Source: Pseudomonas sp. IPO3778 (GTDB lineage: Bacteria > Pseudomonadota > Gammaproteobacteria > Pseudomonadales > Pseudomonadaceae). From it: a DNA stretch of 64,000 nucleotides. How positions within the stretch are numbered: position 1 is the stretch's first letter; each line of letters opens with the position of its first letter. A program made the position numbers and the translations under genes. The notes beneath the pieces were generated by a model. That model saw nothing but the letters and a program-made list of their open reading frames with translations, was not told the DNA's origin and did not search any database. The stretch is taken from NCBI RefSeq assembly GCF_013386825.1, contig NZ_JACARC010000037.1:248001-312000 (forward strand), written 5' to 3'. This document shows, piece after piece, positions 1-64,000 of the stretch.

Positions 1-110
1 CGGCGACGTTTTTATTTAACCGCGACGGTGCTCAGGCATTGCCCTTTACCAAGGCCAATTTCTGACCAAAAGGCCGACTAAATCCCACTTTTCTCAATTC
101 CTTCATGCAA

Positions 111-146
111 TTGACACAAATTGGTACAACCTGTGCAAACGTTTGC
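111..146 (+). promoter_or_regulatory. Putative promoter with purine-type (LacI-family) operator
   Basis: A TTGACA hexamer lies at 111-116, and 17 bases downstream is a weak -10 (TGCAAA, 134-139). Overlapping that -10 is a perfect 12-base palindrome, GCAAACGTTTGC (135-146), whose core matches the PurR-type operators bound by LacI-family regulators. Its place upstream of two nucleoside-uptake genes fits repression by a purine- or nucleoside-sensing regulator. The regulator itself is not in the window. The first ~110 bases hold nothing I recognise. Confidence 0.45.
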
Positions 147-220
147 GGAACGAACTTGGCAGCCAAGTTCACCTCAACCCGAAGAATCGGGCCCAAACCG
201 CGTACGAACAGGGACTTTCA

Positions 221-1177
221 ATGCAACCCATCTCCAGACGCACCGCGTCGGCTACCCCTTTTGCTGTTTCCCTGCTACTGGCTGCCGTTACGGGAGTACT
301 CAGCGCACCCATTTTGGCGCAGGAAAAACCCGCCGATGACTCAGCACAGGGCGAAACCCTGGCCCCGGAAGCCAGCCCCTCGAAAAAAGGCGTGTACCTG
401 TCGGACTGGTTCAACCAGGACCTGACAGTGATCGGCAGCAAAGACATCAGTTTCGGCCCCAAACCCGCCGATGACGTTTACCTGGAGTACGAATACTTCG
501 GCCGCAAGGGCCCGTTCGAACTGTATGGCTACGTCGATATCCCGAAGATCTTCGGCATCGGCAACAGCAATGACAAAGGCGCCTGGGACCACGGCTCCCC
601 GGTATTCATGGAACACGAGCCACGTATCTCCATCGACTACCTGGCCGGTCGCAGCTTGGCCATCGGCCCGTTCAAGGAATGGTATGTGGCGTTTGACTGG
701 ATCTACGACCACGGCAGCAACAAGGCCAACCGCGCCAACACCTTGTACAGCGGCCTGGGCACCGACATCGAGACCCACTCGCGGGTCAACCTGTCGGCCA
801 ACTTCTATGGCCGCTACCAGTGGGAAAACTACGGCGCCAGCAACGAGTACTCGTGGGACGGCTACCGTGCGCAGATGAAATACATTGTGCCCATCGGCAG
901 CTTCGACAACGGTGCGTCACTGACCTATATCGGCTTCACCAACTACGATTTCGGCTCGGACCTGCACAAAGACAACCCCGCACGCACCGCCAACTCCCTG
1001 GTTGCAACAAACGTGTTGTTGTATTCGTTCACTCACCTGCGTTTCACCCTGGTCGGTCGTTACTTCCACAACGGCGGCAACTGGGAAGACGGCAGCGAGC
1101 TGAACTTTGGTGACGGCGATTTCCGCGCCCGCTCCAACGGCTGGGGTTACTACGCCGGTGTGGGCTATCAATTCTGA
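221..1177 (+). CDS. Tsx-like nucleoside-specific outer membrane channel
   Basis: This is a 318-residue protein of the Tsx/OmpK nucleoside-channel family, which forms a 12-strand outer membrane barrel for nucleosides. A signal peptide covers about residues 1-34, ending near ILAQ. The body has alternating aromatic strands such as YLEYEYFGRKGPFELYGYVD and ends in YYAGVGYQF, with the C-terminal aromatic typical of Bam substrates. The reading frame is open upstream to 143, but the ATG at 221 has AGGGA seven bases ahead and gives a proper signal peptide. The purine permease family gene starts 20 bases downstream, so the two are probably one nucleoside-uptake operon. Confidence 0.85.
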   Translation: MQPISRRTASATPFAVSLLLAAVTGVLSAPILAQEKPADDSAQGETLAPEASPSKKGVYLSDWFNQDLTVIGSKDISFGPKPADDVYLEYEYFGRKGPFELYGYVDIPKIFGIGNSNDKGAWDHGSPVFMEHEPRISIDYLAGRSLAIGPFKEWYVAFDWIYDHGSNKANRANTLYSGLGTDIETHSRVNLSANFYGRYQWENYGASNEYSWDGYRAQMKYIVPIGSFDNGASLTYIGFTNYDFGSDLHKDNPARTANSLVATNVLLYSFTHLRFTLVGRYFHNGGNWEDGSELNFGDGDFRARSNGWGYYAGVGYQF

Positions 1178-1197
1178 GTGTGAACAAGGAGCAGTAG

Positions 1198-2235
1198 ATG
1201 AAGACCTTTACCCGCCTTTCGATCGCCATCGGCCTGGCCGCCGGTGCCCTGTTGCCACAGCTCGTGCTGGCTGATGCACCGGCCCCGATCAAGCCCAAGG
1301 TGATGCTGATCACCATGTTCGCCCCCGAAGCGCAGAACTGGATCGACCGCCTGGAACTCAAGCAGGAAGTGCGCGTGCCGGGCTTGTCAGCCGAGTACCC
1401 GGTGATCCGCTGCAACACCCAGGACGTGTGCCTGCTGGTGACCGGCATGGGCCAGACCAACGCGGCCGCCTCGACCCTGGCGCTGGCCTTGTCGCCCAAG
1501 TTCGACCTGCGCCAGAGCTACTTCCTGATCGCCGGGATTGCCGGGATCAACCCGCACCACGGCACCATCGGCACCGCCGCGTGGGCCCACTACCTGGTGG
1601 AGTTCGGCACCCAGTGGGAACTGGACTCACGGGACGCTCCGAAGGATTGGCCGACCGGCTACATCGGCATCAACACCAAGGGGCCAAACGAGAAGCCGCC
1701 GCTGGACTACAAGACCGAAGTGTTTGAGCTCAATCCCAAGCTGCAGGCCAAGGCGTTTGCGCTGTCGCAGAACGTCGCGCTGAGTGAGAGCAAGGAGTCC
1801 ACGGCCTGGCGCAAACATTATCCGTACGCGCCCGCCAACCAGCCGCCCCAAGTGACCCAGTGCGACACCCTGGCGGGCAATACCTGGTTCTCCGGGACGC
1901 GCCTGAGTGAGCGCGCCGAAGTCTGGACCAAGTTGCTGACGGACAATAAAGGCGTGTACTGCACCACCCAACAGGAAGACAACTCCACCTATGAGGCGTT
2001 GCTGCGGGCCAGCCGTGAAGGCTTGGTGGATATCAAGCGTCTGGCGGTGGTGCGGGCCGGTTCCGACTTTGATCGGCCATACCCGGGTTACAGCGAAGTG
2101 GACAACCTGTTGAAGTACGCGGACCAGGGCGGTTTTGTACCAGCCCTGGAGAACCTGTACCGCACCGGTAACCCGCTGGTGCAGGCGATCCTGAAGAACT
2201 GGTCGGCGTGGGAGAAAGGTGTTCCGCAAGCGTAA
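1198..2235 (+). CDS. Purine nucleoside permease (NUP) family protein
   Basis: This 345-residue protein belongs to the NUP family (PF06516), named after a yeast purine nucleoside permease and distantly related to nucleoside phosphorylases. A clear signal peptide ends at LVLADA (about residue 26), so the mature protein is probably periplasmic. Family signatures include KVMLITMFAPEAQNWI, VTGMGQTNAA and LIAGIAGINP near the N-terminus, and VRAGSDFDRP near residue 282. GGAGC lies just upstream of the ATG. Sharing an operon with a Tsx-like channel supports a role in capturing or processing nucleosides; whether it transports or cleaves them cannot be told from sequence. Confidence 0.85.
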   Translation: MKTFTRLSIAIGLAAGALLPQLVLADAPAPIKPKVMLITMFAPEAQNWIDRLELKQEVRVPGLSAEYPVIRCNTQDVCLLVTGMGQTNAAASTLALALSPKFDLRQSYFLIAGIAGINPHHGTIGTAAWAHYLVEFGTQWELDSRDAPKDWPTGYIGINTKGPNEKPPLDYKTEVFELNPKLQAKAFALSQNVALSESKESTAWRKHYPYAPANQPPQVTQCDTLAGNTWFSGTRLSERAEVWTKLLTDNKGVYCTTQQEDNSTYEALLRASREGLVDIKRLAVVRAGSDFDRPYPGYSEVDNLLKYADQGGFVPALENLYRTGNPLVQAILKNWSAWEKGVPQA

Positions 2236-2252
2236 AGACTGCGCAGCACGTC

Positions 2253-2353
2253 TGTAGGAGCAAGCTTGCTCGCGAGGGTGGTTAACGATAACGCGGGGCA
2301 TCTGGTACCCCGTGTCGTCCTCAGGTTTCTCGCGAGCAAGCTCGCTGCTACAG
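2253..2353. repeat. REPIN, family A (first copy)
   Basis: Two inverted REP units of the type GTAGGAGCAAGCTTGCTCGC flank a ~55-base spacer. The left arm starts TGTAGGAGC and the right arm ends GCTGCTACAG, with a nested hairpin around GGGGCATCTGGTACCCC. It lies between the convergent ends of the NUP gene and the oxidoreductase. Three more copies are at 4743, 13926 and 56717. Confidence 0.85.
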
Positions 2354-2361
2354 GGTATTGA

Positions 2362-3321
2362 TCAGGGCAGGAAAATAATCTTGTCCGCACTGCCCTGGTT
2401 CACTTCCTCAAAACACTTCACACCCTCGGCCAGCGCCACTTCCCGCAAACCGGTGGGCAACGGCAACACGCCTTCATCGAAGAACCGCCCGAACTGCTCC
2501 AGCATCACCGCACACTGCTCGCAGTTGTAGAGCAACGAGTTGATCCCCACCACCGAACCACCCTTGCGGTACAACGCCAGGGCCGGCAGTTGCACGTGCC
2601 CGTCCACCGGCGCGGCAATGATCGCGATGCGGCCAAAAGGCGCCAACGCCCCCACGGCGGCCGGCAACCAGAAGCCGGTGGTGTCGAAGATCACATCGGC
2701 GCCACCGCCGAACAAGGCATTGACCTGCCCTCCCAGGCTTTCTGGCTTGTCCAGTAGCAGCCCCTCGAACCCCTGCTCGCGCAACGCCTCGACTTGTTCC
2801 GGCCGACGCACCGCTCCCAGCACCAGGGCTCCACGGATTTTCGCCAGGGCCAAGGCTGCACTGCCTACCGCCCCATTGGCGCCAATCACCAACAATCGCG
2901 TGCCTTTGCCGACACCGCTGCGCTCAAGCGCATCCCACGCCGTGGTGTACGGCACGCCGAGGCTGGCCGCCTGGGCAAAGCTCAAATGGCTGGGTTTGTG
3001 CGCCACGCCTTTGGCCGACACCGTGAGGTACTGGGCGTGGGAGCCGTCGGCGAAAAAGCCCAGGTCGCGGCCGGTGCCCCACACTTCCTTTCCTACCAGG
3101 TCCTGCGGCCCTTCCACCACGACCCCGGCAAAATCACGGCCGGGAATACGTGGCAACGTGGTGTAGGGAAACCGCCCGAGTACGTTCTTCACGTCACTGG
3201 GGTTCAGCCCGGCGGCCTTGATCTGCACCAGGACTTCGCCCACGGCCGGAACGGGGGTGGCGACGTCGACGTAAGCGAGGGCAGCGAGGTCGCCGGTGGC
3301 GGAAAATTGCAGTGCTTTCAT
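2362..3321 (-). CDS. Quinone oxidoreductase-like, zinc-free alcohol dehydrogenase family
   Basis: This ~319-residue medium-chain dehydrogenase/reductase is of the quinone oxidoreductase type (NADPH:quinone or enone reduction). The N-terminal GroES-like part contains AAGLNPSDVKNVLG and RIPGRDFAGVV. The Rossmann motif appears as VIGANGAVGSAALALAK around residue 150. The cysteine ligands of the catalytic and structural zincs are absent. I start it at ATG 3321 (MKALQF); a TTG two codons earlier is possible. It is the last of three minus-strand genes (AraC regulator, XapX protein, oxidoreductase). The physiological substrate is unknown. Confidence 0.8.
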   Translation of the reverse strand: MKALQFSATGDLAALAYVDVATPVPAVGEVLVQIKAAGLNPSDVKNVLGRFPYTTLPRIPGRDFAGVVVEGPQDLVGKEVWGTGRDLGFFADGSHAQYLTVSAKGVAHKPSHLSFAQAASLGVPYTTAWDALERSGVGKGTRLLVIGANGAVGSAALALAKIRGALVLGAVRRPEQVEALREQGFEGLLLDKPESLGGQVNALFGGGADVIFDTTGFWLPAAVGALAPFGRIAIIAAPVDGHVQLPALALYRKGGSVVGINSLLYNCEQCAVMLEQFGRFFDEGVLPLPTGLREVALAEGVKCFEEVNQGSADKIIFLP

Positions 3322-3351
3322 GGCCAATATCCATCGAGGTTAAAAGGGGTT

Positions 3352-3525
3352 TCAGGACAACCAACCGCTGATCAACTGCCGGCCCATGGGCCAGAGCTTT
3401 TCGCCCATCAGCATGCCCATCAGTCCCACCAGGGCGATGGCGGGCGGCGCGGGCGAACGGAAGTCCAGCGCGCCATAAATCACGCCGACCAGCAGGCCGA
3501 TGGCCAAGGAAATCAGGTAATTCAT
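3352..3525 (-). CDS. XapX domain small membrane protein
   Basis: A 57-residue protein of the XapX family (DUF1427) with two hydrophobic segments, LISLAIGLLVGVIYGAL and ALVGLMGMLMGEKL, separated by the family hallmark RSPAPPA. Function is unknown; in many genomes it sits next to oxidoreductases and regulators, as here. The open frame continues upstream to 3771 through the end of the AraC gene, but only the last 57 codons look like the family, starting at ATG 3525. Confidence 0.8.
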   Translation of the reverse strand: MNYLISLAIGLLVGVIYGALDFRSPAPPAIALVGLMGMLMGEKLWPMGRQLISGWLS

Positions 3526-3614
3526 GGCGCGCTCCGCAGCAAGGGTTGATGCGGTCAGTGTAGGGGGCGAAAATCCGAAGCATCGGCCAAGTGCTTCAGG
3601 ATTTCGGCCAAGCC

Positions 3615-4397
3615 TCAGGGGAGGTAGTGCGAGGGTGCCATGCCCAGTTCGCGACGAAACATGTCGCTGAAACTGCTGGGGGAATAGCCCAGGGAACGGG
3701 CAATAGCACTGACCGACTGGCCCTGGATCAACTCGGCCACGGCGGTGGCCAACTGCACCTGGCGGCGCCACTCGGCAAAGCCCATGCCCAGGCTGTTCTG
3801 AAACAGCCGGGCCAGGGTGCGCACGCTGGCGCCGGAGGCTTCGGCGTGCTGTTCAAAGGGAATGTCCAGGGAGGGTGATGCCATGACCGCCTGACAGGCA
3901 TTCATCAAGCGCCGGTCGGCGCCCACCGGCAAGGCGATGCGGATCGGCGAGCGTCGGGCCCGTTGCAGTTCAAGCAGGGCCAGGCCGACCACGGCCTCGT
4001 AGTAGGCCTGATCACCACTGTCGCCCTGCTCCACCAGCGCCACGATCAACTCGCGCAGCAGGCCACCAACTTCGATCACCTGCACCTGGCTGTCCAGGGT
4101 TGCCGCCAGCGCTGGGCGCAGGTAGATGTTGCGCATCTGCAAGTCCGACACCACGCGAATCCCGTGCTCGACACCCGGTGGCAGCCACACCGCGCGCTGG
4201 GGCGGCACCACCAGCGCTTCCTGGGGCGTCTCGACCCACATCACGCCGCTCATGGCATAGAGCAACTGCCCCCAGTCGTGCTGATGGGGCTCAACGTACA
4301 ACCCGCGCGGGTACGTGCGTGCCAGGGGTTGCACGGGGACAGCGTGATCACTGAGGTCGGGCGGCGCAGCAAGGGCCATGGACGGCACATCATTCAA
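3615..4397 (-). CDS. AraC-family transcriptional regulator
   Basis: This 260-residue (from TTG 4397) or 254-residue (from ATG 4379) regulator has a cupin-like N-terminal sensing domain (HQHDWGQLLYAMSGVMWV, around residues 38-56) and a C-terminal double helix-turn-helix ending with the AraC signature (AIARSLGYSPSSFSDMFRRE). It resembles the AraC regulators that control drug or metabolite exporters and oxidoreductases. It probably controls the XapX and oxidoreductase genes immediately downstream on the same strand. The effector cannot be named. Confidence 0.85.
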   Translation of the reverse strand: MNDVPSMALAAPPDLSDHAVPVQPLARTYPRGLYVEPHQHDWGQLLYAMSGVMWVETPQEALVVPPQRAVWLPPGVEHGIRVVSDLQMRNIYLRPALAATLDSQVQVIEVGGLLRELIVALVEQGDSGDQAYYEAVVGLALLELQRARRSPIRIALPVGADRRLMNACQAVMASPSLDIPFEQHAEASGASVRTLARLFQNSLGMGFAEWRRQVQLATAVAELIQGQSVSAIARSLGYSPSSFSDMFRRELGMAPSHYLP

Positions 4398-4495
4398 GAG
4401 TGGAACGCCATGGTAAGACCTGCGGCCGATAATCCGAATGAATTTTTACCGCTGCAAGGAGGTCACTTAAAGACAACGGGAGGGTTAACGGATCC

Positions 4496-4738
4496 ATGAC
4501 TAACGCAAAACTTTTCGTGATTGACTACACGCTGCATGGCCAGCCCAAGTCGTTCATCATCCGCCTGGAAAAACTCGACAACGCCGAAGCCTGGCATTGG
4601 GCAAGCTGCGACGCCGGCGTAGGCCGCATCGGGCGCTTTGCCCGGGAGCAGGTGAAGAAAACCAGCCAGCCCCAGGCCGAGAAATTCGGTATCGAAAACG
4701 TGCAATGGCGCCGCTCGGATGCGCGCCCCAGCGCGTGA
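4496..4738 (+). CDS. Small conserved Pseudomonas protein (DUF6555-like)
   Basis: An 80-residue cytoplasmic protein beginning MTNAKLFVIDYTLHGQPKSF, with a Trp/Cys/His patch (WHWASCDAG) and a charged C-terminus. I recognise it from Pseudomonas genomes as a small uncharacterised family, which I recall as DUF6555. It has no transmembrane segment or known motif. It is transcribed divergently from the AraC gene and followed at once by a REPIN, which may end the transcript. Its function is unknown. Confidence 0.65.
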   Translation: MTNAKLFVIDYTLHGQPKSFIIRLEKLDNAEAWHWASCDAGVGRIGRFAREQVKKTSQPQAEKFGIENVQWRRSDARPSA

Positions 4739-4742
4739 AACC

Positions 4743-4842
4743 GTAGGAGCGAGCTTGCTCGCGAAGGTCGTTAACGATGACGCGGGGCACCTGGTGCCCC
4801 GCGTCGCTCTCGGGTTTTTCGCGAGCAAGCTCGCTCCTACAG
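4743..4842. repeat. REPIN, family A (second copy)
   Basis: Near-perfect inverted pair GTAGGAGCGAGCTTGCTCGC / GCGAGCAAGCTCGCTCCTAC around a spacer containing the nested palindrome CGGGGCACCTGGTGCCCCG. It lies between the small DUF6555-like gene and the metallothionein gene, which converge on it. Confidence 0.88.
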
Positions 4843-4855
4843 GAGGCAGCCTGCG

Positions 4856-5026
4856 TTAGCCATGCGCCGACTTGGCACACTCGCAACCGGTCGCCGAAGC
4901 ACAAGGCTCACCATGGGCATGATGGTCGGCGCAGCCTTGGCAGCAGTAGCCCTTGCCATCCTTCATCACTGCGTCTTTTCCCAGCTGGCACTTGCAGTGA
5001 GGGCAATTGCACGTTTTGTCTTGCAT
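4856..5026 (-). CDS. Bacterial metallothionein
   Basis: A 56-residue Cys/His-rich protein of the bacterial metallothionein family (PmtA/SmtA type), which binds zinc, cadmium and copper in the cytoplasm. It carries ten cysteines: CNCPHCKC near the N-terminus, CCQGC in the middle, and C-x5-C-x-C near the end, with the HHAHGEPC histidine cluster. The open frame extends to 5083, but ATG 5026 has AAGGAG eight bases upstream and starts MQDKTCNCPHCKC, as in the family. Confidence 0.9.
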   Translation of the reverse strand: MQDKTCNCPHCKCQLGKDAVMKDGKGYCCQGCADHHAHGEPCASATGCECAKSAHG

Positions 5027-5118
5027 GGTCAGACTCCTTTTTCGTGGTCGTCCAGGTGGGGCGAACGCCGGCACCTCAAGCAATGACTATAGGCAAGGAT
5101 TCAAGGTTCAAAGGGCCG

Positions 5119-5574
5119 TCAGTCAGCCCGACGAGCGTTGCTGCGGTACATGAACACCAGGGCCAGCGCCAGGCAGAGCATCGCCACGATCCGGCTGCCG
5201 GACAACTCGATGGCCGGGTTGCCGAGCCAACCGAAGTTGTCAATCAGCATGCCCATGCCCAACTGGCCGACAATCACCGCTACCGTCGCCACCGCCGTGC
5301 CGACAATGGGGACCGCGCCGACCATCACCATCATGTACACCACCCCGAACAACGCCCCGGTCAGTTGCCACTTCGGCACCTCCAGCAGGCTGACGGCGTG
5401 GGCAGGCTCGAAGAACAGAATCAGCAACCCGGTACTGATCGCCCCCACCACAAACGTCAGCAAGCTGCTGCGCAAGACGCCCACCGTCTGGCCGAGGCGA
5501 CCGTTAATGGCGGCCTGCACACTCAACACCGCACCGGCGGCCACGACCAACACCAACAACAGAATCAGATTCAT
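5119..5574 (-). CDS. YdcZ/DUF606-type small DMT transporter, subunit 2
   Basis: This ~151-residue protein of the DMT superfamily YdcZ (DUF606) type has about five membrane helices, starting MNLILLLVLVVAAGAVLSVQ. It carries the family motif INGRLG near residue 29 and IDNFGWLG near residue 116. Such genes commonly occur in tandem pairs and are thought to act as heterodimers; its partner ends 4 bases upstream. The substrate is unknown. Start at ATG 5574, not the upstream GTG/ATG of the longer frame. Confidence 0.8.
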   Translation of the reverse strand: MNLILLLVLVVAAGAVLSVQAAINGRLGQTVGVLRSSLLTFVVGAISTGLLILFFEPAHAVSLLEVPKWQLTGALFGVVYMMVMVGAVPIVGTAVATVAVIVGQLGMGMLIDNFGWLGNPAIELSGSRIVAMLCLALALVFMYRSNARRAD

Positions 5575-5578
5575 CGCC

Positions 5579-6064
5579 TCAACCCCGCGCAATCAGAACA
5601 AGTGCCACCACGATCAACGCCAATGCGATCCAGCGCTCCACATTGACCCGCTTGCGAGCGGTGCCAAACCAGCCAAAGTGGTCAATCAGCACGCTCTTGC
5701 CCACCTGGCCCGACAGGATCGCGATCATGGTCATCGCAATGCCGATATGCGGTGTAGCCAGGGTCAGTACCACCACGTACATCGGCCCCAGAAAACCGCC
5801 GATCAGTTGCCAGCGCGGCAGATCGGTCAACGCCGGGCCCGTTTGCGGGCCGCTGAACAGCAGCAGCAAAAACAGGATCGCCGAGCCGACGCCGAAGATG
5901 CTCAGGGTCGCCCACAGGTGGCCAACCTGCACGCCCAGCGGGCCCAGCAACCCGGCCTCTACCGACAAGCCCATGCCGCCGAGAATCACCAGCGGCAGCA
6001 GCAGCAACCGAAGAAACGTCTTGGGCCTGGCCTGAGCCACGCCCTCCATTGAAGAAGCCTGCAT
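5579..6064 (-). CDS. YdcZ/DUF606-type small DMT transporter, subunit 1
   Basis: A 161-residue membrane protein paralogous to the next gene: both share the W-QL-G-F/LFG helix and the IDHFGWFG / IDNFGWLG motif. It has about five predicted transmembrane helices and an N-terminal cytoplasmic stretch (MQASSMEGVAQARPKT). It starts only ~115 bases from a divergent LysR gene, which is the obvious candidate regulator of the pair. Confidence 0.8.
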   Translation of the reverse strand: MQASSMEGVAQARPKTFLRLLLLPLVILGGMGLSVEAGLLGPLGVQVGHLWATLSIFGVGSAILFLLLLFSGPQTGPALTDLPRWQLIGGFLGPMYVVVLTLATPHIGIAMTMIAILSGQVGKSVLIDHFGWFGTARKRVNVERWIALALIVVALVLIARG

Positions 6065-6180
6065 ACATCACCTGCGCGTTAGAGAGGAACAATGGCGCGC
6101 ATTATCCGGTGGCGCTGCTGTGCGATAAATGGGAGCATGCCGACAACACCTTTGCGCAAAACGCACAGCATGGAGTGATG

Positions 6181-7113
6181 ATGCAGGGCTTGAACGAACT
6201 GAGCTTTAAGGCGCTTCGCCTGTTTGTCGCGGTACTGGACTACGGCAGTTTCTCCGAAGTCGCACGCCGCGAAGGCCTGGCGCCCTCCTCCATTTCCCGG
6301 CAAATCCAGCTGATGGAACAGGCCTTGGGCCAACAGCTGTTGTACCGCCACACCCGCGCGGTCAGCCCTACCGAAGCCGGTCGCCTGTTGGGCCGTCATG
6401 CGCGGTTGATGCTGGAGCAACTGGAAGCCGCCGGCCAGGCGCTGCAGGAACAGGACAGCGAACCCAGCGGGCTGGTGCGCATCAATGCGCCGATGGTGTT
6501 TGGCCAGCGCCACCTGTCGCCATGGCTCGGGGAGTTGTGCCGGCGTTACCCGAAGCTGCAACTGGATATCCAGCAAACCGACACCTACGTCGACCCGTTG
6601 CAAGACGGTACAGACCTGCTGTTTCGCATTGGCGTGCTGAACGATTCCGGCATGCAGGCACGAATCTTCGCACCCCAGCGTTTCCGCCTCGCGGCCAGCC
6701 CCGGCTATCTGGAGCGTTTCGGTACGCCTCAACATCCCGAAGAACTGGCCAATCACCAATGCCTGGCCTACAAGGGCGTGACCGGTCAGCAGCGCTGGTT
6801 CTTCCGCCGCGACCAGGGCGACTGGACGTCCTACAGCGTCAAAGGCCCGATCACCGGCAACCACGCCGACACCCTGACCCACGCCGCCGAACAAGGCCTG
6901 GGGCTGGTGGTGTTTCCATCGTGGCTGATCGGTGAAGGCCTGCGCGCCGGCACGCTGCGGGCAGTACTGACCGACTATGAAGTGGCGACGACCCTGGAGC
7001 CGCAAAAAATTGCGGCGCTGTGGCCGGGCAGTCGGCGGTTATCGTTGAAGGTGCGGACGGTGATCGACTATTTCGTCGAGTGTTTTGGGGCCGTGCCGTA
7101 CTGGGATCGTTGA
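6181..7113 (+). CDS. LysR-family transcriptional regulator
   Basis: A ~310-residue LysR regulator: winged helix-turn-helix at residues ~5-65 (SFKALRLFVAVLDYGSFSEV followed by APSSISRQIQLME) and a periplasmic-binding-like effector domain behind it. The frame is open from 6049, but the GGAG at 6172 sits correctly for ATG 6178 or 6181. It is divergent from the YdcZ-type transporter pair and likely controls it and itself from the shared ~115-base intergenic region. Confidence 0.85.
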   Translation: MQGLNELSFKALRLFVAVLDYGSFSEVARREGLAPSSISRQIQLMEQALGQQLLYRHTRAVSPTEAGRLLGRHARLMLEQLEAAGQALQEQDSEPSGLVRINAPMVFGQRHLSPWLGELCRRYPKLQLDIQQTDTYVDPLQDGTDLLFRIGVLNDSGMQARIFAPQRFRLAASPGYLERFGTPQHPEELANHQCLAYKGVTGQQRWFFRRDQGDWTSYSVKGPITGNHADTLTHAAEQGLGLVVFPSWLIGEGLRAGTLRAVLTDYEVATTLEPQKIAALWPGSRRLSLKVRTVIDYFVECFGAVPYWDR

Positions 7114-7356
7114 GCCGTCAGGAAAAATCCCCCCTCCCGTAAGGCCTGTCTGTTTTTACGAAACACAGGTCCAAATCCCCTTGCACTCCGGCAGACTCCA
7201 ACGACTTCCTTCAGGAGAGACGTCATGGATGCCAGTCATTACCCGTTCGGAAACACACAACCACTCCCGCAAAAATCACCCTCAACCAGCAGTCGGCTGA
7301 TCTTTGCCTGCCTACGATATTTTGGCTATATTTGGCCAAAATACCGGGAAGACCCT
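7114..7356. other. Intergenic region before the toxin-antitoxin pair
   Basis: This 243-base gap holds a strong ribosome-binding sequence (AGGAG, 7213-7217) and an ATG at 7225 that is in frame with the antitoxin gene, giving a 44-residue extension without family similarity. It also holds the inverted repeat at 7318-7343. I see no separate gene. Confidence 0.5.
7318..7343. promoter_or_regulatory. Inverted repeat, likely autoregulatory operator of the TA pair
   Basis: Perfect 9-base arms TATTTTGGC (7318-7326) and GCCAAAATA (7335-7343) flank an 8-base AT-rich centre, ending 13 bases before the antitoxin ATG. Phd/YefM antitoxins bind such palindromes over their own promoter, so this is probably the TA operator. 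Confidence 0.6.
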
Positions 7357-7596
7357 ATGATTACCGTACCGTTGGGCGAAGCAAAAAATAACCTGTCAAA
7401 ACTGGTGGATGATGCCGCCGCCGGCCAAATCATCACCATCGCCAAGCACGGGCGCGCCATGGCCCGCCTTGTCCCGGTGGGGAAACCCACGGGCCGGCGA
7501 ATCGGCGCAATGAAGGGAAAGCTGGTGGTGCCGGATGACCTTGATGCGCCATTGCCAGATGACGTGCTGGACGCGTTCGAGGGCAACCACCCATGA
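7357..7596 (+). CDS. Phd/YefM-type antitoxin
   Basis: A 79-residue antitoxin of the Phd/YefM family. The N-terminal DNA-binding part reads MITVPLGEAKNNLSKLVDDA with the family's IITIAKHGRAMARLVP strand-helix. The C-terminal ~30 residues (acidic, LDAPLPDDVLDAFEG) are the toxin-binding tail. Its stop codon overlaps the toxin start in ATGA at 7593-7596, so the two are translationally coupled. Start chosen at 7357 by homology; an in-frame ATG at 7225 with a better ribosome-binding site would add 44 unrelated residues. Confidence 0.85.
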   Translation: MITVPLGEAKNNLSKLVDDAAAGQIITIAKHGRAMARLVPVGKPTGRRIGAMKGKLVVPDDLDAPLPDDVLDAFEGNHP

Positions 7597-7970
7597 GAGT
7601 GTTGCTCGATACCCATATCCTGCTTTGGGCCCTGAGCGATGATCCCAAACTGTCCGCCAGGGCCAGAAAGCTGATCGAGAACGCCGCCGAGGTCTACGTC
7701 AGCGCCGCCACATTCTGGGAGCTGGCCATCAAGGTCGGGCTCTGGAAGCTCAATGTGAACCTGGAAGAAATCCGCGAATATTGCCTGGAAAGCGGCTACG
7801 TGGAATTACCCGTCACTTCGGAACACGCCATCGCGGTCAAGGACCTTGAACCCCATCACCGGGACCCGTTTGATCGGCTCATCATCGCAACCGCCATCAT
7901 CGAACCGATGAAGCTGTTGACGGCCGACCCGATAGTGGCGAAATACACACCACTGGCCGTCCTGACCTGA
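7593..7970 (+). CDS. PIN-domain toxin (VapC-like RNase)
   Basis: A 125-residue PIN-domain protein, presumed RNase toxin of the upstream antitoxin. Conserved acidic active-site residues are visible: the first Asp in LLDTHILLWAL (residue 6), a Glu in ATFWELAIK (about residue 43), and the pair in HHRDPFDRLIIATA (about residues 88-92). It belongs to the PIN group usually paired with Phd-type antitoxins. The gene ends 10 bases from the convergent mntH. Confidence 0.85.
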   Translation: MRVLLDTHILLWALSDDPKLSARARKLIENAAEVYVSAATFWELAIKVGLWKLNVNLEEIREYCLESGYVELPVTSEHAIAVKDLEPHHRDPFDRLIIATAIIEPMKLLTADPIVAKYTPLAVLT

Positions 7971-7980
7971 CTCACTGGGC

Positions 7981-9300
7981 TCAAAACAACCACTGCCCGA
8001 TCAGCCAGGCATTCGCCCCGCTGATCACCACAAACAAGCCCCAGGCCAGCAGCCGCGTGGGCAAACGGTTCACGAACGGCCCCATCAGGCGCTTGTCACC
8101 TGTCATGCGGATCAGCGGATACAACGCGAACGGCAATTGCAGGCTCAACACCACCTGGCTGAGGATCAGCAGTTTGCCGATGGCGTCGTCACCCATCAGC
8201 CATACCCCGAGGAACGCCGGGATCAGCGCCAGGCCACGGGTGATCAGGCGCCGCTGCCAGCAGGGAATACGCAGGTTGAGGTAGCCCTCCATGATCACTT
8301 GCCCGGCGATGGTGCCGGTGAACGTGGAGCTTTGCCCGGAAGCCAGCAGTGCAACACCGAACAGCACACTGGCGAAGGCACCGCCCACCAGCGGGTCCAG
8401 CAGGTGGTAGGCGTCCTGGATTTCCACCACGTCGGTGTGACCGGTCTGGTGGAACGCTGCGGCAGCCAGTATGAGGATCGCCGCGTTGACCAGCAAAGCC
8501 AGGGCCAGGGAGCCGATGGTATCGATGCGTGCCAGCTTCACCGCGTCCTGGCGACTGGCCAGGTCCTTGCCGAACAGCCGGGTTTGCACGATGGAGCTGT
8601 GCAGGTACAGGTTATGGGGCATTACCGTGGCGCCCAGGATGCCGATGGCCAGGTACAACGGTGCGGCATCGCTGATGGCCGACAGCGACGGGGTGAAACC
8701 ACGGAACACATCGGGCCAGTAGGGTTTGATCAACACCAGTTCGATGAAGAAACACACACCGATCGTCGCCACCAGCGCCAGCATGATCGCTTCCAGCCGG
8801 CGGAAGCCGCGATTTTGCAGGGCCAGGATCAACAGCGTATCGAAGGCGGTGATGACAATCCCGGTGGTCAGGGACACGCCCAGCAACAGGTGAAACGCCA
8901 GGGCGCAGCCGAGGACTTCGGCGAGGTCAGTGGCGATGATCGAGATTTCCGCGAGAACCCACTGCACGAAAGAAGAACGCCGGCTGTAGCGCTCCCGGCT
9001 CAATTGCGCGAGGTCCTTGCCGGTGGCGATGCCCAACCGTGAGCACAGGCACTGCACCGCCATCCCCGCGAGGCTCGCCAGCAGCACCACAAACAACAAG
9101 TTGTAGCCGTAGCGCGAACCGGCCTCAATGGCTGTGGCCCAGTTGCCCGGGTCCATGTAGCCGATGGAGATCAGCAAGCCGGGGCCGGCAAATTTCAACA
9201 CACGCTTGAAAAACGAAGCCCTGGGGTCGACGACGATGGTGCCGGCGACTTCCGGCGGGCAGAACGGGGCAGTAGCGATTTTGGGCAGGCTGAATTTCAC
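7981..9300 (-). CDS. mntH: NRAMP-family Mn2+/divalent metal importer
   Basis: A proton-coupled manganese (and iron) importer of the NRAMP family with 11 predicted inner membrane helices. The metal-binding DPGN motif is in helix 1 (SIGYMDPGNWATAIEAGS) and the helix-6 motif is ATVMPHNLYLHSS. I place the start at GTG 9300 (giving MKFSLPKIATAPF, as I remember Pseudomonas homologues beginning), about 439 residues; a TTG at 9324 is an alternative. No MntR or Fur site was recognised upstream. Confidence 0.92.
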   Translation of the reverse strand: MKFSLPKIATAPFCPPEVAGTIVVDPRASFFKRVLKFAGPGLLISIGYMDPGNWATAIEAGSRYGYNLLFVVLLASLAGMAVQCLCSRLGIATGKDLAQLSRERYSRRSSFVQWVLAEISIIATDLAEVLGCALAFHLLLGVSLTTGIVITAFDTLLILALQNRGFRRLEAIMLALVATIGVCFFIELVLIKPYWPDVFRGFTPSLSAISDAAPLYLAIGILGATVMPHNLYLHSSIVQTRLFGKDLASRQDAVKLARIDTIGSLALALLVNAAILILAAAAFHQTGHTDVVEIQDAYHLLDPLVGGAFASVLFGVALLASGQSSTFTGTIAGQVIMEGYLNLRIPCWQRRLITRGLALIPAFLGVWLMGDDAIGKLLILSQVVLSLQLPFALYPLIRMTGDKRLMGPFVNRLPTRLLAWGLFVVISGANAWLIGQWLF

Positions 9301-9341
9301 GCGGGGTACCAGGCTTTCACACAAGACGTTTACGCAGCTTA

Positions 9342-10895
9342 TCAGTCAGACGCGACCGTGCGCATCACCGTCTCCCGGGGCAGATCAAATGCCTCGACCA
9401 CCTGGACCACCAGGTCCAGCTCCTGGTTCAGCGCCTCACGCTCCATGCGCTCGCGAATCACGCCTATCACCAGCACCGCCAGGGTGGTGATCGAGTACGC
9501 GGGGCCGGAAAACGCCCGCACCCCCGTCACCAGTAGCATCGCCGCCGCCAGCGCCTGCCCCACCACCGGAATCGCCGTGGCCGCGCCACGGCGCAGCATA
9601 AACCCGGTAAGCCCGGCCAGTGCGGTACCGCTCAAGGCGGTGGTGGCTGAACGCCCGACATCAAAACGATTGAAAAAGCCCTGTTCCTTTTGTGCCGCGG
9701 CCTTCAGTTCCGCCTCGAACACTTGCCGGTCGGCCTGGCTGAGCTTGTCCTTGTACTGCTCAATCAGGCGCTCGGCCACCTGCACTTCCAGATCCGCCAG
9801 GGCAACCTTCTCGATCGGCTCATCAAACTTGATGCCCACTCGCTGCGCCACATCCTGTGCAATTTCGCGGTAGCTCACGCCATGGCCCCGGGCCAGGTTC
9901 ATAAACGTATCGCCCCCCATGCGCTGCAGCTCAATCGCCAGCTTCAAAGGTTCGCGCACCGTGGCATCGATCGAAGCACTGCGCTTTTGCGCCATCAACT
10001 CGGCGAAGAACTTCAACTCGTCCGGCCGCGCCTGCACCAGCAGCGGGAACAGGTCGACATCCTCCTCGGCAAAGCGCACTTCGCTGCTGCGCTGATCGGC
10101 GCGGATCATGCCCCGGCGCTCCTGCAACAGGTCGGTGTACTGCACCACCGTCTTCAATTGCGGCCAATAAGCAGCGTGGTCGAACGTGGCCAGGTGCACA
10201 TTGGCAACCTTGGCCTTGAGCGCGGGGGTGACCGGAATCGCATAACGGCCAATGCAGCGTTCGGTGTCGGGCTTGAGGGCCAGGGCCCAATCCTTGCTGG
10301 AGTGGCAGTTGATCACCCGGCCCTTGAGGGGCGCCGACACCAGGTCCCACGGGCTGGACGTACAAATCGCGCCGCCCATCAGCAACAGGTTGTTCAGCGG
10401 TAACTCGCGGGCCACTTCGGGGCTTGCCAGCAGGCTCTTGACCAGAATCCGCGCGCCCAGGGAATGGCCGATCAGGTTGATCTGCCGCACCTTGAGCGAC
10501 TCGCCGTGCAGGTAGTTGGCCAATTCGGGCAGCAGGCTCCTGGCCACCTCATCCACCCGCGCCTCGACGCTTTTGTAGTGGTCGAGGAAATAGGCAATCG
10601 CCTTGCCCACCCCAATGGTCGCCGCACCCAGGCTGCCGCCGCCGAGCATGGAGGCGATCACGTCCTTGAACGGCGCAAACAGGTTTTCCAGGAAATGCCC
10701 GGCCGGCCAGAACAGCATCAGGTTGGTGGAGCCTTCGATGGTTGCCAGTTGCTGCGAGAAATTGCCCAACTGCTGCGGGTTGAAGAACGCCGAATAACCA
10801 TGGACATAGAGATTGAGCACATCCCCTTGAGGCTCGCCACACAATACAAACGTGGGCTTGCGGGTGCGGTGCATTTCCTCCCACTGGTGTTGCAT
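9342..10895 (-). CDS. Alpha/beta hydrolase (DUF726-like) fused to a YaaW-like domain
   Basis: A ~517-residue two-part protein. The first half is an alpha/beta hydrolase: a beta-strand and oxyanion motif in LNLYVHGYSAFF, a nucleophile elbow INLIGHSLGAR near residue 150, and a candidate catalytic His in ATFDHAAYW. It resembles DUF726/TMCO4-type hydrolases. The second half, from about ELKFFAELMAQK, resembles the YaaW (UPF0174) family, with helical VALADLEVQVAERLI and DRQVFEAELKAAA. It ends in Gly/Ala-rich hydrophobic helices (ALSGTALAGLTGFMLRR; VVGQALAAAMLLVTGV) that may insert in the membrane. ATG 10895 has AGGAGT upstream. Substrate and role are unknown. Confidence 0.6.
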   Translation of the reverse strand: MQHQWEEMHRTRKPTFVLCGEPQGDVLNLYVHGYSAFFNPQQLGNFSQQLATIEGSTNLMLFWPAGHFLENLFAPFKDVIASMLGGGSLGAATIGVGKAIAYFLDHYKSVEARVDEVARSLLPELANYLHGESLKVRQINLIGHSLGARILVKSLLASPEVARELPLNNLLLMGGAICTSSPWDLVSAPLKGRVINCHSSKDWALALKPDTERCIGRYAIPVTPALKAKVANVHLATFDHAAYWPQLKTVVQYTDLLQERRGMIRADQRSSEVRFAEEDVDLFPLLVQARPDELKFFAELMAQKRSASIDATVREPLKLAIELQRMGGDTFMNLARGHGVSYREIAQDVAQRVGIKFDEPIEKVALADLEVQVAERLIEQYKDKLSQADRQVFEAELKAAAQKEQGFFNRFDVGRSATTALSGTALAGLTGFMLRRGAATAIPVVGQALAAAMLLVTGVRAFSGPAYSITTLAVLVIGVIRERMEREALNQELDLVVQVVEAFDLPRETVMRTVASD

Positions 10896-11076
10896 GGGGC
10901 GGTGACTCCTGGCGACGACGGAGGGCGATAGTAACAAAGGGTGAAGTTGGGGAATGTGAAAAACTGAAATCCAGACTGTCCACAGCCATGCACAGTGATG
11001 TCAAGAAACACGGATTTTGTTCGGTCTTTCAGTCGATTAGCCTTTGTCGGGTCAACCACTGAAACCGAGGAACACC

Positions 11077-11478
11077 ATGAGCAAGCCCGAATTTTTCATC
11101 ACCCCCGGTTATGGCGACATCGCCCGCGACACCCTGCATTACGCCCAGGCGGTAAAAGTCGGCAACCGCGTTGAGACCTCAGGCCAGGGCGGTTGGGACG
11201 ACGCCTTCCAGATTCCCGAATCCCTCACCGACGAGATAGCCCTGGCCTTTCAAAACCTGGATCGCACCCTGGCGCAAGCCGGGGCCGGGTGGGAGCATGT
11301 GATCCACGTCAACTCCTACCACGTGGGCGGATTTCCACCGGAGGTGAACGAGCAGATGGTCAAGTGGTACCGCCATTACATGCCCAATCACGCGCCGATC
11401 TGGACCGAGCTGGGGGTGGAGGCCCTGGGATTGCCGGCGATGCGCATTGAAATCCGCGTGACGGCCATTATTGCCTGA
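11077..11478 (+). CDS. RidA family protein
   Basis: A 133-residue RidA/YjgF/UK114-family protein. Members deaminate reactive enamine/imine intermediates; the key Arg is in the C-terminal motif LPAMRIEIRVTAI. Start at ATG 11077 (MSKPEFFITPGYG) with GAGG upstream. It is divergent from the hydrolase gene and its last 11 bases overlap the 3' end of the convergent LysR gene. Its natural substrate is unknown. Confidence 0.85.
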   Translation: MSKPEFFITPGYGDIARDTLHYAQAVKVGNRVETSGQGGWDDAFQIPESLTDEIALAFQNLDRTLAQAGAGWEHVIHVNSYHVGGFPPEVNEQMVKWYRHYMPNHAPIWTELGVEALGLPAMRIEIRVTAIIA

Positions 11479-12364
11479 CGCCGAACCGCTCGATCACCCA
11501 ATCGATAAACACCTTCAACCGGGCATTCTGATGTCGATTGGGTGGGTAGATGATGTGCAACGGCGTAGCCGGCCGGGTCCAGTCCGCCAGCACCGGGACT
11601 AGCTGGCCAGTCTCCACGTAGTAGTCAACGATAGTCTTGAAGTGCTGCCCGACGCCCAGGCCGGCGAGCAGCATTTCCTTGAGGCCGTTGCCTTCGTTGG
11701 TCGAAAAAGCACAATTGCCTATCTCATGACGGACCGCGTCTTTCTCGAAGATCAACGGCTCCGGCTTGCCCGACCCGGCAAAGAAATAACCGGCCTTGAG
11801 GTGGTTATCTGCGAGGTCTTCGGGAGAGGCCGGCGTGCCCATGCGCTCCAGGTAGCCCGGCGCCGCACAGGTCACATACTCAAGGTCGACGACCTTGCGC
11901 CCGATCATGGCCATGTCATCCAGCTTGCCAACCCTCAGTACACAATCCACCCCCTCCCCCACGATGTTGACCGCACGGTCACTGATGCCCAGGGCAATCG
12001 TGATATCCGGATACTCGCGATGGAAATCCACCAACGCCGGGATCAGCAGGCAATTGCCAAAGGACGCCGGTGCATCCACCTTCAGGTGGCCACTGGGCTT
12101 GAGCTTCTGCCCGCGCAGGGCGCTATCCAGCTCGTCCAGTTCCGCCACCAGGCACAGCGCATGGTTGTAGTACTCCAACCCTTCCGACGTGGCCGCCAAC
12201 GCACGAGTGGTGCGGTGCATCAGCTTGACGCCAAGGTGCTTCTCAAGGTCGGTGATGAGTTTGCTGACGGTGGAGCGCGGCAGCGATAGCTGGTCGGAGG
12301 CGCGACTGAAGGACCCGGTTTCGACGACGCGGACGAAGGCGCGCATGGCGAGGAGTTGGTTCAC
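11468..12364 (-). CDS. LysR-family transcriptional regulator
   Basis: A 298-residue LysR regulator with an N-terminal helix-turn-helix (FVRVVETGSFSRASDQ, then LPRSTVSKLITDLEKHLGV) and a LysR substrate-binding domain. Its sequence resembles the large group of CrgA-like LysR proteins. Translation likely starts at GTG 12364 (GTGAACCAACTC); ATG six codons later is possible. It converges on the RidA gene with an 11-base overlap. No target can be assigned. Confidence 0.82.
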   Translation of the reverse strand: MNQLLAMRAFVRVVETGSFSRASDQLSLPRSTVSKLITDLEKHLGVKLMHRTTRALAATSEGLEYYNHALCLVAELDELDSALRGQKLKPSGHLKVDAPASFGNCLLIPALVDFHREYPDITIALGISDRAVNIVGEGVDCVLRVGKLDDMAMIGRKVVDLEYVTCAAPGYLERMGTPASPEDLADNHLKAGYFFAGSGKPEPLIFEKDAVRHEIGNCAFSTNEGNGLKEMLLAGLGVGQHFKTIVDYYVETGQLVPVLADWTRPATPLHIIYPPNRHQNARLKVFIDWVIERFGVRQ

Positions 12365-12438
12365 GGTGATGTCCGAAAAGGCAGGAACACTCAGTATTAT
12401 CTATAAAGCTGCACAATGGCGATAACCGTTCAACTCAC

Positions 12439-12462
12439 AAAAAGCCCGGCGCATGGCCGGGC
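12439..12462 (-). terminator. Rho-independent terminator of the XRE/toxin operon
   Basis: Read on the minus strand, GCCCGGC (12462-12456) pairs with GCCGGGC (12450-12444) around a 5-base loop and is followed by five T (12443-12439). It lies just past the antitoxin stop. Confidence 0.8.
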
Positions 12463-12480
12463 GTTGATGGAAAGAATGAC

Positions 12481-12786
12481 TCAGTGGGCAAAGTTCTCAA
12501 TCTTTACCTGGCCATCAGGAAACGTGGCGACGATCTCCAGCTCCCCTCCCATGGCGCGAATGTAATTACGCAGCGTGCTGATATACATGTCTGTACGCCG
12601 CTCCATTTTGGACACCGCCGCCTGGTTGATATTCAGCGCCTTGGCCAAGGTGTCCTGGCTCATCTGCTGCGCCTTGCGCAGTTCATGCAGAGGCATTTCT
12701 TTCAGGTGCTGCTGGAGGATCTGCTCCGCATCGGCCCGGGCTTGCGGTGTCATGCGAGCCTGGAGCTCACTAAATTTTTTAGCCAT
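12481..12786 (-). CDS. XRE-family antitoxin (HigA-like)
   Basis: A 101-residue antitoxin with a lambda-repressor-like helix-turn-helix (MSQDTLAKALNINQAAVSKMERR, about residues 43-65) and a short C-terminal strand region (ELEIVATFPDGQVKI). It is the second gene of a toxin-first operon: the toxin's last 8 bases overlap its start. The pair is followed by a good terminator at 12439-12462. Confidence 0.85.
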   Translation of the reverse strand: MAKKFSELQARMTPQARADAEQILQQHLKEMPLHELRKAQQMSQDTLAKALNINQAAVSKMERRTDMYISTLRNYIRAMGGELEIVATFPDGQVKIENFAH

Positions 12787-13144
12787 GGTGACGGCCCTCT
12801 ATACGCAGTGTTTCCAAATGTTCGTCATACAACTTTTCAGCCAGAGGGACGTATTCGTCATACCAACGGCCTCGTCCGGTTTTGTTCCCACCTATCAACA
12901 ATAAGGCACACCGGCGTGGATCAAATGCATACAGAACACGATAAGGTCGCCCCGCGTGCTGTACCCGCAGCTCTCGCAGGCTGCCATGCCGCGAACCCTT
13001 GATATCACTGCTGTGAGGAAACCCAAGGCCTGGCCCCAAGAGGCCCGGCAAATCCACACTGGCCGATACTGAGGATTGCTCCCTTGCATCCAGACCGCCC
13101 CACCAGTCTCCAAACTTGTCCGTGTATTCAACGTCCCAATTCAT
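12779..13144 (-). CDS. Gp49-like/HigB-type RelE-superfamily toxin
   Basis: A 121-residue protein of the phage-derived Gp49-like family (PF05973), RelE/HigB superfamily of ribosome-dependent mRNA interferases. Typical features are LRELRVQHAGRPYRVLYAFD and ALLLIGGNKTGRGRWYDEYV, with conserved basic residues on the third and fourth strands. Start is ATG 13144 (MNWDVEYTDKF); the open frame runs on to 13207 without similarity. It precedes and overlaps its XRE antitoxin by 8 bases, the order usual for HigBA. Confidence 0.83.
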   Translation of the reverse strand: MNWDVEYTDKFGDWWGGLDAREQSSVSASVDLPGLLGPGLGFPHSSDIKGSRHGSLRELRVQHAGRPYRVLYAFDPRRCALLLIGGNKTGRGRWYDEYVPLAEKLYDEHLETLRIEGRHHG

Positions 13145-13321
13145 GCAAATATGCCATCCATGGAATATAAACTCAAGGGCATAACTGTAGAGGCTTGAGC
13201 GGCGCACAACCTCCCGTTCTTCCCGGGAAAGTGTTTGTAGATTATTCCCGCATGATTATTGGAGCGGAGGGGGACGCAGAGCATCCCAGGCTGCATTCCT
13301 ACGCAGGGCGCAGAAACGATC

Positions 13322-13347
13322 AAAAAAAACCGCCCTTTCGGGCGGTT
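13322..13347 (-). terminator. Rho-independent terminator after the autotransporter remnant
   Basis: On the minus strand AACCGCCC (13347-13340) pairs with GGGCGGTT (13335-13328) around a GAAA loop and is followed by a run of T (13329-13322). It is the intact terminator of a now broken gene. Confidence 0.85.
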
Positions 13348-13365
13348 GAAGGGACTCGGCCTTGA

Positions 13366-13748
13366 TCAGAAGCCGAGGGAGAAACTGATGGTCATCGCGT
13401 GGTCCTTGTCGTTACGCGAGACCTGGCCGGAGTAGCCCAGGCCAAGCTTGCCGTTGTTGATGGTCGAGCCACCCTGCATCGCCACCACCGGAGTGTCTGC
13501 TGCGAACAGCGTCAGGTTCTGCAGTGCCGTGGAACCAATGCTCCCATTGTTGGTGATGTTGACCGTACTGGCGCCGGTATTACCCAGGATCAACCCGCCA
13601 CTCAACGACGTGACCGCCCCGAGCAGCCCCGGGTCAATCGTGCCCGAGTTATTGAACGTCAGATTATTGCCCGTGAGGTTTATCGACGTACCCGCCAGCG
13701 CCGCATTCATCTGCGCACCGCTGCTGACGTTAGCCGTGAGGTTGATTT
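13366..13748 (-). pseudogene. Autotransporter remnant (passenger fragment joined to last barrel strand)
   Basis: On the minus strand a frame opens after TGA at 13751-13749 with a beta-helix passenger-like sequence (INLTANVSSGAQMNAALAG, LTFNNSGTIDPGLL, STVNITNNGSI). After about 90 residues it passes into KLGLGYSGQVSRNDKDHAM and ends TISFSLGF, which is the final beta-strand pair of a type V autotransporter barrel. The large middle, including most of the ~280-residue barrel, is missing, and there is no signal peptide. The stop and terminator of the original gene survive. It therefore looks like a big internal deletion plus loss of the 5' end; it should not make a working protein. Confidence 0.65.
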
Positions 13749-13751
13749 GTC

Positions 13752-14066
13752 ACAACGTTAGCCGCGTGCATAAAACTCATTGAAATAAATGGTATTAATA
13801 CTTTCGAGAGTGCCGCGCAGGGACCTGACGCCATCCAATAAACGCTGATGCGAAAGCCTTGGCCCCTGCAAAAATTCAGATTTCAAAATGTGAAAAAGCG
13901 CTCTAATAGCGCCCTGTGTTACCCCTGTAGGAGCGAGCTTGCTCGCGAAAAACCCCAAGGCACCGCGTGAATTCAGTCAGTCAGCGTCATCGTTAACGAC
14001 CATCACGAGAAAGCTCGCGCCTACGGTAAAACCTGTTGATTCAGCAAAAAGATCCTGGAGTTCCCA
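13752..14066. other. Gene-free stretch containing a REPIN and a weak hairpin
   Basis: No coding sequence recognised. On the minus strand, GCGCT/AGCGC with a 5-base loop followed by five T (13912-13893) could be a weak terminator, but no gene precedes it. The right half is the family-A REPIN at 13926-14025. TGGAG at 14056-14060 is the ribosome-binding site of the antiporter gene. Confidence 0.5.
13926..14025. repeat. REPIN, family A (third copy, degraded right arm)
   Basis: The left arm GTAGGAGCGAGCTTGCTCGC is intact. The right arm is diverged (CACGAGAAAGCTCGCGCCTAC), so the pairing is imperfect. The GTTAACGA spacer block seen in the second copy is present. Confidence 0.75.
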
Positions 14067-15875
14067 ATGCCCCATGAAGGCAACCTGTTACAAGCGGCGG
14101 TTGTGTTCCTGCTCGCCGCCGTACTCACCGTGCCCCTGGCCAAGCGCCTGCAACTGGGCGCCGTGCTGGGTTACTTGCTGGCCGGGGTGATCATCGGCCC
14201 GTCGGTACTGGGCCTGGTGGGTAACCCGCAAAGCGTCAGCCAGTTTTCCGAGCTTGGAGTGGTGTTGCTGCTGTTCATCATTGGCCTGGAATTGTCACCG
14301 AAACGCTTGTGGGTGATGCGCAAGGCGGTGTTCGGCGTGGGCCTGGCGCAGGTGTTGCTGACGGGCACAGTGATCGGCGTGGTAGCGCTGTTTGTGTTTG
14401 GCCAATCCTGGAACAGCGCGATTGTGCTGGGCCTTGGCCTGGCGCTTTCCTCCACCGCGTTTGGCCTGCAAAGCCTGGCCGAGCGCAAGGAACTCAACCA
14501 GCCCCACGGGCGCCTGGCCTTTGCCATTCTGTTGTTCCAGGACATCGCAGCCATTCCGCTGATCGCCATGGTGCCGCTGCTCGCCGGCAGCGATCACCCC
14601 ACCACCGCCTCCCAGGGGCTGGAGCACGGCTTGCAGGTGTTGGCCAGCATCGCCGTGGTGATCATCGGCGGACGCTACCTGCTGCGCCCGGTGTTTCGCA
14701 TCGTGGCCAAGACCGGCCTGCGGGAGGTCTCCACCGCCACCGCGTTGCTGGTGGTGATCGGCACCGCATGGCTGATGGAATTGGTCGGCGTATCCATGGC
14801 CCTCGGCGCGTTCCTCGCCGGGCTGCTGCTGGCAGACTCCGAATACCGGCATGAACTGGAATCACAGATCGAACCGTTCAAGGGCCTGCTGCTGGGGCTG
14901 TTTTTTATCAGCGTGGGCATGGGCGCCAATATCAGCCTGCTGTTCAGCGCACCGGTGATCGTGCTGGGGCTGACCCTGCTGCTGATCGCCATCAAGCTGC
15001 CAATCCTGTTCTGCGTGGGTCATCTGGCGGGCGACTTGAACCGGGAAAGTGCGCTGCGCCTGGGCGTGGTGCTGGCGGCCGGTGGTGAGTTTGCCTTCGT
15101 GGTGTTCAAGATCGGCCGCGACCAGGGCCTGTTCGAACCGCACCTCTACGACATCCTGGTACTGACCATCACCCTGTCCATGGCCGTGACCCCTTTGCTG
15201 CTGTTGCTCTGCCCGAAGCTGTTCAAGCCCAAGGTCAAGCCGGTGGAAGTGCCCGAGGAATACCGCGCCATCGAAAGCGATGCGCCACGGGTAGTGATCG
15301 CCGGGATGGGCCGTATGGGGCAGATCGTGGCGCGGATCCTGCGGGCGCAAAACATCTCGTTTATCGCCCTCGATACCTCAGTGGAAACCATCGAGCTGAC
15401 CCGCAGCTTCGGCGGCATGCCGGTATTCTATGGCGACCCCCAGCGCCCGGAAATCCTCCACGCGGCCAAGGTCGACCAGGCCGAGTTTTTCGTGATCGCC
15501 ATGGACGACCCCGAAATCAACATCAAGACCGCCGAGCTGGTGCGCAGCCTCTACCCGCACATGAAAATCATCGCCCGCGCCCGTAACCGCCAGCACGTGC
15601 ACCGCCTGGTGGACCTCGACGCATCACCGGTGCGAGAGACGTTTTACTCCAGCCTGGAAATGAGCCGCCGGACCCTGGTAGGCCTTGGCCTGACCCAAGC
15701 CCAGGCCGACGCGCGCATCAGCCGCTTCAAAAACCATGACCTGCAATTGCTGGCGGCTCAACACGCCGTGTATGACGACGCGGCCAAGGTCATGCAATCG
15801 GCCCAGGAGGCCCGGACCGAATTGGCGCGACTGTTTGAGATGGACCGACTCGAGGAGGAGTCCGACAAGGTGTAA
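14067..15875 (+). CDS. Kef-type monovalent cation:proton antiporter (CPA2)
   Basis: A 602-residue CPA2 antiporter of the KefB/KefC type, exchanging K+ (or Na+) for protons. The N-terminal ~390 residues form the 12-13 helix Na+/H+ exchanger domain with motifs GYLLAGVIIGPSVLGLV and LLFQDIAAIPLIAM. From about residue 408 comes an RCK-N/TrkA-N regulatory domain with the nucleotide motif VVIAGMGRMGQIVA. The length is close to E. coli KefC (620). No separate KefF/KefG ancillary gene is adjacent. TGGAG precedes ATG 14067. Confidence 0.88.
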   Translation: MPHEGNLLQAAVVFLLAAVLTVPLAKRLQLGAVLGYLLAGVIIGPSVLGLVGNPQSVSQFSELGVVLLLFIIGLELSPKRLWVMRKAVFGVGLAQVLLTGTVIGVVALFVFGQSWNSAIVLGLGLALSSTAFGLQSLAERKELNQPHGRLAFAILLFQDIAAIPLIAMVPLLAGSDHPTTASQGLEHGLQVLASIAVVIIGGRYLLRPVFRIVAKTGLREVSTATALLVVIGTAWLMELVGVSMALGAFLAGLLLADSEYRHELESQIEPFKGLLLGLFFISVGMGANISLLFSAPVIVLGLTLLLIAIKLPILFCVGHLAGDLNRESALRLGVVLAAGGEFAFVVFKIGRDQGLFEPHLYDILVLTITLSMAVTPLLLLLCPKLFKPKVKPVEVPEEYRAIESDAPRVVIAGMGRMGQIVARILRAQNISFIALDTSVETIELTRSFGGMPVFYGDPQRPEILHAAKVDQAEFFVIAMDDPEINIKTAELVRSLYPHMKIIARARNRQHVHRLVDLDASPVRETFYSSLEMSRRTLVGLGLTQAQADARISRFKNHDLQLLAAQHAVYDDAAKVMQSAQEARTELARLFEMDRLEEESDKV

Positions 15876-15947
15876 GGACGGAGACGAACGATCTTGCGAA
15901 AATTCTGACAGAATACTGCGCAATTTCGTTCATCCCTGGAGAGCTTC

Positions 15948-16526
15948 ATGGCCACCCTCAGCAAGACAGCAGCCCTCTTGGCCCTCGCGCTGGCCGCCGG
16001 TTTCGGCGCCAGCCAAGTGCTTGCCGCCAGCAAGCCTGCGGCGCAGAAAAACGCCACCCAGACCGTCTCTACCCTGGACGGCAAGTTCAGTTTCAACCTG
16101 CCCGCGTCCTACCTGGCCGACCCGTTGCCGGCCGGAGATGCCGAGCACGGCACTGCGGGCGCCAGCGGCACGATGTACAGCGACCAGGCGACCAAAAGCG
16201 TGATCTTTGTCGTTGAGAAACCGAGTGCCGCCGGCCTGATCAAGGACAACGACCCGCAGTTCCTCGACGGCGCCGTGGCGGATTTCGTCAAGGAACAAAG
16301 CGCGGCCCTGCCGGACTTCAAGAAAGGCGCCGAGAAGAAACTCACCGTCAAGGGCCTGGCCCTGCGCCAGGTCGACAGCACCGCGACCATGGGCGGTGGC
16401 AAGACCCTGAGTTCCACCTTCCTGACGGGCTCCGGCAGCCACCAGTTGGTGGTGCAGGCGATTTCCCGGGCGGATGATGAGAAGGGCCATGCGCTGTTGG
16501 TGAAGCAGATTATCGGCGGTAAATAA
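15948..16526 (+). CDS. Conserved secreted protein of unknown function
   Basis: A 192-residue protein with a signal peptide (cleavage after SQVLAA, about residue 27), so probably periplasmic. The mature part starts with a strand-rich segment (STLDGKFSFNLPASYLADPLP) and alternates short beta and helical regions, ending VKQIIGGK. I recall similar uncharacterised proteins in Pseudomonas but cannot name a family. TGGAGAG lies 7 bases ahead of the ATG. The gene follows the antiporter by 72 bases and is closed by a REPIN. Confidence 0.75.
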   Translation: MATLSKTAALLALALAAGFGASQVLAASKPAAQKNATQTVSTLDGKFSFNLPASYLADPLPAGDAEHGTAGASGTMYSDQATKSVIFVVEKPSAAGLIKDNDPQFLDGAVADFVKEQSAALPDFKKGAEKKLTVKGLALRQVDSTATMGGGKTLSSTFLTGSGSHQLVVQAISRADDEKGHALLVKQIIGGK

Positions 16527-16554
16527 CCGGTTTTATCTGGCAATGAAAATCCAA

Positions 16555-16644
16555 TGTGGGAGCTGGCTTGCCTGCGATAGCGATCGACCAGTCACTGTTT
16601 TTGGCGACTGATACACGGCTATCGCAGGCAAGCCAGCTCCCACA
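16555..16644. repeat. REPIN, family B (first copy)
   Basis: Inverted arms TGTGGGAGCTGGCTTGCCTG and the complementary CAGGCAAGCCAGCTCCCACA enclose a spacer beginning CGATAGCGATCG. Other copies are at 48109 and 50567. Confidence 0.88.
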
Positions 16645-16671
16645 TTTTTGATCGCGTTCACCTCGCAGGAT

Positions 16672-17397
16672 TCAGCGCAGGCTCTTCTCCAGCCACTGCT
16701 TCAAGTCCAGCAATTCCGCCTCACCCACGGTATGAATCATTCCCGGGTAGCCGTGGAATTCCGGCGTGAGGCCGATCCCCTGCAACACCTCATTGGCCCG
16801 CGTCGCCGAGTAGTAAGGCAGCGCCTGGTCCAATGTGCCATGACCGATGAAGATCGCCAGCTTGCCCAATCGCTCGTCCGGCTTGAGTTCAGCCTTGAGC
16901 ACCGGCAGCACGCTGCCACTCAACGCGGCAATCCCGCGCAGGGCTTCGGGATGCCGTAACCCCACCTCGTAGGACATGATCGCGCCCTGGCTGAACCCCA
17001 CCAGAAACACCCGCTCAGGTTGGGTGTGGTACTTGGTGGTGGCCTGGGCAACGAAGTCTTCGATCAGCTTGGCGCTGCTCTGCAAATCAGCCGTCTCGCC
17101 ATCAAAATCACCATCGCCGGGTTTCTTGCGAAACCAGCGATAACCACCGCCCTCCACCGGCATCGGCGCCCGCGCAGACAGGTAGGTCCAGGTCGACGGC
17201 AAGCGGTCCTTGAGCCCGAACAAGTCGGCCTCGTCACTGCCATAACCGTGCAGGAAGATCACCAGTGGCTCGTTGCGCGCATCGCTTTGGGTCTGTTCCA
17301 GATACGGCAGCGGCAGGTCCGTGTGCAGCTCCGCGTCGGCATGGGCGGCGCTGGTAAACAGCGCCAATGTGAGGGCGATCAGTTTGAGCATGGGCAT
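16672..17397 (-). CDS. Secreted carboxylesterase/phospholipase-family hydrolase
   Basis: A 241-residue alpha/beta hydrolase of the phospholipase/carboxylesterase (PF02230) family with a signal peptide (ends SAAHADA), so likely periplasmic. It shows the oxyanion HGYGSDEADLF near residue 50, the nucleophile Ser in VFLVGFSQGAIMSYE, an Asp in HGTLDQALP, and the His in YPGMIHTVG. The start ATG 17397 lies 6 bases after the cobF stop, so it is probably co-transcribed with cobF, though no link to cobalamin is evident. Confidence 0.83.
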   Translation of the reverse strand: MPMLKLIALTLALFTSAAHADAELHTDLPLPYLEQTQSDARNEPLVIFLHGYGSDEADLFGLKDRLPSTWTYLSARAPMPVEGGGYRWFRKKPGDGDFDGETADLQSSAKLIEDFVAQATTKYHTQPERVFLVGFSQGAIMSYEVGLRHPEALRGIAALSGSVLPVLKAELKPDERLGKLAIFIGHGTLDQALPYYSATRANEVLQGIGLTPEFHGYPGMIHTVGEAELLDLKQWLEKSLR

Positions 17398-17403
17398 CAA
17401 CCT

Positions 17404-18159
17404 TCAGGGTTTGCGCAACAAATAGGTATCCATGATCCAGCCATTGGCCTGGCGCGCCGCCTTGCGCACCCGTTCGATCTCGTCGGCCACTTCGGCCACT
17501 TTGCCGCTGATGAGGATTTCGTCCGGTGTGCCCAGGTAGGCACCCCAGTAGATATCCAGGTCCTGATCGGCCACGGTGCGGTAGGAATCTTCGGCATCCA
17601 GCATGACAACCAGGGTGTCGGCATCACTCGCCTGCCCGGCTGCCAGCCGGCGCCCGGTGGTGATTTCGATGGAGCGGCCAATCCGGTTCAGCGGCACTTT
17701 GTGCTGGGCCGCCAGGGCCTGGACGCTGGTAATTCCCGGGATCACCTCAAACTCGAACACACAGCTGCCACTGGCCAGAATCGCCTGCAGGATGCGGATG
17801 GTGCTGTCGTACAGTGCCGGGTCGCCCCAGGCCAGGAACGCGCCAACTTCGCCGTCGGCCATTTCCTCATTGATCATCCGTTCGAAGGTCTGCTGCTTGT
17901 CGCGGTTCAGGTCCTTGACGGCGGTGGTGTAGTCGATATCACCCCGCACGCGCTCGGGGCAATCGGCCTCGACAAAGCGGTACGCGTGATCGGTGATGTA
18001 GGTCTCGCAGATTTCCCGGCGCAGGTCGATCAGTTTGTCTTTGCTCTGGCCCTTGTCCATCAGGAAAAACACGTCGGTGCGGTTGAGCGCCTTGACCGCC
18101 TGCATCGTGATGTAGTCGGGGTTGCCGGCGCCAATGCCGATGATCAGGATGCGTTTCAT
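17404..18159 (-). CDS. cobF: Precorrin-6A synthase (deacetylating) CobF
   Basis: A 251-residue SAM-dependent methyltransferase of the tetrapyrrole methylase fold. CobF of the aerobic cobalamin pathway methylates C1 of precorrin-5 and removes the acetyl group, making precorrin-6A. Visible motifs: the N-terminal LIIGIGAGNPDYITMQAV, AFLAWGDPALYDST (the P-loop-like GDP motif of these enzymes) and FEVIPGITSVQALAAQ. Length is near the family's ~250. The gene is near a cobalamin riboswitch and cbtAB, which supports the assignment. Confidence 0.92.
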   Translation of the reverse strand: MKRILIIGIGAGNPDYITMQAVKALNRTDVFFLMDKGQSKDKLIDLRREICETYITDHAYRFVEADCPERVRGDIDYTTAVKDLNRDKQQTFERMINEEMADGEVGAFLAWGDPALYDSTIRILQAILASGSCVFEFEVIPGITSVQALAAQHKVPLNRIGRSIEITTGRRLAAGQASDADTLVVMLDAEDSYRTVADQDLDIYWGAYLGTPDEILISGKVAEVADEIERVRKAARQANGWIMDTYLLRKP

Positions 18160-18216
18160 GGGAAAGTCTTCATGGTGTTCTCGGTGCGGGGGGCGGATTT
18201 TGCCATGTTCGGGGCG

Positions 18217-18780
18217 TCACGCGTGAGTTTCCAGGCGCAGGCGCCATCGGCCGTTGAACCGCAACTCGGTGGATGACAGCGGCTCGACGTCGATCAGGTT
18301 GAACATCGAGGGCGGGCATTGCATGACATGCAGCAGCGCCGCGCGGATCACAAACGGATGGGTTACCGCCAGCACATGCCCCGGCGTTTGCTCAAGGGAC
18401 CGCAGCCACTGCCCTACCCGTTCACACAGCTGCACCACTGATTCGCCACCATGGGGCGCCGCGGTGCTGTCGGTCAACCAGGCGTGCAGTGCGTCGGGCT
18501 CGGCCTGCTGAACCTCATCGATTGCCTGCCCGTGCCAGCGGCCGAAATCGCAATCGCGCAGGGCTGTTTCAACCGAAGCATCGGCGGCAAACAGCGTCGC
18601 GGTCTGCCGGGTCCGCGCCTCCGGGCCACACAGCACAACGGGCGCGCGCTTGAAGCGATGCCCCTGGGACAGCGCCGCCTGCTGCCAGTCCATCTCCACC
18701 GGTTCATCCAGCGCGAAGCGAGCCCGTTTCTGGGCACGGGTACTGGCGTGGGCAATAAGGGTCAACCGGGTGGCCTGCAT
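18217..18780 (-). CDS. Histidine phosphatase family protein with altered RHG motif
   Basis: A 187-residue protein of the histidine phosphatase (phosphoglycerate mutase-like) superfamily. The catalytic His is in LTLIAHASTRAQ, where the usual RHG is AHA, so the neighbouring Arg is lost. Other expected residues remain: LCGPEARTRQTA, DCDFGRWHG with the proton donor region, and the second His in VLAVTHPFVIRAA. The position between cobF and the riboswitch-controlled cbtAB suggests a cobalamin-pathway role of the CobC (alpha-ribazole phosphatase) kind, but the changed motif makes this unsure. Start at ATG 18780. Confidence 0.7.
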   Translation of the reverse strand: MQATRLTLIAHASTRAQKRARFALDEPVEMDWQQAALSQGHRFKRAPVVLCGPEARTRQTATLFAADASVETALRDCDFGRWHGQAIDEVQQAEPDALHAWLTDSTAAPHGGESVVQLCERVGQWLRSLEQTPGHVLAVTHPFVIRAALLHVMQCPPSMFNLIDVEPLSSTELRFNGRWRLRLETHA

Positions 18781-18849
18781 GACAAATCGCTCTGGTTTTA
18801 AGGTGCAGTCAGCGTAGACTTGGGAAGTTGTTTCAACATGTTTCAACTA

Positions 18850-18930
18850 CTCTGCAACAGGAAGCCGGTTCAACGCCGGCGCGGTCGCGCCACTGTATTC
18901 GGCCTGATAGCCGTAAGCCAGACCCTGTTT
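18850..18930 (+). promoter_or_regulatory. Cobalamin riboswitch
   Basis: Elements of the B12 riboswitch are in order: CAACAGGAAGCCGGT, the hairpin GCCGGTTCAACGCCGGC (18864-18880), GCGGTCGCGCCACTGT (18881-18896), and a B12-box-like AAGCCAGACCC (18915-18925). It precedes cbtB by about 50 bases. CbtAB operons are commonly under this control, repressing cobalt uptake when cobalamin is plentiful. Confidence 0.88.
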
Positions 18931-18978
18931 CAGCCAACTCGCTATCCATTTCGGGACGCGTCATCCCTGGAGGTTCTC

Positions 18979-19191
18979 ATGGCTTATACCGCTGCAACCG
19001 ATTCCGACGTTTCAATACCGTCCATTCCCCTGGGCGAAATCCTGCCCTGGGCGATCTTCGGCGGCCTGCTGTTGATGCTGGCGATTTACTTCGTCGGCGC
19101 CGAGCAAGGCGCCACCGCCGTGTTCAAAGGCATGTACGTGCATGAGTTTGTGCACGACGGTCGTCACCTGCTGGGTTTCCCCTGCCATTGA
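18979..19191 (+). CDS. cbtB: CbtB family cobalt transporter subunit
   Basis: A 70-residue membrane protein with one transmembrane helix (LPWAIFGGLLLMLAIYFVGAEQG) and a His-rich C-terminus (MYVHEFVHDGRHLLGFPCH) thought to bind metal. CbtB is the small subunit of the predicted CbtAB cobalt transporter. TGGAGG (18968-18973) precedes ATG 18979. It lies directly below the cobalamin riboswitch and 15 bases upstream of cbtA. Confidence 0.92.
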   Translation: MAYTAATDSDVSIPSIPLGEILPWAIFGGLLLMLAIYFVGAEQGATAVFKGMYVHEFVHDGRHLLGFPCH

Positions 19192-19206
19192 TTGGAGCGT
19201 GACGAC

Positions 19207-19935
19207 ATGACAGGGCATTTACTCGTTCGCGGGATGCTGGTGGGCTTGCTCGCCGGCATCCTGGCCTTCGGTTTCGCCAAGACCTTTGGTGAACCGCAGA
19301 TCGACAAGGCCATCGCCTTCGAAGATCAGATGGCACAGATGCACGGCGACGCGCCGGAAGAAGAATTGGTGAGCCGCGAAGTACAAAGTACCTTCGGCCT
19401 GTTCACCGGTGTGGTGGTGTACAGCGTGTCCCTGGGCGGCATTTTCGCGTTGGTATTCACGTACGCCCTGGGCCGTATCGGCAAGGTCGGTCCCCGTGGC
19501 CTGGCGGCGCTGCTGGCCTTGGCGGCGTTTGTGACGATCATCGTGGTGCCGGGGCTGAAGTACCCGGCCAACCCGCCATCGGTGGGCGACCCGGCCACCA
19601 TCGCGCAACGCACCAAGCTGTTTTTCCTGATGCTGCTGGTGTCGGTAGCGGCGGCGGTGATTGCGCTCAACGCCGCCCGCAAGCTGATCGCACGCCGTGG
19701 CCTGTGGGCTGGCGCGATCCTGGGTGTGGCGCTGTACATCGTGATCGTCTCGGTGGCCGGCAGCCTGTTCCCGACCATCAATGAAGTGCCGGAGCAGTTC
19801 TCGGCGGTGTTGCTGTGGAAGTTCCGCGTGGCCTCCCTGGGGATTCAACTGGTGCTGTGGACCACCCTGGGCCTGGTGTTCGGCGCCGTGGCCGAGCGCA
19901 AGTTGAGCCAGCCTCAGGCCCGTCTCAACTCCTGA
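19207..19935 (+). CDS. cbtA: CbtA family cobalt transporter subunit
   Basis: A 242-residue inner membrane protein of the CbtA family with about six helices. Typical features are the N-terminal LVRGMLVGLLAGILAFGFAK followed by the acidic FGEPQIDKAIAFEDQM and the loop PGLKYPANPPSVGDP. Together with CbtB it is predicted to import cobalt for cobalamin. Start at ATG 19207 with GGAGC upstream. It ends at a perfect hairpin (19945-19968). Confidence 0.92.
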   Translation: MTGHLLVRGMLVGLLAGILAFGFAKTFGEPQIDKAIAFEDQMAQMHGDAPEEELVSREVQSTFGLFTGVVVYSVSLGGIFALVFTYALGRIGKVGPRGLAALLALAAFVTIIVVPGLKYPANPPSVGDPATIAQRTKLFFLMLLVSVAAAVIALNAARKLIARRGLWAGAILGVALYIVIVSVAGSLFPTINEVPEQFSAVLLWKFRVASLGIQLVLWTTLGLVFGAVAERKLSQPQARLNS

Positions 19936-19944
19936 TGGCAAGGC

Positions 19945-19968
19945 TAGCCGCCGACGGATCGGCGGCTA
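19945..19968. terminator. Hairpin between convergent cbtA and DUF4865 genes
   Basis: Perfect 10-base stem TAGCCGCCGA / TCGGCGGCTA with a CGGA loop. It lacks a U-tract on either side, but its place between two convergent stop codons suggests a bidirectional terminator. Confidence 0.55.
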
Positions 19969-19974
19969 CCGGCG

Positions 19975-20532
19975 TTACACACCCGGCCGCGCCAGATACA
20001 ACACTTCGTAGCCATTAGCCGGATGGCTCACCTCCAGCGCCTTGCCCGACAAGGTGATCCGCACCAGCTTCCACGCCTGCACATCCAGCGCCAGGAACAC
20101 CGCGAAATTGTCGCTGCCATCCGCGATCTGCCGATTGCGCACCTTTTCTGCCGCCAGGGTCTGCCCACGATCCGCGCCCGGCGCCAGCGCCCACTCTTCC
20201 CGGTACAGGCTCAATGCCTTCTGCGCCGGACCTCGCTGCACATCCAGCGGCAACCACGACTCAATGTGCGGCTGGCCAAAACTGTCGAGGACCTTATCAA
20301 AGCGCTCGCCAAGCAGAAAGTCCGCGGCCTGCAAGGGGTCTGACCAGAGATAGACCGACGAATACAGGTTGCCCACACCCGGCGCCTGCCCCCGCGTCTG
20401 AGCGATAAACGCCTTGAACAGCAAACCCTCGGCGTGATCCCACAACGGCCCTAACCGGGCGGCCCGCTCACTGATGACGCCCATGTCGTAATCCGCCGGC
20501 AAACGATGTGAATACTGTTTGGCAAACATCAT
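19975..20532 (-). CDS. DUF4865 family protein
   Basis: A ~185-residue protein beginning MMFAKQYSHRLPADYDMGVI, matching the DUF4865 family (ligand-binding or monooxygenase-like fold, function unknown). GAGGAG lies 5 bases ahead of ATG 20532. The gene is divergent from a LysR regulator with a clear palindrome between them, an arrangement common for LysR-controlled single target genes. Confidence 0.78.
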   Translation of the reverse strand: MMFAKQYSHRLPADYDMGVISERAARLGPLWDHAEGLLFKAFIAQTRGQAPGVGNLYSSVYLWSDPLQAADFLLGERFDKVLDSFGQPHIESWLPLDVQRGPAQKALSLYREEWALAPGADRGQTLAAEKVRNRQIADGSDNFAVFLALDVQAWKLVRITLSGKALEVSHPANGYEVLYLARPGV

Positions 20533-20588
20533 GGCGCTCCTCTTTAAATGAGTGGCCAGCTTGCGCAGCGCCAATGATTTCATCAAGA

Positions 20589-20611
20589 TATCACTCGATA
20601 TATGTGTGATA
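20589..20611. promoter_or_regulatory. LysR-type operator between DUF4865 and lysR genes
   Basis: TATCAC (20589-20594), 11 bases, GTGATA (20606-20611): an interrupted palindrome with the T-N11-A layout of LysR regulators, immediately before the ribosome-binding site of the lysR gene and ~57 bases from the DUF4865 start. Confidence 0.6.
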
Positions 20612-20621
20612 AGGAGTTGAA

Positions 20622-21488
20622 ATGACCGACGCACTCAAGCCCCTGGATATCGACACCGTACAGGCCTTTGTACTGGTGGCCGATTTCGCCAGTTTCACCC
20701 GCGCGGCCCAGGCCCTCGACACGTCCCAGGCGGCCATCAGCCTCAAACTCAAGCGCCTGGAAGACCGCCTCGGCTACCGCTTGCTGGTGCGTACGCCGCG
20801 GCATGTGCGGCTGTCGCCCCAGGGCGAGCAGTTCATCATCGCCGCCCGCGCGCTGCTCAATGCCCACGAACGGGCATTGGCTGATATGGGCAACGGTGCG
20901 TCACGCCGGCTGGTGATCGGCATCAGCGACCACGTGGCCGGGCCGGACCTGCCGCTGTGGCTCAGCCGCCTGGCGGCGTATGACCCGCTGGTGATCCTGG
21001 AGGTGCGGATTGCCTCGTCCCGGGACCTGATCGCGGCGTTCGACCGTAACGAACTGGACGCGGTGATCGTGCGTAACGAAGGCGACCGCCAGGACGGTGA
21101 AGTGTTGGTGGTGGAGCGCTTTGGCTGGTTCGCCGCCCCCACCTGGCAACACACCCCCGGCACGCCGTTGCGCCTGGCAACCCTGGCCTCGCCCTGCGGC
21201 GTACGGCACTTGGCGGTACGGGCGCTGGATGAGGCGCGGATTGACTGGACCGAGGTGTTTGTCGGCGGCGGTGTGATGGCCGTGGGTGCGGCCGTCAGCG
21301 CCGGCCTGGGGGTCGCGGCGCTGGCCCGGCGAGTGGCACCGGCGGGCGCTGTGGACGTGAGCGAACAGTACGGGTTACCGGCGCTGCCCGTCAGTGAAAT
21401 CGTGTTGCACAGCCGAATCAGTGATGGTCGTTCCCGCGAGACGCTGCGGGCCTTGAGTGCAACCTTCAGAGGCGTTCTGGAACGTTAG
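20622..21488 (+). CDS. LysR-family transcriptional regulator
   Basis: A 288-residue LysR regulator. The helix-turn-helix (FVLVADFASFTRAAQALDTS then QAAISLKLKRLEDRLGYRLL) is at residues ~14-60, followed by the effector domain. AAGGAG precedes ATG 20622. It is divergent from the DUF4865 gene, which it probably controls. Its 3' end overlaps the convergent EAL-protein gene by 23 bases. Confidence 0.85.
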   Translation: MTDALKPLDIDTVQAFVLVADFASFTRAAQALDTSQAAISLKLKRLEDRLGYRLLVRTPRHVRLSPQGEQFIIAARALLNAHERALADMGNGASRRLVIGISDHVAGPDLPLWLSRLAAYDPLVILEVRIASSRDLIAAFDRNELDAVIVRNEGDRQDGEVLVVERFGWFAAPTWQHTPGTPLRLATLASPCGVRHLAVRALDEARIDWTEVFVGGGVMAVGAAVSAGLGVAALARRVAPAGAVDVSEQYGLPALPVSEIVLHSRISDGRSRETLRALSATFRGVLER

Positions 21489-23559
21489 GTCGGGTCTGGG
21501 CGCGTCCACGCACAAACTGCTCCAGCTCATCACCCGGTATGGCCTTGCTGAAATACCAGCCCTGAATGATCAACTCCGAACCCGACTGCAAAAACGCGAG
21601 CTGCTCGGCGGTTTCAACGCCTTCGACCACGACGCCCAGGTTGAGCGCCTCGCAAAACCGCAACATCCCGGTCAATACCTGGGCGCCCTTCGGATCATGC
21701 TGGGCCACCACGAAACTGCGATCAATCTTGATGAAATCCACCGGGAACTGATGCAGATAGCTCAGCGCCGAAAACCCGGTGCCAAAGTCGTCGATGTACA
21801 CCTTCGCGCCAATCGCCTGCAGCTTCTCGATCATCTGCCGGGCACCCTGGATATCCCCCACCAACGCATCCTCAGTGATCTCCACCGACACCTGCCCGTG
21901 GGCCTGGGCCAAAATCTCCACCAGCCGGTCACCGTACGCCGGGGTCGTCAGCGTGGCACTGGAGATATTGATCGTCATCGGCAAGGCAAAGCCGACCTTT
22001 TGCCACCTCTGGTACTGGCGCACGGCCTGGGACGCCACCCACACATCCACGTCGGGCATCAGCCGCGCATGGGCCAACCATTGCAGGAACTCCCAGGGTG
22101 AATGCACCGTGCCCTCGGCATCCCGTGCACGCATCAACGCTTCGCAACCGGTGCACAGCCCGGTCAGGGTCGAAATCTGCGGTTGGAATTCGAGGTAAAA
22201 CTCGTAGTCGCTGATCTGCTGGATATGGCTCAACTCGCTGGCCTGCCGCGCCTGGGCCTTATGGGAGGCCATCACCGGGTCCAACTCCAGCAAGCGGCCC
22301 TTTTCTTCCAGGCCGCGAAAGGTCATGTCCAGGGACTTCAAATACACCGTGCCGCCTTCCATGGCCTCACGGTTGATTGCCCGTACATAGGGCGTGTAAA
22401 TCAGTGTTCCCACCCCCAGCAACACCACCTGCAGCAACACCGCCGCCAGGTCGCCATGGGTACTCAAATACGCGTTGAGCAACACCGGCGCGGTAAACGG
22501 CACACTGACCACCGCGGGTGAGACCCAGCCAAGCAGCACCACGGTGAGCGCCAGCATTGCGTTGACCGCCGGCACCAGCAGAAACGGAATGAACAGACGC
22601 GGGTTGAGAATAATCGGCAACCCAAACAACAGCACTTCGCTGACGTTGAACAAGGACAATGGCAGGCTGGCCATCGCCACCAATCGCATGGACTGGCTCC
22701 TGGAAAACATCAGGATTGCCAGCAGCAGGCACAACGCACCACCCGAGCCACCGATAAACGCGAAACTGCCCAGCAGGCCGCTGTTCAGTACATATTTGAT
22801 CGGCTCGCCCGCCGCCACCGCCGCGTTATTGAGCACCACGGCCTGGTCCAATACATCGAACAACGGCTGCATGGCGTAGACACCGTGAATGCCAAAAAAC
22901 CACAGCAGCGAATTCATCAGGGACACAAACAGGCCGCTGCCATACGGCGACTGCAGCGCATCCAGTACCTGCGGCCCTTGCAGCTGCGCCACCTGCGGAA
23001 TCTGCAACAGCAACGACAGCACCAGCACCAGCCCCATCGCCGTGATCGCTCCCGGCACCACCATATTGATGGTGCCCTTGAGGTTGTGCCCCACCAGGTC
23101 TTCGTTGACCAGCCGGGTCCAGCGCCGCCGGTGCAGCCAGGCAACCACGGGCACGTTGAGCAGCGGCGAGGCGATCGCGATAAACAACACGAAGGTCGCC
23201 GAGGCACGGGGAAAATCCCGCAGCAAAAACGTGGCAATCACCACGTGGGCCAGGCACAGGAACGCCACCGGCAGTTGCGGCAGGCGGTACTGGATCGCAA
23301 GCATGTAACCGATGGAAGCGGCCACCAGCAGCGGAATCACCGAGCTGATCTGGTTGTGCAGCCCCGCCAGGAAGGCCACCACCTGCGGGTCAAAACCCAG
23401 CACCCGGGCGCATTCGGACAGGATCAGGAAACCCGCCGACACCAGCAGGCACGGCAGGATCCACAGCAGCCCTTCGCGTATGGCCCGCAACGACTCGATG
23501 CTGGCCAAGGCGGCCAGCCGCTGGGTGAAGAAAAGCTTGAACAGCGTTTGCGCCATCAC
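21466..23559 (-). CDS. PTS EIIC-like membrane domain fused to an EAL c-di-GMP phosphodiesterase
   Basis: A ~697-residue fusion. Residues ~1-400 are a PTS EIIC module of the lactose/cellobiose type with about ten helices (YGSGLFVSLMNSLLWFFGIHG; AFIGGSGGALCLLLAILM; FNVSEVLLFGLPIILNP). Residues ~440-690 are an EAL domain with all expected catalytic motifs: CEALMRARD, the Asn in TINISSATL, VSVEITEDA, YIDDFGTGFSAL, DFIKIDRSFV, VVVEGVETAEQL and QGWYFSKA. It should therefore hydrolyse c-di-GMP, with the EIIC part as a likely membrane sugar sensor. No EIIA or EIIB is nearby. Start is GTG 23559 or ATG 23556. Confidence 0.87.
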   Translation of the reverse strand: MMAQTLFKLFFTQRLAALASIESLRAIREGLLWILPCLLVSAGFLILSECARVLGFDPQVVAFLAGLHNQISSVIPLLVAASIGYMLAIQYRLPQLPVAFLCLAHVVIATFLLRDFPRASATFVLFIAIASPLLNVPVVAWLHRRRWTRLVNEDLVGHNLKGTINMVVPGAITAMGLVLVLSLLLQIPQVAQLQGPQVLDALQSPYGSGLFVSLMNSLLWFFGIHGVYAMQPLFDVLDQAVVLNNAAVAAGEPIKYVLNSGLLGSFAFIGGSGGALCLLLAILMFSRSQSMRLVAMASLPLSLFNVSEVLLFGLPIILNPRLFIPFLLVPAVNAMLALTVVLLGWVSPAVVSVPFTAPVLLNAYLSTHGDLAAVLLQVVLLGVGTLIYTPYVRAINREAMEGGTVYLKSLDMTFRGLEEKGRLLELDPVMASHKAQARQASELSHIQQISDYEFYLEFQPQISTLTGLCTGCEALMRARDAEGTVHSPWEFLQWLAHARLMPDVDVWVASQAVRQYQRWQKVGFALPMTINISSATLTTPAYGDRLVEILAQAHGQVSVEITEDALVGDIQGARQMIEKLQAIGAKVYIDDFGTGFSALSYLHQFPVDFIKIDRSFVVAQHDPKGAQVLTGMLRFCEALNLGVVVEGVETAEQLAFLQSGSELIIQGWYFSKAIPGDELEQFVRGRAQTRPNVPERL

Positions 23560-23790
23560 CTGCCCCTCGGTCGCGGGTGCCAGGGTCGCAAAATAACACC
23601 TGGCTGTAGCCTTATCAGGGGGGTAACGCTACACGCCCTCACACCGCGAGCGAAAGGTTTTTGCCGCCCCTGGGGCAATTATTCAGAATCGCCGTATGGG
23701 CTTGCGGCTTGTCGATTGTCTCGGCTTGGCCCATCCTTCGGCGTACTGATTGTCGTAAAAAGCGACGCTCTCCTCGAACGGACTCGACTG

Positions 23791-25107
23791 ATGCTGCGAT
23801 TCTCTCCCCTTTTGGCCTGCGCGCTGCTCGGCCTGATCAGCCCGTTGGCCGGCGCCGCCACCCCGACCTTCCCCGATGCCCAGGCCAGCGACCCTGCCCG
23901 GCTGCAATGGATGGTCGGCGCACCACCGCCGGCAGACCGCACCCTGCGCTTTGAAGACGGCAGCTATTTCCGCTTCCCGGCGATGCGCTGGAGTGTCGCC
24001 CACTTTCGCCAATTGATGCCCACGGTGAATGTCTCCCGCGGGCTGGGCGCGCCGCTGACGCTGCCGCGTAAACTCGACGCCGGGCTCGACGCACTTCCCG
24101 TACAGCCCGTCAGTGCCGCCCAGCCGCTGACGTGGCGCCAGACCCTGGACGCCACCTACACCGATGGCATCGTGGTGATGCATCGCGGCACGGTGGTGTA
24201 TGAGCGCTACTTCGGGGCGCTCAAGGAGGACGGCCAACACGCGGCCATGTCGGTCACCAAATCGGTGATCGGCACCCTGGGCGCGATGCTGGTGGCCGAT
24301 GGCACCCTCGATCCACAGAAAAAGATCGTCGACTACGTGCCCGAACTGGGTCATTCCGCGTTTGGCAGCGCCACCCTGCGCCAGGTGCTGGACATGACCA
24401 CGGCCCTGGACTACAGCGAAGATTACGCCGACCCCAACGCCGAAGTCTGGGCCCACGCCCAGGCCGGCAACCCGCTGCCCAAACCCAAGGATTACACCGG
24501 GCCGCGCAGTTACTACGAGTTCCTGCAAACCGTGAAACAGCGTGGCGAACACGGCCGCGCGTTCGGCTACAAGACCGTCAACACCGACGTGCTGGGCTGG
24601 GTGATCGCCCGCGCGACCGGGCGCAACGTGGCGCAACTGCTCAGCGAGCGGATCTGGAGCCGGATCGGCGCCGAGCAGGACGCCTACTTTACGGTCGACT
24701 CCATCGGCACACCGTTTGCCGGTGGCGGCCTGAACACCGGGCTGCGGGACCTGGCCCGGTTTGCCGAGATGCTGCGCAACGGCGGGCGCTTCAATGGCCA
24801 GCAGATCGTGCCCGAAAGCGTGGTGAAGGATATTCGCCAGGGCGGCGACAAGCAGGCGTTCGCCCAGGCCGGCTACGCTCAACTGAAGGGCTGGAGCTAT
24901 CGCAACATGTGGTGGGTGACCCACAATCCGGACGGCGCCTTCATGGCCCGTGGGGTACATGGCCAGAGCATCTACATCGATCCCAAGGCTGAAATGGTGA
25001 TTGTTCGCTACGCCTCCCACCCCGTGGCGGGCAATGCGGCCAATGACGGGGTGACCTTGCCGGCCTATGCAGCCATGGCGGCTTTTTTGATGACCAAACC
25101 CGACTGA
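23791..25107 (+). CDS. Secreted serine hydrolase, beta-lactamase family (6-aminohexanoate-dimer hydrolase-like)
   Basis: A 438-residue protein with a signal peptide (ends LAGAAT, about residue 23). It belongs to the beta-lactamase/class C family (PF00144): the nucleophile Ser and Lys are in AAMSVTKSVIGTLGA, a Tyr-containing second motif is in FGYKTVNTDVLGW, and HPVAG near the end is the usual third-motif region. It resembles NylB-type amide hydrolases more than true beta-lactamases. The frame is open far upstream to 22885, but the signal peptide fixes the start at ATG 23791. Substrate unknown. Confidence 0.82.
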   Translation: MLRFSPLLACALLGLISPLAGAATPTFPDAQASDPARLQWMVGAPPPADRTLRFEDGSYFRFPAMRWSVAHFRQLMPTVNVSRGLGAPLTLPRKLDAGLDALPVQPVSAAQPLTWRQTLDATYTDGIVVMHRGTVVYERYFGALKEDGQHAAMSVTKSVIGTLGAMLVADGTLDPQKKIVDYVPELGHSAFGSATLRQVLDMTTALDYSEDYADPNAEVWAHAQAGNPLPKPKDYTGPRSYYEFLQTVKQRGEHGRAFGYKTVNTDVLGWVIARATGRNVAQLLSERIWSRIGAEQDAYFTVDSIGTPFAGGGLNTGLRDLARFAEMLRNGGRFNGQQIVPESVVKDIRQGGDKQAFAQAGYAQLKGWSYRNMWWVTHNPDGAFMARGVHGQSIYIDPKAEMVIVRYASHPVAGNAANDGVTLPAYAAMAAFLMTKPD

Positions 25108-25132
25108 CCGTCTCTTATCCTGGAGTAAACCT

Positions 25133-25462
25133 TTGTCCCAACCCGGCGAAAACCACCAGCTAGCCCTGGACAGATTCCTGAACGAACACCCGGCCCTGGC
25201 TGCAGAACTGAATACGTTGAACCCACTGGCAGCCCAGGCCAAGGGTGAAACCCTCGAGCAGTACCGCGCCGAGCGGCTGCATGAGGTGTTTGAGGCTGAA
25301 GCCGAGCAACAGGGCCTGTTTGCGTGGGAGCTGACGCTGAAATTGACGGCGCAGTCCCCGGCAGAATTCGAAGCCCAGCGCCTTGAGGTGCACAAGGAAG
25401 TGGCGCAGATGGCAGGCCTGAGTTGGGCCGAATATTGTCAGTTGCATGACCTGCCCGGCTAG
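25133..25462 (+). CDS. Conserved Pseudomonas protein (DUF6388-like)
   Basis: A 109-residue soluble, helical, acidic protein starting at TTG 25133 with TGGAG eight bases upstream. Motifs such as RFLNEHPALAAELN, ERLHEVFEAEAEQQGLFAWE and MAGLSWAEYCQLHDL match an uncharacterised Pseudomonas family I recall as DUF6388. It follows the serine hydrolase by 25 bases and may share its transcript. Its last 4 bases overlap the convergent stk1 end. Function unknown. Confidence 0.65.
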   Translation: MSQPGENHQLALDRFLNEHPALAAELNTLNPLAAQAKGETLEQYRAERLHEVFEAEAEQQGLFAWELTLKLTAQSPAEFEAQRLEVHKEVAQMAGLSWAEYCQLHDLPG

Positions 25463-26376
25463 AACCAGCGGCTCAAGCCTTGGCGGGTATCGCTGAGCAC
25501 TGCGCGTAACTCCTCCAGGGTGATTGCCCGGTGCTCAGGGTCGGCCGCCAACGCCGTGCGTAACGCCGGCCAGCATTGGCGAGGCAATTGCCCGGGCCTG
25601 GCGGGCCGGTTACCGGATTGGCGCCGCCCCTGGGCCAATTCGTAGAGCACACACGCCGCTGCGTACAGATCGGCACTGGCCGACAGAGCACCGCCGGCCA
25701 GCAGCTCGGGCGCTGCGTAGGCGGGTGTCCAGGCGTTAAAACGACTTCGATTCAAGGCGGGCGACCCGACGGCTGCCTGCCCGTCGGCCTGGCCCAGTCC
25801 GAAATCGAACAAGCGCAGCCCTCCTTCCCCCACCATCACATTGCCGGGTTTCACATCCCCATGCAGCACGCCTTGCTGATGGCTATGACGCAACCCATCG
25901 AGCAATTGCACGGCGATGCCTTGCAACTCCCGCCACGGCAAGCCGCCGGGGCACTCCAGCAGCAACCGGTCCAGGGTCAGCCCTTGGAGCAGTTCCATGG
26001 TAAAGAAAGCGAGCTGGCAGGACGTATCCACTTCAAACGAAAACACACGCACCACCTGCTCATGCCGAAGGCTGCGCGTCAGGGCAAATTCGCTGTAGAG
26101 CAGCACGTGGGCATCCGCCGACTCGCGGATGGCTTCACCCAGTACCTTGATCGCCACACTGGAGCGCGACTCGCCAAACTGTTCGTGCAGCAAGTCCCGT
26201 GCGCGATAGACCACCCCCATACCGCCAGCACCCAGCACGCGTTCGATACGGTATCGCCCGGCCAGCACTGCAGGTATGCCGTCACGTTGCGGGGGCGCTG
26301 GCGCCTTGGCAAAGGCAAAGTGGGTCAACGGGGGGCTGGGCAGGGGCGCAACCTCGCCATCAGGCCGATCACTCAT
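25459..26376 (-). CDS. stk1: T6SS-associated Ser/Thr protein kinase Stk1
   Basis: A 305-residue Hanks-type kinase. Motifs: glycine loop GAGGMGVVY (residues 49-57), ATP-binding Lys in VAIKV (77), helix-C Glu near YSEFAL (96), catalytic loop HGDVKPGN (172-179) and DFG (191-193). The Arg before the catalytic Asp is Gly, a non-RD kinase. There is no transmembrane helix and no sensor tail. It is the last gene of the T6SS operon, with ATGA overlap (26373-26376) to the phosphatase gene, as stp1-stk1 in Pseudomonas H2-type loci. Such kinases tune secretion, usually through an Fha protein; here the fha gene is missing. Confidence 0.87.
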   Translation of the reverse strand: MSDRPDGEVAPLPSPPLTHFAFAKAPAPPQRDGIPAVLAGRYRIERVLGAGGMGVVYRARDLLHEQFGESRSSVAIKVLGEAIRESADAHVLLYSEFALTRSLRHEQVVRVFSFEVDTSCQLAFFTMELLQGLTLDRLLLECPGGLPWRELQGIAVQLLDGLRHSHQQGVLHGDVKPGNVMVGEGGLRLFDFGLGQADGQAAVGSPALNRSRFNAWTPAYAAPELLAGGALSASADLYAAACVLYELAQGRRQSGNRPARPGQLPRQCWPALRTALAADPEHRAITLEELRAVLSDTRQGLSRWF

Positions 26377-27101
26377 GACTGCACCACCACAGCCGTCAGG
26401 TTGTCCCTGGCAGCACCCCGCAGTACACCTGCGAACAGTTGATCCAGAACCTGCTGTGGGTTTCCCAGGCTCAATGCCTGCCCCAGCTCAGAATGGCTCA
26501 GCGCCTGATACAGGCCATCACTGCACAGCAGAAAAACATCCCCTGCCAAGGTGCTGAGTTCCAATACCTCCAGGCTCAATGGACCCCGCGAACCGATGGC
26601 CCGGGTCAAGGCGCGTGCATCAGGATGAGCCCTGGCCTGCTCCAGGCTCAGCCGCTGATCAAGCAATTGCTCGAACAACGAATGATCCCGCGACAGCTGG
26701 TACAACGTCTGCCCGCGCCACAGGTAGCAACGACTGTCACCGGCCCAGACACACGCCGCGCGATTGCCCTGAAGCAGCAATGCTACGACCGTGCTGCCCA
26801 TGATGCAGTCGGCGCCCTGGCCGGCCAACGTCAGCTCCTCGCCCAGCCGCCGGTTGAGCCCTTGCAGGCAGCGGCGGGTTGCCTCGACCCGTTCGTCCAG
26901 ACTCCCCCGTCCAGGAAGCGACGCCAGGCTATCGACCACCAACTGGCTGGCGACATCCCCCGCCTGATGCCCGCCCATCCCGTCCGCCACAGCCCAGCAG
27001 CCGTGCCGAGGGCAGTCGAGAAAGGCGTCCTCGTTGCGTGACCTGAGCTTGCCACGGTGCGTACGGCCAGCGCTGTACCAGCGAGCCCGCCCCGGGCTCA
27101 C
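26373..27101 (-). CDS. stp1: T6SS-associated PP2C-type protein phosphatase
   Basis: A 242-residue PP2C (PPM) metal-dependent Ser/Thr phosphatase with the standard acidic motifs: RSRNEDAFL, AVADGMGGHQAGDVAS, WAGDSRCYL, LLCSDGLYQ and GAARDNLTAVVV. It opposes the kinase encoded next. The frame is open to 27131, but I place the start at GTG 27101, which overlaps the tssM stop in GTGA and gives the length usual for this family. Confidence 0.87.
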   Translation of the reverse strand: MSPGRARWYSAGRTHRGKLRSRNEDAFLDCPRHGCWAVADGMGGHQAGDVASQLVVDSLASLPGRGSLDERVEATRRCLQGLNRRLGEELTLAGQGADCIMGSTVVALLLQGNRAACVWAGDSRCYLWRGQTLYQLSRDHSLFEQLLDQRLSLEQARAHPDARALTRAIGSRGPLSLEVLELSTLAGDVFLLCSDGLYQALSHSELGQALSLGNPQQVLDQLFAGVLRGAARDNLTAVVVQS

Positions 27102-30100
27102 AACTGCTCCGGCAGGCGGAAGGTACGCCACTGGGCCATCTGAAATGGATTGGGCGTGCGTCGACTGGTCAGCAGGTAATTGGCGCGCAAGCCTGCAAGG
27201 TCCGCCTTGAGGATCAATACATCCTGCCCGCTGGAGGGTTCACTTTGCATCAGGTCGAACAAGCGGAACATGGACCAGGCGCCGGCGTTTTTTTCAATGC
27301 CCAACGGCCGCTCACCACCGCGCTCCAACACCAGGCTGCTGCGCCCATTTTCAGCCTCGCTTGGCCATTGCATCGTCATGGGTACGATCGGCCCGTGGCG
27401 GTACACCATCTGCTGGTCACCCAGACGCAACACCGCGCGACTGACCGCCGGGTCCAGGCTGTAGGGCGCCAGGGTAAAGCGCACCTGCAAGTCTCCCGGG
27501 TCATCCGCAAAAAAACCGCGCCTGATCACCTGCACCTTCGGCTGTTGGTCGAGCAACGCCCGGGACATCGGCAAGCTGCGTCCATCCAGGCTGCGCAGCC
27601 GGTAGCGACCGGCATCACCGCTGACAAAAGGCTTTAGATAGCTGTCAAAAAACCGTGCCATCACCCCCTCGGGCTTGAAGAACTCCTGGAAGTCGTTGAG
27701 GGCGACGTCGCTGCTGGCGTGGGCATTGAACGGGAAACGTTGCTTGATCGCCTTCGCGTAAAAACCATATACCTCACTCTGATAACGCTGGTTCACATGG
27801 CGATAGGCCTGGTCGAGCAAGCGGCGCCAATGCTCATCCGCCAGGCCTTCGAACCAGCCCGTCAGTGGCAACGGCAAGCGTGCAGCAACGTTACGCACAT
27901 TCCCCAGGGCATCCTGCTGCCCCTGAATCCGCCGCTTGACCATCTCAAAGGCGATCGGCTCCGGCGAACCTTCGCGATTCAAGGTCGCCAATTGCAGGTG
28001 CAAGTCGTTGAGTGCCTGCAACGCCTGGGTCAATTCGGCACCTGGGTTCTGCTGGTTGTCCAGCAATTGGTGCAGCGGCTCGAAGCGGCGCTGCAGTGCA
28101 CGCCGCGCCGTGTCGGGCGGCGTGCCGGCCAACCCCGCTCGGACACCCGCGGTGGCGGCCTGGGCAACCTGCCCCAGTGCTGTCGCAGGCCCTGGCAATT
28201 TGGCAGACAGGTCCTCCAGGTGCTCGTTGACCGATGGCAGGCGCGTGTTATCACGAACCTGTTGCAGCATCTGCAACAACGGTGACTGGGCAGACGCCAG
28301 GCTGGCGAGTTGCTCGGCACCTTGCCGGGCGTTGTCAGTTTCACGTAGACGAATCCGCCCAAGCGCCTCGCTCCATGCATCGGCATACTCGCTGAAATAG
28401 CGTTGCTCAAGCGCCACCATCAGCCGTTGCAAATCCATGGCGCTCAGGTCAGCCCCCTCCCCCAACACCCAGTTATCCTGGACGATGGTGTTCACCAGTC
28501 GTGCACCCTGCTCCTCGAAATGGCGCAGGTACTTCCTGGTATAAAAACCCGGAATGGGACGGTCGGCCCCGTCAAATACCAGCCCCTGGGCAAGGCGGTA
28601 AGGTTCGAGGCTGCGAGCTTGTTCCCGCAGCACGCGGTACACCACATCCACCAGTGACTCCCCCCGCAACACGTGACGTGCCTGGGCCACCAGCTCGGTA
28701 TTGAGCGGCTGCACGAACGGCTGTTCAAGCAAGCGCGCAAAGTGTTCATTCAGACGACTTTGCACCGAGGGCTCACCGGCAAAACGTATCGACCAATACC
28801 CCGCCACTCGTTCACGCAACCAACTGGCATCCCGACGCTCCTTCAGGTCAAGCATCAGGTACGCGCGGAGGTTGTCCAGCAGCCGCTCGCGATCCTCCAG
28901 GCTGCCGCGTACCTGCTCCTCCAGCATCTCGCTGACCTGGGACAGCAGCAACTGACCCAAGGCGTGCCCATAGGCCTGTTCCAATACGGGACGGCTGATA
29001 TCGCCTTGATACAAACCCATCCGCTCCGCCAGTCTGGCCCCACCCTGAACCGGGAAAACCCGAGTGGCCGCCAGGCGACTGTCCAACAGGGGCAGGAGCG
29101 CCAGCGTAGTGTCCGACCCAGGCGGTACGGTCGCGGGAGGTCGCATCAGCTCCCGCAGTTGCTCCAGGCGCTGGTGGTTGAACGCGTAACTGCGGGTCCA
29201 AAGCAAGCCCGCCGCCCCGACAACCAGCAGCGCGCCCAGGGTCAGCAGCCCCTGGCGCCAGCGAATCCGACGTCGCTCCTGGCTATCGAGACCCGCCAGG
29301 TTGGCCTCTGCCAGAATCACCCGGCTGAACAAACCCTGGATGAAGTGCGCGCGAGGCCCCGGTGCCCCTGGGCCACCGTCCGCACTGGTCAGGTAGAAAC
29401 CACGAAATCCATTGGCGTGCCGATAACGCGGGCCGCAGAAGGCAACGTCGATGTACAGGCTCAACCGTTCGCCAATCCGTGCCGCCTGCTGGGGGAAATC
29501 GAGCATCCGGCCGCGCAGGTCGCTGTTACGCTCCTGGTGCAGGCGCTGCACAAGTTCACCGCTCAAGCGCTGAAGCAGCGCTTCGAACGCCTGGCGTACC
29601 TGGCCAATTTCAATACCGCCTTTGCCTGCGACGACAGATTCACCGAGCACCGCCTCACTGCCCTCGCCCAATGGACGGTCGAAGAACTCCGCAAATCCCG
29701 GCAGACGGTCCGCCTGGGTCACCACCAGATAGATCGGCACGTCCACATGCAATGTCTGCCGGATTTCCTGCAGCCGGCTTTGGACCGCCCGTGCGTCACT
29801 CTCCAGCTCCCGCTCGCTGCCATGGAGTAGGGTATCCATTGACAACGTCACCACCACGCCATTGAGCGGGCGTGTTCCGCTACGCCTCTTCAGCAGGCCC
29901 AGCAGCGTCGACCATCCCGCGCTATCCACACGACTGTCAGGCTGAGTGAGGTAGCGACCAGCCGTATCGAGCAAAACGCCGTCTTCGGCGAAATGCCAAT
30001 CACAGCAGCGGGTTCCACTGGCATCAGCCGTGGACTCGGTTCGATCCTGAAGCCGTTGCAGGCCACTGGCCGCCAACAGTCGGGTCTTGCCACTGCCGGC

Positions 30101-30505
30101 CTTGCCAATCAGCAGGTACCACGGCAACGCACTGCGCCAGCGCGGGCTGCGCTCACCATAAACCCGAGCGTTTTTCAGGGTGTAGAGCGCGTCCTTGAAA
30201 CGCCGTCGCAGCTGCCGCTGCTCGTTGTCGACCAGGCCTTTGCGCTGGCGCAGCTCAACATTATCGGGGGCTCCCTGACGGGCCATGCGCCGCCAACTGG
30301 CATAGACCATGGCCAGGCCCCACACCAGGAACAGCACGCTGATCGTCAGCAAACGCGCCGACGATGTTTGCCAGAATCGATAATCATCGACGGCCAGCAA
30401 CGGCCCGAAAAACCACACCGTCATCGCGACCAAGAGCACCAGTAACAGGCTCCAGACCCAAATCCTGCCCAGCACGGTGCACGCGCCCTTGAAGAATGCG
30501 TTCAT
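27098..30505 (-). CDS. tssM: T6SS membrane complex protein TssM (IcmF)
   Basis: A 1135-residue IcmF-family inner membrane protein, the scaffold of the T6SS membrane complex. Two N-terminal helices (residues ~17-37 and ~51-70) are followed by a cytoplasmic domain with Walker A GKAGSGKT (134-141), a third membrane helix near residue 420 (GLLTLGALLVVGAAGLLWTR), and the long periplasmic part that binds TssJ. The length is normal and the frame uninterrupted. The partner lipoprotein TssJ survives only as a C-terminal scrap, so a normal TssJLM complex cannot form from this locus. Confidence 0.94.
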   Translation of the reverse strand: MNAFFKGACTVLGRIWVWSLLLVLLVAMTVWFFGPLLAVDDYRFWQTSSARLLTISVLFLVWGLAMVYASWRRMARQGAPDNVELRQRKGLVDNEQRQLRRRFKDALYTLKNARVYGERSPRWRSALPWYLLIGKAGSGKTRLLAASGLQRLQDRTESTADASGTRCCDWHFAEDGVLLDTAGRYLTQPDSRVDSAGWSTLLGLLKRRSGTRPLNGVVVTLSMDTLLHGSERELESDARAVQSRLQEIRQTLHVDVPIYLVVTQADRLPGFAEFFDRPLGEGSEAVLGESVVAGKGGIEIGQVRQAFEALLQRLSGELVQRLHQERNSDLRGRMLDFPQQAARIGERLSLYIDVAFCGPRYRHANGFRGFYLTSADGGPGAPGPRAHFIQGLFSRVILAEANLAGLDSQERRRIRWRQGLLTLGALLVVGAAGLLWTRSYAFNHQRLEQLRELMRPPATVPPGSDTTLALLPLLDSRLAATRVFPVQGGARLAERMGLYQGDISRPVLEQAYGHALGQLLLSQVSEMLEEQVRGSLEDRERLLDNLRAYLMLDLKERRDASWLRERVAGYWSIRFAGEPSVQSRLNEHFARLLEQPFVQPLNTELVAQARHVLRGESLVDVVYRVLREQARSLEPYRLAQGLVFDGADRPIPGFYTRKYLRHFEEQGARLVNTIVQDNWVLGEGADLSAMDLQRLMVALEQRYFSEYADAWSEALGRIRLRETDNARQGAEQLASLASAQSPLLQMLQQVRDNTRLPSVNEHLEDLSAKLPGPATALGQVAQAATAGVRAGLAGTPPDTARRALQRRFEPLHQLLDNQQNPGAELTQALQALNDLHLQLATLNREGSPEPIAFEMVKRRIQGQQDALGNVRNVAARLPLPLTGWFEGLADEHWRRLLDQAYRHVNQRYQSEVYGFYAKAIKQRFPFNAHASSDVALNDFQEFFKPEGVMARFFDSYLKPFVSGDAGRYRLRSLDGRSLPMSRALLDQQPKVQVIRRGFFADDPGDLQVRFTLAPYSLDPAVSRAVLRLGDQQMVYRHGPIVPMTMQWPSEAENGRSSLVLERGGERPLGIEKNAGAWSMFRLFDLMQSEPSSGQDVLILKADLAGLRANYLLTSRRTPNPFQMAQWRTFRLPEQL

Positions 30506-30520
30506 GAGTTGCTCCCTGCG

Positions 30521-31381
30521 TTAGAGCGGCGCCCGGGTAATATCCGGCGCCACGGGTTGATACGGTTGCAGCACCGTCTCGCGCTGTTGGCCCAGAACCC
30601 AGGCAAACCCGCCATATAGGGTCAACAGACAGGCCACGACAAAGACCGCGATCCAGGTTGCCGACACCCCTCTCAGCCGGCCCTGACGCTGTGCTTGCGC
30701 CCTGGGCGGCGGTTCACAGGCGGGAGGCGAATCGCCCCGCACGTGCCGAATCTGCCGATACAGTGCATCCCGCACCTGTTCGAGCTGCAACAAGCCGCGC
30801 TCCATGACCCGGTACTTACCCTCAAACCCGAGTGACAGGCACAGGTACATCAGCTCCAGCATCGCCAGGTGCTTGAAAGGGTCCCTCGACATCCGCTCAA
30901 GCAGCTGGAAAAATTTCTCGCCGCCGAAGGTTTCGTTATGAAAGCTGCTCAGCAGGCTCATCTTCGACCAGTCGCTCTGGCTGCCCCATGAGGTGGTGAG
31001 CACCGCTTCGTCGATCACACTGCACAGCACATAGCGCGCCGCCATGACCTCGCTGCCTTGTGCGCCGTCATGCCGGGCCCGGGTTTCGAACAGCGTGACC
31101 GCCGCTGACAACCGCTCGTTGAGCGCCCGCAGGCTTTCCTGCGCGCTACTGCGCTTGAGTTGCACCACCTCGGACAACAGCTCCCAGGCAGGTGCTACCA
31201 GGCTGTTCAAGCCAACGTTGAAGTGCTCCGCGCCCTGCGCGCGGGCGGCGTAAATCATCCGGTCTTCCAGTTGTTCGAAGCGGGGCGGCGACGTGAAGTC
31301 GGTTATCGGCCCCTGCGCAGGTGCTCGACCCTGCCGATCGAGCAGGACGGTTTTCTCGTCCTGCGGATATTCCCTGTCCAT
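30521..31381 (-). CDS. tssL: T6SS membrane complex protein TssL (DotU/IcmH)
   Basis: A 286-residue DotU-family protein: a cytoplasmic helical domain (DRMIYAARAQGAEHFNVGLN; YVLCSVIDEAVLTTSWG; FEGKYRVMERG) followed by one C-terminal membrane helix (TWIAVFVVACLLTLYGGFAW). It lacks the OmpA-like peptidoglycan-binding extension. It starts 4 bases after the tssK stop and ends 15 bases before tssM. Confidence 0.93.
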   Translation of the reverse strand: MDREYPQDEKTVLLDRQGRAPAQGPITDFTSPPRFEQLEDRMIYAARAQGAEHFNVGLNSLVAPAWELLSEVVQLKRSSAQESLRALNERLSAAVTLFETRARHDGAQGSEVMAARYVLCSVIDEAVLTTSWGSQSDWSKMSLLSSFHNETFGGEKFFQLLERMSRDPFKHLAMLELMYLCLSLGFEGKYRVMERGLLQLEQVRDALYRQIRHVRGDSPPACEPPPRAQAQRQGRLRGVSATWIAVFVVACLLTLYGGFAWVLGQQRETVLQPYQPVAPDITRAPL

Positions 31382-31385
31382 GGTC

Positions 31386-32714
31386 TCAGTTCCTGATGGC
31401 CCAGAATTTCAGTTCCAATTCGGCGAATTCGCCGCTGACGTGGAAGGCAAACCCTCCCGATTGCTTCAATTGCTCGATGTCGCGAGCACCGAGTTCAAGC
31501 ATGAAATAGGTTTTTGCGGCATGAAACGGTATCTGCCGGGGCGCCACTGGCAACGGCTTGACCTTGATGCCCGCCAGGTGCAGGTTGACCAACTCGCGAA
31601 TCCGCTCCACGGGGCCGACCTTGAGGTGCGCCGGAAGGCGGTGACGCAATTCCTCGGAGTCACAATGAGCACTGGCGGCCAGGATGAAGGTCGCCGAATC
31701 CAGCAGGTTCAGATCGCTCACCGGGCACACCAACACCCCGTATTGGCGGGGCTGCAGCACAAGCTCGATGGCATGCTGCTCAAGTACCATCGACAGCAGG
31801 CTGCGAATCGGCTCCATCAGCCCGCGAAAGCTGGCGCCCTGGTCGCTGTGGCGGTAATGCCCCTCGAAGTGCGCCCGCTTGCTGTCACTGCCAAACGTGG
31901 CAAGTTCACCCAGGATCGACAGCAGCGTTCGATACAGCGCTTCAGGGCTGACCTGGCTCTGCCCCAGGTAGTGACGCAAGACCAGCTCGGAGCGATTGAT
32001 CAGTTGCAACATCAGGAAGTCTCCGACCTCCGCGCCTGCGGCGGTGCCGTTGGCGCGAATCCGCGCGGCAATGGCGTCCCCCCGGTAAGCGAGCAGGCTG
32101 ATCACCTCCTTGAGGCAAGACAGCAGATACCCGGAGCCATGCAGGTGGATGAACGTCGGGATAAAGTCGGCATCCAGGCTGACGCCCTCCTCCGTGCGGC
32201 TGAGTACCTGGGCAACCTTGAGTTTCACGTACTCCTGGCCGCTGTGGGACTCCCCCAACAGCGAGCGAAAATCCAGCTGGCCGCACATGATCTGACGACG
32301 AGAGTCCTCCCCTGCGTTGGAATCGCCGACGTCTGCCGCCAGGGTCTTGTAGCGCGCCACTACATCAACCTGTTCGGGCCGACGGGCTTCAACACTGTTA
32401 CTCGTGGCCAACGGCAGGGCCAGGTATACCGGCTGCCTTGCGCTATTCTCGGGAACCTCCAGCACCAGCGACTCCATGGCTGCACCCATTTCAAACAGGC
32501 TGCCATCAGGCAATATCCCGCTGGCCCGGCTGATGACGACCTTGCCCAGGCTGAGGTATTGCACATCGATTTCCAGGGCCAGGAAACCCCAGGCGTGAGC
32601 GCACAACAACTGGGTACGGCGCTGGACTTGCTGTTCGTGGTAGCGATCGTTTTGCTGAAAATGCTGAGGGCGCAACAGCATGCCTTCCTGCCAGATGACT
32701 TTTTGGCTGTGCAT
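31386..32714 (-). CDS. tssK: T6SS baseplate protein TssK
   Basis: A 442-residue TssK that links the baseplate to the membrane complex through TssL/TssM. The family opening is present (VIWQEGMLLRPQHFQQNDRY), as are the QYGVLVCPVSD region and the C-terminal domain ending ELELKFWAIRN. ATG 32714 follows the tssJ remnant's stop by one base (TGACATG), preserving the original operon junction. Other baseplate genes (tssE, tssF, tssG) are absent. Confidence 0.94.
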   Translation of the reverse strand: MHSQKVIWQEGMLLRPQHFQQNDRYHEQQVQRRTQLLCAHAWGFLALEIDVQYLSLGKVVISRASGILPDGSLFEMGAAMESLVLEVPENSARQPVYLALPLATSNSVEARRPEQVDVVARYKTLAADVGDSNAGEDSRRQIMCGQLDFRSLLGESHSGQEYVKLKVAQVLSRTEEGVSLDADFIPTFIHLHGSGYLLSCLKEVISLLAYRGDAIAARIRANGTAAGAEVGDFLMLQLINRSELVLRHYLGQSQVSPEALYRTLLSILGELATFGSDSKRAHFEGHYRHSDQGASFRGLMEPIRSLLSMVLEQHAIELVLQPRQYGVLVCPVSDLNLLDSATFILAASAHCDSEELRHRLPAHLKVGPVERIRELVNLHLAGIKVKPLPVAPRQIPFHAAKTYFMLELGARDIEQLKQSGGFAFHVSGEFAELELKFWAIRN

Positions 32715-32715
32715 G

Positions 32716-32907
32716 TCAGTCACCCGCCTTGGCCGGCTGCGGGCTCGCCAACCGGATACCGGCCTGATCAAGGACCAGTTCGGCGCGTGTCACTTGCTGC
32801 GCAGTCACCGGCAACACATAGCGCCATTGCGAGTGGGGCAAATCACGGTAGGCCGCCAGCACGCCGACATACCGGCTGCCGGGCTCCAGACTGAGCTTGA
32901 GCGTGGT
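32716..32907 (-). pseudogene. tssJ: 'tssJ remnant: last ~63 codons of the T6SS lipoprotein
   Basis: Read in the frame ending at the TGA directly before tssK, this stretch translates as TTLKLSLEPGSRYVGVLAAY, RDLPHSQWRYVLPVTAQQVT and on to QPAKAGD. That is the C-terminal half of a TssJ/SciN/Lip outer membrane lipoprotein (strand with GSRYVGV, then AYRD and the WR motif). The signal peptide, lipobox and N-terminal half are missing. Upstream it runs directly, out of frame, into the 5' part of tssB. Confidence 0.88.
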
Positions 32908-33029
32908 GTGAAGTCCCCTAGCACCAGCAGTTTCAACGGCAGCTCGACCTCTTCCTGTGCGGCGCCAACGGCGGGTTTGAACGTGATATTGATGCGTTCC
33001 TTAGGGGCTACCGAACCTTCTTTCGCCAT
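32908..33029 (-). pseudogene. tssB: tssB' remnant: first ~41 codons of the sheath protein
   Basis: ATG 33029 with AAGGAG upstream begins MAKEGSVAPKERINITFKPA, and continues through EELPLKLLVLGDFT-like sequence typical of the start of TssB/VipA, the small subunit of the contractile sheath. After about 41 residues the family match stops at the joint with tssJ. The combined open frame runs on for ~33 unrelated residues to a stop at 32805, giving a 74-residue chimera. TssB is normally ~165 residues, so this cannot form sheath. Confidence 0.9.
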
Positions 33030-33061
33030 GGTGTTTCTCCTTTTTCGTGTGGCTCGAAAGC

Positions 33062-34603
33062 CTATTCAAGTACCGCTTCCAGATCGAAGTGGCACAGCCT
33101 GCGGTGGACTTCTTCCTTGCGCTCACGCACGGAATGGCTTTGCGGCAACGCATCACAACAGCCATACAAGAGTTGCAGCACTTCAACCGCCAGTTCGGGC
33201 TCCCAGCGCTGCAAGCCTGATTGCTGCAGTTCTTGGTCCAGGTGGTCGAGCTGGACTTTGGCAAGGTCCTGCTTGCCTGCCAGGACAGACAACCTGGCCA
33301 GGCCAAGCCGCCAATGAAATCTGGCGCGGTCACCTGTTGCGGTTTGCATACCTTGCTTGAGCGACCGGACGGCAGCCTTGAAACCGTCCTTGCGCAGCAC
33401 AGGCATGACCTCGTGCAGCGCGGTGTCCCAAGGCGCTGCCTGGGCATCAAGGGCGGACCGGGGGGATACCGGAGCCTGGAAATGGCGTGCAACCTGGGTG
33501 TTGATCCAGCCTCGGGTGACAGGGTCGGCGAAGGGTGTGCCATCGTGGAAGCGCAACGGGACGAGCCCCGGCAATCGCTGAAGCAACAAGGCGAAGTGCA
33601 CTTCCAGTTCGGTCATGGCCAGATCGGCCTGAAGTGCCTGCAGGCATTCCCAAACCCTGTACAAACCGTCAAACCAGAAAGGTGCGCAGGCCAGGCTGGC
33701 CTCCAGCTCCAACAACAGGTCGGCGTGCTGCCCCTGGGCAAAGCGCTCCTGATAACGCTTGAGCTTGTCCGGTGCCGGGCCTCGCAAAGGCGTCACCTGC
33801 TCGGCGTCACAGTCCGGCAGGCTGGTGATCGTCAACCAGGTCAGCGTTCGGCCCAGACGCAGCGCGCGCAGGTCAGTGGCATTCTGGCGCTGCCACCAGG
33901 CACACAAGGGCCGGGCACTCTCCTGCAGCGTGCGCAGCAGCTTATGGGCGTCCTTTTCGCTATCCACGACAGGCTCGGTGGCCAGCAACTGAGTCGCCAC
34001 CTGCTTGATCTGAGCAATCACACCCGGTGGAGGATCGCTCTCGCCGGACTGCTGCAACCGGTCCGACAACTGCCTGCGAATCGGCAGTAACAGCGGAGCC
34101 TCATCCGCGAGATGTTCGGCCCATAGCTCATCCAGCCGGGCCAGGTGTTCGAGCATGCAGTGGAACAACGGCCGCTGGTCTTTGAACGACAGGTTTTGCG
34201 CAAGTACCTGTTCGAGGCGCGGGACCAGCCAGCCAAATGCAGCACTGCGGGTACGCAGCTTGCCCGGGTACACGACTGCCCAATGATGCTCACAGAGGTA
34301 GCGCAACAACCCCAGGCCTGCGAGCAATCCGGGGAAGGACTCGCGCTGATGCAAGGCCCAGGTCAACCAGACAGCGACACGCAAATCCTTGGACTTATGA
34401 CGCAACAGCGCTTCGCTTTTTTCCACGACCCACTGCCAGTCAGGCTGACTGTTACCGTGCATGGAATTGGACTTGCCCAGTTCGACTTCCAGTGCCTCAT
34501 ACTCGGTCGAAAAACGCATATCGGCACCCGCAAAACTCGCTTTCGAGTTGGGCGCCTGCGCAAGTTCCAGGTAATAATCGGAAAGTCTGTCTGAATAAAC
34601 CAT
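33062..34603 (-). CDS. tssA: T6SS protein TssA (ImpA N-terminal family)
   Basis: A ~513-residue TssA of the long VasJ-like kind. The N-terminal ImpA domain shows VWLTWALHQRESFPGLLAGL and a nearby LCEHHWAVVYPG. The C-terminal region, from about WINTQVARHFQAP, has the repeat-rich helices ending VRERKEEVHRRLCHFDLEAV. TssA caps or primes sheath assembly. It is the first gene of the operon, 32 bases before tssB'. I start it at ATG 34603 (MVYSDRLSDYYLELAQ); an upstream codon at 34615 is open. Confidence 0.88.
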   Translation of the reverse strand: MVYSDRLSDYYLELAQAPNSKASFAGADMRFSTEYEALEVELGKSNSMHGNSQPDWQWVVEKSEALLRHKSKDLRVAVWLTWALHQRESFPGLLAGLGLLRYLCEHHWAVVYPGKLRTRSAAFGWLVPRLEQVLAQNLSFKDQRPLFHCMLEHLARLDELWAEHLADEAPLLLPIRRQLSDRLQQSGESDPPPGVIAQIKQVATQLLATEPVVDSEKDAHKLLRTLQESARPLCAWWQRQNATDLRALRLGRTLTWLTITSLPDCDAEQVTPLRGPAPDKLKRYQERFAQGQHADLLLELEASLACAPFWFDGLYRVWECLQALQADLAMTELEVHFALLLQRLPGLVPLRFHDGTPFADPVTRGWINTQVARHFQAPVSPRSALDAQAAPWDTALHEVMPVLRKDGFKAAVRSLKQGMQTATGDRARFHWRLGLARLSVLAGKQDLAKVQLDHLDQELQQSGLQRWEPELAVEVLQLLYGCCDALPQSHSVRERKEEVHRRLCHFDLEAVLE

Positions 34604-34880
34604 GATGGGCCGCACGTTACTTTCCAGGACGTATTCAGCGAACTAATGGTATTTAACCCCAGATTAGAACACTGCTTGAAGTTCGCCTTCCCGGCGGGAA
34701 GAGCACGAACCTTATCCATGAAAAATTCAATGTTCAAGCCACGAAACGACGATTAAGGAATTTCCTACAAAGATACAAACCTCGCTAATGCGCAACAGTT
34801 TGCACAGTAAAAACAGTGACTAACGTCATAAATAAAGCAAAACCTACAGATAAAACCACCCATCGACATGAGCAACTAAC

Positions 34881-34896
34881 TGCGCACATCTGCGCA
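34881..34896. promoter_or_regulatory. TGCGCA inverted repeat, possible activator site for hcp
   Basis: TGCGCA-CATC-TGCGCA forms a perfect interrupted palindrome about 113 bases upstream of the -24 element of hcp, a distance typical for enhancer-binding-protein sites. A third TGCGCA is at 34789-34794. This is inference from spacing and symmetry. Confidence 0.35.
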
Positions 34897-34993
34897 AGCA
34901 AACACAACCCATTCGAGTACAAATAGGCAACTTATCTCAAACTACAAACCCATAAAACGCTAACCCCCTGTTTTCATTAGCACTTGAACTTTC

Positions 34994-35009
34994 CGGCACA
35001 CTTCTTGAT
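34994..35009 (+). promoter_or_regulatory. Sigma-54 (-24/-12) promoter of hcp
   Basis: CGGCACACTTCTTGAT fits the RpoN consensus: GGCAC at -24, ten bases between the GG and the -12 pair, then TTG followed by A instead of C. It lies ~70 bases before the hcp ATG. H2-type T6SS loci carry their own sigma-54 activator, which agrees. Confidence 0.6.
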
Positions 35010-35078
35010 ATCGAGCATTACCCAGCCGGCAACTCAGCCAACTGGGCCGACCTCATTTATCAGGCAAGGAAACCCGTC

Positions 35079-35594
35079 ATGCCAACACCCGCGTATCTTT
35101 CCATCACCGGCACCAAGCAAGGCTTGATTACGGCAGGCACGTTCACCCAGGACTCGGTCGGCAACATTTACCAGGAAGGCCATGAAGACCAGATCCTGGT
35201 CGAGGCATTCCAGCATCAGGTAATCATTCCCCGTGACCCGCAATCCGGCCAGCCCACAGGCCAGCGCGTGCATAAACCCCTGATGATCAGCAAGGTGTTC
35301 GATAAGTCGTCGCCGCTGCTGTTCAGCGCATTGACCTCGGGGGAAATGGTCAAGTGCCGCCTTGAGTGGTACCGCACGTCTTCAGCCGGCACCCAGGAGC
35401 ACTACTTCACTATCGAACTGGAAGACGCGATTCTGGTGGACATCCAGTCACGGATGCCCAACTGCCAGGACCCGAGCAATGCACACTTCACGCACCTGGA
35501 GGATGTGTACTTCACGTACCGGAAAATCGTCTGGACCCATGAGGTGTCCGGCACCTCGGGTTCTGATGATTGGCGCAGCCCGGTAGCCGGCTAA
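35079..35594 (+). CDS. hcp: T6SS tube protein Hcp
   Basis: A 171-residue Hcp, the hexameric inner-tube and secreted marker protein of T6SS. Family features: MPTPAYLSITGTKQGLI, the loop GHEDQILVEAFQHQVIIPRD, HKPLMISKVFDKSSPLLFSAL and YFTIELEDAILVDI. It is divergent from tssA under an apparent sigma-54 promoter. Since the adjacent sheath genes are deleted, it is an orphan here and could only work with another T6SS elsewhere. It ends at a hairpin shared with the aldo/keto reductase gene. Confidence 0.94.
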   Translation: MPTPAYLSITGTKQGLITAGTFTQDSVGNIYQEGHEDQILVEAFQHQVIIPRDPQSGQPTGQRVHKPLMISKVFDKSSPLLFSALTSGEMVKCRLEWYRTSSAGTQEHYFTIELEDAILVDIQSRMPNCQDPSNAHFTHLEDVYFTYRKIVWTHEVSGTSGSDDWRSPVAG

Positions 35595-35607
35595 GCCCTC
35601 ACCCAAA

Positions 35608-35642
35608 CAGAAACGGCAACGCCAGGGACGGCGCCGTTTCTG
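35608..35642. terminator. Hairpin between convergent hcp and aldo/keto reductase genes
   Basis: Perfect 10-base stem CAGAAACGGC (35608-35617) / GCCGTTTCTG (35633-35642) with a 15-base loop. There is no long U-tract. Likely a bidirectional terminator. Confidence 0.5.
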
Positions 35643-35651
35643 CCCACGGGA

Positions 35652-36473
35652 CTAAACCATCGCCAACGGATGCTTACGCTTCGGCGCACCAAACACCCGG
35701 TCAATCGCGTCCAGGTCGTGCTCATCCAGCACAAGCTTCGCCGCCGCCGCATTGAGCCGCACATGCTCCGGCGTCACGGCCTTGGGAATCGCGATCACGC
35801 CGTCCTGGCGCAACACCCAGGCCAGGGAAACCTGGGCCGGTGTGACCTCGTGGCGCCGGGCAATTTGCTTGAGGGTCGGGCTGGCCAACAACTCGCCGCC
35901 CTGGGCGATGGGACAGTAGGCCATTAAGGGCAAGTGATGTTGCTGCCACCACGGCAGCAGGTCGAATTCGATACCGCGCTCTTCAATGTTGTAGAGCACC
36001 TGATTGGTGGCACAGGCCGGGGACGCCAGTTCCTGGAGGTCTGCCACGTCAAAATTGGACACGCCCCAACGACCGATCTTGCCCGCCTCACGCAAGCGTT
36101 CGAAGGCTTCCACGGTTTCTTCCAGGGGATACTGCCCACGCCAATGCAGCAAATACAGGTCGATACAGTCAGTGCCCAGGCGCTGGAGACTGGCCTCACA
36201 GGCCTTGGGAACCCCTTTGCGGCTGGCATTGTGCGGGTACACCTTGCTGACCAGGAACACCTGGTCGCGCTTGCCGCGAATCGCCTCGCCCACGACCTCT
36301 TCAGCGCCGCCTTCGCCATACATTTCAGCGGTATCGATCAGGGTCATGCCCTCATCAATGCCCAGTTGCAACGCGGCCACCTCGGCGCTGCGTTTGCCGG
36401 GATCCTCGCCCATGCGCCAGGTCCCCTGGCCGATGACAGGGACGGGTACGCCGGCCAGATCAATGGTGCGCAT
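35652..36473 (-). CDS. Aldo/keto reductase
   Basis: A 273-residue NADPH-dependent aldo/keto reductase with a TIM-barrel fold. The catalytic tetrad is visible: Asp and Tyr in LIDTAEMYGEG, Lys in FLVSKVYPHN, His in LYLLHWRGQYP. GRWGVSNFDVADL and IAIPKAVTPEHVRLN are cofactor-binding segments. AGGAGG precedes ATG 36473. Substrate unknown; it is a single gene between hcp and a divergent DUF1543 gene. Confidence 0.9.
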   Translation of the reverse strand: MRTIDLAGVPVPVIGQGTWRMGEDPGKRSAEVAALQLGIDEGMTLIDTAEMYGEGGAEEVVGEAIRGKRDQVFLVSKVYPHNASRKGVPKACEASLQRLGTDCIDLYLLHWRGQYPLEETVEAFERLREAGKIGRWGVSNFDVADLQELASPACATNQVLYNIEERGIEFDLLPWWQQHHLPLMAYCPIAQGGELLASPTLKQIARRHEVTPAQVSLAWVLRQDGVIAIPKAVTPEHVRLNAAAAKLVLDEHDLDAIDRVFGAPKRKHPLAMV

Positions 36474-36581
36474 GACAACCTCCTGATGAATGTGCGAATT
36501 AACAGTGTGGCACCGACTGGACAAAAGGGTTCAGTCGAAGGATGGTGGCACCTTCTATCCTAGCCAAACAAAGGACGCGCA

Positions 36582-37076
36582 ATGCTGTTTGTGGTCATGC
36601 TCGGGGGCAAGCACCCTCGAGCCAAAATTGAAGTGCACGACGTGGTGTTTGCCGTCGCCGACACCCTGGAAGCCGCCTACCCGCAACTGCGCGATGGCTG
36701 GTTCGGCAGCCCGAAAGGCGTGCATATCGATTCCTGGATGACCGTCGACGGTGTCGACGGCTGGAAAGTCCAGCTCAGCCACCTGGCGCCCAAAGCCGGC
36801 GCACCGCGCCTGTACTTCATCAACCTGGGCGGCTATGAAGCCAACATCTTTGGCGAAGCCCACCACTACCTGCTGGTGGTTGCCCGCACGGCCAAGGAAG
36901 CCGCGACCCAAGGCAAACAACAGATGCTCAGCCACTGGACCCAATCCCACACCGACGGCGTGCTGGATATCGACGACTGCCTGCCCATCGACCTGGTAGA
37001 CGGGCGCTACATCCACCTCGAGCCCGGCGCACACCGCCCCGTCGTCACCCAGAACGACTACATCGTGCTGCCCTGA
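36582..37076 (+). CDS. DUF1543 domain protein
   Basis: A 164-residue protein of the DUF1543 family, beginning MLFVVMLGGKHPRAKIEVHD, with two similar halves: VVFAVADTLEAAYPQLRDGW and YLLVVARTAKEAATQGKQQM. Each half probably forms one alpha/beta repeat. Cytoplasmic, function unknown. It is alone on its strand between the aldo/keto reductase and the polyamine-type operon. Confidence 0.85.
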   Translation: MLFVVMLGGKHPRAKIEVHDVVFAVADTLEAAYPQLRDGWFGSPKGVHIDSWMTVDGVDGWKVQLSHLAPKAGAPRLYFINLGGYEANIFGEAHHYLLVVARTAKEAATQGKQQMLSHWTQSHTDGVLDIDDCLPIDLVDGRYIHLEPGAHRPVVTQNDYIVLP

Positions 37077-37179
37077 CCGCCTCCTACCCGAACGGGGTAT
37101 GGCGCCCGCCCGCTACCTGCCTGAAAGTGCAATCAGCCCCTCGGCCTGACAATAAGCACAACTTCAAGGTGGGTCCGCC

Positions 37180-38280
37180 ATGCATAAAGCCGTTATCGCC
37201 CTGTTCAGCGCTGTCTTGCTGGGTTCAACGTCCTTCAGCCAGGCCGCTGACGACCCCGGCAATACCTTGCGCATCTACAACTGGGCCGATTACATCGGGG
37301 AAAACACCCTCGCCGACTTCGAGAAAGCCACCGGCATCAAGGTGATCTACGACACCTACGATTCCTACGAAACCGTGCAGGGCAAACTGCTCTCCGGCCG
37401 TTCGGGTTATGACCTGGTGGTGCTCAACGCGTCACTGGTACCGCTGCTGATCAAAGCCAAGGCCTTCCAGCCGCTCAACAAAGCGCTGCTGCCTGACTGG
37501 AATAACCTGGACCCTCAAGTGCTGAAAAGCCTGGAAACCCATGACCCGGGCGTGACCTATTCGGCGCCCTACACCTGGGGCAGCAATGGCGTGACCTACA
37601 ACATCGACAAGATCAAGGAACGCATGCCGGACGCGCCCATCGGCTCCCTGGCGATGATTTTCGATCCCAAGATCATTTCGCGCTTTGCCGACTGCGGCAT
37701 CACCTTTATCGACTCCCCCACCGACATGATCCCGCTGGCCCTGACCTACCTCGGCCTGGACCCCAACAGCGTCGCGCCCAAAGACCTCAAGGCCGCCCAG
37801 GATGTGTTGATGGCGGTACGCCCGTACATTCGCAAATTCGATTCCAGCGGGTTTATCAACGGCCTGGCCAACGGTGAGCTGTGCATGGCCACCACCTGGT
37901 CCGGCGATTACGCCACGTCCCAGGCCCGGGCGGCGGAAGCCGGGGCCAAAGTGAACCTGGGTTACTTCATCCCCAAGGAAGGCTCGCTGATCTGGTTCGA
38001 TAACTTCTACATCCCGGCCGACGCGCCCCATGTGGCGAATGCCCACACGTTCATCGAATTCCTCCTGCAACCCAAGGTTATTGCCGGCGTCAGCAACACC
38101 ATTCACTACGCCAACAGCAACCTGGCCTCCAAGCCTCTGGTGAACGCCGAGGTCCGCGACAACCCGGCCATCTACCCGGACGCGGCGACGATGCAGCGCC
38201 TGTTCACCCAGAAAAGCCAGTCCCAGGCGGCCGTGCGCCTGATCACCCGTACCTGGAATGCCGTGAAGACCGGCAAGTAA
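37180..38280 (+). CDS. Polyamine-type periplasmic binding protein (PotF/SpuD-like)
   Basis: A 366-residue solute-binding protein with a signal peptide ending SFSQAA (about residue 23). The N-terminal signature LRIYNWADYIGENTLADFEK is that of putrescine/spermidine binders, and later motifs VYDTYDS-like IYDTYDSYE and GSLIWFDNFYIPADAPH support it. No permease or ATPase is beside it; it is instead followed 24 bases later by a class-III aminotransferase, as in the spu region of Pseudomonas. It may serve transport components elsewhere or help sensing. Confidence 0.87.
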   Translation: MHKAVIALFSAVLLGSTSFSQAADDPGNTLRIYNWADYIGENTLADFEKATGIKVIYDTYDSYETVQGKLLSGRSGYDLVVLNASLVPLLIKAKAFQPLNKALLPDWNNLDPQVLKSLETHDPGVTYSAPYTWGSNGVTYNIDKIKERMPDAPIGSLAMIFDPKIISRFADCGITFIDSPTDMIPLALTYLGLDPNSVAPKDLKAAQDVLMAVRPYIRKFDSSGFINGLANGELCMATTWSGDYATSQARAAEAGAKVNLGYFIPKEGSLIWFDNFYIPADAPHVANAHTFIEFLLQPKVIAGVSNTIHYANSNLASKPLVNAEVRDNPAIYPDAATMQRLFTQKSQSQAAVRLITRTWNAVKTGK

Positions 38281-38304
38281 CGCCCAGCCATTGAGGTAAC
38301 CGCC

Positions 38305-39723
38305 ATGACCCTGCCAAATCCTGCTTTTTTTGCCCAGTTTGACCATGCCCAACTGGACGCCGCCGACAAGGCCCATTACATGCACGGCTTCCACATGTTC
38401 GACGAACACCGCGAACAGGGCTCGTTGAACATCGCCGCCGGCGACGGCGCCTACATCTACGACACCGCCGGCAACCGCTACCTGGATGCGGTCGGCGGCA
38501 TGTGGTGCACGAATATCGGCCTGGGGCGCGAGGAAATGGCTGACGCCATCGCCAACCAGGTTCGCCAGTTGGCGTACTCCAACCCGTTCTGCGACATGGC
38601 CAACGTCACCGCCATTGAACTGTGCGCCAAGCTCGCCAGCCTGGCCCCCGGCGACCTCGACCATGTGTTCCTGACCACCGGCGGCTCCACGGCGGTAGAC
38701 ACCGCCTACCGCCTGGTGCAGTTCTATCAGAACAGTCGCGGCAAGCACGAGAAGAAGCACATCATCTCGCGGTTCAGCGCGTACCACGGCTCCACGTTCC
38801 TGACGATGTCCATCGGCAACAAGGCCGCCGACCGCGCGCCGGAATTCGATTTCATGAGCGACCTGTTCCACCACATCTCGTGCCCCAACTACTACCGGGC
38901 GCCTGCGGGCATGAGCGAGGCGCAATTTCTCGATTTCCTGGTGGATGAGTTCGAAGACAAGATCCTCACGATTGGCGCCGACAAGGTGGCGGCGTTCTTT
39001 GCCGAGCCGATCATGGGCTCGGGCGGCGTGATTATCCCGCCAAAGCGCTATCACCGACGCATGTGGGAAATCTGCCAGCGCTACGACCTGCTGTACGTGG
39101 CGGATGAAGTGGTGACGTCCTTCGGTCGGCTGGGAAAATTCTTCGCCTCCCAGGAGGTGTTCGACATGCAACCCGACATCATCACCACCGCCAAGGGCCT
39201 GACCTCCGGCTACTTGCCCCTGGGCGCGTGCATTTTCTCGGACCGCATCTGGCAAGTGATCGGCGAGCCGGGCAAGGGCCGCTGCTTTACCCACGGGTTC
39301 ACCTACAGCGGCCATCCGGTGAGTTGCGTGGCGGCGCTGAAGAACATCGAGATCATCGAGCGGGAAAACCTGCTGGCCCATGTGGAGGACGTCGGCGTGT
39401 ACCTCGAACAGCGCCTGCAAACCCTGGCCAGCCTGCCGCTGGTGGGCGACGTGCGCTGCCAGCGCCTGATGGCCTGCATCGAGTTTGTCGCCGACAAACA
39501 CACCAAGGCGCTGCTGCCGGACGCGGTGAACATCGGTGAGAAAATCCACCTGCGTGCCCAGGCCAAAGGCTTGCTGGTGCGGCCCATCGGCCACCTGAAT
39601 GTGATGTCGCCACCGTTGATCATCACCCATGCCCAAGTGGATGAAGTGGTCGAGATCCTGCGCCAGTGCATCCTCGACACCGCCCAAGAGCTGCGCCAGA
39701 GCGGCGAGTACCAAGGCCGATGA
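38305..39723 (+). CDS. Class-III aminotransferase, putrescine/polyamine:pyruvate type (SpuC-like)
   Basis: A 472-residue PLP-dependent omega-aminotransferase. The PLP Lys is in TTAKGLTSGYLPLGA (about residue 297) and the cofactor Asp in LLYVADEVVTSFGR; the opening HYMHGFHMFDEHREQG is like that of SpuC-type enzymes, although the usual start is diverged. It would move amino groups from putrescine, cadaverine or a related amine to pyruvate. The upstream binding protein supports polyamine metabolism, but other diamines or beta-amino acids are possible. Confidence 0.83.
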   Translation: MTLPNPAFFAQFDHAQLDAADKAHYMHGFHMFDEHREQGSLNIAAGDGAYIYDTAGNRYLDAVGGMWCTNIGLGREEMADAIANQVRQLAYSNPFCDMANVTAIELCAKLASLAPGDLDHVFLTTGGSTAVDTAYRLVQFYQNSRGKHEKKHIISRFSAYHGSTFLTMSIGNKAADRAPEFDFMSDLFHHISCPNYYRAPAGMSEAQFLDFLVDEFEDKILTIGADKVAAFFAEPIMGSGGVIIPPKRYHRRMWEICQRYDLLYVADEVVTSFGRLGKFFASQEVFDMQPDIITTAKGLTSGYLPLGACIFSDRIWQVIGEPGKGRCFTHGFTYSGHPVSCVAALKNIEIIERENLLAHVEDVGVYLEQRLQTLASLPLVGDVRCQRLMACIEFVADKHTKALLPDAVNIGEKIHLRAQAKGLLVRPIGHLNVMSPPLIITHAQVDEVVEILRQCILDTAQELRQSGEYQGR

Positions 39724-39779
39724 ACCCCGGCGCCTCGGTGCTTTTGCCGAGGCCCTGGCCGGCGGGTAGACTGGCCGGC

Positions 39780-40637
39780 ATGAACCAGAACGCCGATCAC
39801 TGCCCTGCCCCGTCCTTCCAGGTGCTTGAAGCCTGGAATGGCGCGTTGGCCCACGCCTTCGTCAGCGTTGACGAGGCGTCATTCCTCGCGCACCTGGCGT
39901 GTGCCCTCAGCGCCCTGACCCCCATCGAATCGATGATGATCAGCCTGGAACGCCAGGGCCAGGCGCCGCACTTGCTCTACCAGCAAGGGATTCCCCGGCC
40001 GCACTACGAAGAGATCATCAACCGCTACTTTTCCCGAGGCTACCTGCTGGACCCGTTCTGCCTCGCGGTAGACAAGGGCCTGGCCGAAGGTTTCTACCAC
40101 CTGGCGCAAATCGCCCCGGACGATTTTTTCAACAGCGAGTACTACAAGTCCTACTACCTGCGCAGCGGCGGCGCCCAGGAGAGCTACTACATCGTCGACC
40201 TGTGCCCCAACAGCAAAATCTCCCTGTGCATGTTCCAGGGCCTGAGTGCCGGCCAGTTCAGCGACGCGCAACTGGCGCTGCTGCGAACCGCCCAACCCAT
40301 CGTGCGTGAACTGCTGCGCCGCTTCGGCACCACGGGCGGGCTGTGCAAGGTGATCAGCGACGAGGCCTTCACCCAGACCCAGGTGCATCAGCAGATTGAA
40401 GCCGCGTTCATGCATTTTGGCAGCGGCGTATTGACCGTACGTGAACGGGAAATTGCCCACCTGATCCTGCGCGGGCACTCGGTAAAGTCCACTGCGCAGG
40501 TGCTGGGCATCTCCCCGGAAACCGTGCGCATGCACCGCAAGCATTTGTACACCAAGCTTGAGATCAACTCCCAGGCGGAGCTGTTTGCGCTGTTTATCGA
40601 TTGGCTGACCCACAGCGGGGTGATGGCCCGATCCTGA
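39780..40637 (+). CDS. LuxR-family transcriptional regulator
   Basis: A ~286-residue regulator with an N-terminal domain of autoinducer-binding-like fold (residues ~20-190) and a C-terminal LuxR helix-turn-helix (LTVREREIAHLILRGHSVKS, then ISPETVRMHRKHLYTKL). The invariant residues of acyl-homoserine-lactone binding are not convincing. An alternative ATG at 39720 overlaps the aminotransferase stop in ATGA and would add 20 residues. Its coupling to the aminotransferase suggests it controls the binding protein-aminotransferase pair. Confidence 0.8.
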   Translation: MNQNADHCPAPSFQVLEAWNGALAHAFVSVDEASFLAHLACALSALTPIESMMISLERQGQAPHLLYQQGIPRPHYEEIINRYFSRGYLLDPFCLAVDKGLAEGFYHLAQIAPDDFFNSEYYKSYYLRSGGAQESYYIVDLCPNSKISLCMFQGLSAGQFSDAQLALLRTAQPIVRELLRRFGTTGGLCKVISDEAFTQTQVHQQIEAAFMHFGSGVLTVREREIAHLILRGHSVKSTAQVLGISPETVRMHRKHLYTKLEINSQAELFALFIDWLTHSGVMARS

Positions 40638-40725
40638 ACTGTCCAGGCAATTGAGGGGAACTTTGCCGGGAAATAACCACCTGAATCCGGTACGCTCACC
40701 GTTTTTACCCAAGGAGTTACCCCTC

Positions 40726-41007
40726 ATGGCCAAAGCCACCGCCCGTCACATCCTGGTTGCCACCGAAGACAAGTGCAACGAACTGAAAGCGCAAATCGAA
40801 GGCGGCGCCGATTTCGCCGAAGTGGCCAAAGCCAACTCGTCTTGCCCATCCAGCCGTCAAGGCGGCGACCTGGGTTCGTTCGGCCCGGGCCAGATGGTCA
40901 AGGAATTCGACACCGTCGTGTTCAGCGCCCCGGTCAACACCGTGCAAGGCCCGGTGAAAACCCAGTTCGGTTATCACCTGCTGGAAGTGACCAGCCGTCA
41001 GGACTGA
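40726..41007 (+). CDS. ppiC: Parvulin-type peptidyl-prolyl isomerase PpiC
   Basis: A 93-residue cytoplasmic parvulin that catalyses cis/trans isomerisation of prolyl bonds. Family motifs are KATARHILV, the active-site region CPSSRQGGDLGSFGPGQMV, and GPVKTQFGYHLLEV. AAGGAG precedes ATG 40726. It is related to a second parvulin at 55382 in this window. A hairpin 23 bases after the stop ends the gene. Confidence 0.92.
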   Translation: MAKATARHILVATEDKCNELKAQIEGGADFAEVAKANSSCPSSRQGGDLGSFGPGQMVKEFDTVVFSAPVNTVQGPVKTQFGYHLLEVTSRQD

Positions 41008-41029
41008 TCCATCCGCGCTAATGTTTAAA

Positions 41030-41059
41030 ACAACGGCCCGCCCTTTGGTGGGCCGTTGT
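41030..41059 (+). terminator. Hairpin after ppiC
   Basis: ACAACGGCCC (41030-41039) pairs with GGGCCGTTGT (41050-41059); a strong stem without a clear U-tract, just past the ppiC stop. Confidence 0.55.
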
Positions 41060-41146
41060 GCATCTGTGACAGTGTGATAACTGGCGACGCGTACGCGCTT
41101 AGCGTACAAATCCCTTTACCTCTTCACCCGGCGCCCAAGGCTGACA

Positions 41147-43006
41147 ATGCGAGTCGCTTTTTCTACCCTGTTTTGCTCCACCCTGGCCCTGCTGCTGGCC
41201 AGCACCGCCGTGATCGCCGCGCCGCAATCGGCGCTGACCGTGTACGGCGAACCGGCCAAATACCAACCCGGCTTCACCCACTTCGACTACGTCAACCCGA
41301 ATGCCCCCAAGGGCGGCAGCCTGCGGCGCTCGGCAATCGAGATTGGCCGCTACGACCATGTGCTGCCCTACGGCGACAAAGGCATCGGCGTGAGCCAGGT
41401 CGACGGCTGGCTGTATTCGCCCCTGGCCCAGCGCTCGCTGGACGAGCCCTACACCGTCTACGGCCTGGTGGCGGAAAAGATGGAGCGGTCAGACGACGGT
41501 CTGTCCCTGCGTTTTTACCTGAACCCCAAGGCCCGGTTTGCCGATGGCCAGCCGATCACCGCCGAAGACGTGCGCTACACCTTCGACCTGCTGATGACCC
41601 AGGGCAGCCTGCGCTACCGCACGCTGTTTGCCGACGTCAAACACGTGGAAGTCGAAGGCCCGCGGCAAGTACGCTTTGATTTCGCCAGCAATGAAAACCG
41701 CACCCTGCCCCTGGACGTCGCCACCCTGCCGGTGTTCCCGGAGCATTGGTGGAAAACCCGCGACTTTGCCGACGGCGGCGGCTACGAGATTCCCCTCGGC
41801 AGCGGCCCCTACACCATCAGCAAGGTGGATGCCGGCAACACCATCACCTTCAAGCGCGACCCCACCTGGTGGGGCAAGGACCTGCCCATCAGCCGCGGCC
41901 TGTATAACTTCGACCACCTGAGCCTGGAATACTTCGGCGACACCGAAGTGGCGCGTCAGGTCCTGCGGGGCGGTGCCTACGACTTCAACCGCGAATTCTC
42001 CGCCACCGGCTACTCCATCGGCTACAACGGCCCGGCCCTCGACGATGGCCGCCTGCAACGTGCGCACCTGGCCAAGGAAGCGCCGCAGCCCGCCCAGGGG
42101 TACGTGTTCAACGTGCAAAAACCGATGTTCAAGGACCGCCGCGTGCGCCAGGCCCTGGCGATGCTGTGGGATTTCGAATGGGCCAACCGGCAGATGATGC
42201 GCAATATGTACATTCGCCAGCAGAGCTTCTTCTCCAACAGCCCGCTGGCGGCGACCCAACTGCCGGACGCCCAGGAGCTGGCGATCCTGGAACCCCTGCG
42301 CGGGCAGATTCCCGATGAAGTCTTCACCCAGGTGTTCAAGGCCCCCACCACCGATGGCACGGGGATGATCCGCGACAAGCAGCTGCAAGCCCTGGCGCTG
42401 CTGGAACAGGCTGGCTGGAAGCCCGACGGTGACAAACTGGTAAACGCCGCCGGCGAACCGCTGGAGTTCACCTTCCTCAACGCCCAGAACGGCCTTGAGC
42501 GCTTGTTGTTGCCGTACAAACGCAACCTGGCGCAGATCGGCATCACCCTCAACATCCGCCGTATCGACTCCTCGCAGTACGTCAACCGCCTGATGTCCCG
42601 GGACTACGACATGATCGTCACCGGCTTCCCGGTCACCACCTCGCCGGGGATGGAGCTGTACAACTACTTCGGCTCGGCCGCTGCGTTTGATACCGGTGCC
42701 AACAATTACATGGTGCTGAAAGACCCGGCCGTTGACAGCCTGATCAACGGACTGGTCAAGGCCAACACCCAGTCGCAGATGCTCAGCTACGCACACGCTC
42801 TGGACCGCGTGCTGCAATGGAACTACCTGTGGATTCCCAACTACTACCCGCCGGGCACCTCCGCCGCGTGGTGGAACCGCTTCGGCCGCCCGGCCGTGGA
42901 AGCCAAAACCGACGAAGCCCTGGAAACCTGGTGGGAAATCAGCCCCACCCCGCTGACCAATGAACAGATGAAAGCCGAACTGACCAAACGCCCGGGAGCC
43001 CGCTGA
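41147..43006 (+). CDS. yejA: YejA-type oligopeptide ABC transporter binding protein
   Basis: A 619-residue periplasmic binding protein (SBP family 5) with a signal peptide ending STAVIAAP (about residue 25). YejA-specific features include [19 protein letters not shown] and [14 protein letters not shown]. YejABEF imports peptides, including the translation inhibitor microcin C in E. coli. The stop overlaps the yejB start in TGATG (43004-43008). All four transporter genes and a regulator are tightly packed. Confidence 0.92.
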
Positions 43007-44067
43007 TGTTTGCCTATATCGTGCGGCGCTTGCTGCTGATCATTCCCACCCTGGTGATTATCCTGCTGGTGAACTTCGTCATCGTGCAGGCCGCGCCCGG
43101 CGGGCCGGTGGAACAGGCCATCGCCCACCTGCAGGGCATCGGTGGCGGTGGTGTTGGCGGCTCGTCTGCCGAAAGCCTCAGCAGTGGCTCACGGGCCAGC
43201 CGCGGCCTGGACCCGAAACTGATCAAGGACATCGAAAAACAATACGGTTTCGACAAACCCGCGCCGGAACGCCTGTGGCTGATGCTCAAGAGCTACGCCC
43301 AGCTGGATTTCGGCAACAGTTTCTTTCGCGGTAAAAGCGTGACCGACCTGATCCTGGAAAAAATGCCGGTGACCATTTCCCTCGGGCTGTGGGCCACGTT
43401 GATCACCTACCTGGTGTCGATCCCCCTGGGGATTCGCAAGGCGGTGCGCCATGGCAGCAGTTTTGATGTGTGGAGCAGCACCGCGATCGTGATCGGCTAT
43501 GCGATGCCGGCGTTCCTGTTTGCGATGTTCCTGATCGTGGTCTTCGCCGGTGGTACTTCGCTGAACTGGTTCCCGGTGCGCGGGCTGGTCTCGGAAAACT
43601 TCGACCAGCTGAGCACCGTGGGCAAGGTTGCCGATTACTTCTGGCATCTGGTGTTGCCGGTCAGCGCCTTGGTGATCGGCGGTTTCGCCACCTTGACCAT
43701 CCTCACCAAAAACTCGTTCCTCAATGAAATCACCCGCCAGTACGTGGTCACCGCCCGGGCCAAAGGCTTGAGCGAGCGCCGGGTGCTGTACGGGCATGTG
43801 TTCCGCAACGCCATGCTGCTGGTGATCTCGGGGATTCCCCAGGCCTTTATCGCGGTGTTCTTTGCCGGTTCGCTGCTGATCGAGGTGATTTTCTCCCTCG
43901 ATGGCCTGGGCCGCATGAGCTACGAGGCGGCGGTTTCACGGGACTATCCGGTGGTATTCGGTTCGTTGTTTATCTTCACGTTGTTTGGCCTCTTGATAAA
44001 ACTCATCGGCGACCTCTGCTACACCCTGGTGGACCCGCGTATCGACTTCGCCGCGAGGAACGCCTGA
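43006..44067 (+). CDS. yejB: YejB-type ABC transporter permease
   Basis: A 353-residue permease of the DppB/OppB family with six helices. The first helix is [20 protein letters not shown], followed by the periplasmic loop with a Gly/Ser-rich stretch ([20 protein letters not shown]) and the cytoplasmic EAA-type loop ([21 protein letters not shown]) that docks on YejF. Its stop overlaps the yejE start by one base. Confidence 0.92.
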
Positions 44068-45089
44068 TGCTCAAGCTCTCTCCCGTGGCCCGTCGGCGCT
44101 TTGAACGTTTCAAGAAGAACCGTCGCGGCTGGTGGTCGCTGTGGCTGTTTATCGGCCTGTTTATCCTGACCCTCGGCGGCGAGTTGATCGCCAATGACAA
44201 ACCCTGGGTGCTCAGCTACCAGAACGAGCTGTATTTCCCGGTGTTCAAGCGCTACACCGAGCAAGAGTTCGGCGGGCAACTGCCGTTCCAGGCGGATTAC
44301 CGCAGTGAGTACGTGCAGAACCTGATCAAGAAGGACGGCGGCTGGATGCTGTTCCCGCCGATCCCGTTCAGCGACGACACACCCAACTATGAACTGACCC
44401 GCCCGGCCCCCAGCCCGCCCTCGAGCGTGAATTGGCTGGGCACCGACGACCAGTCCCGCGACGTGCTGGCACGGGTAATCTTCGGTGCACGGGTGTCGAT
44501 CCTGTTTGCCCTGGCCCTCACCGCCATCAGCGCCGCCATCGGCATTGCTGCCGGGGCCTTGCAGGGTTACTACGGTGGTTGGGTCGACTTGCTCGGCCAA
44601 CGAATACTGGAAGTGTGGTCCGGGCTGCCGGTGCTGTACTTGCTGATCATCCTGTCGGGGTTTGTCGAGCCGAATTTCTGGTGGTTACTGGGCATCATGG
44701 CGCTGTTTTCGTGGCTGGCCCTGGTGGACGTGGTACGCGCCGAATTCCTGCGGGGGCGCAACCTGGAGTACGTCAAGGCCGCGCGGGCGTTGGGTCTGGG
44801 GGACGGCAAGATCATCCGCCGGCATATCCTGCCGAACGCGATGACCGCCACCCTGAGCTACTTGCCGTTCATTTTGACCGGGGCGATTTCCACCTTGAGC
44901 GCCCTGGATTTCCTCGGCTTCGGCATGCCCGCCGGCAGCGCGTCCCTGGGTGAACTGATCGCCCAGGGCAAGCAGAACCTGCAAGCGCCCTGGCTGGGGC
45001 TGACCGCATTTTTCACCCTGGCGCTGATCCTGTCGTTGCTGGTGTTTATCGGTGAGGCGTTGCGTGACGCCTTCGACCCACGCTCATGA
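44067..45089 (+). CDS. yejE: YejE-type ABC transporter permease
   Basis: A 340-residue permease of the DppC/OppC family. The N-terminal basic segment (ARRRFERFKKNRRGWWSLWL) leads into the first helix; the long periplasmic loop includes WLGTDDQSRDVLARVIFGAR, and the EAA-type loop is VKAARALGLGDGKIIRRHIL. Pairs with YejB. It ends in an ATGA overlap with a possible start of yejF. Confidence 0.92.
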   Translation: MLKLSPVARRRFERFKKNRRGWWSLWLFIGLFILTLGGELIANDKPWVLSYQNELYFPVFKRYTEQEFGGQLPFQADYRSEYVQNLIKKDGGWMLFPPIPFSDDTPNYELTRPAPSPPSSVNWLGTDDQSRDVLARVIFGARVSILFALALTAISAAIGIAAGALQGYYGGWVDLLGQRILEVWSGLPVLYLLIILSGFVEPNFWWLLGIMALFSWLALVDVVRAEFLRGRNLEYVKAARALGLGDGKIIRRHILPNAMTATLSYLPFILTGAISTLSALDFLGFGMPAGSASLGELIAQGKQNLQAPWLGLTAFFTLALILSLLVFIGEALRDAFDPRS

Positions 45090-45100
45090 AGGCCGTTGAG

Positions 45101-46672
45101 ATGACTGAAAACCTGATCGAGATTCGCGACCTGAGCGTCGCCTTCAACGGCCAGAGCGTGGTGCGCAACCTGTGCCTGGACGTACGCCCCGGCGAGTGCC
45201 TGGCGCTGGTGGGCGAGTCGGGTTCGGGCAAGTCGGTGACGGCCCATTCGATCCTGCAACTGCTGCCGGAAGCCGGCACAGAGACCACCGGTTCAGTGCG
45301 CTATCGCGGCCAGGAACTGCTCGGCGCCTCCCCCGCCACCCTGCAAAAACTGCGGGGCAACCGGATTGCGATGATCTTCCAGGAGCCGATGACCTCCCTC
45401 AATCCGCTGCACAGCATCGAGAAGCAGATCGGCGAAACCCTGCTGTTACACAAGGGCCTGGGCGGCAAGCAAGCCCAGGCGCGCATCCTTGAACTGCTCG
45501 AACTGGTGGGCATCCAGAAGCCCAAGGAACGCCTCAAGGCCTACCCCCACCAGCTCTCCGGCGGCCAGCGCCAGCGGGTGATGATCGCCATGGCCCTGGC
45601 TTGCGAGCCGGAACTGTTGATCGCCGACGAACCCACCACCGCGCTGGACGTAACGGTGCAGCGCAAGATCCTGCTGCTGCTCAAGTCCCTGCAACAACGC
45701 CTGGGCATGTCCCTGCTGCTGATCAGCCACGACCTCAACCTGGTGCGCAGCATTGCCCAGCGGGTGTGCGTGATGAAGGCCGGGGAGATTGTCGAGCAGG
45801 CGGAGTGCGAAACGCTGTTCTGCGCCCCCAAACACCCTTACAGCCGCCTGCTGCTGGATGCCGAACCGGCAGGCATCGCCCTGAGCCACGACACCCGCGA
45901 GACGGTGTTGCAGGTGGATGACCTCAGCGTGCAGTTCCCCCTGGGCGGCGGGCTGTTCCGGCGCAAGCAGTACCTGCAGGCGGTGGATGGCATCAGCCTG
46001 ACCGTGCAGCGCGGCAAGACGTTGGGGATTGTCGGCGAGTCCGGCTCGGGCAAATCCACCCTGGGCCAGGCGATTTTGCGCTTGCTGGACTCCAGCGGCA
46101 CGATTCGCTTCCAGGGCGAGGCCCTCGAAGGCCTGACGCAAAAACAGATGCAGCCGTGGCGCAAGCAGATGCAGGTGGTGTTCCAGGACCCGTTCGGCAG
46201 CCTCAGCCCGCGGATGTCGGTGGCACAGATCATCAGCGAAGGCCTGGAAGTGCATGCTCCGTGCAGCCTCAAGGACCGCGAAGCCCAAGTGATCCGCGTG
46301 CTGGAAGACGTGGGCCTGGACCCCGCCAGCCGCCATCGCTACCCCCACGAATTCTCCGGCGGCCAGCGCCAACGCATCGCCATCGCCCGCGCCCTGGTGC
46401 TCAAGCCGGCGCTGATCCTGCTGGACGAGCCCACCTCGGCGCTGGACCGCACCGTGCAGAAACAGGTGGTCGCCCTGCTGCTCGAACTCCAGGAAAAATA
46501 CGCCCTGACCTACCTGTTTATCAGCCACGACCTGGCCGTGGTACGGGCCCTGGCCCACGACATGATCGTGATCAAGGACGGCAAGGTGGTGGAGCGCGGG
46601 CCCAGCGATGAAGTGTTTGCCGCGCCGCAACACCCCTACACCCAGGAACTCCTCGCGGCGGCGCACCCATGA
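45101..46672 (+). CDS. yejF: YejF-type duplicated ABC transporter ATPase
   Basis: A ~523-residue protein with two full ABC ATPase halves (DppD- and DppF-like). Walker A motifs are [13 protein letters not shown] and [13 protein letters not shown]; signatures LSGGQRQRV and FSGGQRQRI; Walker [13 protein letters not shown] and [12 protein letters not shown]. It energises YejBE. I start at ATG 45101 ([15 protein letters not shown]), as homologues begin; ATG 45086 overlaps the yejE stop and adds five residues. Its 3' end overlaps the regulator gene in ATGA (46669-46672). Confidence 0.92.
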
Positions 46673-48066
46673 GCACCACCGGCAGCCTCAAGGATTACCA
46701 ATACGTTCGCGGCCTGGCGATCCAGTCGTTGTTCGAGATCATCGAGCAGTCCAGCGAAGGCACGGTGATTGTCGACGGCGACGCGAATATCGTCTGGATG
46801 AACGAGCGCTACGCCAAGCGCTTCGGCCTGAAAAGCCCCGACGACGCCATCGGCCAGCCGTGTGAACAGGTGATCTCCAACAGCCTGTTGCGCCAGGTGG
46901 TGCGCAATGACCAACCGATTTTGCTGGACATCCAGGACACCCCCAAAGGCCCGCTGGTGGTGATGCGCCTGCCGATCCATGACGATGCGGGCAAGGTGAT
47001 CGGAGCGATAGGGTTTGCACTGTTTGATGAGCTGCGCAACCTGTCGCCGCTGATCGAGCGCTACCTGAGCATGCAGCAGGAACTGGCGTCTACCCGGTCG
47101 CTGCTGAGGTCGCGGCAGAGCAAGTACAACTTCGCGCACTTTATCGGCACCAGCGCGGCCAGCCTGGAAGTCAAACGCCGGGCGCGGCGCAGTGCGAGTG
47201 CGGAGTCGCCGGTGTTGCTGCTGGGGGAAACCGGCACCGGCAAGGAGCTGCTGGCCCAGGCGATTCACGGCGCCTCGCCCCGGGCACACAAGGCGTTTGT
47301 CAGCATCAACAGCGCGGCCATTCCTCATGATTTGCTGGAAGCTGAATTCTTCGGCACCGCACCGGGCGCGTTTACCGGCGCCGACCGCAAGGGCCGTCCC
47401 GGCAAGCTGCAAATCGCCCAGGGCGGCACGCTGTTCCTTGATGAGATCGGCGACATGCCCCTGCCGCTCCAAAGCAAATTGCTGCGGGTGTTGCAGGAGA
47501 AAGAGTTCGAGCCGGTGGGCTCCAACGAGATGATCCACAGCGATGTGCGGGTGATTGCCGCCACGTCGATGGACCTGGAAGCGGCGATCAAGCGTGGGGA
47601 GTTCCGGGCAGACCTGTATTACCGGCTGAATGTGCTGCCGATCCAGGTGCCGCCGTTGCGCGCGCGGCTGGATGATTTGCCGGCGCTGAGTGAAGCGATT
47701 CTGGAGGAGTTGCGCAGCCAGCATGAGCTGGACCGGGAGGCGTTAGCGCTATTGGCACAGCATGCGTGGCCGGGGAATATCCGCGAGCTGCGCAACGTGC
47801 TGGAGCGGGCGGCGTTGTTGAGTGATGACCTGGTGCTGGATGCCAGTGAAATCCGCGCAGCCATTGGTACGTTCAGCCCGGTGGAGCACCGTTCGGTAGA
47901 GACCGTTGAGGGCGAGCGTTTCAGCGCGGCCCGGGAGCGGTTTGACCGGCAGGTGATTGGGGCGGCGTTGAAGGCCTGTGAGGGGAATGTGGTGGAGGCG
48001 GCGAAGCGGCTGGGGCTTGGCCGGTCGACCTTGTACAAGAAGATGGTTGCTTTGGGCATCGCCTAG
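46669..48066 (+). CDS. hbcR: Sigma-54-dependent activator, HbcR-like
   Basis: A 465-residue enhancer-binding protein. A PAS domain (residues ~20-130, SSEGTVIVDGDANIVWMNER) is followed by a central AAA+ domain with Walker A GETGTGKE, the sigma-54 contact loop PGAFTGADRKGRPGK, Walker B GGTLFLDEIGD and arginine finger region, and a Fis-type helix-turn-helix (VVEAAKRLGLGRSTLYKKM). Although coupled to yejF, it lies just upstream of 3-hydroxybutyrate genes, like HbcR beside bdhA and the GntP gene in P. aeruginosa. Two matching palindromes and a -24/-12 promoter downstream agree. Confidence 0.85.
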   Translation: MSTTGSLKDYQYVRGLAIQSLFEIIEQSSEGTVIVDGDANIVWMNERYAKRFGLKSPDDAIGQPCEQVISNSLLRQVVRNDQPILLDIQDTPKGPLVVMRLPIHDDAGKVIGAIGFALFDELRNLSPLIERYLSMQQELASTRSLLRSRQSKYNFAHFIGTSAASLEVKRRARRSASAESPVLLLGETGTGKELLAQAIHGASPRAHKAFVSINSAAIPHDLLEAEFFGTAPGAFTGADRKGRPGKLQIAQGGTLFLDEIGDMPLPLQSKLLRVLQEKEFEPVGSNEMIHSDVRVIAATSMDLEAAIKRGEFRADLYYRLNVLPIQVPPLRARLDDLPALSEAILEELRSQHELDREALALLAQHAWPGNIRELRNVLERAALLSDDLVLDASEIRAAIGTFSPVEHRSVETVEGERFSAARERFDRQVIGAALKACEGNVVEAAKRLGLGRSTLYKKMVALGIA

Positions 48067-48081
48067 TCTCCAAAAAGAGAC
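48066..48081. promoter_or_regulatory. Putative activator (HbcR) site 1
   Basis: GTCTC-N6-GAGAC (GTCTCCAAAAAGAGAC), starting at the last base of the hbcR stop codon. Same architecture as site 2 at 48213. Centre about 218 bases upstream of the -24 element. Confidence 0.5.
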
Positions 48082-48108
48082 ATAAATCTCATATAAAAGA
48101 CAATCTAC

Positions 48109-48198
48109 TGTGGGAGCTGGCTTGCCTGCGATAGCGGTAAGTCAGCCGACACATTCATCAACTGACAACCTGCCATCGCAGGCAAGCCAGCTCCCACA
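48109..48198. repeat. REPIN, family B (second copy) between two activator sites
   Basis: Inverted arms TGTGGGAGCTGGCTTGCCTG and CAGGCAAGCCAGCTCCCACA around a ~50-base spacer. It lies between the two GTCTC-N6-GAGAC palindromes, where it adds about 90 bases to their separation. Confidence 0.88.
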
Positions 48199-48212
48199 TT
48201 TGGCCACCGCCA

Positions 48213-48228
48213 GTCTCAAATCAGAGAC
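48213..48228. promoter_or_regulatory. Putative activator (HbcR) site 2
   Basis: GTCTC-N6-GAGAC (GTCTCAAATCAGAGAC), second copy of the palindrome found at 48066. Its centre is ~72 bases upstream of the -24 element, a normal distance for a sigma-54 enhancer. Confidence 0.55.
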
Positions 48229-48289
48229 AAATTCCGGAATCCAAGCATAAAAATACAATATTTCTTATATATTTCAACAAGTTAACCAC

Positions 48290-48306
48290 TTGGCACACAT
48301 CTCGCT
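48290..48306 (+). promoter_or_regulatory. Sigma-54 (-24/-12) promoter of the 3-hydroxybutyrate genes
   Basis: TTGGCACACATCTCGCT: TGGCAC at -24, ten bases between GG and GC, and TCGC in place of TTGC at -12. Transcription would start near 48317, about 47 bases ahead of the GntP-permease ATG. Confidence 0.75.
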
Positions 48307-48363
48307 ATAGCCCCTCCCCACAGCCTCACCCCCACAAAAATAACAATCAGATGGAGACACACC

Positions 48364-49755
48364 ATGAGTGTGATCATTGCCCTCGCAGCCCTGGCGCTGC
48401 TGATGCTGGCCGCCTACCGTGGCTACAGCGTCATCCTGTTCGCGCCCATCGCCGCCCTCGGCGCGGTGCTGCTCACCGACCCTTCCGCCGTCGCCCCTGC
48501 CTTCACCGGGGTGTTCATGGAAAAAATGGTCGGCTTCCTCAAACTGTATTTTCCGGTGTTCCTGCTCGGTGCGGTGTTCGGCAAGCTGATTGAAATCTCC
48601 GGCTTTTCGCGCTCCATCGTCGCCGCCGCGATCCGCTTGCTCGGCACCCGCCAGGCGATGCTGGTGATCGTATTGGTGTGCGCCCTGCTGACCTACGGCG
48701 GCGTGTCGCTGTTCGTGGTGGTGTTCGCGGTGTACCCGTTTGCCGCCGAGATGTTCCGCCAAAGCAATATCCCCAAGCGCCTGTTGCCGGCGACCATCGC
48801 CCTCGGTGCGTTCTCGTTCACCATGGACGCCCTGCCCGGCACGCCGCAGATCCAGAACATCATCCCCAGCACCTTCTTCAACACCACCGCCTGGGCCGCG
48901 CCGTGGCTGGGGCTGATCGGCACTGTTTTCGTGTTCTGCGCCGGCATGCTGTACCTGGCCCGCCAGCGCAACAAGGCGCAGCGCGCCGGTGAAGGCTATG
49001 GCACCAACCTGCGCAACGAGCCGGAAACCGCCGAAGATATCCAACTGCCCAACCCGTGGATCGCCCTGTCGCCGCTGTTGCTGGTGGGCATCATGAACCT
49101 GCTGTTCACCCACTGGATTCCGCTGTGGTACGGCAAGACCCACACCCTCAGCCTGCCGGGCATGAGCGTGCCGGTACAGACCGAAGTCGCCAAGCTGACA
49201 GCCATCTGGGCGGTGCAGGCAGCCCTGCTGGTGGGGATTATCGTGGTGCTGGTGTTTGGCTTCTCGGCGATTCGCAGCAAGCTTGCCGAAGGCAGCAAGA
49301 GCGCGGTCAGCGGCGCACTGCTGGCGGCGATGAACACCGCGTCGGAATATGGCTTTGGCGCGGTGATCGCCTCGTTGCCCGGCTTCCTGGTGCTGGCGGA
49401 CTGGCTCAAGGGCATTCCCAACCCGCTGGTCAACGAAGCGATTACCGTGACCCTGCTGGCCGGCATCACCGGCTCTGCCTCGGGCGGCATGAGCATCGCG
49501 CTGGCCGCGATGTCGGAGAGCTTTATTTCAGCGGCCCATGCGGCCAATATCCCCCTTGAAGTACTGCACCGGGTCGCGGCCATGGCCAGCGGCGGCATGG
49601 ACACCCTGCCCCACAACGGCGCCGTAATCACGCTGCTGGCGGTCACCGGGCTGACCCACCGCGAAGCCTATAAAGATATTTTCGGCATCACGATCATCAA
49701 GACCCTCGCGGTGTTCGTGGTGATTGGTACGTTCTACGCCACCGGCATTGTGTGA
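48364..49755 (+). CDS. GntP-family permease, probable 3-hydroxybutyrate importer
   Basis: A 463-residue inner membrane symporter of the GntP family with about 12 helices. Characteristic stretches are FPVFLLGAVFGKLIEISGFS, TYGGVSLFVVVFAVYPFA, TMDALPGTPQIQNIIPSTFF and GITGSASGGMSIALAAMSE. GntP members carry gluconate or short hydroxy acids; next to a 3-hydroxybutyrate dehydrogenase and acetoacetyl-CoA synthetase, 3-hydroxybutyrate or acetoacetate is likely. GATGGAGA precedes the ATG. First gene after the sigma-54 promoter. Confidence 0.88.
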   Translation: MSVIIALAALALLMLAAYRGYSVILFAPIAALGAVLLTDPSAVAPAFTGVFMEKMVGFLKLYFPVFLLGAVFGKLIEISGFSRSIVAAAIRLLGTRQAMLVIVLVCALLTYGGVSLFVVVFAVYPFAAEMFRQSNIPKRLLPATIALGAFSFTMDALPGTPQIQNIIPSTFFNTTAWAAPWLGLIGTVFVFCAGMLYLARQRNKAQRAGEGYGTNLRNEPETAEDIQLPNPWIALSPLLLVGIMNLLFTHWIPLWYGKTHTLSLPGMSVPVQTEVAKLTAIWAVQAALLVGIIVVLVFGFSAIRSKLAEGSKSAVSGALLAAMNTASEYGFGAVIASLPGFLVLADWLKGIPNPLVNEAITVTLLAGITGSASGGMSIALAAMSESFISAAHAANIPLEVLHRVAAMASGGMDTLPHNGAVITLLAVTGLTHREAYKDIFGITIIKTLAVFVVIGTFYATGIV

Positions 49756-49762
49756 GGTTGAT

Positions 49763-50536
49763 ATGACGACATTGAACGGCAAGACCGCCCTGGTCACCGG
49801 CTCCACCAGCGGCATCGGCCTGGGCATTGCCCTGAGCCTGGCCAAGGCCGGCGCCAACCTGATCCTCAACGGCTTCGGCGACGCCAGCGCGGTGATCGCC
49901 CAGGTGCAGGCCTTCGGCGGCAAGGTCGGCCATCACCCGGCCGACGTCAGCGACCCGGCGCAGATCGCCGAGATGATCGCCTACGCCGAGCGCGAGTTTG
50001 GCGGCATCGACATCCTGGTGAACAACGCCGGGATCCAGCACGTGGCACCAGTGGATGAGTTCCCGGTGGAGCGCTGGGACTCGATCATTGCGATCAACCT
50101 GTCCTCAGTGTTCCACAGCACCCGCCTGAGCCTGCCGGGGATGAAGGCCAAGGGCTGGGGACGGATCGTGAATATCGCCTCGGTGCATGGCTTGGTGGGG
50201 TCGGTGGGCAAGGCAGCTTATGTGGCGGCCAAGCACGGGGTGATCGGCCTCACCAAGGTGGTGGGCCTGGAGACGGCCCAGAGCAATGTCACCTGCAATG
50301 CCATTTGCCCGGGTTGGGTGTTGACGCCACTGGTGCAGAAGCAGATTGATGATCGCATCGCCACCGGGGTGGATCCGCAGCAGGCACAGCAGGATTTGCT
50401 GGCCGAGAAGCAGCCGTCCCTGGAGTTTGTGACACCGCCGCAACTGGGGGAACTGGTGCTGTTCCTGTGCAGCGAAGCCGGCAGCCAGGTGCGCGGCGCG
50501 GCGTGGAATATCGACGGCGGCTGGCTGGCCCAGTAA
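49763..50536 (+). CDS. bdhA: 3-Hydroxybutyrate dehydrogenase
   Basis: A 257-residue short-chain dehydrogenase that oxidises (R)-3-hydroxybutyrate to acetoacetate with NAD. The cofactor motif is TGSTSGIGLGIA (residues ~12-23), NNAGIQHVAPV follows, the catalytic Ser/Tyr/Lys are in NIASVHGLVGS and AAYVAAKHG, and the C-terminal AWNIDGGWLAQ is typical of BdhA. It starts 7 bases after the permease stop, so the two are co-transcribed. Only ~30 bases separate its stop from the following REPIN. Confidence 0.92.
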   Translation: MTTLNGKTALVTGSTSGIGLGIALSLAKAGANLILNGFGDASAVIAQVQAFGGKVGHHPADVSDPAQIAEMIAYAEREFGGIDILVNNAGIQHVAPVDEFPVERWDSIIAINLSSVFHSTRLSLPGMKAKGWGRIVNIASVHGLVGSVGKAAYVAAKHGVIGLTKVVGLETAQSNVTCNAICPGWVLTPLVQKQIDDRIATGVDPQQAQQDLLAEKQPSLEFVTPPQLGELVLFLCSEAGSQVRGAAWNIDGGWLAQ

Positions 50537-50566
50537 ACGGCGACCCCCAAGACAACGGAGATCAAA

Positions 50567-50656
50567 TGTGGGAGCTGGCTTGCCTGCGATAGCGGTGAGT
50601 CAGCTTGCATCACTGGCACCTGACACACCGCTATCGCAGGCAAGCCAGCTCCCACA
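50567..50656. repeat. REPIN, family B (third copy)
   Basis: Arms TGTGGGAGCTGGCTTGCCTG and CAGGCAAGCCAGCTCCCACA with CGATAGCGGTGAGTC / ACACCGCTATCG spacer pairing. It splits the dehydrogenase gene from the acetoacetyl-CoA synthetase gene. Confidence 0.88.
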
Positions 50657-50707
50657 TTTTGACCTGTGTTGTTTGGCAGATTTGACACAAGAACAAGAGA
50701 TTTCCTT

Positions 50708-52666
<1,959 letters not shown>

Positions 52667-52732
52667 AACGTTTTAGCCCTTAACGACTCATTTGCAGAAA
52701 AAGCCCTCAAGCATGCTATTTTTCGAGGGTGG

Positions 52733-52767
52733 AAAGCCGGTCCCCACTCACGGGATAATCGGCTTTT
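52733..52767 (+). terminator. Possible terminator after acetoacetyl-CoA synthetase gene
   Basis: AAAGCCG (52733-52739) pairs with CGGCTTT (52760-52766), then one more T. The loop is 20 bases with a partial inner pairing. Weak evidence, but it lies between the synthetase and the sensor kinase genes. Confidence 0.3.
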
Positions 52768-52801
52768 GTCATTCTTCAAGCGTTACGCGCAGGGCATTTA
52801 C

Positions 52802-55339
52802 ATGAACGTATCACCCACCGGCAGCGAAGCCGCGGCACTGATTGCGCGGCTGGACTGGGCACGAAGCCCCCTCGGTGACGCCATTGATTGGCCGCAGAGC
52901 CTGCGTACAGCCGTCGACATCGTGATTCATTCGCCGATGCCGATGCTGTTGCTGTGGGGCGCCGAACTCACCCAGATCTACAATGACGGCTTCGCCCTGC
53001 TGGCCGGCAACAAGCACCCGGCTGCCTTCGGTCAGCCCGCCGACCAGGTCTGGCCGGAACTGAAGCCGTTCACCGACCCGATCTACGCCGCCGTCCTCAC
53101 CGGCCAGGTGCGCACGTTCACTGAGCAGCGTTTCGTGCTGCAACGCAACCACCGCGACACCGAGATCTGGCTCGACCTGACCTATAGCCCGATTCGCGAC
53201 GAGCGCGGTCAGGTCGCCGGGATCCTGATCACCGCGATCGAAACCAATGAGCGCCGGCGCATCGCCCTGGAACTCCAGCAGCGCACCGAAAACAGCCTCA
53301 AGGCCCAGCGCAACACCGAGCAGCGCCTGCAACTGGCCCTGGCCGCCACCGACGCCGTGGGCACCTGGGACTGGGACATCGGCGAAGACCGGTTTATTGC
53401 CGACGCGCATTTCGCCCAACTGCACGGGGTGGACCCCTGCGACGCCGGCCTGCTGCCCATCAGCGATTACCTGCAAGGTGTGCACCCCGAAGACCGCGGC
53501 ATGGTCGCCCGCAGCATCAAGCACTGCATCACCCACGGCACCGAATACGCCGAGGAATACCGCCTGCTGCAAGCCGACGGCGAAGTGCGCTGGGTGTTTG
53601 CCCGGGGCCGTTGCTACAAGGACCACCATGGCCGACCGGCGCGCTTTCTCGGCGCCGCCCTCGACCTCACCGAACGCAAGCACACCGAACAGGCCTTGCG
53701 CCAAAGCCAGACCGAGCTGCAACTGATCATCAATGCCATGCCGGTGCTGATCGGTTATGTCGATCACGAGCAGCGCTTTCGCCTGAACAACAGCGCCTAC
53801 CTGGACTGGTACGGCATGACCCCGCAGGAGCTGTACGGCAAGAGCATCCGCGAAGTGCTGGGGGATGAAGTCTATGCCGGGCGCGTGGACAAAATCGAAG
53901 CCGCGCTCAAGGGCAAGGCCTGCAGTTTTGTCACCGTCACGCCCCACCATGACGGACGGCCACGCCATGCCCTGATGAAGTACCTGCCGCGGTTCAGCGC
54001 CGACGGTTCGGTCAACGGTTTCTACATTTTTGTGATCGACGAGACCGAGCGCAAGCTCACCGAAGAAGCCCTGCGCCATCTGAACGAAAACCTCGAAGAA
54101 CGCGTCAGCCAGCGCACCCAGGCCCTGGCCGAAGCCAACCAGCGCCTGCAAAACGAGATGTTCGAACGCGAACGCGCCGAAGACGCCCTGCGCCATGCCC
54201 AGAAGATGGAAGCGGTCGGGCAACTCACCGGCGGCATCGCCCATGACTTCAACAACATGCTCACCGGGATCATCGGCAGCCTGGACTTGATGCAACGCTA
54301 CATCGCCGCCGGGCGCAGCGACGAGATCGGCCGTTTCACCGACGCCGCCGTGTCCTCGGCCCATCGCGCCGCCGCCCTGACCCACCGCCTGCTGGCCTTC
54401 TCCCGGCGCCAGTCGCTGGACCGCAAGCCGGTGGACCCGAACCAGTTGGTGGCGTCCCTGGAAGACCTGTTCCGGCGTACCAAGGGCGCCCACATCGAAC
54501 TCAAGGTGAACCTGGGCGCCGACGTGTGGCCGGTGAACACCGACGCCAGCCAACTGGAAAATGCCCTGCTCAACCTGGTGATCAACGCCCGCGATGCGAT
54601 GCCCGACGGCGGGCAATTGTGCATCGAGACCGCCAACAGCTACCTCGACGGCACCGACATCAGCACCCTGGAGCCGGTCAAGGCTGGCGACTATGTGATG
54701 CTCGGCGTGAGCGACAACGGCGCCGGCATGAGCCCGAAGATCCTCGCCAAGGCCTTCGACCCGTTCTTCACCACCAAGCCCATCGGCCAGGGTACCGGCC
54801 TCGGTTTGTCGATGATCTATGGGTTTGCCCAGCAATCCGGTGGCCACGTCACCATTGAAAGCGAACCGGGCCAGGGCACGTGCGTGCGCCTGTACCTGCC
54901 GCGCCTGCATGGCACTGCGCTTGAACGCAGCGTGCCTGCCAGCCAAAGCGAAGCCCCGGTGGCGCTGGCGGGCGAAGCGGTGGTGGTGGTCGAAGACGAC
55001 CCGGCGGTGCGGATGCTGGTGGTCAACCTGTTGGATGAACTGGGTTACACCGCACACCAGGCGGCAGATGCACGGGCGGCGTTGCCGTTGCTGGAGTCCG
55101 ATCTGCGGGTGGATTTGCTGGTGACCGACGTGGGCCTGCCGGGGATGAATGGCCGGCAATTGGCGGAGATCGCACGCCAGCATCGGCCCGAACTCAAGGT
55201 GCTGTTCATGACCGGTTACGCCGAAACAGCCGCCGAGCGCCAGGGGTTCCTGGAGGAAGGCATGGACATGGTGGCCAAGCCGTTTTCGATTGACCTGCTG
55301 GCGAACAAAATCCGCAGCATGATCAGCTCAGAGGCCTGA
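52802..55339 (+). CDS. Hybrid sensor histidine kinase with three PAS domains
   Basis: A ~845-residue soluble hybrid kinase without membrane helices. In order: PAS (~40-150, [16 protein letters not shown]), PAS (~185-295, [12 protein letters not shown] ... [10 protein letters not shown]), PAS (~310-415, [17 protein letters not shown]), a coiled coil ([20 protein letters not shown]), HisKA with the phospho-His in [15 protein letters not shown], HATPase ([42 protein letters not shown]), and a C-terminal receiver ([12 protein letters not shown], phospho-Asp in [11 protein letters not shown], Lys in AKPFS). The frame opens at TTG 52766, but ATG 52802 is preferred. No response regulator is adjacent, so its output is unknown. 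Confidence 0.88.
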
Positions 55340-55381
55340 CTTCAGGCATAATCGCGCGCCGTTTCACCTCAGGACCGATCA

Positions 55382-55657
55382 ATGAAAGCCCAAGCCCGTC
55401 ACATTCTGGTGAAAACCAGCGAGGAAGCCGAACAGCTCAAGCAGCGTATTGCCAAGGGCGAAGCGTTTGATGTGTTGGCCAAGAAGTACTCCACCTGCCC
55501 GTCCGCCAAGCGCGGCGGTGATTTGGGTGAAGTGCGGCCGGGGCAGATGGTGGGGGTGATCGATGCGGTGATCTTCAAAAAGCCCGTGAAGGTGGTTCAT
55601 GGGCCGATCAAGAGCAAGTTCGGGTATCACTTGGTGCAGGTGTTTTACCGGGATTGA
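55382..55657 (+). CDS. Parvulin-type peptidyl-prolyl isomerase
   Basis: A 91-residue stand-alone parvulin with KAQARHILVKTSEEAEQL, CPSAKRGGDLGEVRPGQMV and GPIKSKFGYHLVQVFYRD. It is a paralogue of the PpiC at 40726, sharing the CPS-x-R/K-GGDLG and FGYHL cores. Cytoplasmic prolyl isomerase. It lies between the sensor kinase gene and a family-C REPIN. Confidence 0.9.
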   Translation: MKAQARHILVKTSEEAEQLKQRIAKGEAFDVLAKKYSTCPSAKRGGDLGEVRPGQMVGVIDAVIFKKPVKVVHGPIKSKFGYHLVQVFYRD

Positions 55658-55666
55658 AGGGTTTGT

Positions 55667-55761
55667 TGTGGCGAGGGAGCTTGCTCCCGCTGGGCTGCGT
55701 AGCGGCCCCAAAAAAGCCGGGAGCGCTTCGCACTCCAGCGGGAGCAAGCTCCCTCGCCACA
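55667..55761. repeat. REPIN, family C (first copy)
   Basis: Inverted arms TGTGGCGAGGGAGCTTGCTC and GAGCAAGCTCCCTCGCCACA with the inner palindrome CCGCTGG / CCAGCGG. The spacer contains GGCCCCAAAAAAGCC. Lies between convergent genes. Confidence 0.87.
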
Positions 55762-55771
55762 ATAGAAGGCG

Positions 55772-56680
55772 TTAGTCTCGGGGGATCAGTGCACCGGGCA
55801 CCTGAATCACCCGACTCGCCAGCCGATGCCCGGCCAAGCCGGCCTCTTGCGGCGAGCCACCCTTGAGCCGACTGGCAAGATAAGCCGCACTGAACGAATC
55901 CCCCGCCGCCGTGGTGTCGATCACTTTCTCCACCACCCGCGCCGGCACCTCGAATCGCTCATCTTCACAACGAATCAGACACGCATCCGCGCCCCGCTTG
56001 AGCACCACTTCGGCAATCGTCGGGTACGCGGCAAACACCTGTTCGCTGTCTTCATAACCAAACAATGCCCGCTCGTCATCTTCGGTCAGCAGGGCGATAT
56101 CCACCTCGGCCAGAACCTTGCGATACGCGGCACGCGCCGCGTCTATGCTCGCCCACAAACGCGGCCGGTAGTTGTTGTCGAACACCACCTTGCCGCCGCG
56201 CTTGCGGGTTTCGACCAGCGTGTTCAGCAACCGCTCACGACCCGCTTCGCCCAACACCGCCAGGGTGATGCCGCTGAAATACACCACGTCGTAACCCGGC
56301 AACGCCGCCAGGATCGGCTCGGCCGCCGGCGTGGTGAAGCACTCACGCACCGCCGCTTCGTTGCGCCAGTAAAGGAATTTGCGCTCGCCACTGGCATCGG
56401 TCTGGATGCAGTACAGCCCCGGCAGGCGCCCGGGCAGGCGCTGGACCATGCCCAGGCCCAGGCCTTCTTCAGCCCAGTGCTTGCACATGGCGTCGCTGAA
56501 GCTGTCATCGCCCAGGGCGGTGACGTAGTCGACGGTACTGTGTTCACCCAGCTCGCGGCGCAGGTAGACGGCGGTGTTCAGGGTGTCGCCGCCGAAGCTT
56601 TGTTGCAGGCTACCGTCGGCGCGGTGTTGCAGTTCGATCATGCATTCGCCGATCAGGGCGATGCGCGGTTTTGTGTTCAT
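55772..56680 (-). CDS. kdgK: PfkB-family sugar kinase, probable 2-dehydro-3-deoxygluconokinase
   Basis: A 302-residue ribokinase/PfkB-family kinase. The N-terminal IALIGECMIELQ and FGGDTLNTAVYLRR, and the C-terminal DTTAAGDSFSAAYLA with the catalytic Asp, match KDG kinases, which make 2-keto-3-deoxy-6-phosphogluconate for the Entner-Doudoroff pathway. The frame extends upstream through a REPIN to 56803, but ATG 56680 is the family start. It follows the deaminase gene on the same strand; if that enzyme makes KDG from D-glucosaminate, this kinase is the next step. Confidence 0.82.
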   Translation of the reverse strand: MNTKPRIALIGECMIELQHRADGSLQQSFGGDTLNTAVYLRRELGEHSTVDYVTALGDDSFSDAMCKHWAEEGLGLGMVQRLPGRLPGLYCIQTDASGERKFLYWRNEAAVRECFTTPAAEPILAALPGYDVVYFSGITLAVLGEAGRERLLNTLVETRKRGGKVVFDNNYRPRLWASIDAARAAYRKVLAEVDIALLTEDDERALFGYEDSEQVFAAYPTIAEVVLKRGADACLIRCEDERFEVPARVVEKVIDTTAAGDSFSAAYLASRLKGGSPQEAGLAGHRLASRVIQVPGALIPRD

Positions 56681-56716
56681 GCCTGGGGTCTCTCGGTGTA
56701 CTTGAGGGCCTAATCC

Positions 56717-56816
56717 TGTAGGAGCGAGCTTGCTCGCGAAAAACCTGAGAGCGCCGTTGGGCATCAGGTTCCCCGCGTCATCGTTCACGACCATCGCGAG
56801 CAAGCTCGCTCCTACA
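56717..56816. repeat. REPIN, family A (fourth copy)
   Basis: Arms TGTAGGAGCGAGCTTGCTCG and CGAGCAAGCTCGCTCCTACA, both intact. Lies inside the presumed minus-strand operon, between the deaminase and kinase genes. Confidence 0.88.
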
Positions 56817-56817
56817 A

Positions 56818-58026
56818 TTAGAAGCAGGTATGCAGGCTTTCGATCACTTGCAGTTGCTCATCCACCAGGTTGCCCACTTGCCATTTGTCGAACGTCAGGC
56901 ACGGGTGGGACGTGCCGAAGGAGATGATGTCGCCAATGCGCAACTCAACCCCTGGCGCAACGACCATGAACGCATGCTGGTCCATCACCGCCGTGACCTT
57001 GCAGGCGGTCACGTCATCGCCCTGCGCCGGGAGCACGCCGGCTTTGTAGCGTTTGAGCGGCACCGGCAGGCCGGCGTCGTAGGCGACGTCGCGCTTGCCC
57101 AGGGCGATCACCGCAAAGCCCGGCTCCGGCAGCGATTGCACATGGGCCCAGACTTCCAGCGCCGGGCGCAGGCCTTCGTTGAGGTCGCTGCGACGGTCGA
57201 GCACGCAGCACTGCGCGTCTTTGTAGATGCCGTGGTCGTGGGCCACGTAGCTGCCCGGGCGCAATACGCTGAGGAAGCGGCCAGCGGCGTTCTGGGCTTC
57301 GAAGGATTCGGCGATCAGGTCGTACCAGGCCGAACCCGAGGCCGTGACGATCGGCTTGCCGAGGTCGAAAGCGCCGCTGTTTTGCAGGTCGACGGCCAGG
57401 CGCACCAGGGAGGCGGCGAATGCACGGATGCCGCTGATGGCATGTTCGCCGTGGATCACCCCTTCGTAGCCTTCAATGCCGGTCAGGGCCAGCGCTGGCT
57501 GGGCCTTGATCGCCTTGGCCAGGTCGAGCACCTGCTGTTCAGTGCGGCAACCGCAACGGCCACCGACCACGCCGTATTCGATCATCACGTTCAAGCGCAG
57601 GCCACGGGCGGCGAAGAACGCGCCCAGGTCCGCCACGTTGTCCGGGTGGTCGACCATGCAGTGGAAGTCGAATGCCGGGTCGGCCAGCAGGTCGGCGATC
57701 AGCGCCATGTTCGGCGCCCCCACCAGTTGGTTGGCCATCAAGACGCGGCGAACACCACCGGCATACGCGGCGCGGGTCTGCACGGCGTTGGCCAGGGTGA
57801 TGCCCCAGGCGCCCTGCTCGATCTGCCGCTGGAACAACGCCGGCATCATGCTGGTCTTGCCGTGGGGCGCCAACTGCGCGCCGCTGTTGCTGACGAATGC
57901 CTGCATCCAGCGGATGTTGTGTTCCAGGGCATCGCGGTGCAGCACCAGGGCCGGCAGGCTGACGTCACGGACCAGATGCGCACCGACTTCGGCGGCGCCT
58001 TTTTCAACGGCATTGAAGGCAGACAT
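56818..58026 (-). CDS. Fold-III PLP amino acid deaminase, candidate D-glucosaminate dehydratase
   Basis: A 402-residue enzyme of the alanine racemase-like fold III family that includes D-threonine aldolase and D-serine dehydratase. The PLP Lys is in LAPHGKTSMMPALF (about residue 57), an active-site segment is VTASGSAWYDL, and the C-terminal FGTSHPCLTFDKW has the His-x-Cys pair that binds zinc in D-serine dehydratases. The neighbouring KDG kinase, RidA and amino-acid ABC transporter point to D-glucosaminate, which loses ammonia to give 2-keto-3-deoxygluconate; D-serine or D-threonine remain possible. It follows the iclR gene by 9 bases. Confidence 0.75.
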   Translation of the reverse strand: MSAFNAVEKGAAEVGAHLVRDVSLPALVLHRDALEHNIRWMQAFVSNSGAQLAPHGKTSMMPALFQRQIEQGAWGITLANAVQTRAAYAGGVRRVLMANQLVGAPNMALIADLLADPAFDFHCMVDHPDNVADLGAFFAARGLRLNVMIEYGVVGGRCGCRTEQQVLDLAKAIKAQPALALTGIEGYEGVIHGEHAISGIRAFAASLVRLAVDLQNSGAFDLGKPIVTASGSAWYDLIAESFEAQNAAGRFLSVLRPGSYVAHDHGIYKDAQCCVLDRRSDLNEGLRPALEVWAHVQSLPEPGFAVIALGKRDVAYDAGLPVPLKRYKAGVLPAQGDDVTACKVTAVMDQHAFMVVAPGVELRIGDIISFGTSHPCLTFDKWQVGNLVDEQLQVIESLHTCF

Positions 58027-58035
58027 AAGGGTTTC

Positions 58036-58800
58036 CTATTCGTTGATGCGACGGGCCAGGTTGTTCGCGCTGTCGATCAGCACCCGGCGATAGTCGTTGT
58101 AGTTGTTGATGGCATCGGCCCGTGGGGCCACGATGCACAGGGTCGCAATGCTGATGCCTTGGGCGTCCCGAACCGGGGCGGCAAAGCAATGGGTAAAGGT
58201 GTCGGCGACGCTGTCGAAGGAGAAAAATCCGTCGAGGGTGGCCTGACGAATTTGCCCGAGGAAGGTGTCCAGGGGCAGACGCTGACCGTCCGGGAGGATG
58301 TAGTCGTCGTAGTCGATCAGGTCGATGATTTGCTGGTCGCTCAGGTGGCCCAACAGCAGGCGGCCGGAGGCGGTCCAGGGGATGGGAGCGTTCTCGCCGA
58401 TGTCGGAGGAAATGCGGAAATGCCGCTCGCCTTCACGCATCAGGGCCACGGTGTATTTACGGCCATTGAGCAGGCACATTTGTGCGGTTTCGTGGGTCTG
58501 GCTGACGATTTCCTGCAGGGCGTGGTCGGCTTCCCGGGTCAGGTCGAAATGGCGCAGATGGGCCTGGCCGAGGAAGTACAACTGACGGCCGAGGTAGACG
58601 TGCCCGTCCTTGCCCACGGTTTCGAGAATGCGCCGTTCCAGCAGCGAGGCCACCAGTTCGTAGACCGTGGACTTGGGGCTGCCAATGCCGCTGGCGATAT
58701 CATTCGGGCGCAGGGGTTGGCCGATTTCCTTGAGGAAATCGAGGATATCGAACGCCCGGTCGAGGCCTTTGGCGCGGCGTTTGATGGTGTCTTCGGTCAT
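58036..58800 (-). CDS. IclR-family transcriptional regulator
   Basis: A 254-residue IclR regulator: winged helix-turn-helix at residues ~8-70 (GLDRAFDILDFLKEIGQPLR, then SPKSTVYELVASLL) and an effector domain (MCLLNGRKYTVALMREGERH; WTASGRLLLGHLSD). The frame runs on upstream through a REPIN, but MTEDTIKRRAKG at 58800 is the true start. It is embedded in the transporter-deaminase-kinase cluster and probably controls it; an inverted repeat with TTCCG/CGGAA arms sits in front of the transporter genes. Confidence 0.87.
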   Translation of the reverse strand: MTEDTIKRRAKGLDRAFDILDFLKEIGQPLRPNDIASGIGSPKSTVYELVASLLERRILETVGKDGHVYLGRQLYFLGQAHLRHFDLTREADHALQEIVSQTHETAQMCLLNGRKYTVALMREGERHFRISSDIGENAPIPWTASGRLLLGHLSDQQIIDLIDYDDYILPDGQRLPLDTFLGQIRQATLDGFFSFDSVADTFTHCFAAPVRDAQGISIATLCIVAPRADAINNYNDYRRVLIDSANNLARRINE

Positions 58801-58844
58801 GGCAGTTTCGGGTCCCGTCAAATTTAAAGGCACGTAAAGAACTC

Positions 58845-58940
58845 TGTGGCGAGGGGGCTTGTCCCCCGTTGGAGTGCGCAGCGCTCCCGCTTTTTTGGGG
58901 CCGCTGCGCAGCCCAACGGGGGACAAGCCCCCTCGCCACA
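58845..58940. repeat. REPIN, family C (second copy)
   Basis: Arms TGTGGCGAGGGGGCTTGTCC and GGACAAGCCCCCTCGCCACA; inner pairing CCGTTGG / CCAACGG. A variant of the copy at 55667 with compensating changes in both arms. It separates the ridA and iclR genes. Confidence 0.87.
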
Positions 58941-58976
58941 AAGGCACCACCACAGGTCAAAGGTGTGGCGCAGCAT

Positions 58977-59366
58977 TTAGCCTTTTTTCTTGTAGGCCAC
59001 GCAATCAATCTCCACCTTGCAGTCGACCATCATGTTCGCCTGCACACAGGCCCGTGCCGGGGCGTGTTGCGGGTTGAAGTATTCGCCGAACACTTTGTTG
59101 AAACTCCAGAAATCCCGTGGGTCTTCCAGCCATACGCCTACGCGCACCACATCTTCCAGGGCATAGCCGGCCTCTTCGAGAATCGCCACCACGTTGCGCA
59201 TGGTCTGGTGCGTCTGTTCAACGATCCCGCCGGTGATGATTTCACCGTCCACCGCTGGCACCTGGCCCGACACGTACAACCAGCCATCGGCTTCCACCGC
59301 ACGGGCGAAAGGACGAGGCTGGCCACCGCCTGCGGTGGCACCGGTGCCGTAACGAGTAATGCTCAT
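58977..59366 (-). CDS. RidA family protein of the ABC transporter/deaminase cluster
   Basis: A 129-residue RidA-family protein (SITRYGTGATAGGGQPRPFA at the start; catalytic Arg in ARACVQANMMVDCKVEIDC). RidA proteins hydrolyse enamine/imine intermediates released by PLP-dependent dehydratases. Its place beside a PLP deaminase that should release such an intermediate fits well. Transcribed after the ABC transporter ATPase gene, 24 bases away. Confidence 0.88.
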   Translation of the reverse strand: MSITRYGTGATAGGGQPRPFARAVEADGWLYVSGQVPAVDGEIITGGIVEQTHQTMRNVVAILEEAGYALEDVVRVGVWLEDPRDFWSFNKVFGEYFNPQHAPARACVQANMMVDCKVEIDCVAYKKKG

Positions 59367-59390
59367 AATGGATCTCCTGAAACGAGTGAA

Positions 59391-60176
59391 TTAAAAACGA
59401 ATGTTCTTGAGAAATTCCGCCAGTCGCGGCGATTGCGGGCGCTCGAAGATGTCTTTCGGCGGCCCCTGTTCTTCAATGCGGCCCTGGTTCATAAAGACGA
59501 TCTTGTCCGAGACTTCATAGGCAAAGCGCATTTCGTGGGTAACCAGCAACATGGTCATGCCCTCTTCCGCCAGGCCCTTGATCACGCTGAGCACTTCGCC
59601 CACCAGTTCCGGGTCGAGGGCGGAGGTGACTTCGTCGAACAGCATCAGGCTCGGGTTCATCGCAATCGCCCGGGCAATCGCCACGCGCTGTTGCTGGCCG
59701 CCCGACAATTGGCCCGGGAAGTGGTTGCGTCGCTCCAGCAGGCCGACACGGTCCAGCCATTTTTCCGCCAGCGCCACCGCCTCGTCCTTGCCCATTTTCT
59801 TGACCTTGAGCAGGCCCAGGGTGACGTTCTGCAACGCAGTCAGGTGCGGGAACAGGTTGAATTGCTGGAACGCCATGCCCGTCATCGCACGGTGCTGGGA
59901 AATCACCCGTTCCGGATGGCGCACGCGCTTGCCGCCCACGTCGCTGTAGCCGATGGACTCACCGTCGAGGGTGATCTGGCCGCCCTGGAATTCTTCCAGC
60001 AGGTTGACGCAGCGCAGCAGCGTGGTCTTGCCCGAACCGCTGGAGCCGATCAACGTCACGACGTTGCCGCGCTGCATGGTCAGGTCCACACCCTTGAGCA
60101 CTTCCACCGGGCCGTACTGTTTACGCAGGCCGCGAATGTTCAGCAGTGGCTGGCTTTCTTTGGAGGATTGGTTCAT
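59391..60176 (-). CDS. Amino-acid-type ABC transporter ATPase
   Basis: A 261-residue GlnQ/HisP-type ATPase. Walker [14 protein letters not shown] (around residue 44), signature [14 protein letters not shown], Walker [15 protein letters not shown] and the switch His in [10 protein letters not shown] are present. ATGA overlap with the preceding permease gene. Energises import of the amino-acid-like substrate handled by the downstream enzymes, inferred to be D-glucosaminate. Confidence 0.92.
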
Positions 60177-60835
60177 GGCAACGCCACCCGCTTTTCAATG
60201 TAACGCCCCAGTAATTCGATGGCGTAGTTGATGACAAAAAACATAAAGCCTGCGAACAGGTAGAACTCCAGGGTCATGAACGTCCGGGCGATGACCTGTT
60301 GGGTGCTGAGCAGTAATTCGGCCACGCCGATCACCGACAGCAAGGTGGACGCCTTGACGATTTCCGTGGAGGAATTGACCCAGGTCGGCAGGATCTGCCG
60401 CAGCGCCTGGGGCAACAGCACGTAGCCCAGGGACTGGTAAAACGTCAGGCCGATGGCCTTGCCCGCTTCCAGTTGCCCTTTGGGAATGGCTTGCAGCGCG
60501 CCGCGCACGATCTCGGACACGTGGGAGCCGCAGAACAGCGTCAGGCCCACGGCACCGGCCTGGAACGCGCTGATCTGCCAGCCAAGCGCCGGCAGCATGT
60601 AGAAGCACGCCAATACCAGCACAAACACCGGCGTACCGCGGATCAGGTCGACGTACAGGCGAAACGGTGCACGCATCCAGAATTTGCCGTAGGTCAGGAT
60701 CAACCCGGCAACGATGCCGATCAGGGTGCCGAAGATAATCGCCAGGGCCGAGCAGTAAACGCTGGTCTGGAACCCCGCCCAGAGGGTTTCCCGGGCGATC
60801 CACAACTCATGCAGCCAGCTGGGGGATTCGTACAT
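60173..60835 (-). CDS. Amino-acid-type ABC transporter permease
   Basis: A 220-residue HisM/GlnP-type permease with about five helices. The EAA-like loop is [22 protein letters not shown] and the opening is [20 protein letters not shown] after a periplasmic start. It lies 9 bases after the other permease gene and overlaps the ATPase gene by 4 bases. Confidence 0.91.
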
Positions 60836-60844
60836 GGGGGCTCC

Positions 60845-61507
60845 TTAGCGACGAATCGCCAAACGCTGTTCCAGGTAACGGAGCAGCATGGCAATGAGGT
60901 AACAGGCAGCCACGTAGAGCGCGGTCGTGACCATCCAGGTTTCAATCACCCGGTAGCTTTCGACGTTGATCTTGCGGGCGTAATAGGTCAGCTCCGGCAC
61001 CGCGATCGCGGCCGCCAGGGAGGTGTCCTTGAACAGCGAGATGAAGTTGTTCGACAGCGCCGGCAGCACGTTGCGCAGCATCACCGGCACGGTGATGTAC
61101 GCGCGGATGCGCCATTCGCCCAGGCCGATGGCCAGGCCCGCTTCACGCAACCCCTTGGGAATGTTCAAGAGGCCTGCGCGGAAGACTTCGGTGAGGTAGG
61201 CACCGGCGTACAGCGACAGCGTGATGATGAACGAGGGGATCTTGTCCAGCCGGATACCGAGGCTGGGCAAGGCGAAGTAGATCAACAGGATCAGCACCAG
61301 GATCGGGGTGTTGCGGATCACCGTCACATACACCGAGGCCACGATGCGCAGCGCACGGTGTTTGGACAGCATGGCAAACGCCATCAGCAGGCCGATCACA
61401 CAGCCGATGGCGATAGACAGCAGTGCCAGTTCAAGGCCCAGGCCGAGCCCCGCCAGCAAGCTGGGGAAGTCGCGCCATACAGCATCAAAGTTCAACTGAT
61501 AGTTCAT
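60845..61507 (-). CDS. Amino-acid-type ABC transporter permease
   Basis: A 220-residue permease of the same family (FPSLLAGLGLGLELALLSIA; EAA-like loop REAGLAIGLGEWRIRAYITV). Partner of the next permease; together they form the heterodimeric channel. The gene starts 52 bases after the binding-protein gene. Confidence 0.91.
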   Translation of the reverse strand: MNYQLNFDAVWRDFPSLLAGLGLGLELALLSIAIGCVIGLLMAFAMLSKHRALRIVASVYVTVIRNTPILVLILLIYFALPSLGIRLDKIPSFIITLSLYAGAYLTEVFRAGLLNIPKGLREAGLAIGLGEWRIRAYITVPVMLRNVLPALSNNFISLFKDTSLAAAIAVPELTYYARKINVESYRVIETWMVTTALYVAACYLIAMLLRYLEQRLAIRR

Positions 61508-61559
61508 GGTCGGCAGTACCTGATTGGGGCGCCGTCAGCGACGCCCCAGTGTTTACGAA

Positions 61560-62408
61560 TTACTTGAACTCAACCGGGAACCCGATCGCCGGCTCTGGCA
61601 GATCAACGCCGAACCATTGCTTGAACGAGGCCTTGTACATCGGGAACTCCACACCGGTCATGGCTTCATGCAGCGCGGTGTTGACGAAGTTCAGCCAGTC
61701 CTGGTCGCCACGCTTGACGGCGCACGCGTAGGTCTGCGGGCTCCAGGCGTAGCTCGGGCTGCGGTAGCGGCCCGGGTTTTGCACCATCAGGTACTTGACC
61801 GAAGACTGGTCGGTGGCGGCGGTGTCGGCACGGCCGGAGTTCACGGCCTGGTACATCAGGTCGACGCTGTCGTACTGGTCGACCTTGGCTTTAGGCAATG
61901 CCTGGTGCACCAGTTCTTCGGCGTAGACGTTTTGCAGCACGGCCACGGTGACGCTGTCGCCAGCGGCTTGCAGGTCTTCGATTTCCTTGTACTTGCTGTT
62001 GGCCGGCAGCAGCAGGCCCACGCCTTCGCGGTAGTACGGCAGGGTGAAGGCCACTTGCTGCGCACGGCTGGCGGTAACGGTGATGAACTGGCAGCTCATG
62101 TCGACCTTGTCGGTCAGCAGGTTGGGAATCCGTGCATCGGAGGACTGCACCACGTATTCGACTTTGCTGGGGTCGTTGAACAAGCCCTTGGCCACGATAT
62201 GGCCGATGTCGATATCAAACCCCTGCAACTTGCCATCCGCTCCCTGGAAGTGCCACGGCGCATTGGTACTGCCTGTACCCACGATCAGGTGCCCACGTTT
62301 GAGCACCGTATCGAGCTTGCTGTCCGCCGCTTGCACTACGCTTGCGAGGGAAGCCGATGCGGCGAAGAGAAAAACACACGCTTTAAACACGGAAGGTCGG
62401 TGATGCAT
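61560..62408 (-). CDS. Amino-acid-type ABC transporter binding protein
   Basis: A 282-residue family-3 solute-binding protein with a signal peptide ending SVVQAADS (about residue 27). Mature-part signatures are GHLIVGTGSTNAPWHFQGAD, GKLQGFDIDIGHIVAKGLF and DMSCQFITVTASRAQQVAFT. GGAG precedes ATG 62408; the open frame further upstream is not coding. First gene of the cluster, behind a likely IclR operator. Substrate probably D-glucosaminate or a related amino acid. Confidence 0.9.
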   Translation of the reverse strand: MHHRPSVFKACVFLFAASASLASVVQAADSKLDTVLKRGHLIVGTGSTNAPWHFQGADGKLQGFDIDIGHIVAKGLFNDPSKVEYVVQSSDARIPNLLTDKVDMSCQFITVTASRAQQVAFTLPYYREGVGLLLPANSKYKEIEDLQAAGDSVTVAVLQNVYAEELVHQALPKAKVDQYDSVDLMYQAVNSGRADTAATDQSSVKYLMVQNPGRYRSPSYAWSPQTYACAVKRGDQDWLNFVNTALHEAMTGVEFPMYKASFKQWFGVDLPEPAIGFPVEFK

Positions 62409-62742
62409 GACAAGCACTCCAGGAGTTGTGTATTCCGCTATACCGGAACTTAGTATGTAACAACGGAATAGACAGCAGAAAGTGTGCCATACGCGGTAAC
62501 AGAAAAATATTGCGGGATTAATTTCTTTTAAAATCAATTAGATAAATTTGTATCGGCAATGAGGCGTTAGGCCAGCCGTTGCAATCAGATTGCTACCGTT
62601 GGCCACACACCGGGGTGACAGGCCACATTTGGGTGCGGGGGTGAGTCGTTACCGTGCACAAAAGCGGTGCGGTGACCGAATGGAAAAATCCCGTGGCTGG
62701 GCTAGCCTTGACAGATGATCGGCCCCCAAGGAATGCGCTCAG
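62409..62742. other. Divergent promoter region before the ABC transporter cluster
   Basis: A 334-base gap, AT-rich in its left half. It holds the TTCCG/CGGAA repeats at 62431-62470 toward the binding-protein gene and AAGGA at 62728-62732 as ribosome-binding site of the small secreted protein. No gene recognised. Confidence 0.5.
62431..62470 (-). promoter_or_regulatory. Putative IclR operator
   Basis: TATTCCG (62431-62437) and CGGAATA (62464-62470) are exact inverted arms, and a third CGGAA (62444-62448) makes TTCCG-N6-CGGAA inside. The site begins 23 bases upstream of the binding-protein ATG. IclR-family proteins often bind such short palindromes; the iclR gene lies in this cluster. Confidence 0.5.
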
Positions 62743-62979
62743 ATGAAGATCAGTCTTGTGCTTATGGTGTTGTCGCTGGTGTTTGCCAGCCAGGTGTTTG
62801 CCAAGGATGACCGGCGCGAATGCAAGGCCGAACTGGTCAAGCTGAAGGCGGCCTTCAGTACGAGCTACACCACGCAGAATCATCATGGATATCGTCGGGC
62901 GAAGGACGCCAAGGACCAGGGGGATTACAAGCAGTGTGTGGGGTTGGCGAAGAAGGCTCGGGAGCGGGCGGAGCGTTGA
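62743..62979 (+). CDS. Small secreted protein of unknown function
   Basis: A 78-residue protein with a signal peptide (MKISLVLMVLSLVFASQVFA) and a short, basic, helical mature part with two cysteines (RRECKAELV and YKQCVGLAK) that may form a disulfide in the periplasm. AAGGA lies upstream. I do not recognise a family. It is followed by a single REP unit. Confidence 0.65.
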   Translation: MKISLVLMVLSLVFASQVFAKDDRRECKAELVKLKAAFSTSYTTQNHHGYRRAKDAKDQGDYKQCVGLAKKARERAER

Positions 62980-63003
62980 AGTGCCTGGGACTGCTGCGCA
63001 GTC

Positions 63004-63029
63004 CAGCGGGAGCAAGCTCCCTCGCCACA
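63004..63029. repeat. Single REP unit, family C
   Basis: One arm only: CAGCGGGAGCAAGCTCCCTC followed by GCCACA, matching the right arm of the family-C REPIN at 55667. The partner arm is absent. Confidence 0.75.
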
Positions 63030-63125
63030 AAAATCACTTTGCAGGGGACCTGTTAGTTTTGACAGTAGACCGTTTTGATCGTCTGGCTTAGCGTGGGCCA
63101 AGGCCTTTTGCTCAGGGAGATGGTC

Positions 63126-63521
63126 ATGGGAATGGCTACGGCGGTGATTAAAAATGTCGAGGAGTACCAGCGTGTGCTGGCGGCGCACAAAACGGTATTC
63201 ATGCTTTTTGTTTCGCAGCATTGCCCCGCCTGTGGGGCTGCGGGGCCGCTGTTTGAGCGAGTTGCAGGTAAATATGTAACGTCGGTGAAGAGCCTGGTGC
63301 TCGACACGGCCCAAACCCCCAGGCACCCGGAGGTGACTGGCACGCCTACCCTGCTGATTTTCCAAAACGGCCAGATGGTCGAGAAGCTGAAAGGGTTTGG
63401 TCCCTGGGACGAGCAGGAGCACGCCATCCTGGAGACGTTCAGCCGCTACGCCAAACTCAGTCCTCCAACATCAACCGCGCCGTACCGGAAACACGAATCG
63501 AGGCACCCTTCTCATCGGTGA
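63126..63521 (+). CDS. Thioredoxin-like protein
   Basis: A ~131-residue thioredoxin-fold protein without signal peptide. The redox motif is CPAC in FVSQHCPACGAAGPLFER; the cis-Pro segment is VTGTPTLLIFQNGQMVE. The motif differs from the CGPC of thioredoxin 1. GGGAG suits ATG 63126 (ATG 63120 and 63132 are also in frame). Its 3' end overlaps the convergent PhzF gene by 65 bases, and the residues there (after ETFSRYAKL) look non-conserved. Confidence 0.8.
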   Translation: MGMATAVIKNVEEYQRVLAAHKTVFMLFVSQHCPACGAAGPLFERVAGKYVTSVKSLVLDTAQTPRHPEVTGTPTLLIFQNGQMVEKLKGFGPWDEQEHAILETFSRYAKLSPPTSTAPYRKHESRHPSHR

Positions 63522-64000
63522 TCTGCGCCTGCAAGCGCGAGCGGCTGCCCATGTCCTCGCCCTGGATGATGTCGATACACCCGTTGTGCGGCCAGCCCAG
63601 GTCCCGCAAGTAGCCGGCCAATGCGGCGGCAGCAGAGCCCGTGGCCGGGTCTTCGTACACGCCGCCCACGGCAAACGGGTTGCGGGTGTGGAACAGTGTC
63701 GGGCTTTCGGCAAACACCAGTACCACAGTGCCCAGGCGGGCCTCTGTCATGTAGCGGCGACCGGCTTCCAGCTCATAGTGCATCTGGCTGAGCTTTGCGC
63801 GGCTGTCGAGGGCCAGCACCAGGTGGTCGATACCGCCATGGATGATTGCCGGTGGGATGCTCGGGTCCAGGTCGTTGCGGGTGTAGCCGAACAACGTCAG
63901 GCCCGCGTCCACCAGCGCATCGTTTGCCGGTGCGCTGCGGGTTGGCGGGGATTGCAGGGCCGCTTCGATCAGCTCGCCCTCGCTGCGGCCACTGACGGAA
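63457..64000 (-). CDS. PhzF-family protein, 5' end cut by window edge
   Basis: At least 181 codons of a PhzF/DapF-fold protein remain, open through the right edge (starting SVSGRSEGELIEAALQ in the window). The family motif DPATGSAAAALAGYLRD is near residue 130 of the visible part, and GVYEDPATG and IDIIQGEDMGSRSR follow the usual order. Members are isomerases such as PhzF of phenazine biosynthesis, but most Pseudomonas copies have no assigned substrate. The first ~90-100 residues, with the catalytic Glu, lie outside the window. Confidence 0.85.
   Translation of the reverse strand, partial: SVSGRSEGELIEAALQSPPTRSAPANDALVDAGLTLFGYTRNDLDPSIPPAIIHGGIDHLVLALDSRAKLSQMHYELEAGRRYMTEARLGTVVLVFAESPTLFHTRNPFAVGGVYEDPATGSAAAALAGYLRDLGWPHNGCIDIIQGEDMGSRSRLQAQITDEKGASIRVSGTARLMLED

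What the first reader, a model, noticed from the sequence alone, without database searches (positions are those of the whole stretch)
32716..33029. T6SS locus gutted by one internal deletion that fuses tssB' to 'tssJ
Seen in sequence: the minus-strand ATG at 33029 begins a clear TssB for ~41 residues (to LLVLGDFT), then at about 32907-32912 the DNA continues as the C-terminal ~63 codons of TssJ in another frame, ending one base before tssK. Flanking genes tssA, tssK, tssL, tssM, stp1 and stk1 are all full length and open. In H2-type Pseudomonas loci the genes between these points are tssC, tssE, tssF, tssG, clpV, a sigma-54 activator and fha. Their loss removes the sheath, baseplate and ATPase. 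The good state of the rest suggests a recent event, or that TssA-K-L-M plus kinase/phosphatase are kept for some other use.
Basis: partly seen in the sequence, partly recalled or inferred. Interest (0 to 1): 0.85.

Follow-up and report, generated by a model that had tools for sequence, protein, structure and literature searches.

The report
Recently gutted spare bacterial secretion system
A Pseudomonas bacterium has lost the middle 10.8 kilobases of one of its three toxin-injecting (type VI secretion) gene clusters in what looks like a single recent deletion, an ordinary kind of gene loss, while one other cluster looks complete and a third nearly so.

Summary
On the minus strand an intact tssA is followed by 41 codons of tssB, then, out of frame, by the last 64 codons of tssJ, then by open tssK, tssL, tssM, stp1 and stk1. 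Six close Pseudomonas relatives have about 10.8 kb between the two points; in the one whose interval genes I scanned these are the rest of tssB, tssC, tssE, tssF, tssG, clpV, a sigma-54 activator, fha and the start of tssJ. The segment is nowhere else in the assembly. The joint was found in 1 of 398 Pseudomonas genomes, this one. Only a 4-base word is shared at the joint, so I read it as one illegitimate deletion, not an assembly collapse. Own-only changes in the broken ends are 5 of 6 silent, and the remaining 8.8 kb of coding sequence is open, so the event is recent. Of the genome's two other type VI clusters one looks complete; the other lacks only a recognisable tssJ. Loss of type VI clusters by deletion is already published in P. 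aeruginosa and Enterobacter. This is a new member of a known kind, of low interest. A by-product may be worth more: a small stand-alone gene like the TssB C-terminus.

The parts
35079..35594 (+). hcp (tssD), divergent from the cluster, intact
   Evidence: TIGR03344, 229.5 bits, cut-off 58.9; same place in the three relatives compared
33062..34603 (-). tssA, intact (513 aa)
   Evidence: TIGR03362, 402.9 bits, cut-off 230.1 (scanned from an earlier start at 34615); relatives 516-517 aa
32907..33029 (-). tssB remnant, first 41 codons (frame runs on to a stop at 32805-32807 as a 74-aa ORF)
32908..32911 (-). deletion joint, 4-base word TCAC
   Evidence: present on the left side in six of six relatives and on the right side in four of six
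32716..32910 (-). tssJ remnant, last 64 codons and stop, no start, out of frame with tssB'
   Evidence: full tssJ of L062 named
31386..32714 (-). tssK, intact (442 aa)
   Evidence: TIGR03353, 437.4 bits, cut-off 100; same length in seven of seven relatives
30521..31381 (-). tssL, intact (286 aa)
   Evidence: TIGR03349, 218.9 bits, cut-off 89.95
27098..30505 (-). tssM, intact (1135 aa)
   Evidence: TIGR03348, 975.2 bits, cut-off 388.15
26373..27131 (-). stp1, PP2C-type phosphatase, open
   Evidence: NF033484 at 164.2 bits, below that model's cut-off of 230; 85-87% identical over full length in three relatives
25459..26376 (-). stk1, Ser/Thr kinase, open
   Evidence: NF033483 at 139.2 bits, below that model's cut-off of 450; 81-86% identical in three relatives

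Best explanation
An H2-type T6SS cluster of a Pseudomonas (relatives include P. yamanorum) lost about 10.8 kb in one illegitimate deletion between tssB codon 41 and tssJ, probably through a 4-base microhomology. Shown: the joint, the gene content of the locus in a close relative, absence of the segment from the assembly, and two other T6SS clusters, one complete by the models scanned and one lacking only a recognisable TssJ. Inferred: the cluster can no longer build a sheath, TssEFG baseplate wedge, ClpV, FHA or TssJ, so it is a dead secretion system; the loss is recent and tolerated because other T6SSs remain; what is left is starting to decay.
For: In six closest relatives the two halves of the joint query lie about 11 kb apart, with 10,803-10,840 bp between the break points in the five measured. 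Lost genes named by NCBIfam in L062. The 10.86-kb interval of L062 finds at best 74% identity in the own genome apart from stretches of 35-84 bases. Joint 34-mer with up to 3 mismatches: 1 of 398 genomes. TssC of L062 at E <= 1e-200: 274 of 398 genomes, not own (three candidates scored per genome; some of the 274, at 1e-205 to 1e-228, may be another T6SS type). No 10-mer shared within 300 bp of the two break points in L062. Own-only changes in the remnants: 5 silent, 1 not, P = 0.0046 if 25% of changes were silent. 8,799 nt of remaining genes are open.
Against: No reads or second isolate of this species could be examined, and the genome is a 159-contig draft. The TCAC word on the right side is present in four of six relatives only, so microhomology as the cause is inferred. 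Lineage-specific rates in tssA/K/L/M are only weakly raised (pooled p 0.03 to 0.53), so relaxed selection is not shown. The C138 cluster has no recognisable TssJ, nor has its counterpart in G080; if that system borrows a TssJ, the loss here may not be free of cost.
Confidence: 0.92

Rival explanations
1. Assembly artefact: the strain has the full cluster and the assembler joined two distant points.
For: Draft assembly of 159 contigs; no reads available.
Against: Only 4 bases are shared at the joint and no 10-mer is shared within 300 bp of the two break points in L062, so a repeat-driven collapse is unlikely. The 10.8 kb is not left over on any other contig. The joint is about 44 kb inside a 325-kb contig.
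Confidence: 0.05
2. Functional reduction: TssA, TssK, TssL, TssM, Stp1 and Stk1 are kept by selection for a non-secretion role or to serve the other two T6SSs.
For: All these genes are open and pairwise dN/dS of tssA/K/L/M is 0.08-0.16 to the six close relatives. One of the other clusters (C138) has no recognisable TssJ, so sharing of membrane-complex parts between clusters is conceivable, though tssJ is what was lost here.
Against: The dead remnants show the same constrained pattern (5 of 6 own-only changes silent), so the pattern predates the deletion. An unconstrained divergence up to about 0.01 (nonsense only) would be expected to leave no lesion at the 5% level. Identity to the genome's other TssA/K/L/M is only 25-46% over the aligned parts. 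The joint is in no other of 398 genomes. TssJ and the cluster's sigma-54 activator are gone.
Confidence: 0.04
3. Established tssB-tssJ fusion gene shared by a lineage.
For: None.
Against: Out of frame; found in 1 of 398 Pseudomonas genomes, one genome per species.
Confidence: 0.01

Closest known systems
H2-T6SS apparatus cluster loss in Pseudomonas aeruginosa (PMC11751169; passages seen)
   Same: Loss of an H2 cluster whose deletion affects almost exclusively T6SS genes; 38 putative loss events among H1-H3 clusters reported; no strain there had fewer than two T6SSs.
   Different: Different species; the H1 and H3 losses there are parts of deletions over 100 kb. The passages do not say where within the cluster the H2 deletion ends; here both ends lie inside genes and about 8.8 kb of cluster coding sequence remains.
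Degraded T6SS clusters of Enterobacter bugandensis E104107 (PMC10763514; passages seen)
   Same: A deletion within tssC removed almost a whole cluster, leaving tssBC remnants; a second cluster is incomplete after deletion; a complete cluster remains.
   Different: Other family and other subtype (i2); different break points; in its incomplete cluster tssJ and tssM are absent, here tssL and tssM are kept and tssJ is cut.
   Same: Same locus; gene order read in K2I15; flanking genes the same in P. yamanorum and K2I15.
   Different: They have the 10.8 kb that is missing here.

Membership tests
H2-type T6SS locus (by origin) | Gene order tssA-B-C-E-F-G-clpV-sigma54 activator-fha-J-K-L-M-stp1-stk1 in the orthologous locus | tested here: met
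   Full order read in one relative, G116. The H2 label itself is recalled from P. aeruginosa and comes from no call on this locus.
H2-type T6SS locus (by origin) | Remaining genes are orthologues of those loci | tested here: met
   84-89% DNA identity to six relatives on both sides of the joint; flanks outside the cluster the same in the three relatives compared.
Functional T6SS | Complete core set of apparatus genes in this cluster | tested here: not met
   tssC, E, F, G and clpV absent, tssB and tssJ truncated.
Functional T6SS | Secretion or killing activity | not testable with these tools
   Needs an experiment.
T6SS cluster lost by internal deletion | Fuller cluster at the same place in close relatives | tested here: met
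T6SS cluster lost by internal deletion | Missing genes not relocated in the genome | tested here: met
   the two tssC genes lie in other clusters and fall short of E 1e-200 against the G116 TssC.
T6SS cluster lost by internal deletion | Joint confirmed in reads or a second isolate | not testable with these tools
   No reads; one genome per species held.

The most novel reading that the evidence does not exclude
The leftover TssA-TssK-TssL-TssM-Stp1-Stk1 set, with Hcp, has been kept for a job other than secretion, such as lending membrane-complex or signalling parts to the genome's two other T6SSs.
Probability: 0.04. Interest if true: 0.6.

Novelty: new member of a known kind. Interest (0 to 1): 0.2.

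Why it matters
It is a clean, recent snapshot of how a redundant T6SS dies: one deletion without long flanking repeats takes out the sheath, baseplate wedge and ATPase, while the rest of the operon has not yet decayed. It is useful as a loss event and as a caution that presence of tssK/L/M or hcp does not mean a working T6SS. It changes no general view.

Tried and rejected
Assembly collapse was looked for by checking shared words at the two break points, repeats in the window (one pair of 16 bases, 81% alike, 415 bases apart, one copy on each side of the joint but neither at it) and leftover sequence elsewhere in the genome; nothing supported it. A relocated segment was considered because of a TssB C-terminal match at C97:9696-9836. 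It proved to be a separate, conserved small gene, not the missing piece.

G380 seemed to lack an orthologous TssC (best E 1.3e-223) despite both halves. Its locus holds matches to all nine interval genes at 46-82% identity, so it is not a second case. I made no systematic count of broken H2 clusters across the genus; the row lists were cut.

A relaxed-selection test by lineage-specific silent and replacement counts was weak: pooled p 0.53, 0.08, 0.11, 0.11 and 0.03 for five non-independent outgroups, with a slightly larger share of replacement changes in this lineage. A sigma-54 site scan gave 14 matches against 18.4 expected and was dropped. Papers with Pseudomonas yamanorum and type VI secretion: none in the library. 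The plasmid search gave 9 records, all at 60-80% identity, none covering 80% of the query. On re-checking I found that my first wording, two further complete clusters, was too strong: C138 has no recognisable TssJ. The odds did not change.

Full report
This is in the sequence. From the ATG at 33029, 41 codons of TssB are read, then 33 unrelated residues to a stop. The tail of tssJ, 64 codons and a stop at 32716-32910, lies in a different frame and ends one base before tssK. No fused protein is encoded. tssA, tssK, tssL, tssM and hcp score above the cut-off of at least one NCBIfam model; stp1 and stk1 are open, match phosphatase and kinase models below those models' cut-offs, and are 81-87% identical to their counterparts in three relatives.

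Relatives show what is missing. The window lies in a 7.13-Mb, 159-contig genome that is a Pseudomonas by its named relatives. A 1001-base query over the joint matched at E <= 0.001 in 28 of 57 genomes and 268 of 398 genus genomes, the own genome counted in both; some of these matches are weak and may be other T6SS types. Among the rows listed (the list was cut) only the own genome matched over the whole query. In the six closest (G116, G069, G360, G282, G304, G080; DNA identity 84-89%) the two halves lie about 11 kb apart, with 10,840, 10,806, 10,808, 10,803 and 10,806 bp between the break points in five (G116, G360, G282, G304, G080) and about 10.84 kb in G069 by the coordinates. In G116 the interval carries, by NCBIfam, the rest of tssB, then tssC, tssE, tssF, tssG, tssH/clpV, a sigma-54-dependent regulator, tagH/fha and the start of tssJ. 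I scanned the interval genes of G116 only. Genes outside the cluster on both sides are the same in the three relatives compared, G116, G069 and G360.

The missing DNA is not elsewhere. Searching the own genome with the 10.86-kb interval of G116 gave 33 matches, the best at 74% identity over 441 bases; only stretches of 35-84 bases were closer, at 76-89%. Two tssC genes exist, on contigs C97 and C138. No own candidate reached E 1e-200 against the G116 TssC (three of five scored), whereas 274 of 398 genus genomes have one that does; part of those 274 score only 1e-205 to 1e-228 and may be another type. The joint, allowing three mismatches, occurs in 1 of 398 genomes, the own one.

The joint has a 4-base word, TCAC, present on the left side in six of six relatives and on the right side in four of six. 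No 10-base word is shared within 300 bases of the two break points in L062. Within 32600-33200 of the window the only direct repeat found is a 16-base pair, 81% alike, not at the joint. A repeat-driven assembly error is therefore unlikely, and illegitimate recombination is the simplest cause. This is inference; no reads were available.

The event is recent. Among positions where six relatives agree, the own genome has 3 silent and 0 replacement changes in the 41-codon tssB remnant and 2 silent and 1 replacement in 63 codons of the tssJ remnant. Five or more silent of six has probability 0.0046 if a quarter of changes were silent, as without constraint, and 0.011 at 30%. The remnants can have no tssB or tssJ function now, so most of these changes are older than the deletion. 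The 8,799 coding bases of tssA, tssK, tssL, tssM, stp1 and stk1 are open at near-full length. Counting nonsense changes alone, this bounds unconstrained divergence at about 0.010 per site (5% level), and at about 0.003-0.005 with assumed indel rates, against dS of 0.37-0.46 to G116. Pairwise dN/dS of tssA, K, L and M to the six close relatives is 0.08-0.16. Replacement changes make up a slightly larger share in the own lineage than in G116 (pooled p 0.03 to 0.53 with five non-independent outgroups), so relaxation is at most hinted at.

The genome is not without T6SSs. On C97, TssB, C, E, F, G, J, K, L and M and full-length ClpV, Hcp and TssA match their models. On C138, TssM, L, K, ClpV, G, F, E, C, B and A and FHA and VgrG match, but the TssJ model finds nothing there: in the own genome it finds only the C97 gene and the window's remnant. 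In G080, whose TssK is 97% identical to that of C138, no TssJ match lies near that TssK either, so lack of a recognisable TssJ may be normal for that cluster type. In the five other relatives the best match to the C138 TssK is a 53-54% identical one with a TssJ match beside it. Identities of the window's TssA/K/L/M to those of the two other clusters are 25-46% over the aligned parts.

Mechanism: without full TssB, TssC, TssE, TssF, TssG, ClpV and TssJ this locus cannot build a sheath, baseplate wedge or complete membrane complex (established T6SS knowledge, recalled). It is best read as a dead cluster at an early stage. The idea that its remains serve another purpose is possible but has no positive support.

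Known precedents: in P. aeruginosa 38 putative loss events of H1-H3 clusters were inferred; H1 and H3 losses there are parts of deletions over 100 kb, while the H2 deletion affects almost exclusively T6SS genes (PMC11751169, passages). In Enterobacter bugandensis a deletion in tssC removed nearly a whole cluster and left tssBC remnants (PMC10763514, passages). This finding is a further case.

By-product: a 94-codon gene at C97:9651-9932 of the own genome matches the last third of TssB (Pfam T6SS_VipA 107-153 of 155, E 1.8e-7; PDB chains 5mxn, 5ojq and 5urw at their C-terminal parts). In 99 genus genomes searched, own included, 73 had a match, most of them to ordinary TssB genes; matches of 58-82% identity away from the genome's TssB match were seen in 9 besides the own. 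Short frames of 79-135 aa at 47-51% identity in G058, G065 and G086 were not counted. In the 5 of these 9 whose surroundings were compared, two neighbouring genes are the same as in the own genome. Over 46 core codons own and G116 differ by 18 silent and 1 replacement change. One paper search (TssB, orphan, truncated, type VI secretion, small protein) listed three papers; from titles and abstract starts none describes it. It may be a regulator or decoy of sheath assembly; this is a guess.

Noticed in passing
Own genome G000:C97:9651-9932 minus (L069:9651-9932); relatives L087-L091: A 94-codon stand-alone gene resembling only the C-terminal part of TssB/VipA, far from the T6SS clusters, with the same two neighbouring genes in five compared relatives and 18 silent against 1 replacement difference to G116 over 46 codons. 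Possibly a sheath decoy or regulator.
   Followed up: partly
Own genome C138 0.1-21.4 kb (L081, L071, L103): A T6SS cluster with all other core genes scanned but no recognisable TssJ; the same holds near the 97% identical TssK of G080. Such a system may use another TssJ or none.
   Followed up: partly
Own genome C138, L103:4105-4791 minus and L103:3525-4019 minus: Between vgrG and clpV of that cluster: a protein with a weak YopT-type/C58 cysteine protease match and a GNAT-like protein, perhaps an effector and a partner.
   Followed up: no
G031:C2:189588-189767: A TssB-like match with one internal TGA in a relative that also has two other TssB-like matches, perhaps another decaying T6SS.
   Followed up: no
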